This document shows positions 1 through 64,000 of a stretch of 64,000 bases of DNA, piece by piece; the stretch's first letter is position 1, and the number at the start of each line of letters is the position of its first letter. The DNA lies in contig JAUMUO010000002.1 in the NCBI GenBank assembly GCA_030530605.1, positions 98,608 to 162,607 of the forward strand, given 5' to 3'. The notes beneath the pieces were generated by a model. It ran no database searches. It saw only the letters and a program-made list of their open reading frames with translations, and had not been told where the DNA came from. This DNA is from Candidatus Saccharimonadota bacterium (GTDB taxonomy: Bacteria > Patescibacteriota > Saccharimonadia > Saccharimonadales > Saccharimonadaceae). The position numbers and the translations under genes were made by a program.

Positions 1-1
1 G

Positions 2-967
2 GCGGCGTATAAGCATATACCTGTTGCTGACAACCCTACCGACGATTTGAGAAAATATCACTCCGCCTGGCAAAATTATTACCAAAAGTATTATTCCGAT
101 TATTATTCTAAAGCGGCCAAAGATTATATCGAAAAACACCAGCCAAAGTCTGTAACCACTCCGCCAGCCCCCACTCCAGCCGCCGTTCTCAAAAACACCG
201 TCGAAGAAAAAGCCAGCGACAAAGCGATGAAAAAACGTCGCTTCAAAAAATACCGCCCAATTATGATTGGAGCAGCCGTCACTCTTGTACTTCTATTCTT
301 ACAATATAATCGTCTGATTTTCGCTCCGCTCGCTGCCTATGTTTCACCGGGGAACGAAGTTGACACTTCTATCACCGCTATCGATCCTACCATTTCCCAA
401 AATGTTGGCGATGAAGAGCGTCTAATTATCCCGAAATTGAACATTGATGTCCCGATTCTCTTTGGCGTTGCTAACGATTCTGATTCAATGATGGAAGGTA
501 TGAATCACGGCGTTGTTCATTGGTCTATACCTGGAGCCTCAGCTATGCCTGGCCAAATCGGCAATATGGTTATCACCGGCCACTCCGCTGGCGATATCTA
601 CACTTCTAACCAGTATAAATTCATCTTCTCCGGTCTTGAGCGCCTGACTGAAAATGACCTCATCTATATTGATTACGGCGGTGTGCGTTATACTTATTCA
701 GTCACCGGTCTAGAAACCGTTGACCCCTCCGAAGTCTCTAAACTCATTTATGAAACCAACAAACCTATGCTTACCCTCATCACTTGCGTTCCGCTTGGCA
801 CTTCGCGTTACCGTCTCCTAGTTTCTGCCGAGCAAATTGCACCAGCCCCCTCCGGCTCCGCTCAAGAAGAAATCCCTGAAAACCTCGACGATAACCTCAA
901 GATGGTTGGCAACGCCCCTACCTTCTTTGAAGTCATCGGTAGCTTCTTCTTTGGCAAGAAAAACTAG
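2..967 (+). CDS. Sortase (class D/E-like), 5' end outside window
   Basis: Membrane transpeptidase expected to attach surface proteins to the cell wall or assemble pili. The frame is open to the window edge, so the N-terminus is missing; TTG at 47 is only the first possible internal start. A Tyr/Lys-rich cytoplasmic stretch is followed by one membrane segment (near residues 71-87 counted from 47), then the sortase fold. The catalytic His is in the TGHS motif, the Cys in LITCVPLG, and the Arg three residues further on in TSRYR. This order matches the sortase family. The secreted DGR target and the CHAP protein in this window are possible clients, but no LPXTG-type signal is visible in them. Confidence 0.85.
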   Translation, partial: AAYKHIPVADNPTDDLRKYHSAWQNYYQKYYSDYYSKAAKDYIEKHQPKSVTTPPAPTPAAVLKNTVEEKASDKAMKKRRFKKYRPIMIGAAVTLVLLFLQYNRLIFAPLAAYVSPGNEVDTSITAIDPTISQNVGDEERLIIPKLNIDVPILFGVANDSDSMMEGMNHGVVHWSIPGASAMPGQIGNMVITGHSAGDIYTSNQYKFIFSGLERLTENDLIYIDYGGVRYTYSVTGLETVDPSEVSKLIYETNKPMLTLITCVPLGTSRYRLLVSAEQIAPAPSGSAQEEIPENLDDNLKMVGNAPTFFEVIGSFFFGKKN

Positions 968-987
968 CCAGTCTCGCCCCTATATGT

Positions 988-993
988 TATAAT
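988..993 (+). promoter_or_regulatory. -10 box of gltX, leaderless
   Basis: TATAAT ends 7 bases before the ATG at 1001. There is no Shine-Dalgarno sequence and no room for one, so transcription should begin at or next to the start codon. Confidence 0.6.
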
Positions 994-1000
994 TTTATTT

Positions 1001-2434
1001 ATGGAAAAAGCTATTACTCGTTTTGCTCCCAGCCCTACTGGTTACATCCATATTGGGAACGTCCGGAGCGCTATCTACCCTTATCTTTTAGCCAAACAAA
1101 CCGGCGGCACTTTTATTCTGCGTATTGAAGACACCGACAGGGCCCGCTTTGTAGAAGGTGCTACTGACCTTATCAAAGAAACTTTGCTCTGGCTAGGTCT
1201 TAATTGGGATGAAGGTCCAGATATCGGTGGTCCACACGCCCCCTATTTCCAAACCGAACGGAAAGAATCCTATATTGCCTGGGCCAAAAAGTTAATCGAA
1301 AAAGGCCTCGCTTATGCTGACCCAACCCCGTCCGAAAAAATTGACGAATATAGAAAAGCAGACACCGCAAAGAAAATCCCTTATCTTTATCGTAACCATC
1401 GCCCAGAAGAAACTGTAGAATGGCAAGAAGGTATCCCCATCCGCTTCAAGACCACTCCAAAGAGCTATGAGTGGACCGACGAAGTTATGGGCGATATGAA
1501 ATCCGGCCCAGAAGTGTTAGACGATATCATTTTGATTAAAAAAGATGGCTTACCTACCTACAACTTTGCCCATATTATTGATGACTTAGAAATGGGTGTC
1601 ACTCACGTCATCCGTGGCCAGGAATATCTTTCCTCTATGCCAAATTATCTAGCTCTTTATGAAGCCCTAGAAATCCCCCGTCCAAAATTCGTTTCACTCC
1701 CTCATATCCTCGCTCCCCAAGGGAACAAAAAATTGTCTAAACGCGACGGCGCTAAATCTGTCACCGACTATAAGTCAGACGGTGTCCTTCCAGAAGCTAT
1801 GCTAAATTATCTTGCCTGCCTCGGCTGGAACGACGGCACTGAACAAGAAATTTATACAATGGAAGAATTATTAGAAAAATTCTCCCTTGAGAGAATCCAA
1901 AATTCCGGCGCTCGCTTTGATGAAACTAAACTTCTCTGGGTAAATGGTATGTGGATTCGCAAAATCCACGATGAAGAGGGAAACGACACTCTTTATGCTA
2001 AAATTGCTCCTGAATTTTGGCCAGAATCTGCCAATAATTATCCTGAAGATTATCGTAAAAAAGTCCTTAATATCATTTACGACCGTCTAAAGCTACTTTC
2101 TGATCTAAAAACTTATACAAACTATTTCTTTGAAGAACCCGTAGTAGACCGCGAGATGATTACCAAAAATAAGTTCTTGAAAAAAATGTCTGAGGATGAA
2201 ATCAAAGGTTTGCTAAACACTGTTTCTACTCGACTCTCAGGTGAAGAAGATTGGTCTGCCGACAATCTCCAAAATGTCTTAAACGAGCTCCTCGAAGAAA
2301 CCGGTAAAAAACCTGCTGAACTATTTAGTTTAATTAGAATTGCTATTTCTTTTGCCCCATTTTCACCGGCTCTTCCGCTTACATTAGAAACTCTTGGAAA
2401 AGACCGTGTGCTTGCTCGTCTAAATATGCTATAA
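1001..2434 (+). CDS. gltX: Glutamyl-tRNA synthetase
   Basis: Class I aminoacyl-tRNA synthetase that charges tRNA-Glu in the cytoplasm; a tRNA-Glu gene lies at 4766-4842. The HIGH-type motif (HIGN) is at residues 17-20 and the KMSKS-type motif KLSKR at 244-248, followed by the helical anticodon-binding part. The length of 477 aa is normal for bacterial GltX. ATG 1001 follows a TATAAT box by 7 bases with no ribosome-binding site, suggesting a leaderless mRNA. The 3' end overlaps the promoter of the next gene. Confidence 0.95.
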   Translation: MEKAITRFAPSPTGYIHIGNVRSAIYPYLLAKQTGGTFILRIEDTDRARFVEGATDLIKETLLWLGLNWDEGPDIGGPHAPYFQTERKESYIAWAKKLIEKGLAYADPTPSEKIDEYRKADTAKKIPYLYRNHRPEETVEWQEGIPIRFKTTPKSYEWTDEVMGDMKSGPEVLDDIILIKKDGLPTYNFAHIIDDLEMGVTHVIRGQEYLSSMPNYLALYEALEIPRPKFVSLPHILAPQGNKKLSKRDGAKSVTDYKSDGVLPEAMLNYLACLGWNDGTEQEIYTMEELLEKFSLERIQNSGARFDETKLLWVNGMWIRKIHDEEGNDTLYAKIAPEFWPESANNYPEDYRKKVLNIIYDRLKLLSDLKTYTNYFFEEPVVDREMITKNKFLKKMSEDEIKGLLNTVSTRLSGEEDWSADNLQNVLNELLEETGKKPAELFSLIRIAISFAPFSPALPLTLETLGKDRVLARLNML

Positions 2435-2435
2435 T
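2430..2435 (+). promoter_or_regulatory. -10 box overlapping the gltX stop codon
   Basis: TATAAT overlaps the gltX TAA stop and ends 6 bases before ATG 2442, again with no Shine-Dalgarno sequence. Confidence 0.55.
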
Positions 2436-2441
2436 AAGCAT

Positions 2442-3680
2442 ATGGATAATAAGACTATTGAAATCACCGACGCAGAAACCAAAGAAAACGTAAAGCCTAA
2501 AAAGGTCGAAAAGCCAAAAAAATCCAATAATCAAACTTCCAAAAAGAAGCTCATCATTATCTGCATAATTCTTTTTGTACTTGTTACCGGCGGCGTTGTC
2601 GCAGCTATGCTTCTTCTAAACAGAAAACCAGATGATAAAGCCTCAGACAACAATAACACTACTGCCGAAGCTCCTAGATACTATAGCCGTCTATCTGGTC
2701 TCGAAATTGACACCGATGAACTGAACAATTCACCAATTTTCTGTATCCAAGTACCCAACGGCACCGACGGTGCTCGTCCACACGCCGGTTTACAAGAAGC
2801 TTCCATCGTTTACGAAGCTATCGCTGAGGCTGGCATCACTCGTTTTGCCGCTGTCTTCCAAAATCCCACTAACACCGCTATCGGCCCGATTCGCTCACTT
2901 CGTCTTTATTACCTAGAGTGGGATACTCCGTTTGGTTGTACCGTTGTCCACGCCGGTGGAGCTGATGATGCTATCGCTGCTCTCCGTTCCGGCGGTTACA
3001 GCGAAATCGATGAAGGTGCCTACAACTGGCGCGACGGCTCCGATTATATTGCTCCTAATAATCTCTTCACCGACGCAAAAAACCTCAATCTGTTTATTGA
3101 CGAAAATAATATCGAGAAAAACGGCACAAACGCCAAGGTTTATCCTCGTTTAACCCCAGAAGATGCTAAAAAAATTCGTGAAGAAAACCAAAAAAGAGCT
3201 GCTAATACTACCGACGAAAATGGCAATGTTGTAAAAAGCAACACGCCGCTTGTAACCGAAATTGCTATCAATTTTGGCAACTTCCCAGATTTTAATACTC
3301 GCTACACTTATGACCCGACAACTGGTCTTTATGCCCGTTCTTATGAAACTGGCGAAAAAGAAATGTCCTATAACTGTACCAAGAAAATTCCAGTTATGTC
3401 ACGCGACTGCGAACAGGTCCAAATTATGCCTAGTGCCGTCGTGGCTATGGAGGTAGAAGAAGGCCTCGCCGACGATAATTACCATCAAGTTATTCAAGCT
3501 ATCGGAGAGGGGACTGCTTATATTTTCCAAAACGGCCAAGCTATAAAAGGTACCTGGTCTAAAGCTTCTGCCGCCTCTCAAATCGTCTTCAAAGACGAAG
3601 AGGGAAACGAAATCTCCTTTGCCCCGGGTCAGCTCTGGATTTCCGCCATCCCTCGCAGTGTCGGCAGTGTTGAATATTAA
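2442..3680 (+). CDS. DUF3048 (YerB-like) membrane-anchored protein
   Basis: A 412-aa protein of unknown biochemical role. A Lys-rich cytoplasmic tail (residues 1-33) precedes one transmembrane helix (about 34-58) and an extracytoplasmic domain of the DUF3048 family. Family-like stretches include the RPHAGLQEA and IGPIRSLR regions near residues 110-150. YerB homologues are cell-envelope proteins of Gram-positive bacteria. It starts 8 bases after gltX ends but has its own TATAAT 6 bases upstream of ATG. Family call from pattern recognition; function not known. Confidence 0.75.
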   Translation: MDNKTIEITDAETKENVKPKKVEKPKKSNNQTSKKKLIIICIILFVLVTGGVVAAMLLLNRKPDDKASDNNNTTAEAPRYYSRLSGLEIDTDELNNSPIFCIQVPNGTDGARPHAGLQEASIVYEAIAEAGITRFAAVFQNPTNTAIGPIRSLRLYYLEWDTPFGCTVVHAGGADDAIAALRSGGYSEIDEGAYNWRDGSDYIAPNNLFTDAKNLNLFIDENNIEKNGTNAKVYPRLTPEDAKKIREENQKRAANTTDENGNVVKSNTPLVTEIAINFGNFPDFNTRYTYDPTTGLYARSYETGEKEMSYNCTKKIPVMSRDCEQVQIMPSAVVAMEVEEGLADDNYHQVIQAIGEGTAYIFQNGQAIKGTWSKASAASQIVFKDEEGNEISFAPGQLWISAIPRSVGSVEY

Positions 3681-3692
3681 AAATTCCTATAC

Positions 3693-3698
3693 TATAAT
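3693..3698 (+). promoter_or_regulatory. -10 box of CHAP gene
   Basis: TATAAT about 20 bases upstream of ATG 3718, followed by a ribosome-binding site (TAGGAG). This is a leadered transcript, in contrast to the two genes before it. Confidence 0.55.
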
Positions 3699-3717
3699 AT
3701 TGAAAAATAGGAGTTTT

Positions 3718-4644
3718 ATGGCTAATATTATGCAATCTATTAAGACCAGAAAAACTATTTATTTTCTTGGTTCAATTCTAGTTTTGCTATGTGCTTTAAT
3801 AGTCTGGAATATAGTATCCACTAAGGAAACTCCCCAATCTCCAACGCCAGTAAACGCTGTTGAAAAACCGACCACGGGAAAACCTACGGGGAATAAAAAA
3901 ACTGTAGAAGAGAATCAAACCACCAAAGATAATGCTACTACAGAAGATTCTTCTCAAACTACAGAATCCGTCCCTAGCCAAACTCATGAAGTAATAGAAA
4001 TCGTTAGGACAGAGTCTACTAATCAAGTTAAGGAGCCGTCGGGGTCCGTAAAAGAAGAAAATCCAAAGCAATCTGAACCAAAACCAGCTGAAAACGACGA
4101 AAAACTTCCAAACAACGAAAGAACAGAAACGGGAAAAACCACCACAGAGACAGAGCCAGCAAAGACAGATAATGAAATTGCTAAAAAACTTGCCGAAGCG
4201 GCACGTGCGGCTGGAGTTAGAGCTAGTACTACCTACACAGACACATACCCATACGCTAAGGACTGCCCAGAAATAAACTGGCGCTATACTGGCGAAGTCA
4301 AAACCGCATACGGAGGCAGTCTTTGTGAAACCACTAGTTATGTCGGGTGGAAAGTTCACGAATATTGGAGCTACTCTATTCCTTGGGCCGCCAATGCTAA
4401 AGATTGGGGTTATTACGCCACCGCTTATGGCCTAAGATTTGACTCCAACCCTGCCCCATACACTGTCGGGGTTCAATACATCGGTGCCTGGGGTCATGTA
4501 GTTTGGGTTGAGCAAGTCAATAACGACGGTACTGTAGATATTTCAGAATACAACAATACTTATAGTAGTGGCAACACTCCTAATTCCTACGGCTATCAGA
4601 CTAGTGTTCCGGCTTCCACTTACTACTATATTCATTTTGACTAA
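3718..4644 (+). CDS. Secreted or anchored CHAP-domain peptidoglycan hydrolase
   Basis: Probable cysteine amidase/endopeptidase acting on peptidoglycan. The ATG at 3718 is chosen because TAGGAG sits just upstream; the open frame extends to 3619 but overlaps the preceding gene. The N-terminus has a membrane segment or signal anchor (about residues 15-33), then roughly 130 residues of low-complexity Thr/Glu/Lys/Pro linker likely to span the wall. The C-terminal CHAP domain (last ~125 residues) shows the Cys in LCETTSYVGW, the GHVVWVEQV His and the ISEYNN segment typical of the family. Likely role: daughter-cell separation or wall remodelling. About 308 aa. Confidence 0.8.
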   Translation: MANIMQSIKTRKTIYFLGSILVLLCALIVWNIVSTKETPQSPTPVNAVEKPTTGKPTGNKKTVEENQTTKDNATTEDSSQTTESVPSQTHEVIEIVRTESTNQVKEPSGSVKEENPKQSEPKPAENDEKLPNNERTETGKTTTETEPAKTDNEIAKKLAEAARAAGVRASTTYTDTYPYAKDCPEINWRYTGEVKTAYGGSLCETTSYVGWKVHEYWSYSIPWAANAKDWGYYATAYGLRFDSNPAPYTVGVQYIGAWGHVVWVEQVNNDGTVDISEYNNTYSSGNTPNSYGYQTSVPASTYYYIHFD

Positions 4645-4661
4645 GTCTAAACGGCGGGAGT

Positions 4662-4682
4662 TTGGCGAGCATAGCTCGCCAA
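4662..4682. repeat. Hairpin after the CHAP gene
   Basis: TTGGCGAG and CTCGCCAA form 8-bp perfect arms around a 5-base loop. No U-run follows, so a terminator role is uncertain. The same CTCGCCAA-TTCG pattern recurs at 7190-7245. Confidence 0.5.
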
Positions 4683-4733
4683 TTCGCTTCGCGAGCGAAC
4701 CCTGCGGCTCCCATTCCTTGCGGAAAGACCAAT

Positions 4734-4755
4734 CCAAAAAAGACCCTAAAGGGTC
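4734..4755 (-). terminator. Terminator of tRNA-Glu
   Basis: Read on minus, GACCCT and AGGGTC arms (4742-4755) are followed by a run of six U, just downstream of the tRNA-Glu 3' end. Confidence 0.75.
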
Positions 4756-4765
4756 ATTTTCGAAT

Positions 4766-4842
4766 TGGTGACTCCTGCGGGAGTCGAACCCGCGATTTTC
4801 TGGATGAGAACCAGACGTCCTGGACCACTAGACGAAGGAGCC
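4766..4842 (-). tRNA. tRNA-Glu (CTC)
   Basis: Read on minus, the cloverleaf has acceptor arm GGCTCCT paired with AGGAGTC, discriminator A and an encoded CCA (4766-4768). The seven-base anticodon loop TTCTCAT sits between TCTGG and CCAGA, giving anticodon CTC. The T arm carries GGTTCGACTCC. A promoter with TTGATT (4874-4879), a 17-base spacer and TAAGAT (4851-4856) lies just upstream. Confidence 0.95.
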
Positions 4843-4921
4843 GTGCAACAATCTTATCATATTTCAAACAAAAAATCAATGAAAAAGACCCAGCAAACTT
4901 CGCTGGGCCTCCTCAAAAGAA

Positions 4922-7132
4922 CTAAGCGATTTTTAAGATGTGTGGTAACTGCATCATCACCGTCTGACTAGATTGTACTGCTACCATATTAGCCAAGTTG
5001 TAAGACTGGAATGCAGGAACTAGCGTATTTGAAGACTCCGACATTAACTTAATGACAATATCAAGATCGACTCCAACTACATCCTTTCTGGTATCCCCAG
5101 CCGTATCACCCTGAACCGTAGTATCGTGAAGTGTCTGATACTCAACAGAATCTTTGTCAGTATAGCCTTCAACCTCTCCACTTTCAACTCGCTTTTTGGC
5201 GTTATCCCAAGCTCCGCCAGAGACTGCCATAAACACAGCTCTCGGGATAGCCATAATAGCCGCACCGATCAAAAATCCCAAAACGAATTCCGGGCCAAAG
5301 ACAAAACCACAAATCGGCGGTATTATCATAGTTAAGACAACCGGCATCAACATATACCTAAGGGACTGGTCCGCCTGCAATTCTACCAACTTAACATAAT
5401 CCGGCCTCTTGGTTCCAGCCATAACTTCATCATCCATCATTTCCTGACCAGCCTTCGCCATTACCTGTGCAGCCTTTATGGTATTCTTAGTCAAAATTGA
5501 AATGAACAATTCTATTATTCCACCACCAGCAATAGCGCCAATCAAGATGATAGTTAAGAACCTTGCTAAAGCCTCCGAACTTGATAAATCCGGCAGCTTA
5601 TACGATCCGATATATGTCATAATCAATGCTACTACCGCATAAGCTGCGCCTGCAATCGCTAAGCCTTTACCTATTGCAGCCGTAACATTACCTACCGCAT
5701 CAAGGGCATCGGTAATCTTGCGCACCCACGATGGAAGTTGGCAACTCTCTGCAATGCCACCAGCATTGTCAGCTACCGGTCCAAAGGCATCAATCGTTAC
5801 AATTACACCCGACACCGATAACATCGAGACTGCACCAATAGCAATCCCATACGACCCACAAAAAACATAGGTTATAAACATCGAGATTGCAATCGCTGCC
5901 ACGCTAGAGAATGCCGCATGTGAAGCTATTGCGTCTCCAAGCGTAAATAGAAACGCCGGGCCAAACTTTGCTGCCTCTACTAAATCCTTCACGGGTTTCT
6001 TATCCGGGCTAGTGAAGTACTCCGTGATTATTGATATTATCACGATAGTCAACAGCCCCAATACACTTGCTACCCATACTGAAATCCAACCTTTCGAGAA
6101 CGAAGACGGAAGATTAACTCCGCCGAAACAAAATCTCGCCAGGATTAAACTCATTAAAACCACAAAGCCTACTGCTATGTAAGTGGCTTTATTAAGCTCT
6201 GCCTCCGGGTCAATTTCATCTTTACCATGGTTGTTTTTCCATTGTACGTAACCAACTCCTGCCATCGAGCCGACCAATCCAAAAATACAAATCAGCAACG
6301 GGTATTTAGTCATAGAGTCAAGTAAAACATAGTCTCTACCTGTCGCAATTACAATCTGGACAGCAATAGTGATCGCTGCTACTGGAGTAGCCACAAATGA
6401 CTCAAGCAAATCTGAGATATTCCCCAGAATATCATTTACACAATCGCCAATAAAGTCCGCTACCGAATTTGGAATTCGGAAATCGTCCTCCAGAAGATGA
6501 TGTAGGACTTTACCAACGATGTCAGCCGAAATATCAGCCGCCTTGGTAAAATTACCACCAGCAACACGATGAAACATCCCAACAATTGAGCAACCCATGC
6601 TGTAAGTCATCAGACGCATTGTTACCGGGTTACAAAGATGCCCCAGGTTAATCAATCCATGGCTAGTCGCCTCCAGCTTAATCCCTCCCGCGGCAGTAAT
6701 TATTATTCCGATTCCCAACATTCCAAATGCCGGGACTGAAATACCACTTGTACTGCCAGCCATAAGCGCAACACTCTCCGTCTTAGCAAGAGATTTAGTC
6801 TGCTCTGCCATATTGGTAGTTCGTACGTTACCATAAGTCCCACCACTAAGCCCAATTTTACAAGCTATTGAACTTAACACTACTCCGAGTATACAGGTAA
6901 GTCCTGAAAGATACTCCATAAAAAGTGTGTAGACTGCAGCCACAATCAACACTGTCGGGATAATTATTCGATATTCCCGTTTAACAAATTTGTTTGCGCC
7001 AGACCGAATCACTCCGGACAGCCACACCATATCTTCGCTTCCTTCATCCAGTGACTTCAGCCTAAGATAGTTATGGCCTACAAACGTCAGGGCGATGGCC
7101 ACTACTACAAAAGTCAGTAGATATACAACCAT
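4922..7132 (-). CDS. hppA: Membrane-bound ion-pumping pyrophosphatase, K+-dependent type
   Basis: Integral membrane enzyme that hydrolyses pyrophosphate and pumps H+ (or Na+) across the membrane. The protein has 736 aa and many membrane helices. The motif DAFGPVADNAGGIAE is intact. The GNVTAAIGKG stretch carries Ala where K+-independent enzymes carry Lys, indicating K+ dependence. The C-terminal QGDTAGDTRKDVVG matches the conserved GDTxGDxxKD pattern. The first catalytic loop is divergent: KAADISADIVGKVL replaces KAADVGADLVGKVE, and the DNVGDNVGD loop reads DFIGDCVND, keeping the Asp residues. ATG 7132 follows an AGGAG site. Pumping specificity cannot be told from the sequence. Confidence 0.9.
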   Translation of the reverse strand: MVVYLLTFVVVAIALTFVGHNYLRLKSLDEGSEDMVWLSGVIRSGANKFVKREYRIIIPTVLIVAAVYTLFMEYLSGLTCILGVVLSSIACKIGLSGGTYGNVRTTNMAEQTKSLAKTESVALMAGSTSGISVPAFGMLGIGIIITAAGGIKLEATSHGLINLGHLCNPVTMRLMTYSMGCSIVGMFHRVAGGNFTKAADISADIVGKVLHHLLEDDFRIPNSVADFIGDCVNDILGNISDLLESFVATPVAAITIAVQIVIATGRDYVLLDSMTKYPLLICIFGLVGSMAGVGYVQWKNNHGKDEIDPEAELNKATYIAVGFVVLMSLILARFCFGGVNLPSSFSKGWISVWVASVLGLLTIVIISIITEYFTSPDKKPVKDLVEAAKFGPAFLFTLGDAIASHAAFSSVAAIAISMFITYVFCGSYGIAIGAVSMLSVSGVIVTIDAFGPVADNAGGIAESCQLPSWVRKITDALDAVGNVTAAIGKGLAIAGAAYAVVALIMTYIGSYKLPDLSSSEALARFLTIILIGAIAGGGIIELFISILTKNTIKAAQVMAKAGQEMMDDEVMAGTKRPDYVKLVELQADQSLRYMLMPVVLTMIIPPICGFVFGPEFVLGFLIGAAIMAIPRAVFMAVSGGAWDNAKKRVESGEVEGYTDKDSVEYQTLHDTTVQGDTAGDTRKDVVGVDLDIVIKLMSESSNTLVPAFQSYNLANMVAVQSSQTVMMQLPHILKIA

Positions 7133-7432
7133 CCAAAATCACTCCTTTCTGTAAAAGAACTAAGTGGGCCAAAGCCCACCATTGACAAGCTACCGGCGAG
7201 TGAAACTCGCCAACTTCGAAGTTCGCGAGCCTGCTCGACGGCCCGTCATGTGCAATTTTCGTTACACACTCTCAAGATTATACTACTTCTTAAACGAAAA
7301 ATCAACCGTTTTACCTCTGTTATTCTTATGCTTAATAACCATATGATATACGCTTTATCACCCATCAAGACAGCCACACCCTCTAGACCTCTAGACCTTT
7401 TCTTTTTACCAAAAAAGTGTTATAATTTTTAC
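7133..7432. promoter_or_regulatory. hppA/der divergent control region
   Basis: About 300 bases without a gene. On minus, TTGATT (7300-7305), a 17-base spacer and TATAAT (7277-7282) would start the hppA mRNA near 7270, giving a leader of about 138 bases. The leader contains a strong hairpin (GGCGAG and CTCGCC arms, loop TTTCA side) and a small GGGC/GCCC hairpin just before the ribosome-binding site. On plus, TATAAT at 7421-7426 serves der. The leader hairpin resembles that at 4662-4682. Confidence 0.6.
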
Positions 7433-8854
7433 ATGAAAAATTTACCGATTGTCGCCTTAATTGGCCAAACCAACGCTGGCAAATCTAGCCTTTTGAATCG
7501 TTTTGCGCACAAAAATATCGCTATCGTGGCTCGCGAAGAGGGAACCACAAGAGATAATGTTTATGCTAGGATAGACGATCGGTTTTTACTAGTTGACACC
7601 GCTGGTCTTAAAAAGCCCGATGATGATTTTGAAGCTTCCATCCAAGATCAAATCGAAGACGCTATTGCCTCTGCTAATATCATCTGTGTTGTTGTAGATT
7701 CCACAAAATACTTCAACGACAAAGACCGCAGTATCGCCCGCTCCGCTCTCCGTTCTAAAAAACCTGTTTTTCTAATTTTGAATAAATCAGACCGTGGCGA
7801 AGCTCTTGATATTAATGGATTTCGCGCTCTCGGCATCCCAGAAGACCACATCTTCCGCACTTCCGCCACCACCGGCCAGGGAATCAGCGAATTAAGAGAG
7901 GCTTTAAGCTTAGCACTAAGCAATTTTTCAGACGCTTCGCTCGCGTCAGGTTCTCTTCAGTCATCCAGCCTTGGCTCCGCCGCGAGCCATCGCGTACTCA
8001 CCAATGTGGATGACTTCATCGAACCTGGCTCGCTCGCACTGTCTGAAAAACTCCTTAGTACTAAACTTAAAATCGCTTTAATTGGCCGGCCAAATGTCGG
8101 GAAATCGAGCTTATTTAACGCCCTCGGCAAAAAGCAGCAAGCCATTGTCAGCTCCAAACAGGGAACCACCCGCGATATTAACCGTGTAGAAGTAAAATAC
8201 AAGGGCAAAACTCTTGAAATTCTTGACACTGCTGGTCTACGCAAGCCCGGCAAACGCGAAGTTGGCATTGAAAAATTTAGCGCCCTCCGCACTCTTGCCG
8301 CTATCGAAGAAGCCGATGTTTGCGCCCTTCTCATTGATTCCACCGAGCCCCACGCCAAACTAGACCAAACTTTAGCTGGCGAAATTATCAAAGCCGGCAA
8401 GGGAATTGTACTCGTCGTCACTAAAACCGACCTCGTAGATGACACCGAAAAAATCCTAGACGACCTCGAATATGATTTTGACTTCTTACCTTATGCCCCT
8501 GTAATTCTCACTAGCTCTGAAACCGGCAAAAATGTTACTAAACTCTTTGAAATGGCCCTAAAAATCGATGAAGAACGCCACCACGAAATGAAGACTTCCG
8601 AGCTCAACAAAATTCTGAGAGAAGCCGTCGCTTCTCACCCGCCAGCTGGTCTCAAGAACACTCACCCCAAGCCTAAATACATCGTCCAAACCGATACTTG
8701 CCCACCCTGGTTCGTTATCCACGGCCACGATTTGAAACTTCTCCACTGGTCCTACAAACGTTTCTTAGAGCGCAAAATTCGTGAGGCTTATCCTTACATT
8801 GGCACCCCTATTATGTTCTCTTTCCGTGAAAACGGGAAAAAGGAGGAAAAGTGA
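7433..8854 (+). CDS. der: Ribosome-assembly GTPase Der (EngA)
   Basis: Tandem-GTPase factor for 50S ribosome assembly. ATG 7433 is chosen because TATAAT ends 6 bases upstream and because it places the first P-loop GQTNAGKS at residues 10-17; the upstream open frame lacks family sequence. The second GTPase domain starts near residue 217 with GRPNVGKSS, and a KH-like domain ends the protein (473 aa). The linker between the G domains is enlarged by about 42 codons that coincide with an imperfect palindromic DNA element (7924-8050). The stop overlaps the GTG of pth. Confidence 0.93.
   Translation: MKNLPIVALIGQTNAGKSSLLNRFAHKNIAIVAREEGTTRDNVYARIDDRFLLVDTAGLKKPDDDFEASIQDQIEDAIASANIICVVVDSTKYFNDKDRSIARSALRSKKPVFLILNKSDRGEALDINGFRALGIPEDHIFRTSATTGQGISELREALSLALSNFSDASLASGSLQSSSLGSAASHRVLTNVDDFIEPGSLALSEKLLSTKLKIALIGRPNVGKSSLFNALGKKQQAIVSSKQGTTRDINRVEVKYKGKTLEILDTAGLRKPGKREVGIEKFSALRTLAAIEEADVCALLIDSTEPHAKLDQTLAGEIIKAGKGIVLVVTKTDLVDDTEKILDDLEYDFDFLPYAPVILTSSETGKNVTKLFEMALKIDEERHHEMKTSELNKILREAVASHPPAGLKNTHPKPKYIVQTDTCPPWFVIHGHDLKLLHWSYKRFLERKIREAYPYIGTPIMFSFRENGKKEEK
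7924..8050. repeat. Palindromic element inside der
   Basis: Two 44-base arms (7924-7967 and 8007-8050) are inverted copies of each other at 33 of 44 positions, with exact matches at the outer 10 bases, around AGGTTC/GAACCT and at AGTCATCCA/TGGATGACT. A 39-base centre holds a further GGCT/AGCC hairpin. The element is translated in frame as a Ser/Ala/Leu-rich linker between the two GTPase domains. Confidence 0.75.
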
Positions 8855-9366
8855 AACTAGTTGTTGGTTTTGGTAATCCCGGCAACGAGTATAATTTTAC
8901 TCGCCACAACTCCGGCTTTCTTGCCCTAGATTTTTATGCCAAAGTTAAAGGTTTAACTTGGGAAACCCACCCCAAATTTGGCGCTATCTACCTAAAAGAC
9001 GAGGACCGCATCTTTATTAAACCCCAGGGGTTCTACAATACTTCTGGTGTACCAGTCAAAGCTTTTCAGAATTTCTACAAAATTGACACCAAAGATATTT
9101 TAGTAGTCTGTGATGATTTTAACCTGGATTTTGGCAAACTTCGCCGTCGCGAAAAGGGTTCCGCCGGCGGCAATAACGGCCTCAAATCCGTTATCGCCGA
9201 ACTAAAAACCGAAGATTTCAAAAGACTCCGCATTGGCACCGGTAACGATGAGCTCAGAAAGAAAATCGGCGACGTGGATTTTGTGCTCTCTAAATTTACT
9301 CCCGAGGAAAAAACCAAATTACCCGAAATCTTAAAACAAGTTTCTGAAGAACTCTCATCTTTTTAG
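8851..9366 (+). CDS. pth: Peptidyl-tRNA hydrolase
   Basis: Releases tRNA from peptidyl-tRNAs dropped by stalled ribosomes. The protein starts VVGFGNPGNEYNFTRHNSGF-type sequence, with the conserved Asn and catalytic His near residues 10-20, and carries the DDFNLDFGKLR and GSAGGNNGLKS motifs. At 171 aa it is slightly shorter than the usual ~190. GTG 8851 is preceded by AAAGGAGG and overlaps the der stop by 4 bases, so it is translationally coupled to der. Confidence 0.93.
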   Translation: MKLVVGFGNPGNEYNFTRHNSGFLALDFYAKVKGLTWETHPKFGAIYLKDEDRIFIKPQGFYNTSGVPVKAFQNFYKIDTKDILVVCDDFNLDFGKLRRREKGSAGGNNGLKSVIAELKTEDFKRLRIGTGNDELRKKIGDVDFVLSKFTPEEKTKLPEILKQVSEELSSF

Positions 9367-10281
9367 ATCCCAAGTGTTCATACCCAGTGGCCGGACTAGG
9401 CCCCTGATTTCCAACATCGTAATTGCTTGCGAAAACTCCGCCCCCGAGATACCAAGTTTCTCCACAATCTTTTCGCCATCCGTATTGCCAGAAAAAATCT
9501 CTTGAACTATCGCCTTCTCCACCGGTGAGCCAGCAAACACTGGCATTTTTCGCGACTTCTTTTCTCCCGGTAGTCCACCAGGGAACAAGACCTCTAAAAT
9601 GTCTCCTGGCTTCGTATAAAGATGCGCCCCCTCGGCGATCAGACGATTACACCCAGCTGAAGTCTTTCGGGTTAAATCCCCCGGCGCCACAAATAGCTCC
9701 ACCCCCATCTCGATTGCGTGCGAAGCAGTATTTAGAGAGCCGCTTCTCTCCGCCGCCTCCGCCACCAATACCGCATCAGACAAGCCAGCAATCAACCTGT
9801 TACGATAGAGAAACGAAGTTCGGCAATTTAACTCTCTAAAGCCGTTTTTCATTGTCTCATCTGGCCCCAACGGCGCCTCTACCTCGCTCCTCGGCGCGTA
9901 CTCCGAAATCACCGCCCCGCCCTTCTCGATAATTTCCTCTGCTAATGCCTGATGTTCCTCCGGATAAAGTCGGTCAATCGGCGTACCAAGAATCGCTACG
10001 GTTTTCCCTCCCGCATCCAACGCCCCTCTCGCCGCAATCGAGTCTATCCCGTAGGCTAACCCCGACACAATTAAAACCCCCGCCGAAGCTAACTCATAGG
10101 CCGCCTCATAGGCAATTTTTTCGCCATAAGAAGTGCATTTTCTTGCCCCCACAATCCCCACCGTTTTAGACACATTTTCCGGCATTTTTCCAATAAAATA
10201 TAACATTTTAGGCTTAAGCGCAATAGCGTCTAACACCTCTGTAAATTTCGCCTCCAGGGGTCGAATTTGGTTGATTTTCAT
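9355..10281 (-). CDS. dprA: DNA-processing protein DprA
   Basis: Loads RecA on incoming single-stranded DNA during natural transformation. The Rossmann-like core shows GIVGARKCTSYG, GLAYGIDSIAARGAL and the AAERSGSL segment; the C-terminal winged helix (DprA-WH) follows. ATG 10281 is chosen because family sequence begins just after it; the open frame to 10362 runs into the promoter of the neighbouring RNA. The 3' end overlaps the pth 3' end by 12 bases, convergent. No other competence genes are in the window. Confidence 0.9.
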   Translation of the reverse strand: MKINQIRPLEAKFTEVLDAIALKPKMLYFIGKMPENVSKTVGIVGARKCTSYGEKIAYEAAYELASAGVLIVSGLAYGIDSIAARGALDAGGKTVAILGTPIDRLYPEEHQALAEEIIEKGGAVISEYAPRSEVEAPLGPDETMKNGFRELNCRTSFLYRNRLIAGLSDAVLVAEAAERSGSLNTASHAIEMGVELFVAPGDLTRKTSAGCNRLIAEGAHLYTKPGDILEVLFPGGLPGEKKSRKMPVFAGSPVEKAIVQEIFSGNTDGEKIVEKLGISGAEFSQAITMLEIRGLVRPLGMNTWDLKR

Positions 10282-10300
10282 AAAAACTGTGAAAAAAGTG

Positions 10301-10329
10301 TTGACTTTTATTTTTTTGTGTGATATAAT
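10301..10329 (+). promoter_or_regulatory. Consensus promoter of structured RNA
   Basis: TTGACT (10301-10306), a 17-base spacer and TATAAT (10324-10329). It is among the best promoters in the window and is followed by no protein-coding start for about 390 bases. Confidence 0.75.
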
Positions 10330-10335
10330 CTCATC

Positions 10336-10681
10336 AGTTGGGCATTTACTAAATGTCCACACCGCACCTAAAAAATCATAATTCTACTTCCATTGTAGCG
10401 CGTCTCGCGTGAAAATGGAAGTCTGAATTGCTGTGTTCTCAAACGCTTTTCGGGCTTACAATTTCTTATGATGGTACCCACCATCCCGGTTGTAAGTTTT
10501 AATAAGTATTACCTCCACTTAAGAATTGCACTTTGAGAATATAGCAATCCCCATAACCGGCGGACCCCGTTTTGTGTGAGGTGGGTCGCGCTTCCGGGGT
10601 GGACCCGGTATCTAACAAAGGAAGTGTTATGGGGCGAAAAAGGCCCTAGAATAAAGCCCACCCATATTCTAGGGCCTTTTT
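10336..10681 (+). ncRNA. Unassigned structured RNA, about 346 nt
   Basis: Flanked by a consensus promoter and an intrinsic terminator, with no open frame of note. Visible stems: 10340-10347 with 10351-10358; 10386-10394 with 10414-10422 (9 bp, extended by AATTC/GAATT); 10436-10443 with 10532-10539, extended by ATTGCT/AGCAAT; 10455-10461 with 10490-10496 enclosing ATGGT/ACCAT; 10549-10557 with 10626-10634 (9 bp). I do not see the conserved RNase P motifs, a tRNA-like end with CCA (tmRNA), or the SRP RNA core, so it is not assigned to a family. Confidence 0.7.
10642..10681. terminator. Strong intrinsic terminator of the structured RNA
   Basis: A 12-bp perfect stem (10642-10653 with 10665-10676), A-run before and T-run after, able to work in both directions. 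Confidence 0.85.
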
Positions 10682-10721
10682 GGTGCTTGCTAAAATCACA
10701 ATCTATGATAATATAATAAAT

Positions 10722-13019
10722 ATGTCTAAAAATCTCGTAATCGTAGAGTCTCCGGCCAAAGCCAAAACTATCGAGAAGTATCTTGGCAAGGATTTTCATG
10801 TTTTGTCCTCTGTTGGACACATCCGAAAAGATACTAAAGTCAATCCTGAAAACGATTTTGAGGTTACTTATGAAATTGACGAAGATCACAAAAATATTGT
10901 AGCGGAACTGAAAAAAGAGGCCAAAAAAGCCGACACCATCTGGCTCGCAACTGATGAAGACCGCGAAGGGGAATCTATTTCTTGGCACTTACTAGAGGTG
11001 CTAGAACTCCCGAAAAACACTCACCGCATCACTTTCCACGAAATCACCGAGCCGGCCCTTAAAGAGGCTATCAAGCACCCTAGAACCGTTGATATGGCAA
11101 TGGTGGAAAGCCAGCAAGCCCGCCAGACTCTTGATATGCTGGTTGGTTATGATTTATCAGGGGTAGTTCGCAAAAAAGTCCCTGGTGCTATCTCCGCTGG
11201 CCGCGTCCAAAGCCCGGCTCTCCGCCTCATTGTTGAAAAAGAACGCGAAATTGAGAAATTTGAAAACAGCTCTACCTACAAGGTTACTGGCGAATTTACT
11301 ACTAAAACCGCCAAGGAAGAGCCATTTACTGCCACCCTTAACAATTCCCAGCCTACTTCCGAAAACGCCGCTAAAAAGCTCCTAGAGGGCTTAAACGGCC
11401 AAAAATGGCAGGTGGAGGACATTGAACAAACCGAGGGGACTAAAGCTAACCCCGTCCCGTTCGCTACCGCCGCTCTTCAAATAGAGGCCAACGCCCGGCT
11501 CGGCTTCTCCTCTACCACCACTATGCGCGCCGCTCAAGGGCTCTACCAGGCTGGCCACATTACTTACCATCGTACCGATTCTCTTAACCTCAGTAAACAG
11601 GCTCTCGGCCAAATTGCCAAATATATCGAGAACGAATACGGCAAAGAATACCTCAGAGTTCGTAATTTCAAAACTAAATCGGCTGGCGCCCAAGAGGCTC
11701 ACGAGGCTATCCGCCCCACTCACATTGAAAAAATCTCGGCTGGCGCTAACGAATATGAGAAAAAACTCTATCATTTAATCCGTTCTCGCACCCTCGCCAC
11801 CCAGATGGCTAACGCCAAAGTGGCCAAAACCACCGTAAAACTTAGCCACGATTTTGTCGCCAAAGGCGAAGTGGTCATCTTTGACGGTTTTCTCAAGGTT
11901 TATGGCAACGCCAAAGATACCGAACTTCCACCTCTTAAAAAGGGCGAAGAAATCGAAATGTTGAAAATCGCCGCCAGAGAAACCTTTGCCAAGCCTCCCG
12001 CCAGATACACCGAAGGCTCGCTAGTCAAGAAACTAGAAGAACTCGGCATTGGCCGCCCGTCCACCTACGCCTCAATTATGTCCGCCATCCAGTCTCGCGG
12101 TTATGTCAAAAAAGGCGAGTCCGAGGGTGAGCCTCGCGAGGTCAAAGAAATCGTTCTTGAAAAGGGCAAAATTACGGATCAAACCGTCTCTGAAAGGACC
12201 GGCGCAACCAAAGGCAAACTTCTCCCGACCCCTGTTGGCGAGCTCGTTTCGGACTTTCTGACCGACCATTTTGAAGAAATTGTCGATTATGGTTTTACTG
12301 CTGATATCGAAACCGATCTTGATAAAATCGCCGAGAAAAAACTCGGTCGCGTGAAGATGCTTAAAGATTTTTATGGTCCTTTCTCTAAACTCATTAAAAG
12401 TTCCGACGAAATCAACAGATATAACAACGCCACCGCTCTTGGCACCGACCCGAAAACGAACAAACCAATCTATGCCAAAATCGGCAAAAACGGCGGATTT
12501 ATCCAGCTTGGCGACAACGAAAAAGAAACTGGTGAAAAGCCCCGCTTTGCACCACTTCCAAAGGGTAAAACCGTTAAAACTGTCACCTTTGAGGAAGCTC
12601 TAAAACAGCTGGCCCTCCCGGCTCTCCCTCGCACCCTCGGCACCGCCAAGGACGGCACCGAAATCATCGCCGCCGCCGGCCCCTTCGGCCCATACTTAAA
12701 ATGTGGCAAATACAACATCCCTGTTAAGGGTTACGACCCCTATAAAATCACCTTCAAAGACGCCGAGGAAATTTACCAAAAGAAAATCGACAGCATCATT
12801 GCCGACTGGGGTGATATTATGATTATTATCGGTGCTTACGGTCCTTATGTCAAAGGTCCCGGCCGTTTTAACAATGTCAAAATTCCAAAAGAACAAGACC
12901 CCAGGAAAATCACCAAAGAAGAAGCCGAAAAAATGCTAGCTGAAAAGCCCAAATCTCGCCGCCGCGCACCCCATAAAGTCGCCCGCAAAAAATCCACCAA
13001 GAAAAAATCCAAAAAGTAG
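10722..13019 (+). CDS. topA: DNA topoisomerase I (type IA)
   Basis: Relaxes negative supercoils. ATG 10722 is chosen because family sequence starts at SKNLVIVESPAKAKTI and a -10 box (TATAAT 10712-10717, or GATAAT 10707-10712) lies directly upstream, again without a ribosome-binding site. The Toprim domain has ATDEDREGE; the catalytic Tyr is near residue 281 in ITYHRTDS. The C-terminus has two topo I C-terminal-type repeats with GPFGPYLK and GAYGPYVK, and ends in a Lys/Arg-rich tail instead of Cys4 zinc fingers. Length 765 aa. Confidence 0.95.
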   Translation: MSKNLVIVESPAKAKTIEKYLGKDFHVLSSVGHIRKDTKVNPENDFEVTYEIDEDHKNIVAELKKEAKKADTIWLATDEDREGESISWHLLEVLELPKNTHRITFHEITEPALKEAIKHPRTVDMAMVESQQARQTLDMLVGYDLSGVVRKKVPGAISAGRVQSPALRLIVEKEREIEKFENSSTYKVTGEFTTKTAKEEPFTATLNNSQPTSENAAKKLLEGLNGQKWQVEDIEQTEGTKANPVPFATAALQIEANARLGFSSTTTMRAAQGLYQAGHITYHRTDSLNLSKQALGQIAKYIENEYGKEYLRVRNFKTKSAGAQEAHEAIRPTHIEKISAGANEYEKKLYHLIRSRTLATQMANAKVAKTTVKLSHDFVAKGEVVIFDGFLKVYGNAKDTELPPLKKGEEIEMLKIAARETFAKPPARYTEGSLVKKLEELGIGRPSTYASIMSAIQSRGYVKKGESEGEPREVKEIVLEKGKITDQTVSERTGATKGKLLPTPVGELVSDFLTDHFEEIVDYGFTADIETDLDKIAEKKLGRVKMLKDFYGPFSKLIKSSDEINRYNNATALGTDPKTNKPIYAKIGKNGGFIQLGDNEKETGEKPRFAPLPKGKTVKTVTFEEALKQLALPALPRTLGTAKDGTEIIAAAGPFGPYLKCGKYNIPVKGYDPYKITFKDAEEIYQKKIDSIIADWGDIMIIIGAYGPYVKGPGRFNNVKIPKEQDPRKITKEEAEKMLAEKPKSRRRAPHKVARKKSTKKKSKK

Positions 13020-13040
13020 CCACTGCTAGAGGGCTATTTT
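13017..13040 (+). terminator. Terminator of topA
   Basis: TAGCC and GGCTA arms followed by a T-run; the topA stop codon forms part of the stem. Confidence 0.6.
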
Positions 13041-13101
13041 TATGCTATAATCAATCCAAGTAACTATCGTTAAGTTCTTTTTCATCAAAGGAGGAGATAT
13101 T

Positions 13102-13761
13102 ATGAAAGATCAGGATGCTTCTAAAATGTTCACCTATGTTCGTGGTGCCTGTAGTGATGGTCTCCATCCGGAGACTATGAAAGCTCTGGGCGAGATGCGT
13201 AGAAGGCATGATGGCCAAACCAGGAGATCCGGCCAGCCCTACATTGTTCACCCCTTGTCACTCATCTGCCTGGCTCTCGGGCTGGGACTTCGTGACGATA
13301 GCCTGCTTGCGATGTTGGCCTACCACGATGTAATCGAGGATGCCAAAATCCTTGTCAGCGAACTTGACACCACCAACGAAATTAAGCTCGATGTTGAATG
13401 TATCACCTTTAGAAAGGACCCTCACGAGACTAAGCTTGAGGCCAAACGACGCTACTATGATAATCTCATCAAGCGCAGAAATTCTGCCATCGGCAAAGCT
13501 TTGGATCGGTGCGACAACCTTTCTACTATGGAAGAAGATATGACCGAAGAGTCCATCATTAAAAATGTTTATGAAACTCATTATTTTCTTCTACCGATAT
13601 TAAAAGACGCTAAGGAAATCTGGCCGGTTTATGCTAACCAACTCCACGTCCTTCGGTTTATGCTCAAAGCTCTGAATAATACTCTTGCCGCCGCCCACGG
13701 AGTGGATCTCACTGGCCCTATCCCGGATGATGAAACACTCTTAAAGATTTTTGGCGGCTGA
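13102..13761 (+). CDS. HD-domain protein, SpoT/Mesh1-like hydrolase fold
   Basis: A 219-aa protein whose first ~100 residues resemble the HD hydrolase domain of RelA/SpoT: RRSGQPYIVHPLSL, then a helix and the YHDVIED metal-binding motif, and later DRCDNL. No synthetase domain is present, so it may be a stand-alone (p)ppGpp or nucleotide hydrolase. A full RelA/SpoT is encoded at 33551. ATG 13102 has a strong AAAGGAGGAG site; TATAAT lies near 13045. The C-terminal half is not recognised. Confidence 0.7.
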   Translation: MKDQDASKMFTYVRGACSDGLHPETMKALGEMRRRHDGQTRRSGQPYIVHPLSLICLALGLGLRDDSLLAMLAYHDVIEDAKILVSELDTTNEIKLDVECITFRKDPHETKLEAKRRYYDNLIKRRNSAIGKALDRCDNLSTMEEDMTEESIIKNVYETHYFLLPILKDAKEIWPVYANQLHVLRFMLKALNNTLAAAHGVDLTGPIPDDETLLKIFGG

Positions 13762-13780
13762 CTTGTTCACCTCCTTTCTA

Positions 13781-13815
13781 CTCCCCCTCGAGATGCACCG
13801 AGGGGGAGGTTTTTA
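13781..13815 (+). terminator. Terminator after HD-domain gene
   Basis: A 10-bp GC-rich stem (13781-13790 with 13799-13808) followed by GTTTTTA. Confidence 0.85.
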
Positions 13816-13906
13816 TTGTAAATAATACTATTGACGCCGACACAAAGAAGTGTTATTATAGGCTAAATGTTTATCAGTATTTAACCGGTGGATCAAAGGA
13901 ATTTAG

Positions 13907-14941
13907 ATGGAACAGAACGCCAAAACTATTGAAGAAGCAATCAAAGGAAGTCTTAGTATTATTGAGCAAGATCGCGAGCGCGAGATTATCTCTCGTCGTT
14001 TTGGCCTTACTGGTTACAAAGAAACTCTTGAGCAAATTGGTGATATGCTCTCTATCACTCGTGAGCGTGTCCGTCAACTCGAAAAAGCCATCTTAATTCG
14101 CCTCCGTGTCGTCTCTGAAGATGATGAAATTCCTGCCCTCCCGGCCGCCGAAAAACTTCTTATCCGTAATCTTACCGAGATGGGCCGCGTTGCCAAAGTG
14201 TCCGACCTCGCTGATAAAGTTTATGGCCGAGAAACTACCCCAGCCGAGCGTGCTGGTCTTAGTTTTATCGCCTCTGTTTCTAGTGGTTTAACCGTCGTTG
14301 ATGAAAACGACCGCTATTTCCAGGCTATCGGCATCGCCGAGTATGGCGACGACCGCGAAATCAAGAAAAAAGTTGATGAAATTATTGAGGTTATCAAAAA
14401 GAACAAAGCCCCAATGACTTTAGACGAACTAGACAGCCAGCTAAATTACGAACATCCTTCTCACATTGCTGCTATTGCCAGTGTTTCTAAACTCCTCGCC
14501 ACTCTTAATGGCCTCTGGGGTCTTGCCAAATGGCCGACCGTCAACCCTAAGAATATCCGCGACAAAATTTACGTTGTTCTTGAGAATAATAAAGAACCAA
14601 TGCACTTCTCTGATATTGCCAAGACTATTTCAGAATCTAATTTCAAGAGAAAAAATGTCACCGTCCAGGCTATCCACAACGAGCTTATTAAAGATTCTCG
14701 CTTCGTCTTAATTGGCCGCGGTATCTATGCTCTTGATTCTTGGGGCTACAAAAAGGGTACCGTTTCTGAGATTATCACCAGTATCTTAAAAGAAGCTGGC
14801 AAGCCGCTTACTCGCGAGGAAATCGTTCGCGAAGTTCTTCACTCTCGCAAAGTTAAAGAAACTACTATTCTCTTAAACCTTCAAAACAAAAAATACTTCG
14901 AAAAAGTCGACCGCAACGCTTATACTATTGCTAAAAAATAG
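13907..14941 (+). CDS. Sigma-70 region-4-like / HARE-HTH fusion regulator
   Basis: Likely transcription-associated protein of 344 aa. Residues 20-65 resemble sigma-70 region 4 (EIISRRFGLTGYKETLEQIG, then TRERVRQLEKA), the helix-turn-helix that reads -35 boxes. The remaining ~270 residues contain repeated winged-helix modules of the HARE-HTH type known from the RpoE delta subunit (for example APMTLDELDSQL, EPMHFSDIAKTI, KPLTREEIVREV). No regions 2 or 3 are present, so it cannot be a complete sigma factor. An AAAGGA site precedes ATG 13907. Confidence 0.7.
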   Translation: MEQNAKTIEEAIKGSLSIIEQDREREIISRRFGLTGYKETLEQIGDMLSITRERVRQLEKAILIRLRVVSEDDEIPALPAAEKLLIRNLTEMGRVAKVSDLADKVYGRETTPAERAGLSFIASVSSGLTVVDENDRYFQAIGIAEYGDDREIKKKVDEIIEVIKKNKAPMTLDELDSQLNYEHPSHIAAIASVSKLLATLNGLWGLAKWPTVNPKNIRDKIYVVLENNKEPMHFSDIAKTISESNFKRKNVTVQAIHNELIKDSRFVLIGRGIYALDSWGYKKGTVSEIITSILKEAGKPLTREEIVREVLHSRKVKETTILLNLQNKKYFEKVDRNAYTIAKK

Positions 14942-14975
14942 ATTTTGTGGTATAATCTAATAACCGGGGTGTATT

Positions 14976-15446
14976 TTGACATTTAAAGGGGGCATTTGGA
15001 TTGGCACTATAACCTTATTTATTATAGGTGTAGTCGTGCTGGTTTGTCTGCTCTGTTATGTCGCCATAGCTGACAAGAAAGATGCTAAAAGAACCGAGAC
15101 AATCGCCGAATGGCTTGAGAGCGCTGAACACCACACCTGTGCGAGTATGTCCGGTACCGGCGTTGTCACGGAAATAAAAAGGGCTTTTACCGAGATACAG
15201 CAAGTCCTAGATATTTGGAACGAACTCTACGGCGAAAATCAAGAGCTTCTGTCCGACCAGAAAGACGTCGAACGACTCTTCAAGCTCGCCGTCAACAACA
15301 TCGACGCCTCCTGCCATCAATTTCGGCAGGGCGAATGTTCAAAAGATGAGTTCCTAAAAGAACTCGATCATCAAATATTACTTCTGAACGAGCTACTAAG
15401 GAATTTAGCCAAGCTTGCTAACCTTAGAAAACTTGGTTATGTCTAA
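14976..15446 (+). CDS. Hypothetical protein, one membrane helix
   Basis: A 156-aa protein with an N-terminal membrane helix (about residues 8-30) and a helical cytoplasmic or extracytoplasmic domain without a recognisable motif. TATAAT at 14951-14956 precedes it. The TTG start at 14976 follows GGGGTG; no ATG or GTG fits better, so the start is uncertain. Followed by a terminator at 15470. Confidence 0.5.
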   Translation: MTFKGGIWIGTITLFIIGVVVLVCLLCYVAIADKKDAKRTETIAEWLESAEHHTCASMSGTGVVTEIKRAFTEIQQVLDIWNELYGENQELLSDQKDVERLFKLAVNNIDASCHQFRQGECSKDEFLKELDHQILLLNELLRNLAKLANLRKLGYV

Positions 15447-15469
15447 TAAAAAAACACCCCCTTACTACC

Positions 15470-15496
15470 GGGAGGCGCAAAGTCGCCTCCCATTTT
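15470..15496 (+). terminator. Terminator before VirD4-like gene
   Basis: GGGAGGCG (15470-15477) pairs with CGCCTCCC (15484-15491), followed by ATTTT. Confidence 0.7.
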
Positions 15497-15527
15497 CATA
15501 TTCAAAATTTTATGATAAAATTAAAGT

Positions 15528-18365
15528 ATGTTGGCAGATATTTTACACTTTATTCTGATGCCGATAGTCTGGGTTCCAATCGTTGGGATTTTGGGCTTTT
15601 TAACCTATAAAAATTACCAGAAAGCCAATGCCAGAAAAAGTTTAAATGTTGATTCTGTCCTTCTTATGCTCGAGATTCCTCGTACTAATGATAAAAAAGA
15701 GCTTGCCGCCGAGCAGTTATTTGCTTCACTCCACGGTATCTTAAGAGATAAAAACGAGCTCAAAAGAAATGGCGGTGTTCAGGAACATCTTAGCTTCGAA
15801 ATTGTTTCTACTAGCGGCCAAATCCGTTTCTATGTCTGGGTACCAAAAATTCTCCAAAGCTTCGTAGAGGGTCAAATTTACGCTCAATATCCTACTGTTC
15901 AGATTCATCGCGTCAAAGAAGATTATGTTGATGCCGCCAGAGAAAGTCATCCGGTTGTTTACACTTCTGAGATTATCCTCACCGAAAATGAGGCTCTCCC
16001 GATTAAAACCTTTGAAAACTTTGAGGTAGACCCGCTTGCTGGCATTACCGGCACCCTTGCTAAACTAAGTGCCGAAAATAACGAGGAGCTTTGGATTCAA
16101 ATCGAAACCCGCCCCATTCCGGATGACTGGCACAAATCCACAACCGACAAATGGGTCCAAAAAATGAAGTCTGGTCGCAAAAACGTTAATTTCCTCGGCA
16201 TCGACTGGTACTGGGTCATTACCGCTTTCGGAGCGCTCTTTAAACCCCCAGAAGGAGGCTCTGGCTCTGAAACCAAGCCAGAACTTTCCGAACGCGTTAA
16301 AACTCAAATCGAAAAAGCCGAAGAAAAAGCTACCAAACTTGGCTATGAGGTTAAGATTCGCCTAGCATACCTCGGTCAGGACCAGACCGACGCCAAGCTC
16401 AACATGCAAGCTCTCGTTGGTACTTTCAAACAATTTAACTCTACCAACTTAAATGGTTTTACTTCCACCCCTGGTTCGTTTGATCCCGCTGCTCTAAATG
16501 CTTACAAAAATCGCGAATTTTTAGGCTCTGGCTTTATCTTAAACATCTCTGAACTTGCCTCGGTTTACCACCTCCCGCACACCTCTGTTGAAACACCAAA
16601 TATCGTCTGGGCCAACTCTAAGACCGCTGAGCCTCCGGCTTCTCTCCCGGTTCTAACAGGGAACAGCATTACCGACGAAAATATCTCCGCCTTCGGTCTT
16701 ACTAATTTCCGTGGCATTAATCATCAATTTGGTTTACTCCGTCGCGACCGCTCACGTCACGTTTATATCATTGGCCAAACTGGGGCAGGGAAAAGCGGCA
16801 TGCTTGAACTATTTGCTCTCTCTGACATCTTCTACAACCAGGGTTATTGTATCATCGACCCCCACGGCGACTTCGCCATCAATAACCTCCGTTACGTGCC
16901 AAAATCTCGCATTAAAGATGTAGTCTACTTCAACCCTGCCGACCGAGAATTCCCAGTGGCCTTCAACCCGCTTGAAATTTCCGATCCAAGTAGAAAGCCT
17001 AATGTCTGTTCCGAGGTCATCGGCGTTCTTAAGCGTATGTTCGGCGATTCTTGGGGTCCGCGTCTCGAGCATATTCTCCGCTACACTCTCCTTGCTCTTC
17101 TAGACCGTCCTGAGACCACCTTGCTCGATATTTCTCGCCTGCTCACCGACAAAGATTTCCGAAAAGAAACTCTCGAGTATTGCCAAGATGTCACCGTCCT
17201 TCAGTTCTGGAAGCACGAGTTTGGTCAATGGAACGAAAAACAGGTCAACGAGTCTATCGCCCCTGTTCTCAACAAGGTAGGTGCCTTTACTGCCAACCCT
17301 ATCATCCGAAATATCATTGGCCAACCAAAGTCCAGCTTTGATGTTCGTCGTATTATGGATGAAGGCAAAATCCTCGTTGTAAATCTCTCCAAAGGCCTCA
17401 TCGGCGAAGACAACGCTGGTATTCTTGGTTCCTTCCTCGTCACTAAAGTTCAGCTTGCCGCTATGTCTCGCTCTGATATTCCTAATGTCGCCGACCGTCG
17501 CCCGTTCTATCTTTATGTGGACGAGTTCCAAAACTTCGCCACCGACAGCTTTGCTGTAATTCTCTCTGAGGCTAGAAAATATGGTCTCAACCTCACTGTC
17601 GCTAACCAATATATTTCCCAGATGACCGAATCTGTCCGCGACGCCGTCTTTGGCAACGTCGGTACCACTATTTCTTTCCGTGTCTCCGCCGACGACGCCC
17701 CTGTTCTAGTCAAACAATTTGAGCCTACTTTTGAGGCCCAAGACCTCTTACAAATGAACAACCGCCACTTCATTATCTCTATGATTATTAACGGCGAAAA
17801 GGTCCCGGCCTTCTCTGCCACCACCTTGTCAATCCCGCCAACCCCAGAGGATAATTTTGCCGCTATTATTGAAAATTCTAGAAAAGGTTATGCCAGAAGC
17901 AGGGAAGAAGTTGAAAAAGAAATCCGCGACACTATTGAACAGTCTGAGAAATATAAGAAGGAACTTTCGGATTCCGGCCGTGCTGCTGGCGAGGCAGGAG
18001 CAGGGAATAACGACCGACTCACAGACGGTCAGGAAATTTCTATCTCCCACGATTCCCCTGTTTTCCAATATCAACCCGTACAAAAACCGAACTTAAAAAA
18101 GCCTCGTCCAGTCAAACCATCCACCCCTAAAGACGATTTCCGTCGCCAGAATCTTTCTCCAGACACTGCCGAAGGCAAGACCGACCGCCCAACTCTAAAA
18201 GATCTTGGCAAAATGGTCGCCGAAAAACAGGGAAATGAAAAGTCGGAAAATTCTAAGCCTGAAAGCCAGGGAAGCACTAAGCCTAAAAAACCTTACAAGC
18301 ACTATAATAAGAACCGCCGCCACTATAAAAAAGGCCCAAAAGCCCCTAATAATTCCAATTCATAG
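15528..18365 (+). CDS. VirD4/TraG-like P-loop ATPase
   Basis: A 945-aa membrane-associated ATPase of the type IV secretion coupling-protein/HerA superfamily, expected to move DNA or protein. It has an N-terminal membrane segment (about residues 5-25), a ~380-residue family-specific region, Walker A GQTGAGKSG near residue 416, Walker B LYVDEFQNF near 664, and a TraM-binding-like C-terminal part (VANQYISQM, VGTTISFRVS). The last ~130 residues are Pro/Lys/Ser-rich and disordered. TAAAAT (15516-15521, extended by TG) ends 6 bases before ATG. No relaxase, VirB4 or other secretion gene lies nearby, so its partner system is unknown. Confidence 0.8.
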   Translation: MLADILHFILMPIVWVPIVGILGFLTYKNYQKANARKSLNVDSVLLMLEIPRTNDKKELAAEQLFASLHGILRDKNELKRNGGVQEHLSFEIVSTSGQIRFYVWVPKILQSFVEGQIYAQYPTVQIHRVKEDYVDAARESHPVVYTSEIILTENEALPIKTFENFEVDPLAGITGTLAKLSAENNEELWIQIETRPIPDDWHKSTTDKWVQKMKSGRKNVNFLGIDWYWVITAFGALFKPPEGGSGSETKPELSERVKTQIEKAEEKATKLGYEVKIRLAYLGQDQTDAKLNMQALVGTFKQFNSTNLNGFTSTPGSFDPAALNAYKNREFLGSGFILNISELASVYHLPHTSVETPNIVWANSKTAEPPASLPVLTGNSITDENISAFGLTNFRGINHQFGLLRRDRSRHVYIIGQTGAGKSGMLELFALSDIFYNQGYCIIDPHGDFAINNLRYVPKSRIKDVVYFNPADREFPVAFNPLEISDPSRKPNVCSEVIGVLKRMFGDSWGPRLEHILRYTLLALLDRPETTLLDISRLLTDKDFRKETLEYCQDVTVLQFWKHEFGQWNEKQVNESIAPVLNKVGAFTANPIIRNIIGQPKSSFDVRRIMDEGKILVVNLSKGLIGEDNAGILGSFLVTKVQLAAMSRSDIPNVADRRPFYLYVDEFQNFATDSFAVILSEARKYGLNLTVANQYISQMTESVRDAVFGNVGTTISFRVSADDAPVLVKQFEPTFEAQDLLQMNNRHFIISMIINGEKVPAFSATTLSIPPTPEDNFAAIIENSRKGYARSREEVEKEIRDTIEQSEKYKKELSDSGRAAGEAGAGNNDRLTDGQEISISHDSPVFQYQPVQKPNLKKPRPVKPSTPKDDFRRQNLSPDTAEGKTDRPTLKDLGKMVAEKQGNEKSENSKPESQGSTKPKKPYKHYNKNRRHYKKGPKAPNNSNS

Positions 18366-18433
18366 TTCTCCACCCCTGTTAATTACCTACTTCACCTCTA
18401 TTTTTGTGCCTACTATACCCTGTTGCTCCCCCT

Positions 18434-18463
18434 GTTCTACCCCTGTTATAACAGGGGTAGAAC
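18434..18463. repeat. 30-base perfect palindrome
   Basis: The 15-base half GTTCTACCCCTGTTA is followed directly by its exact reverse complement, with no spacer. The arms contain CCCCTGTT, which is also repeated singly just upstream (near 18377 and 18429). Confidence 0.9.
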
Positions 18464-18676
18464 TCTATAAAGCCAAAGTAAGGCCATTTAGAGGCTTTTT
18501 AAGCGTCACAAAGCATAAGCAATATACAAAGACGTCTAAGTAGGGAAATGCGGCTAAAAACGCAGGGAAATGCGAAATAAAAGCAAATCCTGGCCAGACC
18601 TCCAAAAACCCGCCAAATCCAGACGTATGAGTTATCAACTTTTCCTTCAATCTCCAATGTCGCACAATGTATATTT

Positions 18677-18794
18677 TACGGCTTTAAGCCTGTGGCTCAA
18701 AGCCGAAAGGCAAACTCGCGAGGAATCGAGCGAGGAAACTTACGGCTTTTAACCAGTGGCTTAACAACTCGTGAGGAATTAAGCGAGGGAACTT
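18677..18794. repeat. Imperfect tandem repeat, two copies
   Basis: Copy 1 (18677-18740) and copy 2 (18741-18794) both begin TACGGCTTT, contain (C/A)AGTGGCT or TGTGGCT, and end with a GAGGAAT...AAGCGAGG-like block and AACTT. Each copy can fold into small hairpins. Confidence 0.6.
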
Positions 18795-18937
18795 GTATTT
18801 ACCTATTATAAGCTACACCAAATTTGTTCAAAACCCACTTTACAGAGGTCGTACCGTGAAATTTCCACATTTCACAGCCAAAAATTTCAAATTTGACTTT
18901 TCCCTACTTTTATTCCCTATTTATGATTTTACCACTG

Positions 18938-19675
18938 CTATTCCCCCTCGTTTTCCCCCTCATAGACCGGAATTTCATCCGGGTTTTCTTCCCCGTTCGA
19001 TTCCCCTTCCCGAACAAAAACCGAACTATTTTCCTCTTCCTCTGGGGCCACCTCTTCTACTTCTTCTACTCCTATTTCCACCTCTGTTTCTTCCCTGTTA
19101 TTTTCAGCCGGTTCTTCCTCTTTCTTTCCCTCTTCGGCCTGCATCGCCCCCTTATAATAACCTTTGCCTTCCACTCTTAAATCCACATACTCCACCCCTT
19201 TGAATCCCAGCCCCTTAAGGTAGCGCAACATCCGTTCCAAATCTTCTGCTGAAACTCCTGCGCCACGGTCTAAAGACAATTTGAAATACCCTTCAAAACC
19301 GTCCACGTAAACGTCCACTTCACGAGTCTTATTCCGTGGCAATACCGCCCGCGTCAGTTTTATTTGGTATTCTTTCAAATCTTGTTCCAAATTGCCCACA
19401 AACTCACGCGCCTTCCTAGAAACCCCCACCGACGCCTCATCTACAATTTCTATGGTTGGCTTTGCCACATTATTGCCACTATCATCAGAAGATTTTTGCT
19501 CTCGACGCATCCCCTTGATTACCGTAAAAACCCCCATAAAAATCACCGCAATCACCGCAAAAAATATCAGCACTGAAGTAATTTTCCGCTTCTTCACTTT
19601 TTCGTGATACTGGAGGCGCTCCGATTCAGACTCGGCTATTTCCCTTTTCCCACCAATGGTTTTACCAACCCGCAT
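18938..19675 (-). CDS. FtsQ-like membrane protein with acidic tail
   Basis: A 245-aa protein translated from an ATG that overlaps the murG stop (TAATG). It has a basic cytoplasmic start, one membrane helix (about residues 31-54) and an extracytoplasmic domain ending in LGFKGVEYVDLRVEGKGYYK, which resembles the end of the FtsQ/DivIB beta domain. The final ~70 residues are Glu-rich. Position after murG is where ftsQ occurs in division clusters. The POTRA part seems reduced, so FtsQ is an inference from context and the VDLR segment. Confidence 0.5.
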   Translation of the reverse strand: MRVGKTIGGKREIAESESERLQYHEKVKKRKITSVLIFFAVIAVIFMGVFTVIKGMRREQKSSDDSGNNVAKPTIEIVDEASVGVSRKAREFVGNLEQDLKEYQIKLTRAVLPRNKTREVDVYVDGFEGYFKLSLDRGAGVSAEDLERMLRYLKGLGFKGVEYVDLRVEGKGYYKGAMQAEEGKKEEEPAENNREETEVEIGVEEVEEVAPEEEENSSVFVREGESNGEENPDEIPVYEGENEGE

Positions 19676-20913
19676 TACTTCCCTTCCTCAGATGGCCCAG
19701 CCACTTCAATCAAAATCTTTGCTAGCCTTTCTGCTGAATCCGTTGCTGAAGTATCGTGTAAATTCTTCGCCAAAGCTGCTCGCACCTTCGGACTTCTTAT
19801 TAATTTTCTTACAATCTCCAGTAATTTCTCCGGTTTCTTCACCATTTCTTCATCCGAAATCACTTCTGCTGCCGAAAGTTTTGAAAGTCTTTCCGCATTT
19901 TTTACCTGATGCCCACCAGGAAGCGCCGCATATGGCACTAAAATCACCGCTTTAGAAAGAGCTGCCATCTCGGCTATCGTTGTTGCGCCAGCCCGTGAAA
20001 TAATCACATCCGCCGCTCCCAAAAGTTCAAACATCGCCGAATTAAATGCCCACATCCTGAAATTAGATTTCAACTTGGCCTTTTCATAAATCTCATATTT
20101 CTTTAGGTCTATCATACTCTCATATTGCGTCCGCCCGGCCACTAGCCCTACCGACGTAAACTTCAACATCTCCGGCAAAATCTCCCGCACCGAAACATTG
20201 ATATGCTGCGCACCCTGCGAACCACCAGTAATAATCACTAACGGTTCTTCCGGATCAAACCCGAAAGTCCGCTTCAATTCTTTTTGACGCGTCGGCGAAA
20301 CTTTCTTAAATTCCTCCGCCACCGGCACGCCCACAAACTTAAATCTTTCGTCCTTAAATTCTTCATTTACCCCCACCGCGACCACGCGAGCCTTCTTCAC
20401 CAATAATCGATTCGCAAGCCCAAACACCGCATCGCTCTCGTGTACTACATACGGAATTCTAAGAATCTTACAAGCAATCCCTACCGGAAGCCCTACAAAG
20501 CCGCCTTTAAGAAATACCACATCTGGCCGATTTTTCTTACCGAGCATCCTGAAGAAACTCTGGAAAATTCCAGCAATAAATCCAAAGAAGCCCACGATAT
20601 TCAAAAGTATCAAATCCCGAAATGCCACCCACGGGTGTTCCATATAATCAATAAATTTCCAGCCCGCATAACGACGAAACTTACCCGAAAGAACTTTGCG
20701 CACCCGAATATACTGTCTCTTTCCAGATAGTCTATCTTCTTCACCCCACGACACGCCAATCTCTGTTGTAATTTTCATAACATTAGCATAGTATTTCCTA
20801 TCCGTCCAAAACTCTACTCGCGTTCGTGGCTTCAATTTTAGAAGCTCTCTCACCACTGCCACTGCCGGCGTAATATGTCCTCCACTACCGCCTCCAACAA
20901 CTAAAACCTTCAT
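19675..20913 (-). CDS. murG: UDP-GlcNAc transferase MurG
   Basis: Adds GlcNAc to lipid I to give lipid II at the inner membrane face. Shows the N-terminal GGGSGGHITPA loop, HESDAVFGLANRLL, GGSQGAQHIN and the donor-site SRAGATTIAE motif. At 412 aa it is about 50 residues longer than typical, mainly through an insertion with a hydrophobic helix near residues 75-125. Its ATG overlaps the ftsW stop (ATGA), so ftsW, murG and the FtsQ-like gene form one operon. Confidence 0.95.
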   Translation of the reverse strand: MKVLVVGGGSGGHITPAVAVVRELLKLKPRTRVEFWTDRKYYANVMKITTEIGVSWGEEDRLSGKRQYIRVRKVLSGKFRRYAGWKFIDYMEHPWVAFRDLILLNIVGFFGFIAGIFQSFFRMLGKKNRPDVVFLKGGFVGLPVGIACKILRIPYVVHESDAVFGLANRLLVKKARVVAVGVNEEFKDERFKFVGVPVAEEFKKVSPTRQKELKRTFGFDPEEPLVIITGGSQGAQHINVSVREILPEMLKFTSVGLVAGRTQYESMIDLKKYEIYEKAKLKSNFRMWAFNSAMFELLGAADVIISRAGATTIAEMAALSKAVILVPYAALPGGHQVKNAERLSKLSAAEVISDEEMVKKPEKLLEIVRKLIRSPKVRAALAKNLHDTSATDSAERLAKILIEVAGPSEEGK

Positions 20914-22049
20914 CTAACAATCCTTTCTGTATAACTTGAACATTGCGAAGCAAGCCCGAGAGCAAACGCCACAAACATCATCGATGTCCCACCATAAGAA
21001 AGTAGCGGCAAAGTAATACCAGTGAGCGGTATCAACCCTGTCATCGCGGCCACATTTACCACTACCTGCGCCATCACCCAACCAAACACTCCCGCTACCA
21101 TAATTCCCTTTTCCGCGTCTAAAAATGGAATCATTTTTAGAAGTCTCATTAAAAGAAATGTAAATGCTAAAATCAAAAGACATAGACCAAAGAAACCAAA
21201 TGTTTCACCCATCACCGCAAACACCGAGTCGTTAATCGACTCCGGTAAATAACCAGTCGCTTGTACCGAATTCCCAACCCCCACTCCAAATAAACCGCCA
21301 GTACCAATCGCGAGCAAAGCATTGTCAATGTGGTATGAAGAGTCTGAATCTCCACCACCTTTGAAAGTCGAAAGTCTTTCCATCCGGTGCGGCGAAATCA
21401 CAATCGACATTACACCAAGAAACCCTAAAATCCCCACGGCCGCTACAAAATACCGAAGCCTTACCCCGGACATAAACAACGTTGCTAAGATAATCGCCAC
21501 AATTGTTAAGCCCGTACCAAGGTCTTTTTGAAAAATCACTACAAAGAATAAGGAAAGTCCTGAAACCAAAATGTATGGCCACCAGAAACCCCAAAATGAT
21601 TCTAGTTCCCCTTCTTCTTTTCTTCTTGCCATTAAATCCGCTAGATAAATCACCAGTGCCACCTTCAAAAATTCTGCCGGCTGAAAACTAAACCCTGCTG
21701 TGCCAATCCATCTACAACCACCCAACTGACAAATCGCAAGTGATGATTTCATTAAAGCCAAGCCCGCCAACGCTGCGTTCAAAATCAGCGCTACGAGCAT
21801 AATCCACTTGGCATATTTATGTAAAAATTTCACCGGCAGTTTAGTCGCAATAAAGAACGCGATGATTGAAAGCCCCACTGAAATTAATTGGTGAATAAAG
21901 AAATAATTATCCGAGTATTTTTCTACTCCAAGCGCCGAATTCAAAAAGTTCGCACGCTGTGGCCCAATCGCAAAAATCACGACCAACCCCACCGCCATCA
22001 ACGTGAGAGTTACAAGACCTATAAAATAATCGGCTTTATGCTTACGCAT
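20910..22049 (-). CDS. ftsW: Lipid II polymerase of the SEDS family (FtsW/RodA)
   Basis: Polytopic SEDS glycosyltransferase that polymerises glycan strands with a class B PBP. It has ten or so membrane helices in 379 aa, the large loop with DSSYHIDNALLAIGTGGLFG and GYLPESINDSVFAVMGE, and GITLPLLSYGGTSM near the C-terminus, all SEDS landmarks. FtsW rather than RodA is inferred from the murG neighbour. TATAAT (22056-22061 on minus) ends 6 bases before ATG 22049, so the operon is probably leaderless. Confidence 0.9.
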   Translation of the reverse strand: MRKHKADYFIGLVTLTLMAVGLVVIFAIGPQRANFLNSALGVEKYSDNYFFIHQLISVGLSIIAFFIATKLPVKFLHKYAKWIMLVALILNAALAGLALMKSSLAICQLGGCRWIGTAGFSFQPAEFLKVALVIYLADLMARRKEEGELESFWGFWWPYILVSGLSLFFVVIFQKDLGTGLTIVAIILATLFMSGVRLRYFVAAVGILGFLGVMSIVISPHRMERLSTFKGGGDSDSSYHIDNALLAIGTGGLFGVGVGNSVQATGYLPESINDSVFAVMGETFGFFGLCLLILAFTFLLMRLLKMIPFLDAEKGIMVAGVFGWVMAQVVVNVAAMTGLIPLTGITLPLLSYGGTSMMFVAFALGLASQCSSYTERIVR

Positions 22050-22095
22050 ATCTTAATTATACCATAAAGACTATAAAACCGGAAACCGCAGAGCA

Positions 22096-23124
22096 CTAGC
22101 GCGAAATGATTCCACCAATTGCCGCTAAGAACACGCCCACAATTGCCAGCACGCCCGAAATCACCCAAAATCGCATCACAATCTTAGCTTCGCCCCAACC
22201 CTTTGCCTCAAGATGATGATGTATCGGCGCAGAAATGAAAATCTTCCGATGAAAAACTTTTTTGGAAATAATCTGAATTAAAGACGAGCCCGCCTCTACC
22301 ACCAAAAGCCCGCCAATAATCGGAAGTAGGAGCAACGAGTTTGTCATCATCGCCACTGCTCCCAGCCCAGCACCGAGCGCAAACGAGCCAACATCCCCCA
22401 TCATAAATCGCGCCGGCGGAACATTGAACCAAACATAAGAAAGCAGCCATCCACAAACCGTGAAACAAAATGCCGCCAACATCCATTGCCCCTGGAACAA
22501 CGCAATCACTCCAAATGAGCCATAAGAAATCATCGCAATTCCCCCAGCCAAACCATCCAAGCCGTCTGATATGTTCACCGCGTTGGATGTTGCCACCACC
22601 GCAAACGCAAACACGAAAATCATAAACCACTCTGGAAGCGGCCACTCGCCAATAAACGGCACGTGTATCGAGCTCCATCCAAGTTTAACTGCAAAATACC
22701 AACCAAGCGCTACCCCCACGATCGTAATTAAAATAAGTTTTACTGATGCGCGCAAGCCCGCTGCTCCCTTGCCGGAACCAAACACATTAATCAAATCATC
22801 AATTAAACCTACAATTCCACCCGCAACAAAGGCAATTAGCGGCAACCAAGTTTGTCCTCTTTCCCAATTACAAAGCAGCGTCACAAACCAAACCGTAATC
22901 ACTCCAATAATGCCCGCCATCGTCGGAAATGCTCGGCGGAACTTATGCGCGTGAAGTTTCGTCATCACCGGTAATGCCTCGTGGGTCAAAGTTTCTTTTT
23001 TCTGTTTCTTCCACCACTTATACTTGTAAGCAAAATAAGTATAAATTGGCGTCAAAAACATCGCGAGCAGAAACGCGCCAAGTGCTAAAACCAGCCCATA
23101 AAACATTTCGCCCTTAATGCTCAT
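22096..23124 (-). CDS. mraY: Phospho-MurNAc-pentapeptide transferase MraY
   Basis: Forms lipid I from UDP-MurNAc-pentapeptide and undecaprenyl phosphate. Polytopic, 342 aa. Motifs include IGLIDDLINV, the NAVNISDGLDGLAGG catalytic segment, MMGDVGSFALGAGLG and the C-terminal PIHHHLEAKGWGE. The ATG overlaps the stop of the upstream PBP gene (TAATG), which indicates translational coupling. Confidence 0.95.
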   Translation of the reverse strand: MSIKGEMFYGLVLALGAFLLAMFLTPIYTYFAYKYKWWKKQKKETLTHEALPVMTKLHAHKFRRAFPTMAGIIGVITVWFVTLLCNWERGQTWLPLIAFVAGGIVGLIDDLINVFGSGKGAAGLRASVKLILITIVGVALGWYFAVKLGWSSIHVPFIGEWPLPEWFMIFVFAFAVVATSNAVNISDGLDGLAGGIAMISYGSFGVIALFQGQWMLAAFCFTVCGWLLSYVWFNVPPARFMMGDVGSFALGAGLGAVAMMTNSLLLLPIIGGLLVVEAGSSLIQIISKKVFHRKIFISAPIHHHLEAKGWGEAKIVMRFWVISGVLAIVGVFLAAIGGIISR

Positions 23125-24854
23125 TATTCCGCGCCTCCTTTATTCGGCTTAATTCTTAAATAATCTATCATCCACATTTTCAAATCTTCAAATACCGGAC
23201 GAACTTCTTCCTCTGAGGAAGTTGTCCTTCCCTTTTCCCACATTTTAACAATTATAACATACTCTGGGTGGTCTTGAGAAGCCCCACCAAAGCCAATATA
23301 GCCCGAAACGAATTCATCCATCACATAGGCCCCGTCGCGAATTGCTTGCGCTGTACCGGTCTTACCGCCAAAGTAGTATTCCTCGGGGTCACCCATCCAC
23401 CACCGTGTATCGTGAAGCATCCCTCGCATTGTCGCCGAAGTTTCCGGAGTCACCGTCGTCCGCACCGGCTCTTTTTTCTCGGCTTTTTTGAAATTACCAT
23501 TTTTATCAATATACCCTGCTATCACAGTCGGTTGATAATAATAACCTCCATTTATCAAAGAGGACCACCCCGATGCCACTTGTACCATTGTCACATTTAA
23601 GCCCTGCCCAAAGGTCATATTAGCATAAGTTGAATTATAAGCATACTCGGAATCTGGCGGCACCACCGTCCCAGTGTTTTCATAAAGTTCAATTCCCGTC
23701 GGCTGACCCAAACCATAATGGTTGTAATAATAATCATACAAAAGCTCCTTCCCTCTCTGCGTAATCTCAGTTGTGCTACCGCCGAGCAACCTAAGTGCTT
23801 GTACACTACCAGTATTAAGCGACCACTGGAGCGCTGTCCGCATTGTAATCTCACCTAGCTGTTTTTCCTTCTGGGCATTATCAATCGGCCATCCATCTAC
23901 CATTGTCGTGCCCTCGTTGTAATAAGTCGTTTCTGGCGTCATTTTACCTTCATTAATCGCCGACGCCATTGTAAAACCTTTACAGATACTTCCCGGCTCA
24001 TACGGAGTTTCCAAAACATCATTGACATAAACACTCGCGTCTTCTACTGCTCCATAATTTGCCGGGCTATAAGACGGAAATGAAACCATCGCCATTACCT
24101 TCCCCGAATTCGGGTCATAAACCATCGCCGAACCGTGCGAAATCCCCAAATCTTTCATATGCTGTGAGAGCACATCTTCCACCTTTTTCTGGATATTTCT
24201 ATCTACCGTAAGAACAATGTTCTTCCCATCTTCAGCCGGAATTCTGATATTATCATCACCTATTGAAAGAGCTACTTTATTCACATCCGTAATAGTTTTA
24301 AGCATCCCGTTTTTACCTGCCAATTCTTTATTTAATGCCCCCTCCACACCATATTGCCCAACCCCATCTGCATTTACAAAACCAAGCGTCGAAGCTGCCA
24401 AATCTCCCTCCGCATACACCCTCTGATTAGAAGATTTCACATAAGCCCCACCAGGAACTTCTTCAGCAATTTTCAAATAATCTGCTCGCGGTATGTTCTT
24501 TGCTATCACTAAATATCTCCGCGACTCGTCCTCAAAAATCTCATCCACCGACGAAACTGCCCATCTAGATTTCTCTATTTTTGAAAGCAACTCCGAAACT
24601 GCCTCCCGACTTACTGTTTGCGGATCTACTATTACCGAAAACACCGTCGTATTCAAAACCACCGGCACCGGCTCTTCCCCGTCCAGCATATAAATTTCAC
24701 CTCGTTTTGCTACGATATCATAAAGCGACGTATGCTCCGCCTCTGCTTTTGCTACATAAAAATCGTGCTCTAGAATTTGAATCTGAAAAAGCTTCGTCAG
24801 TATTACTGCTACCGCTAAAACAAGGCATAAGCGTAGAAACTTAACACGTTTCAT
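23124..24854 (-). CDS. Class B penicillin-binding protein (FtsI-type)
   Basis: Transpeptidase that cross-links peptidoglycan, partner of the SEDS protein encoded downstream. ATG 24854 is chosen because TATAAT (24861-24866, minus) ends 6 bases before it and a membrane anchor follows immediately; 576 aa. A dimerisation domain precedes the transpeptidase domain with EPGSICKGF (SxxK), SLNTGS (SxN) and GGKTGTAQ (KTG). No PASTA domains. Three TGTTCGG boxes lie just upstream of the promoter. Confidence 0.92.
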   Translation of the reverse strand: MKRVKFLRLCLVLAVAVILTKLFQIQILEHDFYVAKAEAEHTSLYDIVAKRGEIYMLDGEEPVPVVLNTTVFSVIVDPQTVSREAVSELLSKIEKSRWAVSSVDEIFEDESRRYLVIAKNIPRADYLKIAEEVPGGAYVKSSNQRVYAEGDLAASTLGFVNADGVGQYGVEGALNKELAGKNGMLKTITDVNKVALSIGDDNIRIPAEDGKNIVLTVDRNIQKKVEDVLSQHMKDLGISHGSAMVYDPNSGKVMAMVSFPSYSPANYGAVEDASVYVNDVLETPYEPGSICKGFTMASAINEGKMTPETTYYNEGTTMVDGWPIDNAQKEKQLGEITMRTALQWSLNTGSVQALRLLGGSTTEITQRGKELLYDYYYNHYGLGQPTGIELYENTGTVVPPDSEYAYNSTYANMTFGQGLNVTMVQVASGWSSLINGGYYYQPTVIAGYIDKNGNFKKAEKKEPVRTTVTPETSATMRGMLHDTRWWMGDPEEYYFGGKTGTAQAIRDGAYVMDEFVSGYIGFGGASQDHPEYVIIVKMWEKGRTTSSEEEVRPVFEDLKMWMIDYLRIKPNKGGAE

Positions 24855-24887
24855 ATCTTTATTATACCACAAGCAAAATCAAAACTC

Positions 24888-24927
24888 TGTTCGGTTTTTT
24901 TGTTCGGTTTTACTACGCTTTGTTCGG
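24888..24927. promoter_or_regulatory. Three TGTTCGG boxes upstream of the PBP promoter
   Basis: TGTTCGG at 24888-24894, 24901-24907 and 24921-24927. The first overlaps the expected -35 position of the PBP promoter on minus. The longer form TTGTTCGGG occurs twice at 62031-62074 before another promoter. Possible operator; no regulator is identified. Confidence 0.4.
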
Positions 24928-24982
24928 GGGAAAACTCTGGACAAAAAGTGGAAAAGTTTATGCTAAAAACCCGAAAAAACTC

Positions 24983-25011
24983 TTGCAAAATATTTTCTAA
25001 TCGTTTATACT
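24983..25011 (+). promoter_or_regulatory. Promoter of candidate RNA upstream of rsmH
   Basis: TTGCAA (24983-24988), 17-base spacer and TATACT (25006-25011); start expected near 25018. It is separate from the rsmH promoter at 25314. Confidence 0.5.
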
Positions 25012-25017
25012 TAAATC

Positions 25018-25250
25018 AATGGATATCAAAGACAAAAATCCATAAAACAAAAAGCACGTTAATATCGTTTGAGGTTGGCCAAATGGGAGTTTTGGTGCGG
25101 GTTTAGGACACTCGAAATCAAAACCGTATGCACCTCCATTAACACCTCCCAATTAACTCTAATAAATCAACTAATGCACAATAACCTCTCAACTGCCAGG
25201 ATATGAGATAAACTCCGGTTTATCAGATCGTGGTAAACGTTATTGTAATA
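25018..25250 (+). ncRNA. Candidate structured RNA between PBP and rsmH
   Basis: No gene fits here. Visible pairings are TGGGAG with CTCCCA enclosing GGTGC/GCACC and GGTTT/AAACC (about 25083-25152), and ACAATAAC (25178-25185) with GTTATTGT (25239-25246) enclosing the perfect hairpin GATAAAC-tccg-GTTTATC (25207-25224). It has its own promoter but no clear U-run terminator. It could be a free RNA or a cis element; the family is not recognised. Confidence 0.45.
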
Positions 25251-25313
25251 AACAAAAATCGAACAAACACAAACACACTAAAATTCTCATTTGGGCGATC
25301 TCAAACAATGGTG

Positions 25314-25319
25314 TATAAT
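25314..25319 (+). promoter_or_regulatory. -10 box of rsmH
   Basis: TATAAT ends 10 bases before ATG 25330; the predicted leader is only a few bases and contains no Shine-Dalgarno sequence. Confidence 0.5.
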
Positions 25320-25329
25320 ATATACACAA

Positions 25330-26211
25330 ATGAAGACATTTCATAATCCTGTATTGTTATCGGAAACAGTGGCAGTCCTAAATCCAAAGGTTGGAGAATC
25401 TTACTTAGATCTCACCGCTGGATATGCCGGACACGCCAGTCAGATTTTGGCGATAACGCGGAATTATAAAAATTCGGTCCTCGTAGATAGAGATGAAAAT
25501 TCCATTAATTTCTTGAAGGCAAAGTACCAAAATGGTGAAGCCCCAGAAATCATCCACGACGACTTTTATAGCGCTGCGTTTTCTCTTATCACGTGTGGAA
25601 ATAAATTCGATATGATACTAGCAGATTTTGGGGTGTCCTCTCCGCAGCTAGACAACAAAGAGCGTGGCTTTTCATATATAGAAGATGGCCCTCTTGATAT
25701 GCGTATGGACCCGTCAAAGGGTAAAACTGCCGCTGATATTGTTAATCACGGCGGGCTATCAGAGCTTATAGGCATTTTCACTAAATATGGCGAATTAAGT
25801 CCCGGTCTTTCCCGAAAAGTTGCTTTGCGTATTATTAAGTCTCGGCCACTAAATACCACTATGGCCCTAGCGGAAACAGTTAAAACTGTTCTTCCCCGCC
25901 GTGGTCGTATCCATCCCGAAGCCCGTGTATTCCAAGCCATCCGTATTGCCGTCAACGACGAGCTTAGTATCATAGAAAAAACGCTGCCACTTCTGCCTGA
26001 TTTATTGAATCCAGGTGGGCGCGTCGCAATCATCACTTTTCACAGTCTAGAAGATCGGTTAGTAAAAAATTATTTCAAGGAAGCGACTTCCTATGGCGAA
26101 GAATCTCAGCTTGAAATAATCACTAAAAACCCAGTCGTGCCGGAGAGTTTGGAGCTCGGTATCAACCCTCGTGCTCGCTCCGCGAAACTTCGCGCCGCTC
26201 GCCGAGTTTAG
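25330..26211 (+). CDS. rsmH: 16S rRNA m4C1402 methyltransferase RsmH (MraW)
   Basis: SAM-dependent methyltransferase acting on the 30S decoding centre. ATG 25330 is chosen over the longer frame because family sequence starts at MKTFHNPVLLSE and the -10 box lies in the longer extension. Motifs: DLTAGYAGHA (SAM loop), VDRDENSI, ILADFGVSSPQLD, GPLDMRMD and the C-terminal SLEDRLVKNYF. Length 293 aa. It heads a short plus-strand division cluster with the FtsL-like gene; no mraZ is present. Confidence 0.95.
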   Translation: MKTFHNPVLLSETVAVLNPKVGESYLDLTAGYAGHASQILAITRNYKNSVLVDRDENSINFLKAKYQNGEAPEIIHDDFYSAAFSLITCGNKFDMILADFGVSSPQLDNKERGFSYIEDGPLDMRMDPSKGKTAADIVNHGGLSELIGIFTKYGELSPGLSRKVALRIIKSRPLNTTMALAETVKTVLPRRGRIHPEARVFQAIRIAVNDELSIIEKTLPLLPDLLNPGGRVAIITFHSLEDRLVKNYFKEATSYGEESQLEIITKNPVVPESLELGINPRARSAKLRAARRV

Positions 26212-26250
26212 ATACAAATAAAAACAACAAAAATAAAAAAGGAGGCAAAT

Positions 26251-26316
26251 ATGCCACGTCAAATCATTGTTGCGAACAAATCTCGCGTACAAAAAATCAA
26301 GGTTAACTTCCGTTAA
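26251..26316 (+). CDS. 21-residue basic peptide
   Basis: ATG 26251 is preceded by one of the strongest ribosome-binding sites of the window (AAAAAAGGAGGCAAAT). The product is a 21-residue basic peptide (MPRQIIVANKSR start). It lies between rsmH and the FtsL-like gene, followed by a hairpin-rich stretch, so it may be a leader peptide or a small ribosomal/RNA-binding protein. I do not recognise a family. Confidence 0.5.
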   Translation: MPRQIIVANKSRVQKIKVNFR

Positions 26317-26564
26317 ATAGTCCTTGAGGTACCTTAGGGGCTGTCAAAAGCCCCATATGGGGACTAGTTCGCTAAACGAATTATTCCCTGCCCAAAAGAT
26401 ATTAGAGTTGTCTTTGGAGTGTGGAAAATATGACCTTCCCGGAAAGGAGATACCGCGCCGGTGGCGACGCGCTCCCTTCCGGTCTATATCGGGCCAATTG
26501 CCGAGCAGGCAGGCGGACCGCACCAAAATAAAAAATTAACAAGAAGTGGAGTAAAAAACAAAAA
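26317..26564 (+). other. Hairpin-rich interval before the FtsL-like gene
   Basis: Contains a strong hairpin GGGGCT/AGCCCC (26337-26354), a TTCG/CGAA hairpin, and a larger fold in which GGAAAGGAG pairs with CTCCCTTCC around CGCG/CGCG (about 26450-26500), plus CGGTC/GACCG. This may be an mRNA leader or attenuator between the 21-codon peptide and ftsL. No known RNA family is recognised. Confidence 0.45.
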
Positions 26565-26921
26565 ATGCGATCAGGAGAATATACATCAAGACGCGGAACT
26601 AATAGCTACATTAGTTCTAGTTGGACCAGAAACCGTAATACTATTCGTCACGAAAGAAAAGGTCTCGGCCCAGTCAGTCTTATTGGTATGTTCTTAATGC
26701 TTATTACCGTTATGGGTATGATTTATCTTACTCAAGGTACCAAAGCCACTTCTTATGATTACACCCTAAATGAACTCGATAGCGAAATCGCTGAACTCAC
26801 CGCTGAGAAAGAAGACCTCGCCGTTGAAAAAGCTCGTCTCACCTCTATTGCCACTTCCAATGATTCTCAAGTCGCCGCCGCCATGCCTTCCGCTTCCCCA
26901 TCCGGCTATGTTAATGAGTAA
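26565..26921 (+). CDS. FtsL/DivIC-like division protein
   Basis: A 118-aa bitopic protein: basic cytoplasmic start (residues 1-35), one membrane helix (about 37-57), then a heptad-like helix (YTLNELDSEIAELTAEKEDL) typical of FtsL/DivIC coiled coils, and a short Ser/Ala/Pro tail. Its place downstream of rsmH is the classical position of ftsL. It would act in the FtsQLB complex that activates FtsW and the PBP. Sequence identity in this family is always low, so the call rests on architecture and position. Confidence 0.65.
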   Translation: MRSGEYTSRRGTNSYISSSWTRNRNTIRHERKGLGPVSLIGMFLMLITVMGMIYLTQGTKATSYDYTLNELDSEIAELTAEKEDLAVEKARLTSIATSNDSQVAAAMPSASPSGYVNE

Positions 26922-27006
26922 ACTTTTCCAGCACTACCTTTTTGACCACTATAAAAATGAACAAAAAATCACCCGAAAAACAGCCCCAAAAAATCATTTT
27001 TTACAA

Positions 27007-27012
27007 TATAAT
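27007..27012 (+). promoter_or_regulatory. Candidate -10 box of the DGR template RNA
   Basis: TATAAT within an AT-rich stretch upstream of the structured segment. No good -35 box is seen 17 bases upstream, so the promoter is tentative; the RNA would start near 27019. Confidence 0.4.
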
Positions 27013-27273
27013 ATATTATAGAAGGAGTATCCGGTCCCCTGAAGGCATATCGCCCTCGAGGATAGCCTTTTGCCCGACCGGCTCAATAGGAAGATGGGAG
27101 ATACCCTTGAAAAATTAAAATTCAAGACACATACAGATTAGTGCGAGTTTCCTACGGGAAGCTCTGCGACCCCAAGTTGTCTCCAAATATACCAGTTCTG
27201 TTCGTTGTTACTGTGTGTGGGTACGGCGAAAGTTCAGGTGAGTCGGAATTCAACTGGCAAAAATCGTACTTAA

Positions 27274-27497
27274 GCAGGTTTCTCGTACTCCGGGAACTGG
27301 AATGGTACGAATGATAGCGCCAGCAACGTTGGTTCCAACGGGAACTATTGGTCCGCCTCTGTTTACAATACCAACAACGGCTACAACCTGAACGTCAATT
27401 CGTCCTATGTGAACCCCCAGAACAACAACAACAAGAACAACGGGAACGCCGTACGTTGCGTACGTTCTTAGTAGTCTTTCCCCCAGCATCTTCCTTC
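27274..27497 (+). repeat. DGR template repeat (TR)
   Basis: 224 bases aligning without gaps to the reverse complement of 29734-29957. All 24 differences are at TR adenines between 27295 and 27446: 13 or so become T, the others G or C. The TR carries 16 AAC codons in the target frame and all 16 are changed in the variable copy. Both flanks (27274-27294 and 27447-27497) are identical in the two copies. Confidence 0.97.
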
Positions 27498-27518
27498 AAA
27501 AAGCACTCCTTTGAAATC

Positions 27519-27563
27519 GAGCCTCTCGCCCACGCTTGCGTGACCGAAGGACCAATGAGGCTC
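27519..27563 (+). repeat. Hairpin 3' of the template repeat
   Basis: Outer arms GAGCCTC/GAGGCTC (7 bp) enclose CACGC-tt-GCGTG. It begins 21 bases after the template repeat and ends 12 bases before the RT stop codon, so it may be part of the template RNA or a terminator between convergent transcripts. Confidence 0.65.
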
Positions 27564-27575
27564 CAAAACCAAATC

Positions 27576-28721
27576 TTAAAATTTGTACTCCCACCCCACT
27601 GATTCAAAGACTTTACTGTTCAATTTTTTTGAACGAAGGTGCTTCCCCATCCCAAGATACGACGTTATTGATTCATCGTCTCTATAGTTATTCATATATT
27701 CCTCAACTGCTCGATAAAAATTTGCCACGAACCTTTTCCCAGGCAACAATCGGTCTCTATAAACTTTTACTCCTAAGAACGGCGCTCCTTTATAGACCGG
27801 CTGTATATAAATCTTGTCTGGGTGCATCCTATGCCCCATATCTTCTAAAAATTCTGGTACCACTTGTTCAAACATCAATTTCGCGTATTCAAACTCTTCC
27901 TCCGGCACGATAATATAAAAATCGTCCACATACCGCCCATAATATTTAAATCCCAGGTCAAACTTCATAAATCTATCAAACGGATCAAGGTTGATATTCG
28001 ACAATAGCTGCGAGGTTAAATTTCCAATTACAATTCCCTGCCCCACTGGCTGACAAAACAAACTTTTATTATTTGGTAATGGCTTCCACTCTTTTTTCCC
28101 ACCTGCCATCCTCACTCTATAAACTGGATCGTCAAAAATCACTTCCCGCCACAGAAACCGACAAATCTCATACTCCCAACCCCTTTCTGGAAACTGTCTA
28201 TCAAGCCCCCACAAAATTCTCTCAAATAAAAGTTCTCGATTCAGACTCATAAAATACCCCGAAATATCACCTTTCAGTATATATGCTTCTCTAGTTCCTG
28301 CCTGTGTCGCTTTTTCCATAAAATGTTGCATCCTTTGTGCTCCCAAAAGCGTACCTTTACCATCTCGGCAAGAATAAGAATCATAAATAAAATGCCTATC
28401 CCACCAGTATCCATTCATCGCGTACAAAAAATGGTGCACAATTCTATCCCTAAATGGCGCCGCAAAAATTTCTCGTATCACCGGGTTATGCGTAATGAAC
28501 GCTTTCCCTCGGCTCGGATGATAAATTCTGTGAATAATATCATAATCGAGCTGCTTCAAATTCTCATAAAAATACATTTCAAATTTATGTTCATCTTCCG
28601 TTCGCATCTTGGCTCGCTTGGCCATATTATAAGATTGCCAAAGCGCATCCAGCAGGTCATCGTCACACTCTGGGATTCTCATAAATTGATTTTTCGAAGT
28701 TCTACTTTTATTTGTTCTCAT
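27576..28721 (-). CDS. DGR reverse transcriptase
   Basis: Error-prone reverse transcriptase of 381 aa that copies the template RNA with adenine-specific errors. Motif 1 region PSRGKAFITHNPVIREI, motif 3 LKGDISGYFMSL, motif 4 GQGIVIGNLTSQLLSN (IGxxxSQ, the DGR hallmark instead of QGxxxSP), motif 5 GRYVDDFYII with the catalytic YVDD, and the motif 6-7 region KGAPFLGVKV. There is no RNase H, maturase or endonuclease domain. Its ATG overlaps the accessory gene stop (ATGA), so the two are co-translated. The reading frame is intact. Confidence 0.95.
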   Translation of the reverse strand: MRTNKSRTSKNQFMRIPECDDDLLDALWQSYNMAKRAKMRTEDEHKFEMYFYENLKQLDYDIIHRIYHPSRGKAFITHNPVIREIFAAPFRDRIVHHFLYAMNGYWWDRHFIYDSYSCRDGKGTLLGAQRMQHFMEKATQAGTREAYILKGDISGYFMSLNRELLFERILWGLDRQFPERGWEYEICRFLWREVIFDDPVYRVRMAGGKKEWKPLPNNKSLFCQPVGQGIVIGNLTSQLLSNINLDPFDRFMKFDLGFKYYGRYVDDFYIIVPEEEFEYAKLMFEQVVPEFLEDMGHRMHPDKIYIQPVYKGAPFLGVKVYRDRLLPGKRFVANFYRAVEEYMNNYRDDESITSYLGMGKHLRSKKLNSKVFESVGWEYKF

Positions 28722-29680
28722 TTCTTGTTTTTACCTTTGTGCTCGTTTTCAATTTTCTGTACTGCTAATTTTTTCTTTTCAAAAATAATTTGGTTGCGCA
28801 ATTTAGACAAAAGTCCTGCTATTTCTAATTGTTTATCATCGTTCATAATTCTAAGTGGTGAAAGCATTAAAAAGTATCCGTCTGCCCTATCCACATTTTC
28901 CATTGCAAAATCTAAAAACGCTTCCGCATCACCATCACTCTTTGCTATCACGGTATATTCTACTCCGATATCTCTAATCAATCCTGCCAGTTCTCTGCCA
29001 ATCATCAATTTTGGCAAATCGCTCATATCCTTAAACGCCCAAAAAATTGTCCTAAAAGTTTCTTTTATATCCTCAAAAAGATTTGGCATCATTTCTTTTG
29101 GTTTTATCATTTCGTTCGCTCGCTCCACTAATGCCTGAGTTTGTTTTCTTAGCAAATTATATTCGTCGGTCTTAATTCTTTTCCCCAGACTAAAAGTGTA
29201 GATTTCATCTTTCGCATCAACTAATTCAACTCCTACCCGTTCTAGTTTTTCTGCCAAAGTTTTGATATTTGGCACACTTACAAATCCTTCCCTGCTCTGA
29301 AATTGATAATCTTTATCAGCCTGCAACTTGGCTTTAGAACCTATTTTATTTTTATACAAAGCGTCAAAATATACCGCTGAACGCCCAAACGCCTTATACC
29401 ACGAGTTTTTTGATGGCGACTTTATAAATATCATTTCGGTCTGATTTTTCTTTTCCCGCTGAAGCACTATTCGCTTCTTTTCGTAGTAGCGCAAAGACTC
29501 TTTTCTTCCCTCAGATGAACTTTGCGATGCTGGCGCAGTCACTTTCTCGAGTGTTGGCTCCAGCGGCACCAAAGGCGCCGCTGTCGCAAGTTCCTCCGGC
29601 TTTTGGGCCGGAGGAACTGTCTTCTTTGCCGCTCCAAAGAGCGGCAAAGAATCTATTTCTGCCTGTATTTTTTTACCCAT
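28718..29680 (-). CDS. DGR accessory protein, MutS-I-like plus Avd-like domains
   Basis: A 320-aa protein. After a disordered Pro/Ala-rich start and basic region (residues 1-80), residues ~83-165 resemble the MutS mismatch-recognition domain (SWYKAFGRSAVYFDALY, then VPNIKTLAEKLERVGVELV). Residues ~175-310 form predicted helices with the layout of Avd (SDLPKLMIGRELAGLI, then YFLMLSPLRIM). MutS-like (Msl) and Avd proteins are both described as DGR accessories; here they appear fused. It would bind the RT and template RNA. ATG has a GGAGGAATTG site. Domain calls are by eye and need a profile search. Confidence 0.65.
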   Translation of the reverse strand: MGKKIQAEIDSLPLFGAAKKTVPPAQKPEELATAAPLVPLEPTLEKVTAPASQSSSEGRKESLRYYEKKRIVLQREKKNQTEMIFIKSPSKNSWYKAFGRSAVYFDALYKNKIGSKAKLQADKDYQFQSREGFVSVPNIKTLAEKLERVGVELVDAKDEIYTFSLGKRIKTDEYNLLRKQTQALVERANEMIKPKEMMPNLFEDIKETFRTIFWAFKDMSDLPKLMIGRELAGLIRDIGVEYTVIAKSDGDAEAFLDFAMENVDRADGYFLMLSPLRIMNDDKQLEIAGLLSKLRNQIIFEKKKLAVQKIENEHKGKNKK

Positions 29681-29698
29681 CTCAATTCCTCCATCTTA

Positions 29699-29732
29699 CT
29701 TGATGCTTATCATTATAACTCTTTTCATCAAG
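29699..29732. promoter_or_regulatory. Inverted repeat and -10 box at the 3' edge of the VR
   Basis: CTTGATG (29699-29705) and CATCAAG (29726-29732) are perfect 7-base inverted copies; a smaller CTCTT/AAGAG hairpin overlaps (29719-29734). On minus, a TATAAT box (29712-29717) for the accessory-RT operon lies in the loop. Position directly 3' of the VR matches the hairpin that promotes retrohoming in the Bordetella phage DGR. Confidence 0.65.
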
Positions 29733-29733
29733 A

Positions 29734-29957
29734 GAAGGAAGATGCTGGGGGAAAGACTACTAAGAACGTACGCAACGTACGGCGAACCCGCGGTACTTGT
29801 CGTAGTAGTACTGGGGGTACACATAGGACGAATTGACGCTCAGGTAGTAGCCGCTGTCGGTATTGAAAACAGAGGCGGACCAATAGAACCCGTAGGAACC
29901 AACGAAGCTGGCGCTACCATCCGTACCATCCCAGTACCCGGAGTACGAGAAACCTGC
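29734..29957 (-). repeat. DGR variable repeat (VR)
   Basis: Covers codons 509-573 of the target gene plus 26 bases after its stop. It carries 24 base changes against the template in 20 codons, between residues 516 and 566; four codons have two changes. Resulting residues at AAC-derived positions are mostly Tyr, Phe, Asp, Ser and one Arg. The last 51 bases, with the stop and beyond, are identical to the template and should serve as the initiation-of-homology segment. Confidence 0.97.
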
Positions 29958-31481
29958 ATTGTTATTAGCTGTATTAGTAGCAAGTGGTGAAGCGGCTTCC
30001 AAATATACTTTGTTTTTTACAGTCGAGTTATTGTTGCGATAATTATATGCTGTTTCGGAGTTACTCCAACCACTGGAACCATATTGTTTAACGAGATAGG
30101 TGAAATCGTTATCACTACCAACTGAAGAAATTGAGCCAGAGGTAGTATTTGGGGTATGTGGTAGATGCCAATTTGCTGGGCAGATGTCTCGAGTGGAGGT
30201 ACCGTGGTCTATTCCGTCATTATAATAGGAATAGCCTAAAGTAGCAGTGTAGAAGTTGTAGTAGCCAGTGTCGCTGTCGTTAGTGTAGCTAGCATTTTTA
30301 GTTCTGAACCGGGTTTTAGCGTGAGCGTCTATGGTAGCGTCTGAGGTGAAGTTCGCTGTTCCTGGGGTGCCACTTACATTTGGAACCTGTGTAATTGTGC
30401 CGGTTCCTTGTTTGCCGGCTGGCGGGAGATAGTAGGTGTTGGTATCTTCTGCTGGGATATTGGTGTCGGAAGAAGTGAGAGCAAGGCCGGAGTTATCTGA
30501 AACAGTAGAACCAATGGTGAGGTTTTGCATCATCCAGCATTTACCATCTGGAAGTTTCTTTACGGCGTACTGTTTACTATCTCGCACGTCGGTGAGCATA
30601 ACAGAAGCATTAGCGGCTAAACTTGAACAGCCGGTCCAACCTTGCATTGTGTCTTCACCATAGCCGTCTTGTTCCCAAATCGCATAAAGATTAGCTGTTT
30701 CGCCCGAAGCCGCCAAATCTGTCACAGCAGCCTCATCGGCATAATCCACATCCGCCGCCGTACCGACGCCGTTTACCGCCGTGCCAGTCTTCCCTGTCGC
30801 TTGAGTCGCCCAGCCGAGGAACTTATAACCATCTCTTTCAAATGAATTCGCGGTCAAAGCCGTCGCTACCGCCGGCGCAATTTTCTGGTCTGTCATTGTT
30901 CCTGTACCACCGTTCGCATCGAAATGGACAGTATATTTCAAACACTCCGAATTTACCATTGCCGTATAAAGCACCTGGCCAGTATAGCTACCTGGCGCAC
31001 TGCTACTTGTTACCTTTACACCGTAATAAATCGGCAGAGAAGTCGCCGTGCCAGTGTAAAGCGGCGTCCCAGGATTTGCGGAATAGGCCGGCAAGCCGTA
31101 ATAAGTGTCCCCACCTGTGATGTTCAAGCCCCAGGTATTACTGGAGAGCGCTGCGGCCGTCTCACCTATGCTTGCGGAAACAGTCGGGATAGAAGACGAG
31201 GTCGCGGCGTTTGTAAGCGCGGTACTTCCCCCATTTACTGCGGAAACATATAAATTTACACCCTCTGCACAGTTCGTCGTGATCGTCAGAGTGTCTTGAC
31301 CAGTCGCCACCGTACCGGTGCTAGACGGCAAGATTTTCCCGAAAGAAACCTTACCGCCGGCGTTGTTCGATATTGTCACGGTTGTTTCTGCAAAAACCTC
31401 AGCAGAACAAAATACCGCAGCAAACACTGCCGGCAAAAATACCATTAAAACCTTAATAAACTTGTTTACCCATTTCCGCAT
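29760..31481 (-). CDS. DGR target: secreted FISUMP/C-type-lectin-like variable protein
   Basis: A 573-aa secreted protein with a signal peptide (about residues 1-31, cleavage after VFAE or FAE). Residues ~32-185 form a beta-rich surface/pilin-like domain. Residues ~186-270 match a Listeria-Bacteroides (InlB B-type) repeat with FDANGG and GYKFLGW. From ~275 the FISUMP-type domain begins (GWTGCSSL, LPDGKCWMMQNL, CPANWHLPH) and ends GFAVRCVRS, the usual end of this C-type-lectin-fold family. Variable residues 516-566 line the predicted ligand-binding face. AAGGAGG precedes ATG; TAAAAT near 31515 is the -10 box. No LPXTG or C-terminal anchor is seen. Confidence 0.9.
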   Translation of the reverse strand: MRKWVNKFIKVLMVFLPAVFAAVFCSAEVFAETTVTISNNAGGKVSFGKILPSSTGTVATGQDTLTITTNCAEGVNLYVSAVNGGSTALTNAATSSSIPTVSASIGETAAALSSNTWGLNITGGDTYYGLPAYSANPGTPLYTGTATSLPIYYGVKVTSSSAPGSYTGQVLYTAMVNSECLKYTVHFDANGGTGTMTDQKIAPAVATALTANSFERDGYKFLGWATQATGKTGTAVNGVGTAADVDYADEAAVTDLAASGETANLYAIWEQDGYGEDTMQGWTGCSSLAANASVMLTDVRDSKQYAVKKLPDGKCWMMQNLTIGSTVSDNSGLALTSSDTNIPAEDTNTYYLPPAGKQGTGTITQVPNVSGTPGTANFTSDATIDAHAKTRFRTKNASYTNDSDTGYYNFYTATLGYSYYNDGIDHGTSTRDICPANWHLPHTPNTTSGSISSVGSDNDFTYLVKQYGSSGWSNSETAYNYRNNNSTVKNKVYLEAASPLATNTANNNAGFSYSGYWDGTDGSASFVGSYGFYWSASVFNTDSGYYLSVNSSYVYPQYYYDKYRGFAVRCVRS

Positions 31482-31561
31482 AGGTTACAAACCTCCTTAT
31501 TGTGTTTATGTATCTATTTTAGCACAAGCCTTTCGCCCGCGCAACCTTTTTTTCTAAAATT

Positions 31562-32554
31562 TTAACCTCTTGGCGGTTCGCCTTCGGCATCCTCTAGCAA
31601 CTTCTTAGATTTAATCTCGTATCTCTTCCCGTTCACCGGCGAGACATAATAATCTTCATTAATCAAATTCACTAGCATCGACAAATCTTTATCATCCATA
31701 ATAATAATAGAGCCATCGTCATCCGTCATTAATTCTAAATGCATCTCATCCGCATAATCAATCACCTGTTCCTGCGTCATCTCCTCGGCGATATCCATCG
31801 CCTGAACTTTTTTCAAAATCGGCTTCTTATCCGCGAGTAACGTATCTAAAGTCAAACCCTCCGCAAAAGATAACTTATATTTCTCCGAAAGCTCCTTAGC
31901 CTTTTCTTCCGCGAGCACCTGCGACTTATAATCATACTGGAACAGCGCCTCAAACTTCGTCTGGTTAAAGATAATCACATCCTCGCCAATAATCGCCACT
32001 TGGTTGTCGCTTGGCATTTTCAAAGCCACTTCCGCTGAAAACGGTTCAAACGATTCCCCGTTTAGTTCCCAGCTAGACCCAGCCTTGAGCGCCGAAGATG
32101 CCGAGATTCCCTTCGCGATATAAAAACTTTTTGTTTCCCCGCTCTCCGCATCCGGATAAGAAAACTTCGCAAGTATCCCCTTAATTTTCTTAAACCCATA
32201 TTCATTGTCCGAGAAGAAATCCATATCGCGATATTCTTGCTCAATCAAGTGAAGCAAAGTTTCCGCTCGCCCTACTTTAGAAAGTTTTGTCCGATAAATT
32301 ACCTTTTCTTCCCCGTCGCTTTTCTCATATTCACGGCACTCCAAACCTTTGTCCGCTTCTTCAATAATATATTTAACTGCCTCGTTCAAGAAAAGTTCCT
32401 TAACTGAGCTCGTCAAAGCATCTGAATAACGCACCTTATACGGGGTATAATTTTTATTGAACAGGAATAGTTCTACTGAAACATTATTCTTAATCTCATC
32501 TACTTCGTTCGCCCAGTGAAATACGTCAAAACTTTCTTCCATCTTTTCCTCCAA
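31562..32554 (-). CDS. DUF4868 (KwaB-like) protein
   Basis: A 330-aa cytoplasmic protein. The overall layout fits DUF4868: a mixed N-terminal domain, FKKIKGILAKF, a central beta segment with KSFYIAKGISASSAL, and VIIFNQTKFEALFQYDYKSQ near residues 200-220. KwaB of the Kiwa antiphage system belongs to this family and binds DNA. No KwaA-type membrane partner is next to it, so a Kiwa role is unproven. It lies directly upstream of and in line with the DGR target, 80 bases away. A TTTCCTCC-complement site (GGAGGAAAAG) precedes ATG. Confidence 0.55.
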   Translation of the reverse strand: MEEKMEESFDVFHWANEVDEIKNNVSVELFLFNKNYTPYKVRYSDALTSSVKELFLNEAVKYIIEEADKGLECREYEKSDGEEKVIYRTKLSKVGRAETLLHLIEQEYRDMDFFSDNEYGFKKIKGILAKFSYPDAESGETKSFYIAKGISASSALKAGSSWELNGESFEPFSAEVALKMPSDNQVAIIGEDVIIFNQTKFEALFQYDYKSQVLAEEKAKELSEKYKLSFAEGLTLDTLLADKKPILKKVQAMDIAEEMTQEQVIDYADEMHLELMTDDDGSIIIMDDKDLSMLVNLINEDYYVSPVNGKRYEIKSKKLLEDAEGEPPRG

Positions 32555-32566
32555 TTAGATTTATGG

Positions 32567-32572
32567 TATAAT
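32567..32572 (+). promoter_or_regulatory. -10 box of rnhA
   Basis: TATAAT ends 10 bases before ATG 32583 with no ribosome-binding site between. Confidence 0.5.
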
Positions 32573-32582
32573 TATATCACAT

Positions 32583-33002
32583 ATGTTAGTGTTGTGGACA
32601 GATGGAAGTGCAAGTCCAAATCCCGGTCCGGGCGGATTTGCTGTGTTATCTGATGATGGCACCCCGCTTGCCCTCGGTTCTGATAAGAACACCTCTAACA
32701 TAAAGATGGAGGCCTCCGCTATTATTGCCGCTATGAAATATGCCGACGGCAAGCCGTGCGAGATTCACACCGATTCAGAGTTTTGGATTAATGTTTTAAC
32801 CAAATGGGCTCCAGGTTGGGAAACAAACGGTTGGCGGAAAAAGTCCGGCGAGATTAAAAATCTCGACCTTGTCAAAGAAGCCTATGCTCTTTACAAGAAA
32901 GGCAACGTTAATTTAGTATTTGTCCGCGGTCACGTCGGCACCGCCTTAAACGAAAAGGCCGACGAATGGGCAAACAAAGCCCGGAAAGGAGCTACTTTAT
33001 GA
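32583..33002 (+). CDS. rnhA: Ribonuclease HI
   Basis: Cleaves RNA in RNA-DNA hybrids. Catalytic acidic residues appear in LWTDGSASPNPGPGG (Asp), IKMEASAI (Glu) and HTDSEFWI (Asp), with the late Asp in LNEKADEWA and the HVGT histidine. The protein has 139 aa, normal for a bacterial type 1 enzyme without the hybrid-binding domain. The stop overlaps the ATG of the CYTH gene (ATGA), giving a small operon that continues toward relA. Confidence 0.92.
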   Translation: MLVLWTDGSASPNPGPGGFAVLSDDGTPLALGSDKNTSNIKMEASAIIAAMKYADGKPCEIHTDSEFWINVLTKWAPGWETNGWRKKSGEIKNLDLVKEAYALYKKGNVNLVFVRGHVGTALNEKADEWANKARKGATL

Positions 33003-33538
33003 AAACTGCTGTAGCAAAAGTTAAAATCAAAAGTCGCGAACAGCTAGAAGACAAGATGAGCGAAATCGATCTTGAGTTCGAACCTATGGTCTGGCAACAC
33101 GACCGGGTTTATCTTCCTCGTGGCTATAAAGCCGGCAACAATATGCCCCGTATGATTATGCGCACCGAGATGAAGGCAATTGATCGCCCGCCTAAGTATG
33201 AGCTAATCTTAAAGCGTCACATTGAGGATTCTGGCATTGATGTCGTAGATCGCGTCATCGTCAGTGATTATGTATCTATGGTAAACATTATTCATCAACT
33301 AGGTTTTGAGCTAAAGTCCGAAGTTTCTCGCCGCCGTCAAATCTTGCCTATCGGCGAAGACACCCGCATGTGTCTAGACAAAGTCGATCGCGTTTCCGGC
33401 TACTACCTCAAGCTTGAAACCAAGCTAAAAGACGACGACAAAATTTCCGATGTTATGGACGACCTCGAGCGTACCCTTATGGTCTTTGGCCAAGACCCCC
33501 GCGCCCAAATTGAGCAGCCATACTTTGCTTTAATGTAA
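32999..33538 (+). CDS. CYTH-domain protein
   Basis: A 179-aa protein resembling the CYTH (triphosphate tunnel) superfamily, which acts on triphosphates such as polyphosphate, ThTP or ATP. The ATG at 32999 is coupled to the rnhA stop. The C-terminal RMCLDKVDRVSGYYLKLE segment is characteristic, and Arg/Lys residues are spaced as in the tunnel strands. The N-terminal signature is KVKIKS rather than the usual ExExK, so catalytic activity is uncertain. Confidence 0.65.
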   Translation: MKTAVAKVKIKSREQLEDKMSEIDLEFEPMVWQHDRVYLPRGYKAGNNMPRMIMRTEMKAIDRPPKYELILKRHIEDSGIDVVDRVIVSDYVSMVNIIHQLGFELKSEVSRRRQILPIGEDTRMCLDKVDRVSGYYLKLETKLKDDDKISDVMDDLERTLMVFGQDPRAQIEQPYFALM

Positions 33539-33550
33539 AGGATTTTTCTA

Positions 33551-34975
33551 GTGGCTGATAAAAAACGCATTGAAAAAGCTATTGAGATGGCGACCAAAGC
33601 CCACGAGGGTCAGATGCGCAAGTCTGGTGACCCATATATTTCCCATCCAATTGCGGTGATGAAAATCGTGGAAGACTGGGGGATGGATGAAGACACGATT
33701 ATCGCGGCAGTTTTACACGACACGGTAGAAGATACCGATATAACTTTGGAAGATATCAAAAAGGAATTCGGTGAGCAAGTAGCATTTTTAGTGGACGGGG
33801 TGACAAAACTCAGCAATGCGCGTTCGGGGATGCGCGATATTGATACTTATCTTCCAGAAACAAAAGATAATTTGCTACGTCTCTTAGTGGCGATGGGCTC
33901 GGACATTAGGGTACTAATTATTAAATTAGCAGATAGATTACATAACCTTCGGACGCTTTCGGCACTTCCGCCGGAAAAACAACGCAAGATTGCGAAAGAA
34001 TCTCTTGAAGTTTTCGCGCCACTCGCGGACCGGTTGAACATGGGGCGGTTACGCGTGGAGATGGCGGATATCTCGTTTTCTTATGTGGACCCAAAAAGAT
34101 TTCGTGAGTTACAAAACTTGATTGAAGAATATAACAAGTCAGCAGCCACGGCGTTGAAGAAAGTGCGAAAAGAGGTGGCAGAGGCGTTGGGGCGTGAAAA
34201 AATTAAGTTCACGATAGATGGGCGAGTAAAATCAGTATACTCTTTGCATAAAAAATTGGCCAAACACAATCAAAATATGGGCGAAATTTATGATTTGACG
34301 GCACTAAGGGTGATAGTTACCGACATTACAGATTGTTATTTAACACTAGGTGTAATTCACTCGCTGTATACGCCGATGACCGGCCGGATTAAAGATTATA
34401 TTGCGGTGCCGAAACAAAATGGCTATCAATCTATTCATACCACAGTAATTACGAAAGACAAACGGATTATTGAGTTCCAGATTCGGACGCGCGAAATGCA
34501 CGAGTATGCTGAGCGAGGGTTGGCGGCGAGTTTTTATTATAACGAGCAGAAACTCACAGAAAATTATCGTACTGGGAAAATCCAACATTTGCCGACTTCG
34601 CTACTTTGGATAACAGAGCTTCAGAATACGGCGGCCAAGCTTCGTGCGGGTAAGAAGGTAGACATTAAAAAGTTGAAACTTAATCTGTTTGCGGATAAAA
34701 TTTTTGTCTATACGCCGAAGGGAGACATTATAGATTTGCCAAAGGGGGCTTTGCCACTTGATTTTGCTTATCGCCTACACTCGGAAATTGGAGAACACGT
34801 GATGGGGGTGAAGATAAATGGCAAGATGAGTAACCTGAACAAAAAACTTGAACACGGGGACGTGGTGGAAATTTTGACCTCGAAAAAACAGATGGTAAAA
34901 GAATCGTGGTTTGATAAAATTGTCACGCCGCACGCTAGGCAGAAACTGCGCCAGCAGCTAAATAAATTACATTAA
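33551..34975 (+). CDS. relA: (p)ppGpp synthetase/hydrolase RelA/SpoT family
   Basis: Makes and degrades the stringent alarmone. The HD domain (residues ~1-150) shows RKSGDPYISHP and LHDTVEDTDI; the synthetase domain (~190-320) has IYDLTALRVIV, GRIKDYIAVPKQNGYQSIHT and FQIRTREMHEYAERG; a TGS domain follows (~385-450). The protein ends there at 474 aa, lacking the helical, zinc-finger and ACT parts of 700-aa relatives. GTG start at 33551 with AAAGGATTT upstream. Codon third positions are G-rich, unlike the C-rich plus-strand genes around it. Confidence 0.92.
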   Translation: MADKKRIEKAIEMATKAHEGQMRKSGDPYISHPIAVMKIVEDWGMDEDTIIAAVLHDTVEDTDITLEDIKKEFGEQVAFLVDGVTKLSNARSGMRDIDTYLPETKDNLLRLLVAMGSDIRVLIIKLADRLHNLRTLSALPPEKQRKIAKESLEVFAPLADRLNMGRLRVEMADISFSYVDPKRFRELQNLIEEYNKSAATALKKVRKEVAEALGREKIKFTIDGRVKSVYSLHKKLAKHNQNMGEIYDLTALRVIVTDITDCYLTLGVIHSLYTPMTGRIKDYIAVPKQNGYQSIHTTVITKDKRIIEFQIRTREMHEYAERGLAASFYYNEQKLTENYRTGKIQHLPTSLLWITELQNTAAKLRAGKKVDIKKLKLNLFADKIFVYTPKGDIIDLPKGALPLDFAYRLHSEIGEHVMGVKINGKMSNLNKKLEHGDVVEILTSKKQMVKESWFDKIVTPHARQKLRQQLNKLH

Positions 34976-34977
34976 AC

Positions 34978-35820
34978 TTATTTTAGTTTCTCAAGTAATT
35001 CCGAAAGTTCCTTCTCGTCCTTACAAGAGAAAGTCACCGACCTTGCCGCCACCCGGACTTTCGCACCGTATTTTTCAGAAAGTATCATTTCTTGTTTGGC
35101 CTGCGCATCTGTCTTCACAGCTACCGCCGAACTCTTTTTGCGATTCGCCGCAATAAATTGTTCAACTCTTCTTGCGCTCCAACCCTCAGAAACAATCAAA
35201 GGCACTGCCTTTTCTATCACGCTTTTGTCTGCCGTAATTAATGGCCGCATCACCCCCTCCGAAAGACCATTTTCCACCATCGCCTTCTTGGCATCTTCCG
35301 GCAAATTCAAAAGTCGCATCGTGTTCATCACCGAAGACTCGCTCTTCCCTACTCTCTCGGCAATTTCTTTTACTGATAAATTAAATTGGCTTTTAAGCTT
35401 TGCGTAAGCCGTCGCAAGTTCAATCGGATTCAAATCTTCACGCTGGGCATTTTCAATAATTGAAAGCTCCAACCGATTTTGTGAATCTATCGTCCGCACA
35501 ATCGCCGGCACCGTCTCAAGCCCTGCCATCTTAGCCGCGCGCCATCTTCTCTCTCCCGCCACAATTACATATTTACCATCTTCTTCAATTACCACTAGCG
35601 GCTGTAAAACTCCATGCTGTTTAATAGACGCCGCCAGCTCCGCCAAAGATTCTTCCGTAAAAGTCTGCCGCGGCTGATTTTCATCGCGCGTGATTTCTGA
35701 AACTTTTATTTCCAAAAGCTTTGAGACTTCTTTGTCGGACTCCGCTGTAATATCAAATTCTTCGTCCACCAAATCTGTCGGGATTAAACTTGAAAATCCT
35801 CGCCCAAGACCTCTTGCCAT
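34978..35820 (-). CDS. parB: Chromosome-partitioning protein ParB
   Basis: Centromere-binding CTPase of 280 aa. The N-terminus RGLGRGFSSLIP is typical of Spo0J/ParB; NQPRQTF, VIAGERRWRAAKMAGL (CTP-binding), IENAQREDLNPIE and the HTH (VGKSESSVMNTMRLL) follow. It starts 1 base overlapping the parA stop, so both form one operon. I did not find a parS site (the consensus TGTTTCACGTGAAACA) in the window. Confidence 0.95.
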   Translation of the reverse strand: MARGLGRGFSSLIPTDLVDEEFDITAESDKEVSKLLEIKVSEITRDENQPRQTFTEESLAELAASIKQHGVLQPLVVIEEDGKYVIVAGERRWRAAKMAGLETVPAIVRTIDSQNRLELSIIENAQREDLNPIELATAYAKLKSQFNLSVKEIAERVGKSESSVMNTMRLLNLPEDAKKAMVENGLSEGVMRPLITADKSVIEKAVPLIVSEGWSARRVEQFIAANRKKSSAVAVKTDAQAKQEMILSEKYGAKVRVAARSVTFSCKDEKELSELLEKLK

Positions 35821-36596
35821 TATTTCTTCCTCCTACCGGTTCTTTCTTCAACTTCTTTTGCAAATTCTTTGTATGCCCTTGCTCCCCGCGACAACGCATC
35901 ATATCCGCCCACCGGCGCCCCGTGGCTTGGTGCTTCTGCCACTCTCACGTTTCTCGGTATCGTAGTTTCAAAAGTTAAGTCCTTAAAGTATTTCTTGATT
36001 TCTTCATACACCTGCGAGGAAAGCGAAGTTCTCTTGTCATACATCGTCGCCACCACACCGAGCAGTTTGAGTTGCTGATTCCCGGCTTTCTTTACCAACT
36101 TCATTGTTTCAAGCAACTGCGCCACACCTTCCAAGGCATAGAACTCCGTCTGAACCGGCAGCAGTAAATAATCCGCCGCAATCATCGCATTTACCGTAAG
36201 AAGTGACAGACTCGGCGGACAATCAATAATAATGTAATCATATTCATTAGCAACTGCAGCAACCGCCTTTTTAAGCTGGGTAAATTTCTGCTTCAAGCCC
36301 GCCATCTCCACTTCCGCGTTAGCCAAATCCGTAGAAGTCGGCGCCACTGTTAAGTTCTTATATTTGGTTTCCACCTTTACTTCAGAAAGCGTAGCTTCGC
36401 CCATCGCCACATCCGTCATGGTCTTATCAAGATTTTCTTTGTCTATCCCGAGCCCAGAGGTGGCATTTCCCTGGGGATCAAAATCAATCAAAAGTGTTTT
36501 GAACTTGTCTTTACCAAGATAATAAGCAAGATTAACAGCTGTCGTAGTTTTCCCGACACCTCCTTTTTGATTGGAAACACAAATCACTGTTGCCAT
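35820..36596 (-). CDS. parA: Chromosome-partitioning ATPase ParA (Soj)
   Basis: Walker-type ATPase that drives origin segregation with ParB. The deviant Walker A is NQKGGVGKTTTAVNL at residues 8-22; LIDFDPQGNATSGLG and YIIIDCPPSLSLLTVNAM follow. 258 aa, a chromosomal-type ParA without N-terminal HTH. TATAAT (36605-36610 on minus) ends 8 bases before ATG, so the message is probably leaderless. Confidence 0.95.
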   Translation of the reverse strand: MATVICVSNQKGGVGKTTTAVNLAYYLGKDKFKTLLIDFDPQGNATSGLGIDKENLDKTMTDVAMGEATLSEVKVETKYKNLTVAPTSTDLANAEVEMAGLKQKFTQLKKAVAAVANEYDYIIIDCPPSLSLLTVNAMIAADYLLLPVQTEFYALEGVAQLLETMKLVKKAGNQQLKLLGVVATMYDKRTSLSSQVYEEIKKYFKDLTFETTIPRNVRVAEAPSHGAPVGGYDALSRGARAYKEFAKEVEERTGRRKK

Positions 36597-36614
36597 ATGT
36601 AACCATTATAACAC

Positions 36615-36641
36615 AAAAAAGCTCCCGTTTGGGAGCCTTTT
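36615..36641 (-). terminator. Terminator of rplU
   Basis: GCTCCC/GGGAGC stem (36621-36636) with six U on minus; it separates rplU from the parA promoter. Confidence 0.8.
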
Positions 36642-36642
36642 G

Positions 36643-36951
36643 TTATTTAATTGAAGTAATTTCAATTTCAGAGTATTTCTGGCGGTGACCATTTTCCTTG
36701 TGAACACGCTTCTTAGAGTGGTAACGAATCACGCGGACTTTGTCGCCCTTGACCAATTCTTCTCTAACTTTGGCCGAGACCTTTACTCCTTTGACTTCTG
36801 GTGAACCAACCGTAGTTTTTTCACCGTCAATCACGAGAAGAGCAGGCAGCTCGAGCTCTTTAGTTCCTTCCGGGAGGAGGTCCACCCGTAGGGTCTCTTT
36901 TTCCTCAACGAGATATTGCTTCCCGGAAATGAGGACAACTGCTTTCTTCAT
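36643..36951 (-). CDS. rplU: Ribosomal protein bL21
   Basis: 50S subunit protein of 102 aa. It starts KKAVVLISGKQYLV and carries the family's central GDKVRVIRYHSKKRVHKENG and the C-terminal HRQKYSEIEI. AAAGGAA precedes ATG; TAGAAT is the likely -10 box. The usual partner rpmA (bL27) is not adjacent here: the next gene downstream is parA after a terminator. Confidence 0.93.
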   Translation of the reverse strand: MKKAVVLISGKQYLVEEKETLRVDLLPEGTKELELPALLVIDGEKTTVGSPEVKGVKVSAKVREELVKGDKVRVIRYHSKKRVHKENGHRQKYSEIEITSIK

Positions 36952-36993
36952 ATTATTCCTTTTTAATTAACTTTATTTATTCTAGCACACTTC

Positions 36994-39930
36994 TTAGATT
37001 TTTTCAAGAGAGATCGTTACCTGCTGGTCACCAATCGTTGCAATCTCATCATAGGCAAAATTGCCATCCGAAACCAGCTCAGTTGCTAACACCTCAGACT
37101 TCACATTTTCAACATACTCCGGAGCAACTGAAACCGAAACCGAGAGTTTAATTCTATCATCAACTAAGAGTCCCGCCTTCTTTCTTGCCGCCTGGACTGC
37201 CCTAATCACCTCGCGCGAGAAACCTTCCGCCGCAAGCTCCGGCGTAATCGTCTTATCGAGCTTCGTTTCTTTGCCGTTTTCAACTTTCTTAACATTAAGT
37301 TCGTCTAAAATCATCTTCTCATATTCTGGCGAAAGTTTCTCACCAGCATAGACAAACAGCGACAAAGGCTGGCGCACCTTTACCTGTGGCTCATCCGCCG
37401 TCTTGGTCATCCGAAGCGAAAGCCCTTCCGAGATAATCTCTCTGGTTCTTTCCATTTCTTCTACCACGGCAGTATCAATCTCGCCCGCTTCCGGCCAGTC
37501 CAAAAGATGTACCGAGTCGGAAGAGCCAGTCAACTTCTGGTATAATTCCTCAGCTAGAAACGGTACAAACGGCGCCAAAATCTGGGAAAGATAAAGCAAA
37601 ACATAGTAAAGCGTAGCGTATGCCTCTTCCTTGTCGCTATCATCTTCAGACTTCCAGAAACGCCGCCTTGAACGCCGCACAAACCAGTTCGAAAGATCAT
37701 CAATAAACGGCAACACAGAAGAAAGCGCCTTCGGGATATTATACTCTTCCATACCTTCAGTAATTTCGTTGCGAAGCATATGCACCTTCGACACAATCCA
37801 GATGTCTAGAAAATTCTGAAATGGTTCTTTCGAAGGGCGTTCGGAGGCTGCTGCCGAGAAGAAGCGCTCGAGCCCCGTGAAGACGGGCGCGAGAGACGCG
37901 GCCCGAGAAAGAAGCCATTTAGAATTTTCTGGCTGGAATTTATCGACGTTAGCGTAAGTGCGGAAAAAGTCATACACATTCCAAATACCGGATAATTTTC
38001 TAGCAGTGTCAGACACATCCTTATCAAGTAGCGCAAAATCCTCACCCGAAAGCACCGGCGAAGAAAGCAGTAGTAACCGAAGAGAATCTGCCGAATACTT
38101 ATCCATTAATTCATTTGGGTCAGTAAAGTTCCCTAGCGACTTGCTCATCTTTCGTCCGTCGTTCCCAGCCAAAGTGCCAGTAGTAATCACATTTTTATAG
38201 GCGTTATGTCCAAACAGAGCGGTATTAACACAGTGTACATAATAGAACCAAGCACGCACCTGTCCGACATATTCCACGATGAAATCTGCCGGATAATTCT
38301 TTTCAAATTTTTCCTTATTCTCAAACGGATAGTGAAGCTGAGCAAACGGCATCGAACCACTCTCAAACCAACAGTCTAAAACTTTCTCAATTCGTTTGAA
38401 GTGTTCACCATCAATATCAAACTCAATCTCATCCACCCACGGCCGGTGATAATCTTCTAGTCGCACGCCCGAGAGCTCATAAAGCTCGTCATAGCTACCG
38501 ACTACCTTAACCGTTCCTTTGTCGCCCTTCCAAACTGGCATCGCCGTCGCCCAGAATCTATCGCGCGAAAGATTCCAATCCGGCGCCGCCTCGATATTCT
38601 TAGCGAACCGTCCGTGCTTCAAATACTCTGGGAACCAATTAATATTCTCGTTTTCTTCTAGCATCAACTCTTTAGAACCGTCCACGTCAAAGAACCAGCT
38701 CGGAAACGCCCGATACATAATCCGCTGTTTAGAACGTGGGTTAAACGGATATTCGTGCTTAATATATTCAATCTTATAAACAATTCCCTTTTCTTCCAAA
38801 ACTTTGGCGATGAATTTATTCCCCGCCCAAATCTCAATACCATTTCCATCTGTATCGCGCACGCCAAGCTCGTGTAATTTCTCCGCCATCTCCGGCAGAT
38901 AATAACCGTTCTCGTCTAATACATCCACGAACTCTGCTTCGTCCTCGTGTTTGAGATATAAATTATAGTCGTCTTCGCCATAAGCCGGTGCGATGTGGAC
39001 AATACCCGTACCTTCCTCATCCCCGACAAAATCGGCTGTATAAACTTTGTGTTCACCATCCCCCATTAAATCTTTGTAAGTTATCTCCTCTAGTTCTTGA
39101 CCTGAAAAAGTCTTCACCGGCTTCTTGTAATCTTCGCCGAGCGCCTTTTCAGCCAACTTCTCCGCCACCACTACCAACTTACCAGAAATCTCATAAACTC
39201 CGTACTTCATCTTCGGATTTACCGCAAGCATCCGGTTCGCCGGCAAAGTCCACGGCGTCGTCGTCCACGCCATCAAATAAAAATCTTTAGACTTAAATAA
39301 GACATATGCTGACGGATCGGTCACCACTTGATACGCGTCATTATCCATCGTCACTTCAGCCTTAGACACCGGCGTCGCAAACTTCGTATCGTACATCAAA
39401 ACCTTACGCCCCTCATAAATCTTCCCCTTCTCATAAAGGGTCTTAAATGCCCACCACACGCTTTCCATAAAATCTTTATTCATCGTGCGGTAGCAATTAT
39501 CAAAATCCACCCAGCGCCCGATTCTGTCAATCGTTCCCCGCCAAGTCTCCGAATTCGCCACCATCGACTCGCGCGCCTTGATAATATAATCTTCAAGCGA
39601 CCACTTTGTGCCAATTTCTCTGCGGTCTGTAATACCAAGTTGCTTTTCTACAAAATTCTCAGCCGGTAGCCCGTGGCAGTCCCAGCCCCAGCGCCGCTCC
39701 ACCCGCTTACCACGCATCGTCCAAAATCTTGGCACCGCATCTTTCACGATCGAAGAGAGTAAAGTCCCGTGATGCGGATTGCCAGTAATAAATGGTGGGC
39801 CATCATAAAATACATAAGAATCATCTTCCGGCCGATTTTCTACCGACTTCTCAAAGGTCTTATTTTTCTTCCAAAAATCTACGAGCGCCTTTTCATATTC
39901 TATCGCTCTTCTTCTCTCTTCATATACCAT
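36994..39930 (-). CDS. ileS: Isoleucyl-tRNA synthetase, eukaryote-like type
   Basis: Charges tRNA-Ile; the tRNA-Ile gene is at 61348. ATG 39930 is chosen because TATAAT (39938-39943, minus) ends 7 bases upstream and family sequence (YEERRRAIEYEKALVDFWKK) follows; 978 aa. The HIGH-type motif is PHHGT near residue 52, in a DGPPFITGNPHHG context typical of type 2 (eukaryote-like, often mupirocin-resistant) enzymes; GRKMSKSLGN is the second signature. No C-terminal Cys4 zinc site is seen. About 40 codons (37808-37930) correspond to a palindromic insertion in the anticodon-binding region. Confidence 0.93.
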   Translation of the reverse strand: MVYEERRRAIEYEKALVDFWKKNKTFEKSVENRPEDDSYVFYDGPPFITGNPHHGTLLSSIVKDAVPRFWTMRGKRVERRWGWDCHGLPAENFVEKQLGITDRREIGTKWSLEDYIIKARESMVANSETWRGTIDRIGRWVDFDNCYRTMNKDFMESVWWAFKTLYEKGKIYEGRKVLMYDTKFATPVSKAEVTMDNDAYQVVTDPSAYVLFKSKDFYLMAWTTTPWTLPANRMLAVNPKMKYGVYEISGKLVVVAEKLAEKALGEDYKKPVKTFSGQELEEITYKDLMGDGEHKVYTADFVGDEEGTGIVHIAPAYGEDDYNLYLKHEDEAEFVDVLDENGYYLPEMAEKLHELGVRDTDGNGIEIWAGNKFIAKVLEEKGIVYKIEYIKHEYPFNPRSKQRIMYRAFPSWFFDVDGSKELMLEENENINWFPEYLKHGRFAKNIEAAPDWNLSRDRFWATAMPVWKGDKGTVKVVGSYDELYELSGVRLEDYHRPWVDEIEFDIDGEHFKRIEKVLDCWFESGSMPFAQLHYPFENKEKFEKNYPADFIVEYVGQVRAWFYYVHCVNTALFGHNAYKNVITTGTLAGNDGRKMSKSLGNFTDPNELMDKYSADSLRLLLLSSPVLSGEDFALLDKDVSDTARKLSGIWNVYDFFRTYANVDKFQPENSKWLLSRAASLAPVFTGLERFFSAAASERPSKEPFQNFLDIWIVSKVHMLRNEITEGMEEYNIPKALSSVLPFIDDLSNWFVRRSRRRFWKSEDDSDKEEAYATLYYVLLYLSQILAPFVPFLAEELYQKLTGSSDSVHLLDWPEAGEIDTAVVEEMERTREIISEGLSLRMTKTADEPQVKVRQPLSLFVYAGEKLSPEYEKMILDELNVKKVENGKETKLDKTITPELAAEGFSREVIRAVQAARKKAGLLVDDRIKLSVSVSVAPEYVENVKSEVLATELVSDGNFAYDEIATIGDQQVTISLEKI
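37808..37930. repeat. Palindromic element inside ileS
   Basis: Outer arms AGAAAATTCT (37808-37817) and AGAATTTTCT (37921-37930) are exact inverted copies, followed inward by AAATGG/CCATTT and TTCTTTC/GAAAGAA with one-base offsets. A CCCGT/ACGGG hairpin forms the centre. The 123 bases are in frame and encode a Ser/Ala/Phe-rich loop (SRAASLAPVFTGLERF and so on) absent from typical IleRS. Confidence 0.75.
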
Positions 39931-39943
39931 ACAAATTATTATA

Positions 39944-40210
39944 TCACAGATTGATATAATAAGATACATCTGACACCGGCGGGAGTGGCATACCTAGCCA
40001 TTGTTGTACTGCCGAGCCACTATCGTCCATTGCCACCACAGCTGGGAACTCTAAAATATCAAGTGACCTCGCCACGCTCTCACCCTCATAAGTATCTGGA
40101 TCTAGTCTTTCAACTTCTGCCCCTATTGCCTGAGATTCTAGCTCCGTAATAAAAGTGTCTACCGCGCTAGAATAATCATATCCTTCTTTCGTAAGAACTA
40201 CTACTCTCAT
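39944..40210 (-). CDS. Small protein, thioredoxin-fold-like
   Basis: An 88-aa protein, beginning VVVLTKEGYDYSSAVDTFI and ending with an FPAVVAMDDSGSAVQQWLG segment that resembles the cis-Pro strand region of thioredoxin-like folds. There is no CxxC motif, so it is not a redox enzyme. Its ATG overlaps the nrdR stop, so it is co-translated with nrdR. Function not recognised. Confidence 0.5.
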   Translation of the reverse strand: MRVVVLTKEGYDYSSAVDTFITELESQAIGAEVERLDPDTYEGESVARSLDILEFPAVVAMDDSGSAVQQWLGMPLPPVSDVSYYINL

Positions 40211-40665
40211 TTTTTCTCCTTCTTTTCCCTTTGTTCTCTAATAATTTTCTCAAACTCATCTAAGCTTTTGAACTCGCGAAATACGCTCGCAAACCGCACA
40301 TAAGCCACTTCATTTACCTCAGCCAGCACATCCAAAATCGCTTCGCCAACTTGCCGCGAAGTCACCTCCGCCGTACCGAGGTCATACAGCCGATTCGTCA
40401 CCGAATTCACCACTTGTTCTACTTCCATTTCCGAATTAAAGAACTTTCCCACACTCCTCCGCACCGCAGTCAATAGTTTATCTCTATCAAAAACCTCTTT
40501 ATTCCCACTCCGCTTCAAAACTGTCAATTCCGGAAGTTCAATCCGCTCATAAGTCGTGAACCGCGTACCATCAGAAGTAATTCGCCGCCGCCGAATCATC
40601 GTGCCATCAGGAGTTTCCCGGCTCTCCAGGACTTTACTATCCCCGATTTTGATATTTCTCGGCAT
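40207..40665 (-). CDS. nrdR: NrdR-like repressor lacking the zinc-ribbon cysteines
   Basis: NrdR represses ribonucleotide reductase genes in response to dATP/ATP. The ATP-cone (residues ~47-137) is well kept: VLKRSGNKEVFDRDKLL, RQVGEAILDVL and VAYVRFASVFREF. The N-terminal domain keeps the family frame (KVLESRETPDGTMIRRRR, then RFTTYERIE), but the four zinc-binding Cys are gone: the CPxC start reads MPRNIKIG and RRRxCxxCG reads RRRITSDG. DNA binding may therefore differ. 152 aa, with GGAGGT upstream of ATG. Confidence 0.85.
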   Translation of the reverse strand: MPRNIKIGDSKVLESRETPDGTMIRRRRITSDGTRFTTYERIELPELTVLKRSGNKEVFDRDKLLTAVRRSVGKFFNSEMEVEQVVNSVTNRLYDLGTAEVTSRQVGEAILDVLAEVNEVAYVRFASVFREFKSLDEFEKIIREQREKKEKK

Positions 40666-40691
40666 CTTTTACCTCCAAAAGTTACTTGAGA

Positions 40692-41942
40692 TTAGTGCTT
40701 CATACGGTTGCGAAGTGAAGGTGGAACATCCAAATCTTCCTCATCTTCTTCGCTATTCTTATTTCCACCTCTAATTGCGTCCCATATGCTAGTTCTTGGG
40801 GTATCTTTTGCAAATTCTGTCGAAGAAACCTGTGGCTTCTCATCCGAAATATCGGACGGTGTGTCATCAATTATTTCCGGCTTTTCTTCCGGCTCGCTCA
40901 CAATTGCGGCCTCTGGCAAATTCTCTTCAGAAATTTCCTCGGCTTCCGCCTCTTTAGCCTCTTCCTCAGCCTTCTTTTCATCAAGCGCTCTGTAATAATC
41001 TGAGTCAAAACCAGTCGCTACCACAGTAATCATAATCTCGTCTTCAAGCTCTGGTCTAATCGAAGCACCGAAGATGATGTTAGCATCTGGAGAAACCGCG
41101 CCAGTAATCACCTCGGCAGCTTCCTGAATCTCGGACATACTCATATCATAGCCACCAGAAACGGAGAAGAGCACGCCTCTTGCGCCTTCAATCTTTACTT
41201 CAATCAACGGGCTTTCAATTGCCTGCTGAGCCGCAAGCACTGCGCGATTCTCACCGCTCGCCTTGCCGATACCCATAAGCGCCGAGCCAGCGTTCTTCAT
41301 AATCGCCTTTACGTCAGCAAAGTCTAGGTTAATCAAGCTATGCTCGGTAATGAGCTCCGAGATACCCTGAACACCCTGGCGAAGTACATCATCCGCAATC
41401 TTGAAAGTCTCAAGTAGCGGAGTTCTCGGATCAATCGTCTGAAGTAATCTATCGTTTGGAATAGTGATAAGAGCATCAACATTATGCGAAAGTTTCTCAA
41501 TCGCCTCGTCAGCATTCTCTTTTCTCTTTGCGCCTTCAAAAGTAAACGGCTTAGTTGCCACACCAACAGTCAAAATATCACGCGCCTTTGCCTCTTGTGC
41601 CACAATCGGACCAGCACCAGAACCAGTGCCACCACCAGCACCAAGAGTGATAAAGACCATATCTGCACCGTCAAGCGACTTACCGATTTGCTCACGGCTT
41701 TCCTCGGCCGCCTCACGGCCTTTTTCCGGGTCACCACCGGCACCAAGCCCCTTACCAATGTGAACCTTAGTGTCTGCGGACGAATGATGTAGAGCCTGGG
41801 CATCTGTGTTCACCGCGATGAATTCCACGCCGGTCAAACCGACTTCCTTCATACGGTCAACCGCAGAGCCACCGGCACCACCGACCCCTATTACTTTGAT
41901 ACTTGCTACGCTTTCAACTTCTGTTGGCTTAACTTCAGGCAT
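40692..41942 (-). CDS. ftsZ: Cell-division tubulin FtsZ
   Basis: GTPase forming the Z-ring. Shows [15 protein letters not shown], the tubulin signature [15 protein letters not shown] and NTDAQAL, then the T7-loop region [20 protein letters not shown]. The 416-aa protein has an acidic linker (residues ~310-385) and the C-terminal peptide [12 protein letters not shown], the expected FtsA-binding tail. A GAGGAG site and a TATAAT about 29 bases before ATG show a leadered transcript. ftsA is divergent rather than upstream in the same operon. Confidence 0.96.
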
Positions 41943-42041
41943 TTTAACTCCTCACTTTTCTCATTTTCTTTATTATACCATAGATTTTCTAAAGTATAGA
42001 TAAATTTTTTACTTTTTTTGAAATGGCCATAGAACTTATGG

Positions 42042-42047
42042 TATAAT
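42042..42047 (+). promoter_or_regulatory. -10 box of ftsA
   Basis: TATAAT ends 9 bases before ATG 42057. The ftsZ promoter (ATTATA near 41973) faces the other way in the same 114-base interval. Confidence 0.5.
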
Positions 42048-42056
42048 AAAATTATT

Positions 42057-43289
42057 ATGGACGAAAATACAAGATACGTAGCGGGAATTGACGTCGGTTC
42101 GGAAAACATCCGCGCCGTTGTCGCGACGGTTGGGCGTGATGGTTCCATCTCTGTCGTTGGTTATAACGAAGGTAAAAATGCTGGTATGCAAAAAGGTATG
42201 GTTGATACTCTTTCTGGCCCAGCTGAAGCTGTTGATAAGATGCTTCTTGAAGTAGAACGAATGAGCGGTTTTAATATCAATTCCGCCTTTGTATCTATCA
42301 ATGGCAGCAATGTTATGTCTATCCAAGCTGATGGTCGTATTGCCCTCGGCACTCCGGACCACGAAATTACCGAAGAAGATTTAGACCGCGTAGAAGGTGC
42401 CACCGTCCTCGGTAAAATCCCCGCGAACCGCGAAATTCTTGATGTTCTTCCCCTTTCTTACACCCTAGACGGCCAAAGTGGGATTAAAGACCCTCTTGGT
42501 ATGACTGGCCTTCTCCTTGAAATGCGTGCCAATGTCATTTCTGCCCTTATGCCTACCGCCGTTAATCTTCGCAAATCCCTTGACGGCGCCACTATCACCG
42601 CCGAAAAACTTGTCCCGTCTGTTATGGCCGCTGCTTCTGCCGTTCTGACCGAAAAACAGCGTGAAAACGGCGTTGCCGTAGTAGATCTTGGCTATGCCAC
42701 TACTGGTGTAGCTATTTACGAAAATGGCGATCTCCAATATGTCGGCGTTATCCCCGTCGGTGCTAATAATATCACTAATGATCTCGCTATCTTACTCCAA
42801 GTCCCGACCGAAGTCGCCGAAGATATCAAGCGCCGCTTCGTCACCGGTCTCTTCAAGGACGACGATAAGGAAATCGTCGTAAAGAAAGGCCACACCGAGC
42901 TTGCCTTCTCCAGAAAAGAGGTTAACCGCGTCGTCCGCGACCGCCTTGACGAAATCTTTGCTGGTGTCGCCAACGAGATTAAGCTTGCTGGTTACGCCAA
43001 AAAACTCCCCGAGGGCATTGTTCTGGTCGGTGGTGGCGCCAAGATGCGCGATCTCGATGTCTATGCTAAATCTGCTCTTGGTACTGCTACCCGCATTGGC
43101 ATCCCTACCGGTTTTGGTGGTATTGCCGATGCTATCGCCAAACCTGAGTATGCTAGCGCCATTGGTCTTGCCCTGCTTGCTTCCCGCTCTCCCGGCTCCG
43201 CTGTTAAAAAATCCGCCACTAAAAAATCCAAGGGCAAAAAAGAGAAGACCAAACCCGGTCTTCTCAAGAAATTATTTGGTAAGTTTTAA
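42057..43289 (+). CDS. ftsA: Cell-division protein FtsA
   Basis: Actin-fold membrane anchor of the Z-ring. Begins YVAGIDVGSENIRAVVA (phosphate 1), contains the 1C subdomain, VVDLGYATTGVAIY (phosphate 2), NNITNDLAILLQVPTEVAEDIK and GIVLVGGGAKM (adenosine motif). The C-terminus is Lys-rich and ends in LLKKLFGKF, the amphipathic membrane-targeting helix. 410 aa. Transcribed away from ftsZ. Confidence 0.95.
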   Translation: MDENTRYVAGIDVGSENIRAVVATVGRDGSISVVGYNEGKNAGMQKGMVDTLSGPAEAVDKMLLEVERMSGFNINSAFVSINGSNVMSIQADGRIALGTPDHEITEEDLDRVEGATVLGKIPANREILDVLPLSYTLDGQSGIKDPLGMTGLLLEMRANVISALMPTAVNLRKSLDGATITAEKLVPSVMAAASAVLTEKQRENGVAVVDLGYATTGVAIYENGDLQYVGVIPVGANNITNDLAILLQVPTEVAEDIKRRFVTGLFKDDDKEIVVKKGHTELAFSRKEVNRVVRDRLDEIFAGVANEIKLAGYAKKLPEGIVLVGGGAKMRDLDVYAKSALGTATRIGIPTGFGGIADAIAKPEYASAIGLALLASRSPGSAVKKSATKKSKGKKEKTKPGLLKKLFGKF

Positions 43290-43528
43290 GCCAACGCTTC
43301 TATTACACTTTGTCCTAACTTTCTTTGAAATTGTTTAATCTTTTCTAAATTTTCTTTATTTACTTTTTGTTTTTCTATATTTTCGCCTTCGTCTTCGTAA
43401 AATTCAAAGCTCTCTTCAATCTGTGCGTCTATGGTGTCATCCTTCCAGTTTTCGTCTCCGTCTCCATCACTATCTACTACTTTGTTTGGAAGGAATAATT
43501 CCTTACTCTCGACGTTGGCTCTTTTCAT
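43286..43528 (-). CDS. Hypothetical acidic small protein
   Basis: An 80-aa Asp/Glu/Lys-rich protein without recognised domain. Support for a real gene: ACAGGAG upstream of ATG 43528 and a consensus promoter TTGACA (43620-43625), 17-base spacer, TAGTAT (43597-43602) on minus. Its stop overlaps the ftsA stop by 4 bases, tail to tail. Confidence 0.5.
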   Translation of the reverse strand: MKRANVESKELFLPNKVVDSDGDGDENWKDDTIDAQIEESFEFYEDEGENIEKQKVNKENLEKIKQFQRKLGQSVIEALA

Positions 43529-43596
43529 ATATTTTTTCTCCTGTTTATTTTTAATTTTCTTGTTAGAATTTTTATTTTATGTTCTAACTACTTTCT

Positions 43597-43625
43597 ATAC
43601 TAGCACACTTTCTTAATTTTGTCAA
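43597..43625 (-). promoter_or_regulatory. Consensus promoter for the acidic small protein
   Basis: On minus: TTGACA, 17 bases, TAGTAT, then an AT-rich leader of about 65 bases with an inverted repeat GTTAGAA/TTCTAAC (43562-43586). Confidence 0.6.
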
Positions 43626-43679
43626 CACTGATTATGCTTATTTTCCCGCAAATCGTCAAATCCTCTCTGTTTTTACGCT

Positions 43680-43706
43680 CAAAAAAGCACCCAACTGGTG
43701 CTTTTC
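43680..43706 (-). terminator. Terminator of the adenylate-kinase pair
   Basis: GCACC/GGTGC stem with six U on minus, about 15 bases beyond the stop of the gene at 43720. Confidence 0.7.
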
Positions 43707-43719
43707 TGTTTATATATTA

Positions 43720-44340
43720 CTATTCGCCGTAGCTCTTCTCGCGAGAATTCGCATCGTTTTCAATTGAACCCAGCTGGTCCGTATGGAAAACCTCCGGAGT
43801 ATTTGGCTTAATCTCCTCAAAAACCTTCCTGATTCTCTCTGTCACCTCATCAAATTCCCCTACCCCATCCACTTCGTAAACCGGAATCTCCCGCGAGCGT
43901 AGCAAGTCCAAAATTGCACCAATATTTTGTTCAAAGATATTAATTCTCTTCTCCAGGGCTTCTCTGGTATCGTCCGCCCGGCCCCTAAGTTCAATTCTCT
44001 GCCAAAGCTCATCTACTGGCACAGAAAGAACCACCGCTCCATCTACTTTATCAAAGAAGGAAGAACCAGCCTTCAACATAATCTCGGTCTGTTCCTTGTC
44101 GCGCGGATAACCGTCTAGCACGATTTCCATCCCCTCGGCCTCGGCAAATTCAATCTGTTTATCCATCAATCGCACTACCGTGGCATCATCCACCAGCGCA
44201 CCTTCCTTCATAATATCATCAAATTCTCCAGAGTCGCGTAGTACTTGCCCGACCGACAACCACCGCCAGCCATAAAGATCCGCCAAAGTCCGCCCCTGAG
44301 TCGACTTGCCACTGCCCGCAGGCCCAAATAATATAATCAT
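43720..44340 (-). CDS. Adenylate kinase-family protein (second of pair)
   Basis: Nucleoside monophosphate kinase fold, 206 aa. P-loop GPAGSGKSTQG at residues 6-16; DGYPRDKEQTEIM is the NMP-binding Arg segment; LRGRADDTREALEKRI is the lid/arginine region. The lid is the short type. It differs from its upstream neighbour in length and in having a ~25-residue charged tail. Coupled to the gene before it by a 4-base overlap. The exact NMP substrate cannot be told. Confidence 0.8.
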   Translation of the reverse strand: MIILFGPAGSGKSTQGRTLADLYGWRWLSVGQVLRDSGEFDDIMKEGALVDDATVVRLMDKQIEFAEAEGMEIVLDGYPRDKEQTEIMLKAGSSFFDKVDGAVVLSVPVDELWQRIELRGRADDTREALEKRINIFEQNIGAILDLLRSREIPVYEVDGVGEFDEVTERIRKVFEEIKPNTPEVFHTDQLGSIENDANSREKSYGE

Positions 44341-44861
44341 TGTTCCTCCTTTAAAACTTCTCTTAATCTTGCTTGTACTTCTTCCGGAGTACCCACACCA
44401 TCTACTTCAAAAATCTTGACTCCCCCCTGCCGAAGAACCTCTAGTATCTCCCCTTTCATTTTATCATAATCTTCTAATCTTTGTATCGCAATTTCTTCCG
44501 TATCCTGGTCTCTCCCTCGTTGAAGCACCCGTTTCAATAATTCTTCTCTCGGCACCGAAATCTCCACTACCGTATCAAGTCCAATCTCCGGCGACAACAC
44601 ATACAATGCCTGTGCCTTTGTCCGCACCGCTCCATCCAAAATCGCCCCGTCCACCCCTGCTAAAGCCTCCGTTAAAAGCTCGAAAATCATCTCATCTGGG
44701 AACAATTCCGCCGTCTTTAATTTCTCCTTCACCCAGGGGTCATCCGAACTCCGCAATAACTCTCCCGTTGATATCCATTTCCACCCCAATTTTTCGGCCA
44801 ACATCTGTCCTTGTGTGGACTTCCCACTCCCTGGCGCACCTAAAAACAAAACTCTTTTCAT
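44337..44861 (-). CDS. Adenylate kinase-family protein (first of pair)
   Basis: Nucleoside monophosphate kinase, 174 aa. P-loop GAPGSGKSTQG at residues 8-18, the NMP-binding helix STGELLRS, DGAVRTKAQ in place of DGFPRT, and RGRDQDTEEIAIQRL with the lid Arg residues. TATAAT (44870-44875, minus) ends 8 bases before ATG, with no ribosome-binding site. Together with the next gene it forms an unusual tandem pair of divergent paralogues. Confidence 0.8.
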   Translation of the reverse strand: MKRVLFLGAPGSGKSTQGQMLAEKLGWKWISTGELLRSSDDPWVKEKLKTAELFPDEMIFELLTEALAGVDGAILDGAVRTKAQALYVLSPEIGLDTVVEISVPREELLKRVLQRGRDQDTEEIAIQRLEDYDKMKGEILEVLRQGGVKIFEVDGVGTPEEVQARLREVLKEEQ

Positions 44862-44891
44862 ACATAACCATTATACCATACAAAAATATGA

Positions 44892-44897
44892 TATAAT
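44892..44897 (+). promoter_or_regulatory. -10 box of map
   Basis: TATAAT ends 7 bases before ATG 44905; leaderless arrangement. Confidence 0.55.
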
Positions 44898-44904
44898 ATA
44901 TATA

Positions 44905-45654
44905 ATGAATCAAGATAAAATTGAGAAAATGCGCGAGGGTGGCAGAATTCTTGGTAATCTCTTACGAGATCTCAAGAATTATGTGAAACCTGGTATGTCT
45001 GAAAAAGAAATTGATGCCTGGGTCAGAGAAGAAGTTGTGAAGCGTGGTGCTATCGTCGCCTACGACCTTCTGCCCGAAAAGTTCCCTGGCGCCATTTGTA
45101 TTTCCACCAACGACCAGCTCGTCCACGGCGCCCCGACCGATTACCGCCTAGAAGAAGGCGACAAGGTTTCTTTTGATATGGTCATTGGCTACAAGGGTTA
45201 TTTCACCGATTCTGCCTTCACTATGCTCGTCGGCAAGGGCTCTCCGGCTGTCAAAAAAATGATTAGCATCACCGAGTCTGCCCTCTGGGAAGGTATCGAA
45301 CAAGTTCGTCCCGGCGCTCACCTCGGCGACATCGGCTATGCTGTAGAAAAAGTCCTAAAAAACGGCCATCTCGGCGTAATCGAAAATTATGTCGGTCACT
45401 TTATCGGCAAGAGCATGCACGAGGACCCAATGGTCCCGAATTATGGCAAACGCGGCCACGGCTATGTCCTAAAGCCTGGCGACACTCTCTGTATAGAGCC
45501 AATGTCCTCTCTGGGCAAACCCGCCAATCATATCGAGGAGGACGACGATTCCGGCTGGACTGTCATCTTAAATGACGGCTCTATCGCTTGTCACTGCGAA
45601 CACACTGTTCTAGTCACTGAAGACGGCTACGAAGTTCTAACTTTACCAGATTAA
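44905..45654 (+). CDS. map: Methionine aminopeptidase
   Basis: Removes N-terminal Met after deformylation (def is at 51283). ATG 44905 is chosen because the longer frame crosses the promoter. Metal ligands are visible: Asp in VSFDMVIGYKGYFTDSAFT (two Asp), His in VGHFIGKSMHE, Glu in CIEPMSS and the last Glu in CEHTVLVTEDG. Length 249 aa, a type Ia enzyme without the N-terminal zinc finger. Confidence 0.95.
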   Translation: MNQDKIEKMREGGRILGNLLRDLKNYVKPGMSEKEIDAWVREEVVKRGAIVAYDLLPEKFPGAICISTNDQLVHGAPTDYRLEEGDKVSFDMVIGYKGYFTDSAFTMLVGKGSPAVKKMISITESALWEGIEQVRPGAHLGDIGYAVEKVLKNGHLGVIENYVGHFIGKSMHEDPMVPNYGKRGHGYVLKPGDTLCIEPMSSLGKPANHIEEDDDSGWTVILNDGSIACHCEHTVLVTEDGYEVLTLPD

Positions 45655-45696
45655 ACCCTTGTCAAATCTTTAGAGGTCTGGTATAATGTAACAAGT

Positions 45697-45915
45697 ATGT
45701 CTATTAAAGTTACAAGAAAAGATCAGAGCGAAGCTAACGAAAACATTATTCGTCGCTTCAACCGCAAGGTTTTACAGAGTGGCACTATGCCTCTTGCTAA
45801 GTCTCAGCTTAGATTTTCTAAGCCAATCTCAAAGCGTGAGCGCCGCCAACGCGCTATCCTTCGCGAGATTCGCAAGGCTGAAAAAACCGAGCGCATCAAG
45901 CTTGGTCTAAGATAA
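45697..45915 (+). CDS. rpsU: Ribosomal protein bS21
   Basis: Small 30S protein, 72 aa, Arg/Lys-rich: SIKVTRKDQSEANENIIRRF start, RFSKPISKRERRQRA and an extended basic C-terminus. A promoter TTGTCA, 17 bases, TATAAT (45682-45687) lies just upstream, ending 9 bases before ATG. The terminator at 45913 follows directly. Confidence 0.9.
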   Translation: MSIKVTRKDQSEANENIIRRFNRKVLQSGTMPLAKSQLRFSKPISKRERRQRAILREIRKAEKTERIKLGLR

Positions 45916-45940
45916 GCCCTTCAAGGGGGCTTATTTTTTT
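45913..45940 (+). terminator. Terminator of rpsU
   Basis: TAAGCCC/GGGCTTA stem followed by seven T. It overlaps the end of recJ on the other strand. Confidence 0.8.
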
Positions 45941-47532
45941 ATCTGTACAATTCGCCCCTCCACCGAGGAAACCCCGTTCCACTCGTTCACAAACGGCGAA
46001 ACTAGAACTGATATTGTTTCGCCAGGTTGTACTTTGAACCACTCCTCTGGTGCATAAAACGCCAAAAGTCTCATCGTGCTTGCTCCATCCGAAACCGTCA
46101 GCCTTAAATGTTTCCCCTCCATACCCATCCTATCTACAAACCTCACCTCTACTTCCCAAAGTGCCAAAAGTGGTTCCGGGTTACCATCGCCAAACGGTTG
46201 TAAAAGCTCTAGCTCCCCCATAAAATCTAGCGAGACCGAACTGAGCTTCCCCACCGTAAGGTCCGCCTGTTTCTCTAAAAATCTCTCCTGGTTTTTCAAT
46301 CCCAAGCTCTTGTAATACTCATTTATTGCTCTGGAAAACTCCAAAAAATGCTCTTTCTCAAGTTTTAGCCCACAAGCCTCAGCGTGTCCGCCCCCATTAA
46401 TTAGTAATTTCTGGCACTCCTTTAATGCTTCTGCTAAATTAAACTCCCCAAAACTCCGCCCCGAGCCTTTCAAAACCCCGTCTATCTCTGATAAAACTAT
46501 CGCTGGCTTCTTATACTGTTCAAGCAACCTCCCCGCAATAATTCCTAAAACCCCTTCGTGCCATTCGCCAACCACCACCAAAACCGGCTCAACTGATATA
46601 CCCTTTTTCTCGATTTCAGATACCGCCGCGCTCTGTTGCCTCTTTCTCTCCGCATTTAATTGCTCTAGTTCCTCTGCTAGTTTCACCGCTTCAGATTTGG
46701 ATTCAGTCAACAATAATTTCAAAGCTAAATCTGCCGATTTCATCCGTCCCGCCGCGTTTAATCTCGGCCCTATCTGGAACCCCACTGCATCTGTATCTAT
46801 TTTCTTCACCCCCGATAACCGCATCAATTCCAAAAGCCCCGGCCGCCGTGTTTTAGAAAGCACCAACATTCCAAACCGGCAAATCACCCGATTTTCCCCG
46901 GTCAGTTTCATCGCGTCGCAAATTGTACCAATCATCGCAAGATCAAGGAGCCATTTTTCCTGCCCCTCTGGCACCAACCCCTCAGAAACCAGTGCCCTTG
47001 CCAAGAAAAACGCCACCCCCGCACCACAAAGATTCTTCAAATCCTCTGGCACTTCCTTGTCGGTTCTCTTTGGGTTCACCACCGCCGTTTCTGGCAACTC
47101 CCCCATCACTTCGTGGTGGTCTGTCACCACCACCGGCACCGAAATTTTCTCAATTACTTCCCTGTTATTACTCCCACAATCCACCGTAATCACCAGCTCA
47201 AAATCCTTCGCCCGCTCCACCACTTTTTCGCTCATCCCGTACCCATCCGAGAACCTATCCGGCAGCATCATCTCTATATTTTTCTCATCCACCCCCGCGA
47301 GCGTCAAAGTGTCGTGTAGAATCGCCGTTGCCGTCACCCCATCAACGTCATAATCGCCATAAATCAAAATCTTCTTTTTGCTAGAAACAGCCTGCTTTAT
47401 CTGTGACACCACCTCTTTCATATCTGGAAGCAAATACGGGTCAGCAAGCTTCTCATAGCAGGGGTTCAAAAACTCTTCGTCTAACCCCCGCTTTTCCATC
47501 AACTTCAAAAATAGCGCCGAATACCGCACCAA
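45931..47532 (-). CDS. recJ: Single-stranded-DNA exonuclease RecJ
   Basis: 5'-3' ssDNA exonuclease in repair and recombination. DHH-family motifs: IYGDYDVDGVTATAIL, VITVDCGSNN, VVVTDHHEV; DHHA1 segment LLINGGGHAEACGLKL; OB domain after residue 420. Length 533 aa. GTG start at 47532 following GGGG; it begins 8 bases after the stop of the HTH gene, so both are probably co-transcribed. Confidence 0.93.
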   Translation of the reverse strand: MVRYSALFLKLMEKRGLDEEFLNPCYEKLADPYLLPDMKEVVSQIKQAVSSKKKILIYGDYDVDGVTATAILHDTLTLAGVDEKNIEMMLPDRFSDGYGMSEKVVERAKDFELVITVDCGSNNREVIEKISVPVVVTDHHEVMGELPETAVVNPKRTDKEVPEDLKNLCGAGVAFFLARALVSEGLVPEGQEKWLLDLAMIGTICDAMKLTGENRVICRFGMLVLSKTRRPGLLELMRLSGVKKIDTDAVGFQIGPRLNAAGRMKSADLALKLLLTESKSEAVKLAEELEQLNAERKRQQSAAVSEIEKKGISVEPVLVVVGEWHEGVLGIIAGRLLEQYKKPAIVLSEIDGVLKGSGRSFGEFNLAEALKECQKLLINGGGHAEACGLKLEKEHFLEFSRAINEYYKSLGLKNQERFLEKQADLTVGKLSSVSLDFMGELELLQPFGDGNPEPLLALWEVEVRFVDRMGMEGKHLRLTVSDGASTMRLLAFYAPEEWFKVQPGETISVLVSPFVNEWNGVSSVEGRIVQIKK

Positions 47533-47540
47533 GCCCCCTG

Positions 47541-47858
47541 TTAGCTGATTTTCTTAGTCTGTTTTGCACCCTTAATTGGCTGGCCAGCAGCATCATATTG
47601 CTGACTCTTGATAACCATACTCTGAAGCTCTTTAAGAATTGGGAACTTCTTGTTGGTCTGATAAATCACCATATGGCCTTTTCTCTGAGAAACTAGGAAA
47701 TTTGCCACTTCAAGACGCTTTAATTCCCTCTGGATATTACCCGCATCCTCTTTAATTAGTTTTGACAAGGCCCGCACATGAGTCTTAAAGTCTGGATATT
47801 TTGCAAAAACCACCAATATTTTTCTTCGCACCCGTGATGTAATAAATACGTCTAGCAT
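47541..47858 (-). CDS. Winged-helix transcriptional regulator, ArsR-like
   Basis: A 105-aa DNA-binding protein. The segment ALSKLIKEDAGNIQRELKRLEVANFLVSQRKG split over helices and wing (residues ~30-60) matches ArsR/MarR-type winged helices. No metal-binding Cys are present. TATAAT (near 47902 on minus) and AGAGGT site upstream. It may regulate itself and recJ. Confidence 0.7.
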   Translation of the reverse strand: MLDVFITSRVRRKILVVFAKYPDFKTHVRALSKLIKEDAGNIQRELKRLEVANFLVSQRKGHMVIYQTNKKFPILKELQSMVIKSQQYDAAGQPIKGAKQTKKIS

Positions 47859-47996
47859 TCTATACCTCTTTTATTATTAACTCTACACTCTTTAGTACCT
47901 CTATTATACCCCACTCTGTTAAAAAAATCTAGTAAAAATTACATTTTTTTAAACACAACAGTTTTAATTACAATATTACTCAGGTTGGTTTAATGC

Positions 47997-48002
47997 TATA
48001 AT
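47997..48002 (+). promoter_or_regulatory. -10 box of priA
   Basis: TATAAT ends 6 bases before ATG 48009; leaderless arrangement. Confidence 0.55.
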
Positions 48003-48008
48003 AATAAT

Positions 48009-50000
48009 ATGTTTTACGAGGTGATACCTGCCAAACTAATCGGGCAAAGTCATGTTGATGTCCTAACTTATTCATCCGAAGAAAATCTAAAGCCTGGCAA
48101 CCTGGTTTTAATACCTCTGAGAAGTTCCAAAATCCCCGGCGTCGTCGTTAAAAAAGTAGAACAGCCAGAATTCAAAGTAAAGCCAATCGAAAAACTTTTA
48201 TACAATGAGCCTCTGCCATCTCACCTCTTCAAATCTCTCTTCTGGCTCTCCGATTATTATCTAAATCCCCTTCCGTCCGTCGCCAGCGCTATCTTGCCAA
48301 ACGGCCTTGAAAAAACCCGCAGAAATATCGTTTCGAGGTCGCGACATGTGCGTGGCTTCGAAACCAAGCTGGGTTCTTTCCGCCCAGACTTTTCTTCCGA
48401 AGAAAAGTCCCAAATCCCCCTTAACCCCGCCCAAAAACAGGCCCTAGAACGCATTGAGAACACCAAAACAGCCACTAAACTCCTGTTTGGCGTTACTGGT
48501 AGCGGAAAAACTAATATCTATCTCAAACTGGCTGAAAACGCCTTAAAAGCCCATCGCTCTGTCATCTTGCTCGTCCCTGAAATCGCCCTTACTTCTCAAC
48601 TCGTCCAGGTCTTTGAACAAACTTTCAAAAACAATATCGTTCTCCTTCACTCCCGCCAGACCGACCGCGAGCGTCACCAGATTTGGGAAAAAGTCTTAAA
48701 AAGCGAGCAACCCGAAATCATCATCGGTCCTCGCTCGGCCCTTTTTGCCCCTGTTAAAAATCTTGGCCTCATTATTATCGACGAGGCCCACGAATCTTCT
48801 TATTATCAAGAAAACACCCCTAAATATTCCTCTACCCGCCTTGCTAGCCAAATCGCCAGCATTCTTAACATCCCCTGTATTCTTGGCACCGCCACCCCGC
48901 TCGTCTCTGATTATTACCTCGCCAAGAAAATGAACGCCCTTATTGAGTTAAAAACCAAGGCCAAAAAGGAGGCTCACCCCGCCAAAGTCAGCATTATAGA
49001 CTTAAAAGACCGTTCCCTGTTTTCCAAAAACCGCTATTTCAGCACCCCTCTGTTAAACGCCATTAAAAACAACCTTGAAAACCATCACCAAACCCTGATC
49101 TTTCATAATCGCCGCGGCTCCGCTCCACTTACAATTTGCGAAAACTGCGGCTATGAAGCTCTCTGCCCGAATTGTTTTCTCCCCTTAAATCTCCACCTAG
49201 ACACCTACAAACTCATCTGCCATGCCTGCGGCCACACCGAGAAAGTTCCCCTAAACTGTCCCGAGTGCCACTCTGAAAAAATCGTCCACAAGGGTTTTGG
49301 CACCAAACTCCTTGAAACTGAGCTGAAAAAGCTTTTCCCCTCCGCTAAAATCATCCGCTTTGATGCCGATAACAAGAAGTCTGAAACCCTCGATGCTCTC
49401 TATGAACAGGTTAAAAACGGCGACTATGATATTATTATTGGTACTCAAACCGTCGCCAAAGGTCTTGATCTCCCCTTGCTCGCCACCGTCGGTATCGCTC
49501 AAGCCGATGCCGGCCTTAGTCTCCCGGATTTCGCCTCCGAAGAGCATACTTTTGAACTTCTTACCCAGGTTATCGGTCGAGTTGGCCGCGGCCATCTTAG
49601 CACGGCCAATGTCTTTATTCAAACTTATCAGGAAAATCACCCCGCCATTACCTGCGCCACCACTTCCGATTACGAAACTTTCAGCGACTATCTTCTAAAA
49701 AACCGCAAGCTAGCCAAACTTCCACCTTTCTCATACCTTGCCAAAATCAGCATCACCTACAAAACTGAACAAACTGCCCTAAAATATATCAAACTCTACC
49801 AAAAAGAGCTCAAAAAATTCCCGAAAATCTCTGTTTCTGCCCCCACTCCCGCCTTCCACGAAAGAAGCACCAGCGGCTATACCTGGCAACTTGTCTTAAA
49901 ATCCCCCTCTAGAAAAGCTTTGTCAGACGCGCTAAATAGCCTCAAAAAATCCCCCGGCCTCAAAATTACTATTGATCCCCCATCGCTTCTAATCTCCTAA
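48009..50000 (+). CDS. priA: Primosomal replication-restart helicase PriA
   Basis: 3'-5' helicase that reloads the replisome at stalled forks. N-terminal DNA-binding domain, Walker A LLFGVTGSGKTNIY, DEAHE box, GTATPLVSDY, the zinc-binding insertion with eight Cys (CENCG, CPNC, CHACG, CPEC between residues ~378 and 420), and IGTQTVAKGLDLP plus QVIGRVGRG. Length 663 aa. Between the N-terminal domain and the helicase there is a hairpin-rich coding stretch (48330-48409). Confidence 0.95.
   Translation: MFYEVIPAKLIGQSHVDVLTYSSEENLKPGNLVLIPLRSSKIPGVVVKKVEQPEFKVKPIEKLLYNEPLPSHLFKSLFWLSDYYLNPLPSVASAILPNGLEKTRRNIVSRSRHVRGFETKLGSFRPDFSSEEKSQIPLNPAQKQALERIENTKTATKLLFGVTGSGKTNIYLKLAENALKAHRSVILLVPEIALTSQLVQVFEQTFKNNIVLLHSRQTDRERHQIWEKVLKSEQPEIIIGPRSALFAPVKNLGLIIIDEAHESSYYQENTPKYSSTRLASQIASILNIPCILGTATPLVSDYYLAKKMNALIELKTKAKKEAHPAKVSIIDLKDRSLFSKNRYFSTPLLNAIKNNLENHHQTLIFHNRRGSAPLTICENCGYEALCPNCFLPLNLHLDTYKLICHACGHTEKVPLNCPECHSEKIVHKGFGTKLLETELKKLFPSAKIIRFDADNKKSETLDALYEQVKNGDYDIIIGTQTVAKGLDLPLLATVGIAQADAGLSLPDFASEEHTFELLTQVIGRVGRGHLSTANVFIQTYQENHPAITCATTSDYETFSDYLLKNRKLAKLPPFSYLAKISITYKTEQTALKYIKLYQKELKKFPKISVSAPTPAFHERSTSGYTWQLVLKSPSRKALSDALNSLKKSPGLKITIDPPSLLIS
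48330..48409. repeat. Hairpin-rich coding segment in priA
   Basis: GTTTCGA (48330-48336) pairs with TCGAAAC (48358-48364) around GTCGCGAC; GACTTTTCTTC (48387-48397) pairs exactly with GAAGAAAAGTC (48399-48409) across one base. The segment lies at a domain junction, as do the elements in der and ileS. Confidence 0.5.
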
Positions 50001-50053
50001 TTGCCCCTACTAGAATCAAAGCCTCCCGCAAAACCCAAACTGTTCCAGCAACC

Positions 50054-50455
50054 CTACCCCCTAGAAGCCCGAATTTCTTCCTTTAGCTTCTCTGTTACTC
50101 TATTCACCACCTCTTTATAGTCCGGCCGATTTTTCTGAATCCAACGTACTGAAAGATATTCCGACAACACCTGCCAGTCCCCTGTTTCCTTACCGCTCTG
50201 CTTCAAAATCGCCTGATAAATCTTGTCCTCGCGAAAATCCGAGTCCATCTCAAAAACCAATTTCTTTATCACTCTCTGGTCACCATCCGAGAGCGCCTCA
50301 AACTCTTTAATCTGCTCTGGAGACAAACCTTTTGAAATTTCTTCCCCCACCCGAAGCTCAAGCTCGGACTTCGTCCGCCTCAAAAACTCCGCCTTCTGCT
50401 CCTCCGGCATATCTGCCATCCCTACTTCAGCAAGAAAACTTTCGTCTATTTCCAT
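50054..50455 (-). CDS. Hypothetical protein, DUF5663-like
   Basis: A 133-aa, mostly helical acidic protein. The first ~75 residues (ESFLAEVGMADMPEEQKAEF, LELRVGEEISKGLSPEQIKEF) resemble DUF5663, a small domain common in CPR genomes. No catalytic motif. It ends the minus-strand fmt-def-infB run, separated from fmt by about 30 bases. Confidence 0.5.
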   Translation of the reverse strand: MEIDESFLAEVGMADMPEEQKAEFLRRTKSELELRVGEEISKGLSPEQIKEFEALSDGDQRVIKKLVFEMDSDFREDKIYQAILKQSGKETGDWQVLSEYLSVRWIQKNRPDYKEVVNRVTEKLKEEIRASRG

Positions 50456-50486
50456 ATCTTAAGTATAACCGTTTCCCTTCCCAAAA

Positions 50487-51290
50487 TCAAGCTTTCCCGT
50501 ACCCGTTCACAAACGATTTGGCGTCCATCACCTTGCGCCCGGCCGGCTGTAATGTATCAATCACTAAATACAAGCCGTCCTTCCCCTTTATGCTCAAATC
50601 GGAGTACCCCTTTATCGCCTCTGGTTCATTTGAAAGATGTGCCGAGATAATAATACAGTCCATCCCAAACACCTCTACCCTAGTCTTCGGAAACCCAGCA
50701 AATGCCCTTACCTGGTCCATCATTTCCTCCGCGGTCTGTTCTAGAGGCCGAAGAGTCGCCATCGAAGTATCTAATTTCTGCGAATATGTCGCCAAACTTT
50801 CATCCTGGATGGTCGGCTCCGGCAAATTCGTAAGATTATCTGTCAGCCACTTTCCGCCCGCTCTTCCTAGCGCATCATAAATTTCTGCTTTCTGAGTAAA
50901 TTTATTGAACGACAACTTTTCCTGATAATAAATCGGCCCCGCATCCATCTTCACGACCAGTTTCATCACCGACACCCCAAACTCTGTATCTCCCCGTAAA
51001 ATCGCGGTTTCAATCGGAGACGGCCCCCGAAGGTCTGGCAAAAAAGACGGGTGAATATTCAAAATCCCTTCCGGCTCAAACAACTCCAAAACATCCTTTT
51101 TAATCAAAACCCCAAACGATGCCAAAATCCCATAAATTTTTTGTTCAGAACCGTTCATCAGCTCCCGCACCGTCTCCAAATCTTCCTTTTTCTTGGCCCA
51201 AAAAACCAGCTCAACCTGATCCTTTATAGCTCCATAAACTGCCGTTGCTAATTCCCCGTTCCCAAAAAATATCACTTTCGGCTTAGTCAT
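50487..51290 (-). CDS. fmt: Methionyl-tRNA formyltransferase
   Basis: Formylates initiator Met-tRNA. Shows VIFFGNGELATAV at the N-terminus, ASFGVLIKKDVLELF, and the active-site stretch GILNIHPSFLPDLRGPSPIETAIL with Asn, His and the following MDAGPI Asp. At 267 aa it is shorter than the usual ~310, with a reduced C-terminal domain. Its start overlaps the def stop by 8 bases; the def-fmt pair is a classical operon. Confidence 0.92.
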   Translation of the reverse strand: MTKPKVIFFGNGELATAVYGAIKDQVELVFWAKKKEDLETVRELMNGSEQKIYGILASFGVLIKKDVLELFEPEGILNIHPSFLPDLRGPSPIETAILRGDTEFGVSVMKLVVKMDAGPIYYQEKLSFNKFTQKAEIYDALGRAGGKWLTDNLTNLPEPTIQDESLATYSQKLDTSMATLRPLEQTAEEMMDQVRAFAGFPKTRVEVFGMDCIIISAHLSNEPEAIKGYSDLSIKGKDGLYLVIDTLQPAGRKVMDAKSFVNGYGKA

Positions 51291-51858
51291 CGGGCCACAA
51301 ATCCTTGTTATTCTCTACCTCTGAAAAATCCTCTATTGGCTTCAGTTCGCCATCTTCGTCGTCAATATAAAACCACGCTTCTGGGTCGTCCTTAATATGG
51401 TCAATAAACAACACCCCGTTAAGATGATCAATCTCGTGCTGTAAAGTCCGCGCGAGAAACCCATCCGCCTTCAAACGTACCTCTTTCCCGTCCTCAAGAA
51501 ACGCCTTCACTTTCACCTTTTCGTGGCGCGGCACCAAACCATAATACTTCGGCACCGACAGGCACCCCTCGTGGTCCTTCACCACCGGCCCCTCTGCCTT
51601 AATCACCTCTGGATTTAACAGCGCCGTAAAATGGCGATTTTCCTTATCGTCAAAATCATCCCGCACAATAATAATTCTCTTGTTATACCCCAGTTGCGGA
51701 GCCGCCATCGCTGCCGAAAGTTCGTGCGGATGCTTTTTCTCCCACTCTAGAGTATTCTTGCGCATCTTTTCAATAATCTCCGCCACCTCCGGGTCATCAA
51801 AACGCGCTTTTATAGACTTCTTCCGAAGCCGCGGGTCAGGAGTTGTAATTACTTCCAT
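51283..51858 (-). CDS. def: Peptide deformylase
   Basis: Metalloenzyme that removes the formyl group from nascent proteins. Motif 1 appears as AMAAPQLGYN, motif 2 as HEGCLSVP with the Cys ligand, motif 3 as LQHEIDHLNG with two His ligands and the catalytic Glu. 191 aa. It starts at the infB stop (1-base overlap), so infB, def and fmt form a translation-initiation operon. Confidence 0.95.
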   Translation of the reverse strand: MEVITTPDPRLRKKSIKARFDDPEVAEIIEKMRKNTLEWEKKHPHELSAAMAAPQLGYNKRIIIVRDDFDDKENRHFTALLNPEVIKAEGPVVKDHEGCLSVPKYYGLVPRHEKVKVKAFLEDGKEVRLKADGFLARTLQHEIDHLNGVLFIDHIKDDPEAWFYIDDEDGELKPIEDFSEVENNKDLWPDD

Positions 51859-53624
51859 TAAAGCTCCCTTTTCTTTTCTTCGCGTGTGAAGAATTCTAGT
51901 TTATCGCCAATTTGTAATTGAATTTTATGTTCAGTAGATAGTGCGAGACCCCCTATTTCCCCTGAAACGAGCTCAGTCACGTCCATTTTTTCCTTCTGGA
52001 CGCTCTCTACCTTCACCTCGCCGATTACTTCTTTATCTCTAACCACCTTCGCGAGCACCCCCGGCTTACAAACACCATCCGTCACCTCGCCACCAGCGAT
52101 AATTGAAGTTCTCTCGGTTCTAAACACCCCCTTAATCTTCATCTTCCCTACCGGAGTTTCTATCACCTCGGCATCAAGCAAATTGCTCATTTCTTTTTTA
52201 GCATCATCAAGCAGTTCATAAATCACCTTATAACACCGAATCGGCACCCCGTCTCGCGCTGCCATTTTAGAAATGTTAATCGGTACTGACACATTAAAGC
52301 CATAAATCACCGTATTTTCGCCGGTTGCCATATAAACATCGTTCTCTGTCACATCCCCTACGCCAGTCGCCACAATGTTCAAGGTAATCTCCCCGCCAGT
52401 GTCAATCATCTTTAACGAATCTACCACGCTCGTCACCGAGCCAAGCACATCGCCCTTGATCAAAACATTAAATACCTTGGAATTATCTGCCACGTTCATC
52501 ATTCTCAATAAGTCAGTAGAAGTTACATTGGCCGAAGCCGAAGCATCCGCCGAAGCGTTGGCATTGAGAAGCGCCATCTTTCGCGCAGTCTTTTCGTCTG
52601 CTACCTCTACAAATTTGTCACCAAAATCCGGCAGTTCCTTAAAACCAGTCACCGTCACCGGTGTAGAAGGTAGCGCCTTACCCTTTGGCTTGCCCTTCCA
52701 GTCCACCATTGTTCGTACCTTAGCATAAGTGTTCCCAGCCACGATAAACTCGCCGGTCTTTAGTTCCCCACCAGTTACCAAAAGATTCACTACCGAGCCT
52801 TTGCCGGTTTCCATATGCGACTCAATTACTAAGCCCTCGCTCGGAATATCAACATCCGCTTTTAATTCCTCAAGGTCCGCTGTCAATAAAATCATATCAA
52901 GCAGTTTATCAAGATTCTGATTTTGTTTCGCGGAAATCGGCACCATTGTAATATCACCGCCCCACTCCTCTGGCTGAAGCCCGTGCTGCGCCAAATCCGC
53001 CATCGTCCGCGGCACATCCGCACCTTCGCGGTCTATCTTGTTAATCGCCACAATAATCTTAGCGTTGGCACTCTGTGCGAACTTAATCGCCTCAATCGTC
53101 TGAGGCTTTACACCATCATCCGCCGCCACCACAATCACCACGATATCCGTGAGCATCGCACCGTGCTGGCGAATCGCCGCGAAAGCCTCGTGGCCCGGCG
53201 TATCAAGAAATGTAATCAATCTATCATTATATTTTAGCTGGTAAGCGGAAATGTGCTGAGTAATACCCCCAGCCTCGCCTTCTACAGTTTTCTTATGTAA
53301 CAATGTATCAAGAAGCGTAGTTTTACCGTGGTCTACGTGGCCCATCACCGCCACCACCGGCGGACGCAAAACTGCGTGGTCGGAAAGTTCCCTTCTATCA
53401 CTAGAAATCTGCGTGGAAGAATTCTTCTTCTCAAGTCTCGCCCCCTCAATTCCCAGCTCGTCTATAATAATCGAAGCGGTATCAAAATCAAGCCGCTGAT
53501 TAATCGTAGCCACAATTCCCTCTTTAAAGAGCTGGCCAATCAGCGTCGTCACGGAAAGCCCGAGCGCATTTGCGAGCTCGTCAACCGTAATAGAACCAGT
53601 AATCTGAATCACTTTTTCTTGCAT
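51858..53624 (-). CDS. infB: Translation initiation factor IF-2, short form
   Basis: GTPase that brings fMet-tRNA to the 30S subunit. An IF2_N domain (residues ~1-60), then GTPase motifs [23 protein letters not shown] and AINKIDR, followed by domains II-IV. At 588 aa it lacks the long charged N-terminal extension found in many bacteria. AAAGGAG site; TATAAT at 53656-53661 (minus) gives a leader of about 25 bases. Confidence 0.96.
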
Positions 53625-53694
53625 ACGCTTCTCCTTTCCACCTAAAACTCTGACTATTATATCACAGATTTCCTAAAAGATAAACATTTAGTAG

Positions 53695-53784
53695 ACTCAG
53701 ACTGAGACCCAGACTCAAACTCAACCAACTGGACAAACAGTCGTAGAAGCTACCGAAGAAACCACCGAAACTTCTGAGGAATAA
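53695..53784 (+). pseudogene. Orphan C-terminal tail fragment
   Basis: An open frame of 29 Thr/Gln/Glu-rich codons ending in TAA and followed at 15 bases by a strong terminator. Two in-frame TAG codons precede it and there is no start codon. It looks like the end of a gene whose body has been lost. Parent gene not identified. Confidence 0.4.
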
Positions 53785-53798
53785 TCCCAAAGAGTCCT

Positions 53799-53826
53799 AA
53801 ACCACCCCGCCATCGGGGTGGTTTTT
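53799..53826. terminator. Bidirectional terminator
   Basis: AAACCACCCCG/CGGGGTGGTTT stem with a 4-base loop and T-runs on both strands; it serves the tail fragment on plus and may serve tRNA-Asn on minus. Confidence 0.8.
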
Positions 53827-53839
53827 GTTAAACAAAAAA

Positions 53840-53914
53840 TGGCTCCCCGGACTGGATTCGAACCAGTAACATTTCGGTTAACAGCCGAACGCTCTACCAT
53901 TGAGCTACCGGGGA
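53840..53914 (-). tRNA. tRNA-Asn (GTT)
   Basis: On minus: acceptor TCCCCGG with CCGGGGA, discriminator G and encoded CCA (53840-53842); anticodon loop CTGTTAA between TTCGG and CCGAA; T arm ACTGGTTCGAATCCAGT. Promoter TTGAAA (53948-53953), 17 bases, TATAAT (53925-53930). Confidence 0.95.
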
Positions 53915-53958
53915 AGGTAAATCTATTATAACGCACCTGCCCCGGTTTTTCAAGGATT

Positions 53959-54474
53959 TTATTTTACAACCTTAACAAAGTCTTTTAGAGTTACCAACTG
54001 GAAATTGAGCGGGCTAACTTCCATTACTTTGGCGGTAATCTCTACCCGTTCTTCATCCTTTGGATAATCGGAAGATTCGCCATCTTGGATAGTAAAGACG
54101 GTGCCGATTTGGCTCATTTCACCTTCCTCATCCTTTTTAGGGTTTATCTGGACTACGCTGTAAGAACTGGTCTTATGGCTTACCTGCCCATCAACCTTCA
54201 CAACCTCGCCAATTTTTTGGCCGTTTTGAATTGCTTTTGAAAGCGTAAACATCGCTGTATAATCGCCAAAGTTTACAGTTTCGTCCACCTTGCTTAGGTC
54301 AGCCGCAGTAACTTTGGTCTTGTCTTCTACTTGAGAAGCATTATTGTTGTTTACCTGTGGCTCTTCATTTTTACCGCGGATGAAGAAGAACCATACTGCC
54401 CCCACAATCACTAAAATCGCCGCGAGTCCAATTAGAATTGGTCCCACTGATTTTTTTGCTGCTTTTTCGTCCAT
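53959..54474 (-). CDS. Hypothetical membrane-anchored protein, OB-like domain
   Basis: A 171-aa protein with an N-terminal membrane helix (about residues 12-33), an Asn/Asp-rich linker, and a ~110-residue extracytoplasmic domain with alternating strands (IGEVVKVDGQVSHKTSSYSV, VEITAKVMEVS) that recalls OB-fold tOB/BOF proteins. AAGGAGG site and TATAAT upstream. Function not recognised. Confidence 0.6.
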   Translation of the reverse strand: MDEKAAKKSVGPILIGLAAILVIVGAVWFFFIRGKNEEPQVNNNNASQVEDKTKVTAADLSKVDETVNFGDYTAMFTLSKAIQNGQKIGEVVKVDGQVSHKTSSYSVVQINPKKDEEGEMSQIGTVFTIQDGESSDYPKDEERVEITAKVMEVSPLNFQLVTLKDFVKVVK

Positions 54475-54523
54475 AAGCCTCCTTAATTATACTTTCATTA
54501 TAGCATACCGGCCAATTTAGTGC

Positions 54524-54529
54524 TAAAAT
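54524..54529 (+). promoter_or_regulatory. Extended -10 box of the FemX-like gene
   Basis: TGC-TAAAAT ends 6 bases before ATG 54536; leaderless arrangement. Confidence 0.5.
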
Positions 54530-54535
54530 ATACCT

Positions 54536-55621
54536 ATGGAATTTACTACTCTCACCCCCGAAGAATTCACCGATTTCGAGCAAAATCATCCCCTTGGTAA
54601 CTTCTACCAAGGCACCGCCCGTGCTGAGCTTCGCAAGAAAATGGGTTGGAACACTTATCTCCTCGGCGTCAAAGATAAAAATACCGTAAAAGCCGCCGCT
54701 CTTTTAATCGAGAAAAACAAAGAAGCCTTAATTCAAATGGGCCCAATTCTAGATTATGGCAAAGACCCAGATATCTTCCCTGGTAGCCCGGCTAAACCCC
54801 GCAAAAATCCGACCGAAACCCTCGATTTCTTCCTTGAGAATCTCAAAAAATTCTCTAAAGATCATGGCTTCATCCAGCTTGAAATCTTCCCTCCCCTGCT
54901 ACTTTCTTTAAGAGAGCTAGACGGCAGCAAAACCAAAGAATGGGACCGTAAAAAAGTCTTCGAAATTTTTGAAAAACACGGCTTCAAACACGAAGGTTTC
55001 ACTACCAAAATTGAAAACAAGGCCAACCGCTGGATGTTTTCTAAGGATCTCACCGGCCTAGAAACTCTCCGCGACGCCGAGCTCTCTATGAATTCTTCCA
55101 CCAGAAAAAAGCTCCACAAAACCTCTCGCGAGCTTGATATTAAAGTTCTCACCAAAAAGTCCGAACTTCCAGAGTGGCTCACCGCCCTTGAGGAAAGCGA
55201 CAAAAGAAACGGCGTCCATACTAGAAACGTCAAATACTTTGAAGACCTTTGGGATGCCTTCGGCGAAAACGCTATCTTTGTTGAGGCTAGAAGAAAAGAT
55301 AACGGCGAACTAGTCAGTAGCGAAGTCGATATTATTCACCCCAACGAAATGGTCGCCTTTGTTGCCGGCACTATTGAAAAAAATAAACATTTTAATGGTT
55401 CTGTCGCCATCAAAGGTTTCAATATCGAAAAATGCCTCGAATTAAAACAAACTCGCCTTAATCTTTATGGTATGGAAGGCGATTTCACCCCTGATAATCC
55501 CCTACTCCATTTTAAGAGCGGTCTAAAAGGTATTTCCGAAGAATATATCGGCGGCTTTAAGCTCGTCTTAAGCCCCTCCAAAATGTTCATCCGGAAAGTT
55601 CGCCGACGCTTACCTATCTAA
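54536..55621 (+). CDS. FemX/FemAB-family aminoacyltransferase
   Basis: Likely adds amino acids from aminoacyl-tRNA to the lipid II stem peptide to build cross-bridges. The 361-aa protein shows the paired GNAT-like domains of the Fem family: GNFYQGTARAELRKKMGW at the N-terminus, LRDAELSMNSSTRKKLHKT and IEKCLELKQTRLNLYGMEG in the second half. It ends in a basic segment, FIRKVRRRLPI. The 3' end overlaps the convergent gene at 55614 by 8 bases. Confidence 0.85.
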   Translation: MEFTTLTPEEFTDFEQNHPLGNFYQGTARAELRKKMGWNTYLLGVKDKNTVKAAALLIEKNKEALIQMGPILDYGKDPDIFPGSPAKPRKNPTETLDFFLENLKKFSKDHGFIQLEIFPPLLLSLRELDGSKTKEWDRKKVFEIFEKHGFKHEGFTTKIENKANRWMFSKDLTGLETLRDAELSMNSSTRKKLHKTSRELDIKVLTKKSELPEWLTALEESDKRNGVHTRNVKYFEDLWDAFGENAIFVEARRKDNGELVSSEVDIIHPNEMVAFVAGTIEKNKHFNGSVAIKGFNIEKCLELKQTRLNLYGMEGDFTPDNPLLHFKSGLKGISEEYIGGFKLVLSPSKMFIRKVRRRLPI

Positions 55622-56087
55622 TCGCGCCAAAAATCCCCATTGAGAGTAGCATCATAATCAGGCCGGCCAGTAACACCCCCGAAAGCACCGCCATCACTGA
55701 TTTTTTATAGCCAAGGTCCAGCATACTGGCCGCCAAAGTTCCGGTCCAAGCCCCTGTCCCCGGAATCGGAATTCCTACAAATAAAAGCAATGCAAGAAAC
55801 AGCCCCTTCCCAGCCTTCTTCTCTAATTTCTTTCCGGCCTTCTCGCCTTTTTTTAGGAAAAAATTACAAACTTTTTTAAGTGGCTTCCACTCTTTCCCCG
55901 CCCCCCAGTTCAAAAACTTCCGCGCGAATTTATAAATAAACGGCACTGGCAGCATATTACCAAGCACCGCTACTAGCAGTACTGCCCACTCCGGCAAACC
56001 CATCCCGACCCCAATCGGCACGGCACCCCGAAGCTCAATAACCGGCACCATCGAAACTAAGAAAACTATTAGAAAATTCAAAAACAT
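55614..56087 (-). CDS. Small multidrug-export family membrane protein
   Basis: A 157-aa protein with four or so membrane helices. The start MVPVIELRGAVPIGVGMGLP and GIPIPGTGAWTGTLAASMLD match the putative small multidrug export family (Sm_multidrug_ex). A basic, Lys/Gly-rich loop lies in the middle. Transport substrate unknown; the family name rests on old predictions. Confidence 0.75.
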   Translation of the reverse strand: MFLNFLIVFLVSMVPVIELRGAVPIGVGMGLPEWAVLLVAVLGNMLPVPFIYKFARKFLNWGAGKEWKPLKKVCNFFLKKGEKAGKKLEKKAGKGLFLALLLFVGIPIPGTGAWTGTLAASMLDLGYKKSVMAVLSGVLLAGLIMMLLSMGIFGAIR

Positions 56088-56107
56088 AATCCCATTATAT
56101 CACAAAA

Positions 56108-56135
56108 ATACCCCGGGTTTTAAGCCCGAGGTATT
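56108..56135 (-). terminator. Terminator of the secreted-protein gene
   Basis: AATACCCCGGG/CCCGAGGTATT stem, with a U-run on minus, 18 bases beyond the stop at 56153. Confidence 0.75.
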
Positions 56136-56152
56136 CTTTTAGCAAACTGTTC

Positions 56153-57619
56153 TTAAAATTCATAAGTTACTTTTTTGGGATTCTCCAATGAAAGAATCCC
56201 GGCTCCTGAAAGATTATTGTATCCAGTAATCTGAACACTTCCATCTTCCAAAGCCTCAGCCGAAAAATCGCCAGAACCCTTCTTAGAATTGTAAGTTGCA
56301 AGTTTTACCCTTCTTCCATCCGAAAAAACGAAATAGAGATTGGTGAAAGTGGTCTTATTTCCTTGTATTACCACCTTCTTCGCCTGAAACTTACCATGAC
56401 TTACTGAGCACGGCGTGATGTCAAACGGCAACTTCGCCTTAGACATCTTAGCATTATCCTTTTTATAAGTTCCCTTCAGGGTAATGCTAAAATAAGGCTG
56501 GTATTTCTTGTTTCCATTTACTCCAGTGATACTCACATTATTCTTGCAGGTCACCGAGTAATTCGAAACATCTACCAATGCTCCGTCTCTCAAAACTTCG
56601 ACCTTCAGGTCCGCCACTTGCTTCTTAGCATTCTTAGCTGAAACCTTGGTCTGATTCCAAACGTGCGCCATGCCATTATAGGACAATGACCCGGTCCAAA
56701 TCACTATGTAGTGATGACCGTTAATATCTGTCTCTGCAGTACGGTCGCCTACGACAGGCTTCGGGTCCGGCTCCGGATCGGGTTTAGGGTCTTCTTCCTC
56801 TTTGCCTTCTCCAGCATACTCATAGCTACTACCATTCTTGGCGAAAGGAATGTCAGTAAGCGATTTCCAGGCATAATTGATGCCGGCGACATCCACCTCC
56901 GCTATGACGGGAATCTTGCCCTCGTCAATCGCGGTTTTGGAATTGTCCGTATGCCAGACTTTCTTGTCGCCCGACATCTTCTCCACCGGCACGTAAAGCC
57001 CGTCTTTGACCTCCCAGTTGGAAAGGAAGGTCTCCGCCGCCATTTCGCTGTAGTCGTAACGAAGCCATTCTTCGTATAATCTATCGTATACGAAGAACAT
57101 CCTTGAGGCGTACTTTCCGTCTTCACCCTTCACATATGCGGCAATAATATCGTAATCAGAATTAACCTGATACGCGTACTGCGCATAGTAAATGAATTTG
57201 GAAGCCGCAGCCCCATCCGCCGTAACTCCGTCTGCCGAGAAGGCCCCGTCTGCCGAAATATCAGCTACTAAAAAACCCGACTCCGACAAATCTAACTCCT
57301 CCACTATGGTTTTATCTGTTTCTTTAGATACATACCGTTCGTGGAAGCTTGGAGCCGTATCTGCCGAAATATCGGCTATGACCGCATTCGCTGAAACATC
57401 TTCAGCTAATTCAATCACATCCCCGACTATCGGGACGCTCTCGTACCACTCGTCTTCCGTAACAACCGCTTCAGGACTGAATTTATCCGTTTCCACGCAT
57501 AAATCCTCCTCTACCGGAGTCACTGAAAACTCAAGTACTTCCTCGTCTGCACCGAAAACCGGTGTAGCAGACAACATTACAGCCGCAGCAATCAAAATTG
57601 CCCATACCTTTTTCTTCAT
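56153..57619 (-). CDS. Large secreted protein of unknown function
   Basis: A 488-aa protein with a clear signal peptide (residues 1-23, MKKKVWAILIAAAVMLSA start, cleavage after VFGA). The mature protein is acidic. ADISAD is repeated twice within ~45 residues (VIADISADTA, VADISADGA), followed by FSADGVTADGAAA. A Pro/Asp/Glu linker (DPKPDPEPDPKP) separates the N-terminal region from a C-terminal beta-rich part (~290-488). The style resembles secreted proteins of gut Firmicutes; acquisition from such a host neighbour is conceivable. AGGAGG site before ATG. Confidence 0.7.
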   Translation of the reverse strand: MKKKVWAILIAAAVMLSATPVFGADEEVLEFSVTPVEEDLCVETDKFSPEAVVTEDEWYESVPIVGDVIELAEDVSANAVIADISADTAPSFHERYVSKETDKTIVEELDLSESGFLVADISADGAFSADGVTADGAAASKFIYYAQYAYQVNSDYDIIAAYVKGEDGKYASRMFFVYDRLYEEWLRYDYSEMAAETFLSNWEVKDGLYVPVEKMSGDKKVWHTDNSKTAIDEGKIPVIAEVDVAGINYAWKSLTDIPFAKNGSSYEYAGEGKEEEDPKPDPEPDPKPVVGDRTAETDINGHHYIVIWTGSLSYNGMAHVWNQTKVSAKNAKKQVADLKVEVLRDGALVDVSNYSVTCKNNVSITGVNGNKKYQPYFSITLKGTYKKDNAKMSKAKLPFDITPCSVSHGKFQAKKVVIQGNKTTFTNLYFVFSDGRRVKLATYNSKKGSGDFSAEALEDGSVQITGYNNLSGAGILSLENPKKVTYEF

Positions 57620-57822
57620 ACATACCTCCTAATCCCCCTTAATAGGGTACTATATGAAACCAACTTAAACAGTTTGCTTTTAAAAATCAAAGTTTTCTTA
57701 AAAACTCTAGAAACTTCCCCTTAATTATATCACAAAACCCCTAAAAAGTCAATGTAAACTCCGTCTTGCCTTCCCTCCCTGTTTGTGCTATCATAATAAC
57801 AATAATAACAGAGATGGTGTTT

Positions 57823-58470
57823 ATGGCTAAAAAAATTAATTCCAAAAAAGTCAAACGAAGTATTAAATCTGGGCTTGATTTTTCCAAATTCTACTTTAGT
57901 AAATCCACTTCTGTTGTTCTTATCACTTCCTACTCTATTATTCTCCTTTTGGCCCTTTCTGTTTTAGGTTTTTCCAACCTCATCTCCGCCCCCAGCCCAG
58001 ACAACGGCATCCCTTCCCTTCCTGAAAAAGAGCCTTTTGCCTTTCTCCCGGCTGACAATCTTGAGGTTCCTACCCTCGGGGAAGTAGACGCTACTAAAGA
58101 TGAGCCTAAAGAACCAGAAACTCCCGAGAAGCCAGAAGAAACTACCCCAGAATCTATTGCCGAAGAACCTGCTCCAACCGAAATCGCCACTCCGGCAGCC
58201 GCCGAAACCCCTATGATTTCCACCCCTGTTAGAATCGTAGAAAAGGAAGTCCCAAAAGAGGTCGTTAAAGTCGTAGAGAAAGAGGTAGTAAAAGAGGTGG
58301 TGAAAGAAGTACCAAAAGAGACCCCCGCTAAAAATGAGCCTGAGCAAACCTATTACGACAATTACACCGCCCCTGAGATTACCCCTATTGGCGACTTCCC
58401 CGAATACAAAAACTTCCCCGACGAAATCGAGGAAGTTTCCAAAGAAAACGAAATTAACTCTGAGCAATAG
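57823..58470 (+). CDS. Hypothetical membrane protein with Glu/Lys/Val repeats
   Basis: A 215-aa protein. ATG 57823 is chosen because the upstream frame contains promoter-like sequence. A basic start precedes one membrane helix (about residues 29-53), then a Pro/Glu-rich exported linker. Residues ~142-168 consist of repeated KEVxKEV units (EKEVVKEVVKEVPKE), perhaps a charged coiled or extended spacer. Function not recognised. Its 3' end overlaps the S1 gene end by 17 bases. Confidence 0.55.
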   Translation: MAKKINSKKVKRSIKSGLDFSKFYFSKSTSVVLITSYSIILLLALSVLGFSNLISAPSPDNGIPSLPEKEPFAFLPADNLEVPTLGEVDATKDEPKEPETPEKPEETTPESIAEEPAPTEIATPAAAETPMISTPVRIVEKEVPKEVVKVVEKEVVKEVVKEVPKETPAKNEPEQTYYDNYTAPEITPIGDFPEYKNFPDEIEEVSKENEINSEQ

Positions 58471-59524
58471 TAAGAGAAATTTTGCGACCTTCTTTGTCAA
58501 TATCAAGCACGCGGAATTCCTTGCGCTCGTTAAGGGTAAAGACCTTCTCTGGGTCAACATCGTTGCCTTCACCAAGCTCGGACACGTGGACCAAAGCTTC
58601 CACTGCTGGAGAAATTTGAACGAATGCTCCAAACGGAGTAATTCTAGTTACAGTTCCTTCAACGTTAGAGCCCTTCTTTAGACCCTCAACTTCAGAGAGC
58701 CACGGATCTTCTTTGAGCTGCTTCATTGAAAGGCTGAGGCGCTCTTTATCAATTGCGATAATCTTTGCCTCAATCGTATCACCAACCTTTACATAATCTG
58801 CTGGGCTATTTACACGCTCCCAAGAAATCTCGGAAATGTGAACCAAGCCTTCAATACCATCAACGTTGACGAATACACCAAAGTCGACTACCCCGGTGAC
58901 CAAACCTTTTACGGTATCACCGACATTCATTTCAGCAAACCGTGCGGCTAGAGCATCCTTTACGGCTTCCTTCTCGGAAAAGATTAGTTTGTTATCTTTC
59001 TTGGACGCATCTAAGATACGAACCTTAATCCCCTGACCCACCAATGAATTCAAGCGTTGCAAGATTTCATCTTTATCTGCCGAACCAACTCTTGGATAAT
59101 GCTCTGCCGAGAGCTGTGAAACTGGCAAGAACCCGCGAATACCTTCGTATTCAACGAGTAAACCACCTCTATTGGCGTCAAATGGAGTGACCTCCACGAT
59201 TTCGCCCGCCTCAAGTTTAGCGACGATTTCATCCCAACCCTTGTCTTTGACTGCCTTGCGCATCGAGAGAAGCACCATCCCGTCGTCCATCTCGGCATCA
59301 ATCACCGAAGCGGTCACTTCCTGACCAACCTCAAGATTCCTCGCAAAAGAGGCTTCTTTTCTTGGGATCATCCCGACCCCTTGCGCACCAAGATCAACTA
59401 AAATCTCGTGCTTCTTGACGGAAAGAACCTTTCCCGTCACAGTGTCCCCCACTACGATTTGTTTGAGCTCCTCACCTGCCCCCTCTAGGAGTTCATCCAT
59501 TGTTACTTTTTTGGCATCTGCCAT
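58454..59524 (-). CDS. rpsA: Ribosomal protein bS1, four S1 domains
   Basis: RNA-binding 30S protein that helps unfold mRNAs. Four S1 repeats in 356 aa: starting near residues 20 (GDTVTGKVLSVKKHEILVDL), 105, 197 (GDTVKGLVTGVVDFGVFVNV) and 283 (GSNVEGTVTRITPFGAFVQI). E. coli S1 has six, so this is a short Firmicutes-like form. AGGAAGGA site before ATG. The mRNA leader contains a nested hairpin (59546-59593), a candidate autoregulatory site. This gene is retained although leaderless mRNAs seem common. Confidence 0.9.
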   Translation of the reverse strand: MADAKKVTMDELLEGAGEELKQIVVGDTVTGKVLSVKKHEILVDLGAQGVGMIPRKEASFARNLEVGQEVTASVIDAEMDDGMVLLSMRKAVKDKGWDEIVAKLEAGEIVEVTPFDANRGGLLVEYEGIRGFLPVSQLSAEHYPRVGSADKDEILQRLNSLVGQGIKVRILDASKKDNKLIFSEKEAVKDALAARFAEMNVGDTVKGLVTGVVDFGVFVNVDGIEGLVHISEISWERVNSPADYVKVGDTIEAKIIAIDKERLSLSMKQLKEDPWLSEVEGLKKGSNVEGTVTRITPFGAFVQISPAVEALVHVSELGEGNDVDPEKVFTLNERKEFRVLDIDKEGRKISLTIAQS

Positions 59525-59545
59525 TATATTATTTTCCTTCCTTCA

Positions 59546-59593
59546 GGTTCGTTCAACAAAACTTAAATCTCTTTAAGCTCCCTTGAACGAACC
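59546..59593 (-). promoter_or_regulatory. Nested hairpin in the rpsA leader
   Basis: Outer 11-bp perfect arms GGTTCGTTCAA (59546-59556) and TTGAACGAACC (59583-59593) enclose a second perfect hairpin CTTAAA-tctc-TTTAAG, with 5-base asymmetric joints. TATAAT on minus (59607-59612) places the start of the mRNA near 59600, so the hairpin forms the 5' end of the message. Confidence 0.75.
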
Positions 59594-59663
59594 CGAAACT
59601 CACTTAATTATATCAAAAAAACCTCTACCTGTAAACCATTTTCCGTGCTATACTAAAAGTATT

Positions 59664-60488
59664 ATGAGTTATCTTAGCATTGATATCGGAGGTACAAAAA
59701 CACTAATCGCCTGTATGAGCGAAAAAGGTCGCCTGTCTAGGCGCGACAAATTCCCCACTCCGAACAGTTTACGTGATTTCTTGAATACATTATTTACCCA
59801 CCTAAAGCCCTACCAGGAGACCAACCCTTCCTGCGTTGTAGTAGCCGTTCCTGGTATCGTTAAAAATAATACTCCTGTCTCTCTCGGCAACCGCCCCTCT
59901 TGGAAAGCCCTTCATTTTGCCAATGTTATAGAAAGATTGTTCGACTGCCCTATCTTCTTTGAAAACGATGCTTCGCTTGGCACCGTTTACGAGTCAAAAT
60001 TTTATTCAGGAAAGACAATTTATTTAACCTTCTCTACCGGAATTGGCGGCGGCATCGCCGAAAAGACCAAGCTCATCCAGCCGGATTCTTCTCACTTCGA
60101 ACCTGGCCACCGACTTTATAAATACCAAGGTCAGAAATTAGAGTGGGAAGACATCGCTTCTTGTAAAGCTCTCGAGGCTCGCTTTGGTGTTAAAGCCACC
60201 TCTATCCGCGGCAAAGACAAATACCAAGAAATTGCCGAGCGTATCGCTCTTGGCCTTACTGATATTATTAAAGACGAAAAGCCGAACACGGTCGTCATCG
60301 GTGGCCCCCTTGCTCTCCGTTTTCGCCATTTCATTAAACCCCTAAAAAAGCTCCTAAAAGAAGATACCGGCATTCAGAAACTCCCCCGTATTCGCCCCGC
60401 TAGATCTCCCAAAGAGGCCGTCACTCACGGTATGCATATTTATGCTAAACAACAAGATTTAGACAGGGGTAGCGATGGAGTTGAGTAA
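59664..60488 (+). CDS. ROK-family sugar kinase
   Basis: Probable glucokinase-like enzyme. ATG 59664 is chosen because TATACT (59649-59654, preceded by TGC) lies just upstream and the phosphate loop YLSIDIGGTKTLIACM follows directly. Other features: VVVAVPGIV, the catalytic Asp in FFENDASLGTVYE, and LTFSTGIGGGIAEK. The ROK zinc motif (CxCGxxGCxE) is absent. 274 aa. The stop overlaps the start of the next gene by 14 bases. Confidence 0.8.
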   Translation: MSYLSIDIGGTKTLIACMSEKGRLSRRDKFPTPNSLRDFLNTLFTHLKPYQETNPSCVVVAVPGIVKNNTPVSLGNRPSWKALHFANVIERLFDCPIFFENDASLGTVYESKFYSGKTIYLTFSTGIGGGIAEKTKLIQPDSSHFEPGHRLYKYQGQKLEWEDIASCKALEARFGVKATSIRGKDKYQEIAERIALGLTDIIKDEKPNTVVIGGPLALRFRHFIKPLKKLLKEDTGIQKLPRIRPARSPKEAVTHGMHIYAKQQDLDRGSDGVE

Positions 60489-60921
60489 ATTTGTTACTCA
60501 ACTTTCCAAAGACTTTCCCGACTTTCATTTCACTTACGGTAAACGCTTTACTTTCCGCCCCCCAAAGACTATCGTCGTTGGCCCCGACGAAGGCGAAGCT
60601 ACACCCCTCTTGGTCTTCCACGAACTCGGCCACGCTCTCTCCGGCAAATATAGCTACAATCTCGGCATAGAACGCCTTAAAATTGAAGCTATGGCCTGGC
60701 AAGAAGGCAAAAAGACCTACGACAGCTGCCTAGCTTCCGGAAAATACCCCGGTCTTCCCCCCTGGGATGAGGATTTTGTAGAAGATAGTCTTGATACCTA
60801 CCGAAATTGGCTTCACACTAAATCAAAATGCCGAAAATGCGGCCTTACTATGCTCCAAAAGCCTGACAAATCTTGGCACTGCCCCTACTGTGAGCAGTTC
60901 AAGCCTACCCCGTCTTCTTAA
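60475..60921 (+). CDS. Small HExxH metalloprotein with zinc ribbon
   Basis: A 148-aa protein. LLVFHELGHALSGKYS (residues ~42-57) is a HExxH metallopeptidase-type motif, with EAMAWQEGKK as a possible third-ligand Glu helix. The C-terminus is a four-Cys zinc ribbon (CRKCG and CPYC, residues ~119-138). No signal peptide. Translationally coupled to the ROK kinase. Substrate unknown. Confidence 0.65.
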   Translation: MELSKFVTQLSKDFPDFHFTYGKRFTFRPPKTIVVGPDEGEATPLLVFHELGHALSGKYSYNLGIERLKIEAMAWQEGKKTYDSCLASGKYPGLPPWDEDFVEDSLDTYRNWLHTKSKCRKCGLTMLQKPDKSWHCPYCEQFKPTPSS

Positions 60922-60923
60922 CC

Positions 60924-61271
60924 CTATCTGTTATCACCAGAACCCGTCAGTGTCCCCCGCTTCTGCCGGCTCGCCAATTTCTCAATATTCTTCTCTGCCA
61001 CCTCCTCAAGTGACACCCCCATATACTCTGCCACTAGTGCCACATACCACAAGACATCCCCTAACTCCTTCAAAAGTTCCTCTTTATCTTCCGGAGAAAT
61101 CTTCCCTTCTTTATCCCGCACAATCTTCTTCACTTTATCTGTAAATTCCCCCGCTTCTCCTGAAAGCCCCAAAATCTTATCCATAAAACCCGGGTACATC
61201 ACTTGATCCGTCGCCCCTGGCTTATCTAAATCCGTCCCTTTTGCCAATCTCTGGTACTCATTAAAATCCAT
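60924..61271 (-). CDS. MazG-like nucleotide pyrophosphohydrolase
   Basis: All-alpha NTP pyrophosphatase of 115 aa for housecleaning of nucleotides. The metal-binding motifs GLSGEAGEFTDKVKK (EExxE-like) and EELLKELGDVLWYVALVA (ExxxD) are present. AAGGAGG site; TATAAT close upstream on minus. It ends 3 bases from the convergent metalloprotein gene. Confidence 0.85.
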   Translation of the reverse strand: MDFNEYQRLAKGTDLDKPGATDQVMYPGFMDKILGLSGEAGEFTDKVKKIVRDKEGKISPEDKEELLKELGDVLWYVALVAEYMGVSLEEVAEKNIEKLASRQKRGTLTGSGDNR

Positions 61272-61296
61272 ATTCCTCCTTTTTTATAATTATACC

Positions 61297-61325
61297 TTGA
61301 TTTTCCAAAAAAAATAGTGTAAAAT
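61297..61325 (+). promoter_or_regulatory. Promoter of tRNA-Ile/tRNA-Ala
   Basis: TTGATT (61297-61302), 17 bases, TAAAAT (61320-61325), about 22 bases before the tRNA-Ile 5' end. Confidence 0.65.
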
Positions 61326-61347
61326 TAGATAAGCAAATTAACAATTT

Positions 61348-61424
61348 GGGGATATAGCTCAGCTGGTTAGAGCGCTATACTGATAATGTAGAGGTCTTAG
61401 GTTCAAGTCCTAATATCCCCACCA
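61348..61424 (+). tRNA. tRNA-Ile (GAT)
   Basis: Acceptor GGGGATA with TATCCCC, discriminator A and encoded CCA; D arm AGCTCAGCTGGTTAGAGC; anticodon loop CTGATAA; T arm TTAGGTTCAAGTCCTAA. 77 bases. In many bacteria this tRNA lies in the 16S-23S spacer, but here it is about 2.5 kb from the 16S end. Confidence 0.96.
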
Positions 61425-61541
61425 CACATGGGGTAGCCTTCGTCCCCCCGTAGGCTACTCCACCATTTTATGCCAGTGGCATAAAATGGAAGGGTAAACT
61501 TGTGCGCGAATGCGCGCAAGGAAGACTTACCATTTTGCCAC
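61425..61541 (+). other. Hairpin-rich spacer between tRNA-Ile and tRNA-Ala
   Basis: 117 bases almost fully foldable: GGGGTAGCCT with AGGCTACTCC; CCATTTTATGCC-agt-GGCATAAAATGG, a perfect 12-bp stem (61472-61498); and CTTGTGCGC with GCGCGCAAG inside GGTAA/TTACC. Possibly processing sites of a joint tRNA precursor, or a small repeat inserted between the tRNAs. Confidence 0.6.
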
Positions 61542-61618
61542 GGGGTAATAGCTCAGTTGATTAGAGCGCTGCCTTTGCAAGGCAGAGGTCCAGGGTTTGA
61601 GTCCCTGTTACTCCACCA
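61542..61618 (+). tRNA. tRNA-Ala (TGC)
   Basis: Acceptor GGGGTAA with TTACTCC, including the G3-U70 pair that identifies alanine tRNAs; anticodon loop TTTGCAA between CTGCC and GGCAG; T arm CAGGGTTTGAGTCCCTG; discriminator A and encoded CCA. No separate promoter, so co-transcribed with tRNA-Ile. Confidence 0.96.
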
Positions 61619-61643
61619 CAGATTTCGCCCAAAGGGCTATTTT

Positions 61644-61874
61644 TTATGGTTTTATAAGATTGACAAATGCAGTCAGTAGCAGGGTATGTAGATTAGTCAT
61701 CACAACTAAACCTATCCCAGCAATCACCAATCCCCAAAACTTGACCTTTCCATAAGAAGCCACCCCGCTCGCAAAATTATCTGCCACTTGGCGATAAAAT
61801 AACACCAACACTCCCCCCGACAAAAAGATTATCAACCCTATAAACACCCATCCGAAAGAAAATGTAAAATCCAT
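61644..61874 (-). CDS. Small membrane protein, two helices
   Basis: A 76-aa hydrophobic protein with two predicted membrane helices (about residues 7-28 and 45-70) and a short polar loop. No family is recognised. It ends 25 bases from tRNA-Ala, convergent. Confidence 0.55.
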   Translation of the reverse strand: MDFTFSFGWVFIGLIIFLSGGVLVLFYRQVADNFASGVASYGKVKFWGLVIAGIGLVVMTNLHTLLLTAFVNLIKP

Positions 61875-61908
61875 ATCTTCATTATATCAAATTTTTACTA
61901 AAAAAGAA

Positions 61909-61935
61909 GAGGGCCCGCTATTTTGCCGGGTCCTC
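61909..61935. terminator. Hairpin upstream of small membrane protein gene
   Basis: GAGGGCCCG and CGGGTCCTC arms with a T-rich loop. An A-run before it on plus would be a U-run on minus, so it may terminate minus-strand transcription. Confidence 0.45.
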
Positions 61936-61948
61936 AAAGGTCATATAG

Positions 61949-61976
61949 TTTGAGTATTCTCGCAGGTATACTCAAA
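61949..61976. repeat. Perfect 9-bp inverted repeat
   Basis: TTTGAGTAT (61949-61957) and ATACTCAAA (61968-61976) around a 10-base loop, in an intergenic stretch. Possible operator or terminator. Confidence 0.6.
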
Positions 61977-62030
61977 TCTATCCTCATTATATATCACCAA
62001 AAGCATAATGTCAATACCTTTTCTAAAAAA

Positions 62031-62112
62031 TTGTTCGGGAAATTCTAATTTTTGTGTTCACGTTTTTGTTCGGGTAGTATACTATTGACAAAACGGAAGC
62101 GGTATGATATAA
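62031..62112 (+). promoter_or_regulatory. Promoter and TTGTTCGGG boxes of the KGG gene
   Basis: TTGTTCGGG occurs at 62031-62039 and 62066-62074, the second about 10 bases before a TTGACA -35 box, which is followed by a 17-base spacer and TATAAT (around 62107-62112). The mRNA would have a ~60-base leader. The boxes share TGTTCGG with the PBP upstream region. Confidence 0.6.
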
Positions 62113-62179
62113 TGTAACCAGTCCTAAATATAGGGAGTTTTTAATAATAATTCGGGTGGGCAGAAACGGAGCTACTAAC

Positions 62180-62380
62180 ATGGCTGGAACTAAAGCTGGC
62201 GGCATCAAAGCTGCTGCTACTAACAGAGCCAAATATGGTGCCGAGTTCTATGCTCGCATCGGTCAAAAAGGTGGCCAGAACGGCCACACTGGCGGTTTTG
62301 CCGCCAACCGTGCTCTTGCTCGCATCGCCGGCGCTAAAGGCGGTCGCCTTTCCAAGCGCGGTCCTGCGAAAAAAGCTTAA
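62180..62380 (+). CDS. KGG-repeat (YciG-like) stress protein
   Basis: A 66-aa basic protein with repeated KAGG/KGG motifs (GTKAGGIKAAATNRAKYG, RIGQKGGQNG, GAKGGRLSKRG), matching the stress-induced KGG repeat family. ATG 62180 is chosen for the CGGAG site upstream; a GTG at 62156 would add 8 residues. Codons are of the highly expressed type. It is followed by a strong terminator. Family function is poorly known (general stress protein). Confidence 0.75.
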   Translation: MAGTKAGGIKAAATNRAKYGAEFYARIGQKGGQNGHTGGFAANRALARIAGAKGGRLSKRGPAKKA

Positions 62381-62388
62381 ATACCGTT

Positions 62389-62417
62389 AAAAAGCCAGGG
62401 TTATTCCCTGGCTTTTT
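62389..62417. terminator. Terminator of the KGG gene
   Basis: AAAAAGCCAGGG and CCCTGGCTTTTT, a 12-bp perfect stem with a 5-base loop, symmetrical so it may also end the minus-strand gene at 62434. Confidence 0.9.
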
Positions 62418-62433
62418 GGTGGTTTGGTAGATA

Positions 62434-63675
62434 TCATTTCTTAATTTCCGCTGAAAACCTTAAAGTCATACCATCGATCTCCGTGAACACCTTCGTCTCA
62501 TATGCAAAATATGTAGCCATTTGCTGAACCTTGGCAATGGCCCCCTCTTCAACTGCCGCCTTCACGTTAGCTATAATCTTGAAGAAATCCTCGAACTCTA
62601 CGCGCGAGTTTCTCGATTCAAGATCTTCCGGTTCACATTCAGACAGCGCAGTCAGAAGACCATTCAGTTCCTCCTGTGAAAGCATTTTCTTTTCCTTGTT
62701 ATGCTTAGCCACCTGCGTCTCCGTAGCCGAAACTACCGGTTCTTCATCAGTCACCTGAGCCGCCTGTGCCTCCGTAGTCAAAGCTGCAGGCTCACCATCA
62801 TTCACCTGGGAGGCTTCCTGTAAAATCTTATCGGCTTCTGCCTCAGACATCTTCTTATGGATTTCGTACCCGAGTATCAACTTGCAGCTCTCCAGCCATT
62901 CCGATCGGTGCGAACCCAAGACTTTATGAAGAGTACGATTACTTGGTGTCGGCTTGCCCATTGTCTTAAATCTCCCACCTGAAAGCACGTCCTCATGAGA
63001 AGGAATCTCTTTGTATTTATCATAGAACTCCATCACTATTTCTGCTACTTCCTTATCAGTCCAACACTTATAAGCCCTCCCCTTGATCTTCTCCTCCGTC
63101 TTCTTTGCCATTTCTTCCTTCACCTCCGTTTCTGCATTCGTTGCTCGGCTCAAGACCTCCTTGGGCTTCTCAGACACATCCTGCTTAGCCACTGGCTCCT
63201 TATATGGTTGCTCTGCCGCCCCGGCATATGGCTTCGTTCTCATGTATGTCATTGCCTTGTTTCTAATCTCTTCAGCCATCTTCATGCTAGCCTTCTTTTC
63301 TTCTTCTCGCCGTTCTTCAAACTGCTCTTTCCTCTGTCTACTTTTAACTTCTCTTGCTTCCGCTCTGGCTATTTTGTCAGATTCTACTTTCTTCCTATAT
63401 TCCTCCGGATTTAGTTCCTTCAACTCTCTCATCTTTTCACGGTGCTTGAGTTTTTTCTCCGAAACAATCTTCTCGGGTCTGCCTTCATGCTTTCGTGACC
63501 ACCTTAAAACTGTCATATTAACAGCAGCGTAGCCTTTTGCACCCAAAGCTTTCTCCAAGCCTTCCAAGCTAACCATGTTATCTTTTTTGTAGTCTCTTAG
63601 CTCCGGCATATGCCCTAGCTCTTCTTTCATCTTAAGAACAGTTTCAATAGCTTCATCGTAGGTATATTCAATCAC
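62434..63675 (-). CDS. Putative DNA-binding protein with homing-endonuclease-associated-type repeats
   Basis: A 413-aa protein. Two related helical units are visible: residues ~5-60 (DEAIETVLKMKEELGHMPEL...) and ~205-265 (CWTDKEVAEIVMEFYDKYKE, then LHKVLGSHRSEW). Their tyrosine/proline/arginine layout resembles homing-endonuclease-associated repeats, which bind DNA. Between them is a long charged helix (~65-135), likely coiled coil. There is no nuclease motif. GTG start at 63675 behind GGAAGGGGGTGAG; TATAAT near 63748 on minus. Function unknown. Confidence 0.55.
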   Translation of the reverse strand: MIEYTYDEAIETVLKMKEELGHMPELRDYKKDNMVSLEGLEKALGAKGYAAVNMTVLRWSRKHEGRPEKIVSEKKLKHREKMRELKELNPEEYRKKVESDKIARAEAREVKSRQRKEQFEERREEEKKASMKMAEEIRNKAMTYMRTKPYAGAAEQPYKEPVAKQDVSEKPKEVLSRATNAETEVKEEMAKKTEEKIKGRAYKCWTDKEVAEIVMEFYDKYKEIPSHEDVLSGGRFKTMGKPTPSNRTLHKVLGSHRSEWLESCKLILGYEIHKKMSEAEADKILQEASQVNDGEPAALTTEAQAAQVTDEEPVVSATETQVAKHNKEKKMLSQEELNGLLTALSECEPEDLESRNSRVEFEDFFKIIANVKAAVEEGAIAKVQQMATYFAYETKVFTEIDGMTLRFSAEIKK

Positions 63676-63756
63676 ATTCTCACCCCCTTCCTAATCTAGG
63701 ATATCTACCAAAAAATTAAAGGTTCATCACCCACCATTGACTTACTTTATTATACC

Positions 63757-63788
63757 AAAAAACCACCCGGAAAGAAAGGTGGTTTTTT
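63757..63788. terminator. Terminator downstream of 16S rRNA
   Basis: AAAAAACCACC (63757-63767) pairs with GGTGGTTTTTT (63778-63788). It lies about 170 bases beyond the 16S 3' end and just before the promoter of the gene at 63675. Confidence 0.85.
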
Positions 63789-63957
63789 GAATTTTAACGG
63801 CTTAGTTGTGCAATCTAATCTTCATCTCAGTGTAACTTTAAGCTCGGTGTTACATCTTAAAGACAAGGTTTATGTTCCAAGCTTACAAACATAAACTGCA
63901 ACCGACCTGTTCTCGCGCGACTCCGAAGAGTTTCGCGGAACTCTATTCCTTCTCAAG

Positions 63958-64000
63958 AAAGGAGGTAATCCATCGACACGTTCTCGTACCGATGCCTTGT
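63958..64000 (-). rRNA. 16S rRNA, 3' end only
   Basis: Read on minus, the last ~43 bases run ACAAGGCATCGGTACGAGAA onward to GGATTACCTCCTTT, matching helix 45 and the anti-Shine-Dalgarno end of 16S rRNA. The rest lies outside the window. The intact CCUCC explains the AGGAGG sites seen before internal genes. No 23S follows on this side. Confidence 0.9.

Follow-up and report, generated by a model that had tools for sequence, protein, structure and literature searches.

The window, a stretch of 64,000 nucleotides, contains a diversity-generating retroelement (DGR), which is an already known kind of system, and its template repeat (TR) is probably made as a small RNA of its own from the strand opposite the reverse transcriptase (RT), with a conserved structured leader that likely either docks the RT-accessory complex or stops copying. 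In nature, DGRs serve as machinery for the targeted hypermutation of proteins; the best-studied example has its template, accessory gene and RT gene side by side on a single strand. At the present locus the TR is on the forward strand and the RT, accessory and target genes are all on the reverse strand, where the order of transcription is target, accessory gene and RT, with the TR lying beyond the RT. The RT gene overlaps the accessory gene by 4 nt, and 78 nt separate the 3' end of the TR from the RT stop codon. The features of the locus are as follows.

27007 to 27012, forward strand: TATAAT, the predicted −10 sequence of a TR promoter, 90 nt upstream of the RNA element
27020 to 27273, forward strand: the entire predicted 5' leader of the TR RNA, common to the three DGRs of the host's own genome and with an extra 5' hairpin in the consensus fold
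27097 to 27184, forward strand: core of the leader RNA element, three helices over 88 positions, recognised by covariation
27274 to 27497, forward strand: TR, a 224-nt ungapped match with the variable repeat (VR)
27472 to 27497, forward strand: tail common to TR and VR past the target stop codon
27519 to 27563, forward strand: possible 3' hairpin of the TR RNA (GAGCCTC...GAGGCTC), weak
27576 to 28721, reverse strand: DGR reverse transcriptase, 381 aa, with motifs IGNLTSQ and YVDD and matches to PHROG 1423 and 8ub7_A
28718 to 29680, reverse strand: accessory protein, 320 aa, with an N-terminal alpha/beta domain (about 50-165) and a C-terminal Avd-like four-helix bundle (about 195-312)
29734 to 29957, reverse strand: VR, at the 3' end of the target gene and reaching 26 nt beyond its stop codon
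29760 to 31481, reverse strand: target gene, 573 aa, with a Flg_new repeat and a VR-bearing Fib_succ_major domain

TR and VR differ at 24 sites, and every one of these (24/24) is an adenine in the TR (15 A to T, 8 A to G and 1 A to C); recomputation returned exactly the coordinates, the gapless 224-nt length and the differences that the original prediction had named. Adenines occupy 60 of the 224 TR positions and the probability that 24 randomly placed sites would all fall on them is 3e-16. All 16 in-frame AAC codons of the TR are changed in the VR, and 20 codons of the target between residues 516 and 566 are altered, both counts being reproduced. The target reading frame stops within the VR and the two repeats are identical over the next 26 nt, the place that IMH takes in BPP-1.

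Both expected motifs of the RT are present in its translation, and the protein matches PHROG 1423 at E 8e-67, has as its best match among solved structures 8ub7_A (E 1.8e-21), an entry titled as a DGR ribonucleoprotein reverse transcriptase, and scores 28.4 bits against RVT_1, just under the cut-off of 29.6. The target carries PF09603 (E 6e-11) and PF09479 (E 2e-9) and also TIGR02145, and its VR sits at the C-terminal end of the Fib_succ_major domain, for which a C-type-lectin-like fold is putative. Judged by eye its N-terminus resembles a signal peptide, and the protein is predicted to be secreted. With RT, TR, VR, target and accessory gene all found at the locus, the proposal of a complete DGR holds. 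That earlier account did not mention that the TR is reversed or that it has a structured leader RNA, nor the accessory gene or the genome's two further DGRs.

The orientation of the TR was followed through 138 loci of relatives giving 109 distinct RTs, of which 106 are of the family and three (L092 to L094) are distant and have the TR co-oriented with the RT; loci from related genomes are not independent. A TR/VR pair was located in 85 of the 106 family loci. In 82 of these the TR follows the RT and is encoded on the other strand; their VR is either upstream and on the strand of the RT (62 loci) or downstream and on that of the TR (20 loci). The other three have the TR upstream and on the opposite strand (L049, L087) or downstream and on the same strand (L081). 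When the 85 pairs are pooled, 1763 of 1823 mismatches are at A, a spectrum biased upwards because the finder demanded at least 80% A mismatches. Among the 21 family loci without a pair, ten have an AAC-rich TR-like stretch and L173 has one more, found by translation after the RNA element; eight of these 11 stretches are opposite the RT and three (L103, L136, L173) are on its strand. Pairs and TR-like stretches together give 92 of 96 located TRs opposite the RT, and by pair finder and TR-like stretch search no TR was located in ten of the 106 loci. Since L081, L103, L136 and L173 have the TR on the RT strand, reversal is not strictly required in the family.

Eighteen loci from other genera of the order yielded a pair in 11. 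In the five nearest sisters (L205 to L209, RTs 50-55% identical over the best match) VR, RT and TR are on one strand, and the TR is co-oriented too in L210, L212 and L218; in L213, L214 and L220, a distant outgroup with RTs about 30% identical, it is reversed and no RNA element is detected. An RT tree gathers the 106 family RTs and L210 in one clade (support 0.93), nests L081, L103 and L136 as single loci among reversed ones, groups L173 with loci that have no located TR, and would allow for a single inversion within the family. Seen across these loci the reversal of the TR looks derived relative to the nearest sisters and then kept in the family, with the target side switching freely. Reversal has arisen elsewhere too, and a single origin was set aside given that the three distant outgroup loci are likewise reversed; because no element is detected in these three, reversal and leader need not go together.

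Directly 5' of the TR, and in the TR sense, the three cassettes of the host genome have a leader in common. Across these three copies 60 of 60 cells are paired, and 8 of 21 pairs are changed on both sides. Searching with a covariance model made from them added eight loci (E 5e-9 to 0.11), and in every one the match shares the strand of the TR or TR-like stretch that it precedes. Extended in two rounds to 24 sequences, the alignment has 92.4% of 485 cells paired (98.8% in helix 1), and of 500 shuffles none reaches either its paired fraction or its covariation score and ten reach its number of double-change pairs. As the alignment was fitted to the model, position is a cleaner test than pairing. 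With a cut-off of E 0.1, the final model detects the element in 37 of 110 sources, 14 of which had no part in training it; a TR or TR-like stretch follows in 37 of 37, and 34 of the 37 elements are opposite the RT. Elsewhere the element is diverged past detection or absent. Where a TR/VR pair is known (30 element loci) the TR starts anywhere from a 1-base overlap to 224 nt downstream, and in the seven loci without a pair a TR-like stretch comes next, including three with the element on the RT strand. A search of 174 whole genomes of the genus under stricter filters gave 19 matches in 16 genomes, 19 of 19 at RT loci, and missed one of the host genome's own three copies. Among 294 genomes of the order the element was detected in three, all of the genus, and an RT match in 41; the 18 sister and outgroup loci gave no element. 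Folding energy was put aside as too weak a form of evidence, being unremarkable for the window leader (z −1.0) and averaging z −1.76 against −1.21 for the reverse complement in the 40 leaders tested of 78, and covariation was used instead.

Upstream of the element an exact TATAAT in the TR sense occurs within 150 nt in 28 of the 37 loci, against 9 of 37 for the other strand, and in 26 of the 28 a copy lies at −98 to −65. A two-hexamer promoter scan gave no match at the predicted site, and so it is the positional TATAAT count that argues for a promoter. Such a promoter, if present, means that the TR need not be co-transcribed with the RT or the target. On the 3' side of the TR there are often only 0-80 nt before the RT stop codon, and among 81 loci no conserved element was found there apart from a modest excess of hairpins (strong ones in 25% of the loci, where shuffles have 7% and RT coding sequence 6%). 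After the VR, a GRNA-loop hairpin (stem of at least 6, within 60 nt) is found in 0 of 82 loci and a phage-type cruciform in GRNA form was not found; the window has there a 7-bp stem with a 20-nt loop, and perfect stems of at least 8 with any loop are seen in 23% of the 82. The exact TR 3' pattern had no match in viral contigs.

From these features we infer that a leader-TR RNA of about 0.5 kb would be made from a promoter near 27007, separately from the genes on the other strand. Starting at the 3' end of the TR, the RT together with its Avd-like partner would make a cDNA with errors opposite adenines. This cDNA would home to the target, predicted to be secreted, and take the place of its VR, the 3' side of the exchange being fixed by the common end. 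The 5' leader would dock the RT-accessory complex or halt copying, and the 5' element is favoured for this role, with moderate confidence, because the 3' side is short and without a conserved element. Separate transcription of the TR fits the finding that targets occur both before and after the RT and that one paralogous cassette has a target on another contig as well. A wider reading, somewhat short of probable, is that the clade has rebuilt the DGR on a stand-alone template gene of about 0.5 kb, which would have its own promoter, a new 5' module in place of the 3' spacer as docking and stop signal and a MutS-like/Avd fusion, one template RNA perhaps rewriting several surface-protein genes in trans.

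It could instead be that this is an ordinary DGR of the BPP-1 type, with docking and priming 3' of the TR, a leader that merely regulates or protects the TR transcript, and a reversal inherited from an inversion accident. BPP-1 has its docking structure 3' of the TR and its 3' spacer recruits RT-Avd, according to PMC12875486, and such a reading would also suit the excess of strong 3' hairpins, a tree that allows a single inversion in the family and the three distant outgroup loci that are reversed without such an element. However, no conserved 3' element was found in the little space that is often left there, the 5' element shows strong covariation and is followed by a TR or TR-like stretch in each locus where it is detected, and the family keeps the orientation of its TR while the target side flips (62 versus 20), so that the BPP-1-type reading, though a live one, is rather doubtful. 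Far less can be said for a leader that belongs elsewhere, say to a riboswitch or to a neighbour gene's 3' end, and lies beside the TR by chance. The upstream gene (ORF 26565 to 26921) is indeed on the same strand as the leader, but the element stays with the TR or TR-like stretch in all 37 loci even where the TR has been moved or turned (L049, L103, L136, L173), its matches in the genus are all at RT loci, and there is no Rfam match at the gathering score, nor any at E 1 for 26900 to 27600; chance placement is thus hardly credible.

That the cassette is a relic, its VR diversified in the past and the system now defunct, is also improbable, if a little less so than a misplaced leader. In favour of a relic, each species is represented by a single genome; against it, the RT frame with its motifs and the accessory frame are all open, and a paralogous cassette speaks for recent activity. 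The host genome carries three RTs of this kind and so three DGRs, and in the other two (L037 on contig 2 and L038 on contig 5) the TR/VR mismatches at A are 19 of 19 and 18 of 18 and the TR is reversed as in the window. A region within a 1192-aa ORF on contig 8 (L039) also matches the TR of L037, all 21 mismatches being at A, which gives this TR two targets. These have 827 nt in common; outside the VR 7 of 635 sites differ, all in the first 57, the other 578 bases being identical, and inside the 192-nt VR 27 sites differ, 27 of 27 at TR adenines (Fisher's test gives P 2e-12 when VR and flank are compared and 5e-16 when A and non-A sites are). Given the adenine-only divergence of the VRs beside near-identical flanks, each of the two was most likely diversified on its own once the copies had separated, a sign of recent activity of the L037 cassette. 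The pattern that had been proposed as a check on related strains, change confined to TR adenines amid constant surroundings, is thus seen within this one genome for a paralogous DGR, and it is indirect evidence of mutagenic retrohoming. The trans copy of the VR is without the tail that the TR and the cis VR have in common after the VR.

The accessory protein gave no convincing match in Pfam, NCBIfam, PHROGs or PDB sequence searches, and no Pfam match at all at a threshold of E 5, hence no direct match to PF22296; structure models were used for this reason. Its AF2 model has a pLDDT of 88.8 and in the model the C-terminal bundle matches S23/Avd folds, so that a four-helix bundle beside a DGR RT, the mark of the Avd family (PF22296 / S23 fold), is found here. 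The family profile also matches bAvd-type proteins in other DGR loci. Resemblance of the N-terminal domain of the model to MutS domain I is weak and suggestive only, and the host's own genome gave no MutS at E 1e-10. A 'MutS-like' accessory has reportedly been described in CPR bacteria; the term does not occur in the DGR papers listed and searched for it.

Set beside BPP-1 (Mtd/bRT/Avd), as PMC3240598 and PMC12875486 present it, the window DGR is alike in its adenine-specific TR/VR difference, its DGR-type RT, its Avd-fold accessory protein and a VR at the C-terminal end of the target. It differs in that the TR is reversed and has its own predicted promoter, where TR and RT of BPP-1 share a strand, in a covarying element 5' of the TR rather than a 3' spacer, in an accessory protein with an extra N-terminal domain, and in lacking (over the 82 loci) the GRNA-loop hairpin which in BPP-1-type DGRs follows shortly after the VR (PMC3240598). 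Strand splits have been met before. The 'inverted' DGRs of DiGReF group 4 (Schillinger et al. 2012, PMC3521204) are three cases, called rare, in which the RT is on one strand and TR, VR and target are all on the other, and a transcriptional separation of TR from RT was already inferred there; TR and RT are likewise on different strands here, but it is only the TR that is turned against the other parts, both in the window and in 62 of the 85 loci, and the reversal is nearly fixed in the family. Of the 122 cassette patterns of Yan et al. 2019 (PMC6642488) the G5 cassettes have the RT inverted relative to the canonical arrangement, and so resemble the present one; they are rare, G1 being more than 20 times as frequent, and no leader RNA is described for them in the portion of that paper available. 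Roux et al. 2021 (PMC8144416) restricts DGR clade 2 to Patescibacteria and describes it as mostly aquatic; these are cellular DGRs of the same phylum. In the sister-lineage DGRs of the same order (L205 to L209), unlike here, a co-oriented TR follows the RT, nothing between target and RT matches the accessory profile, and no leader is detected.

What is already known, then, is the DGR itself and the rare strand split of RT and TR, and in the available parts of the literature searched, within a scope that left out Paul et al. 2017 and Wu et al. 2018, no earlier description of the leader RNA was found. Among the matches listed no DGR paper used covariance models or Rfam, and no DGR literature naming Nanosyncoccus was found. 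A clade with its template as a predicted separate RNA gene and a recognisable structured module would offer a modular template for engineering, and the question of the RT docking site becomes directly testable. As a search model the RNA element would find TRs without needing a VR, having stood before TR-like stretches in the seven loci where the pair finder gave none. It would also help in studying how bacteria whose genomes measure 0.7 Mb bring variation into their predicted surface proteins, the host genome itself being 677,640 bases in 10 contigs and 95.7% complete. Of the named RT relatives (the best 80 of 168), 78 are titled Candidatus Saccharibacteria, many from ruminant gut, with one Candidatus Nanosyncoccus alces and one Nomurabacteria, and the host is likely a gut Saccharibacterium.

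The hypermutated VR on contig 8 of the genome to which the window belongs sits in the middle of a long open reading frame at locus L039:

L039:6061-9639, plus strand, 1192-aa ORF with the VR (window's genome, contig 8)

This ORF is an in-trans target of the template of L037, the paralogous DGR cassette on contig 2 of the same genome; it is without the shared 3' tail that is common to the TR and the cis VR, and its Fib_succ_major match lies beyond the VR, at residues 845-966.

In three distant DGRs of the order (L213, L214 and L220, from other genera) both the TR and the VR are opposite to the RT, a layout that corresponds to DiGReF group 4 (PMC3521204), and no leader element, the covarying RNA 5' of the TR, was detected at these loci. 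The genome search gave an RT match split into two pieces at L088, L089 and L090; the ORFs with the match are of 561 aa (L088) and 672 aa (L089), and a TR/VR pair looked for in these two loci was not found. A contig titled Candidatus Nomurabacteria (L144) carries an RT of the window's DGR family at 51% identity, which reflects either transfer or else a binning or naming error. The genome that holds the window gave no match to MutS domain I at a cut-off of E 1e-10; of the 59 genomes searched in the phylum, 14 carry the domain.

Two further features of the window are:

window:26330-26540, plus strand, intergenic stretch preceding an ftsL-like gene, folding compared with shuffles
window:31562-32554, minus strand, KwaB-like protein (PF16162, E 2.9e-9)

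The intergenic stretch is predicted to fold more stably than its shuffles (z -2.9, equalled by 0 of 200), and no Rfam family matches there at the gathering score. The KwaB-like gene adjoins the DGR target.
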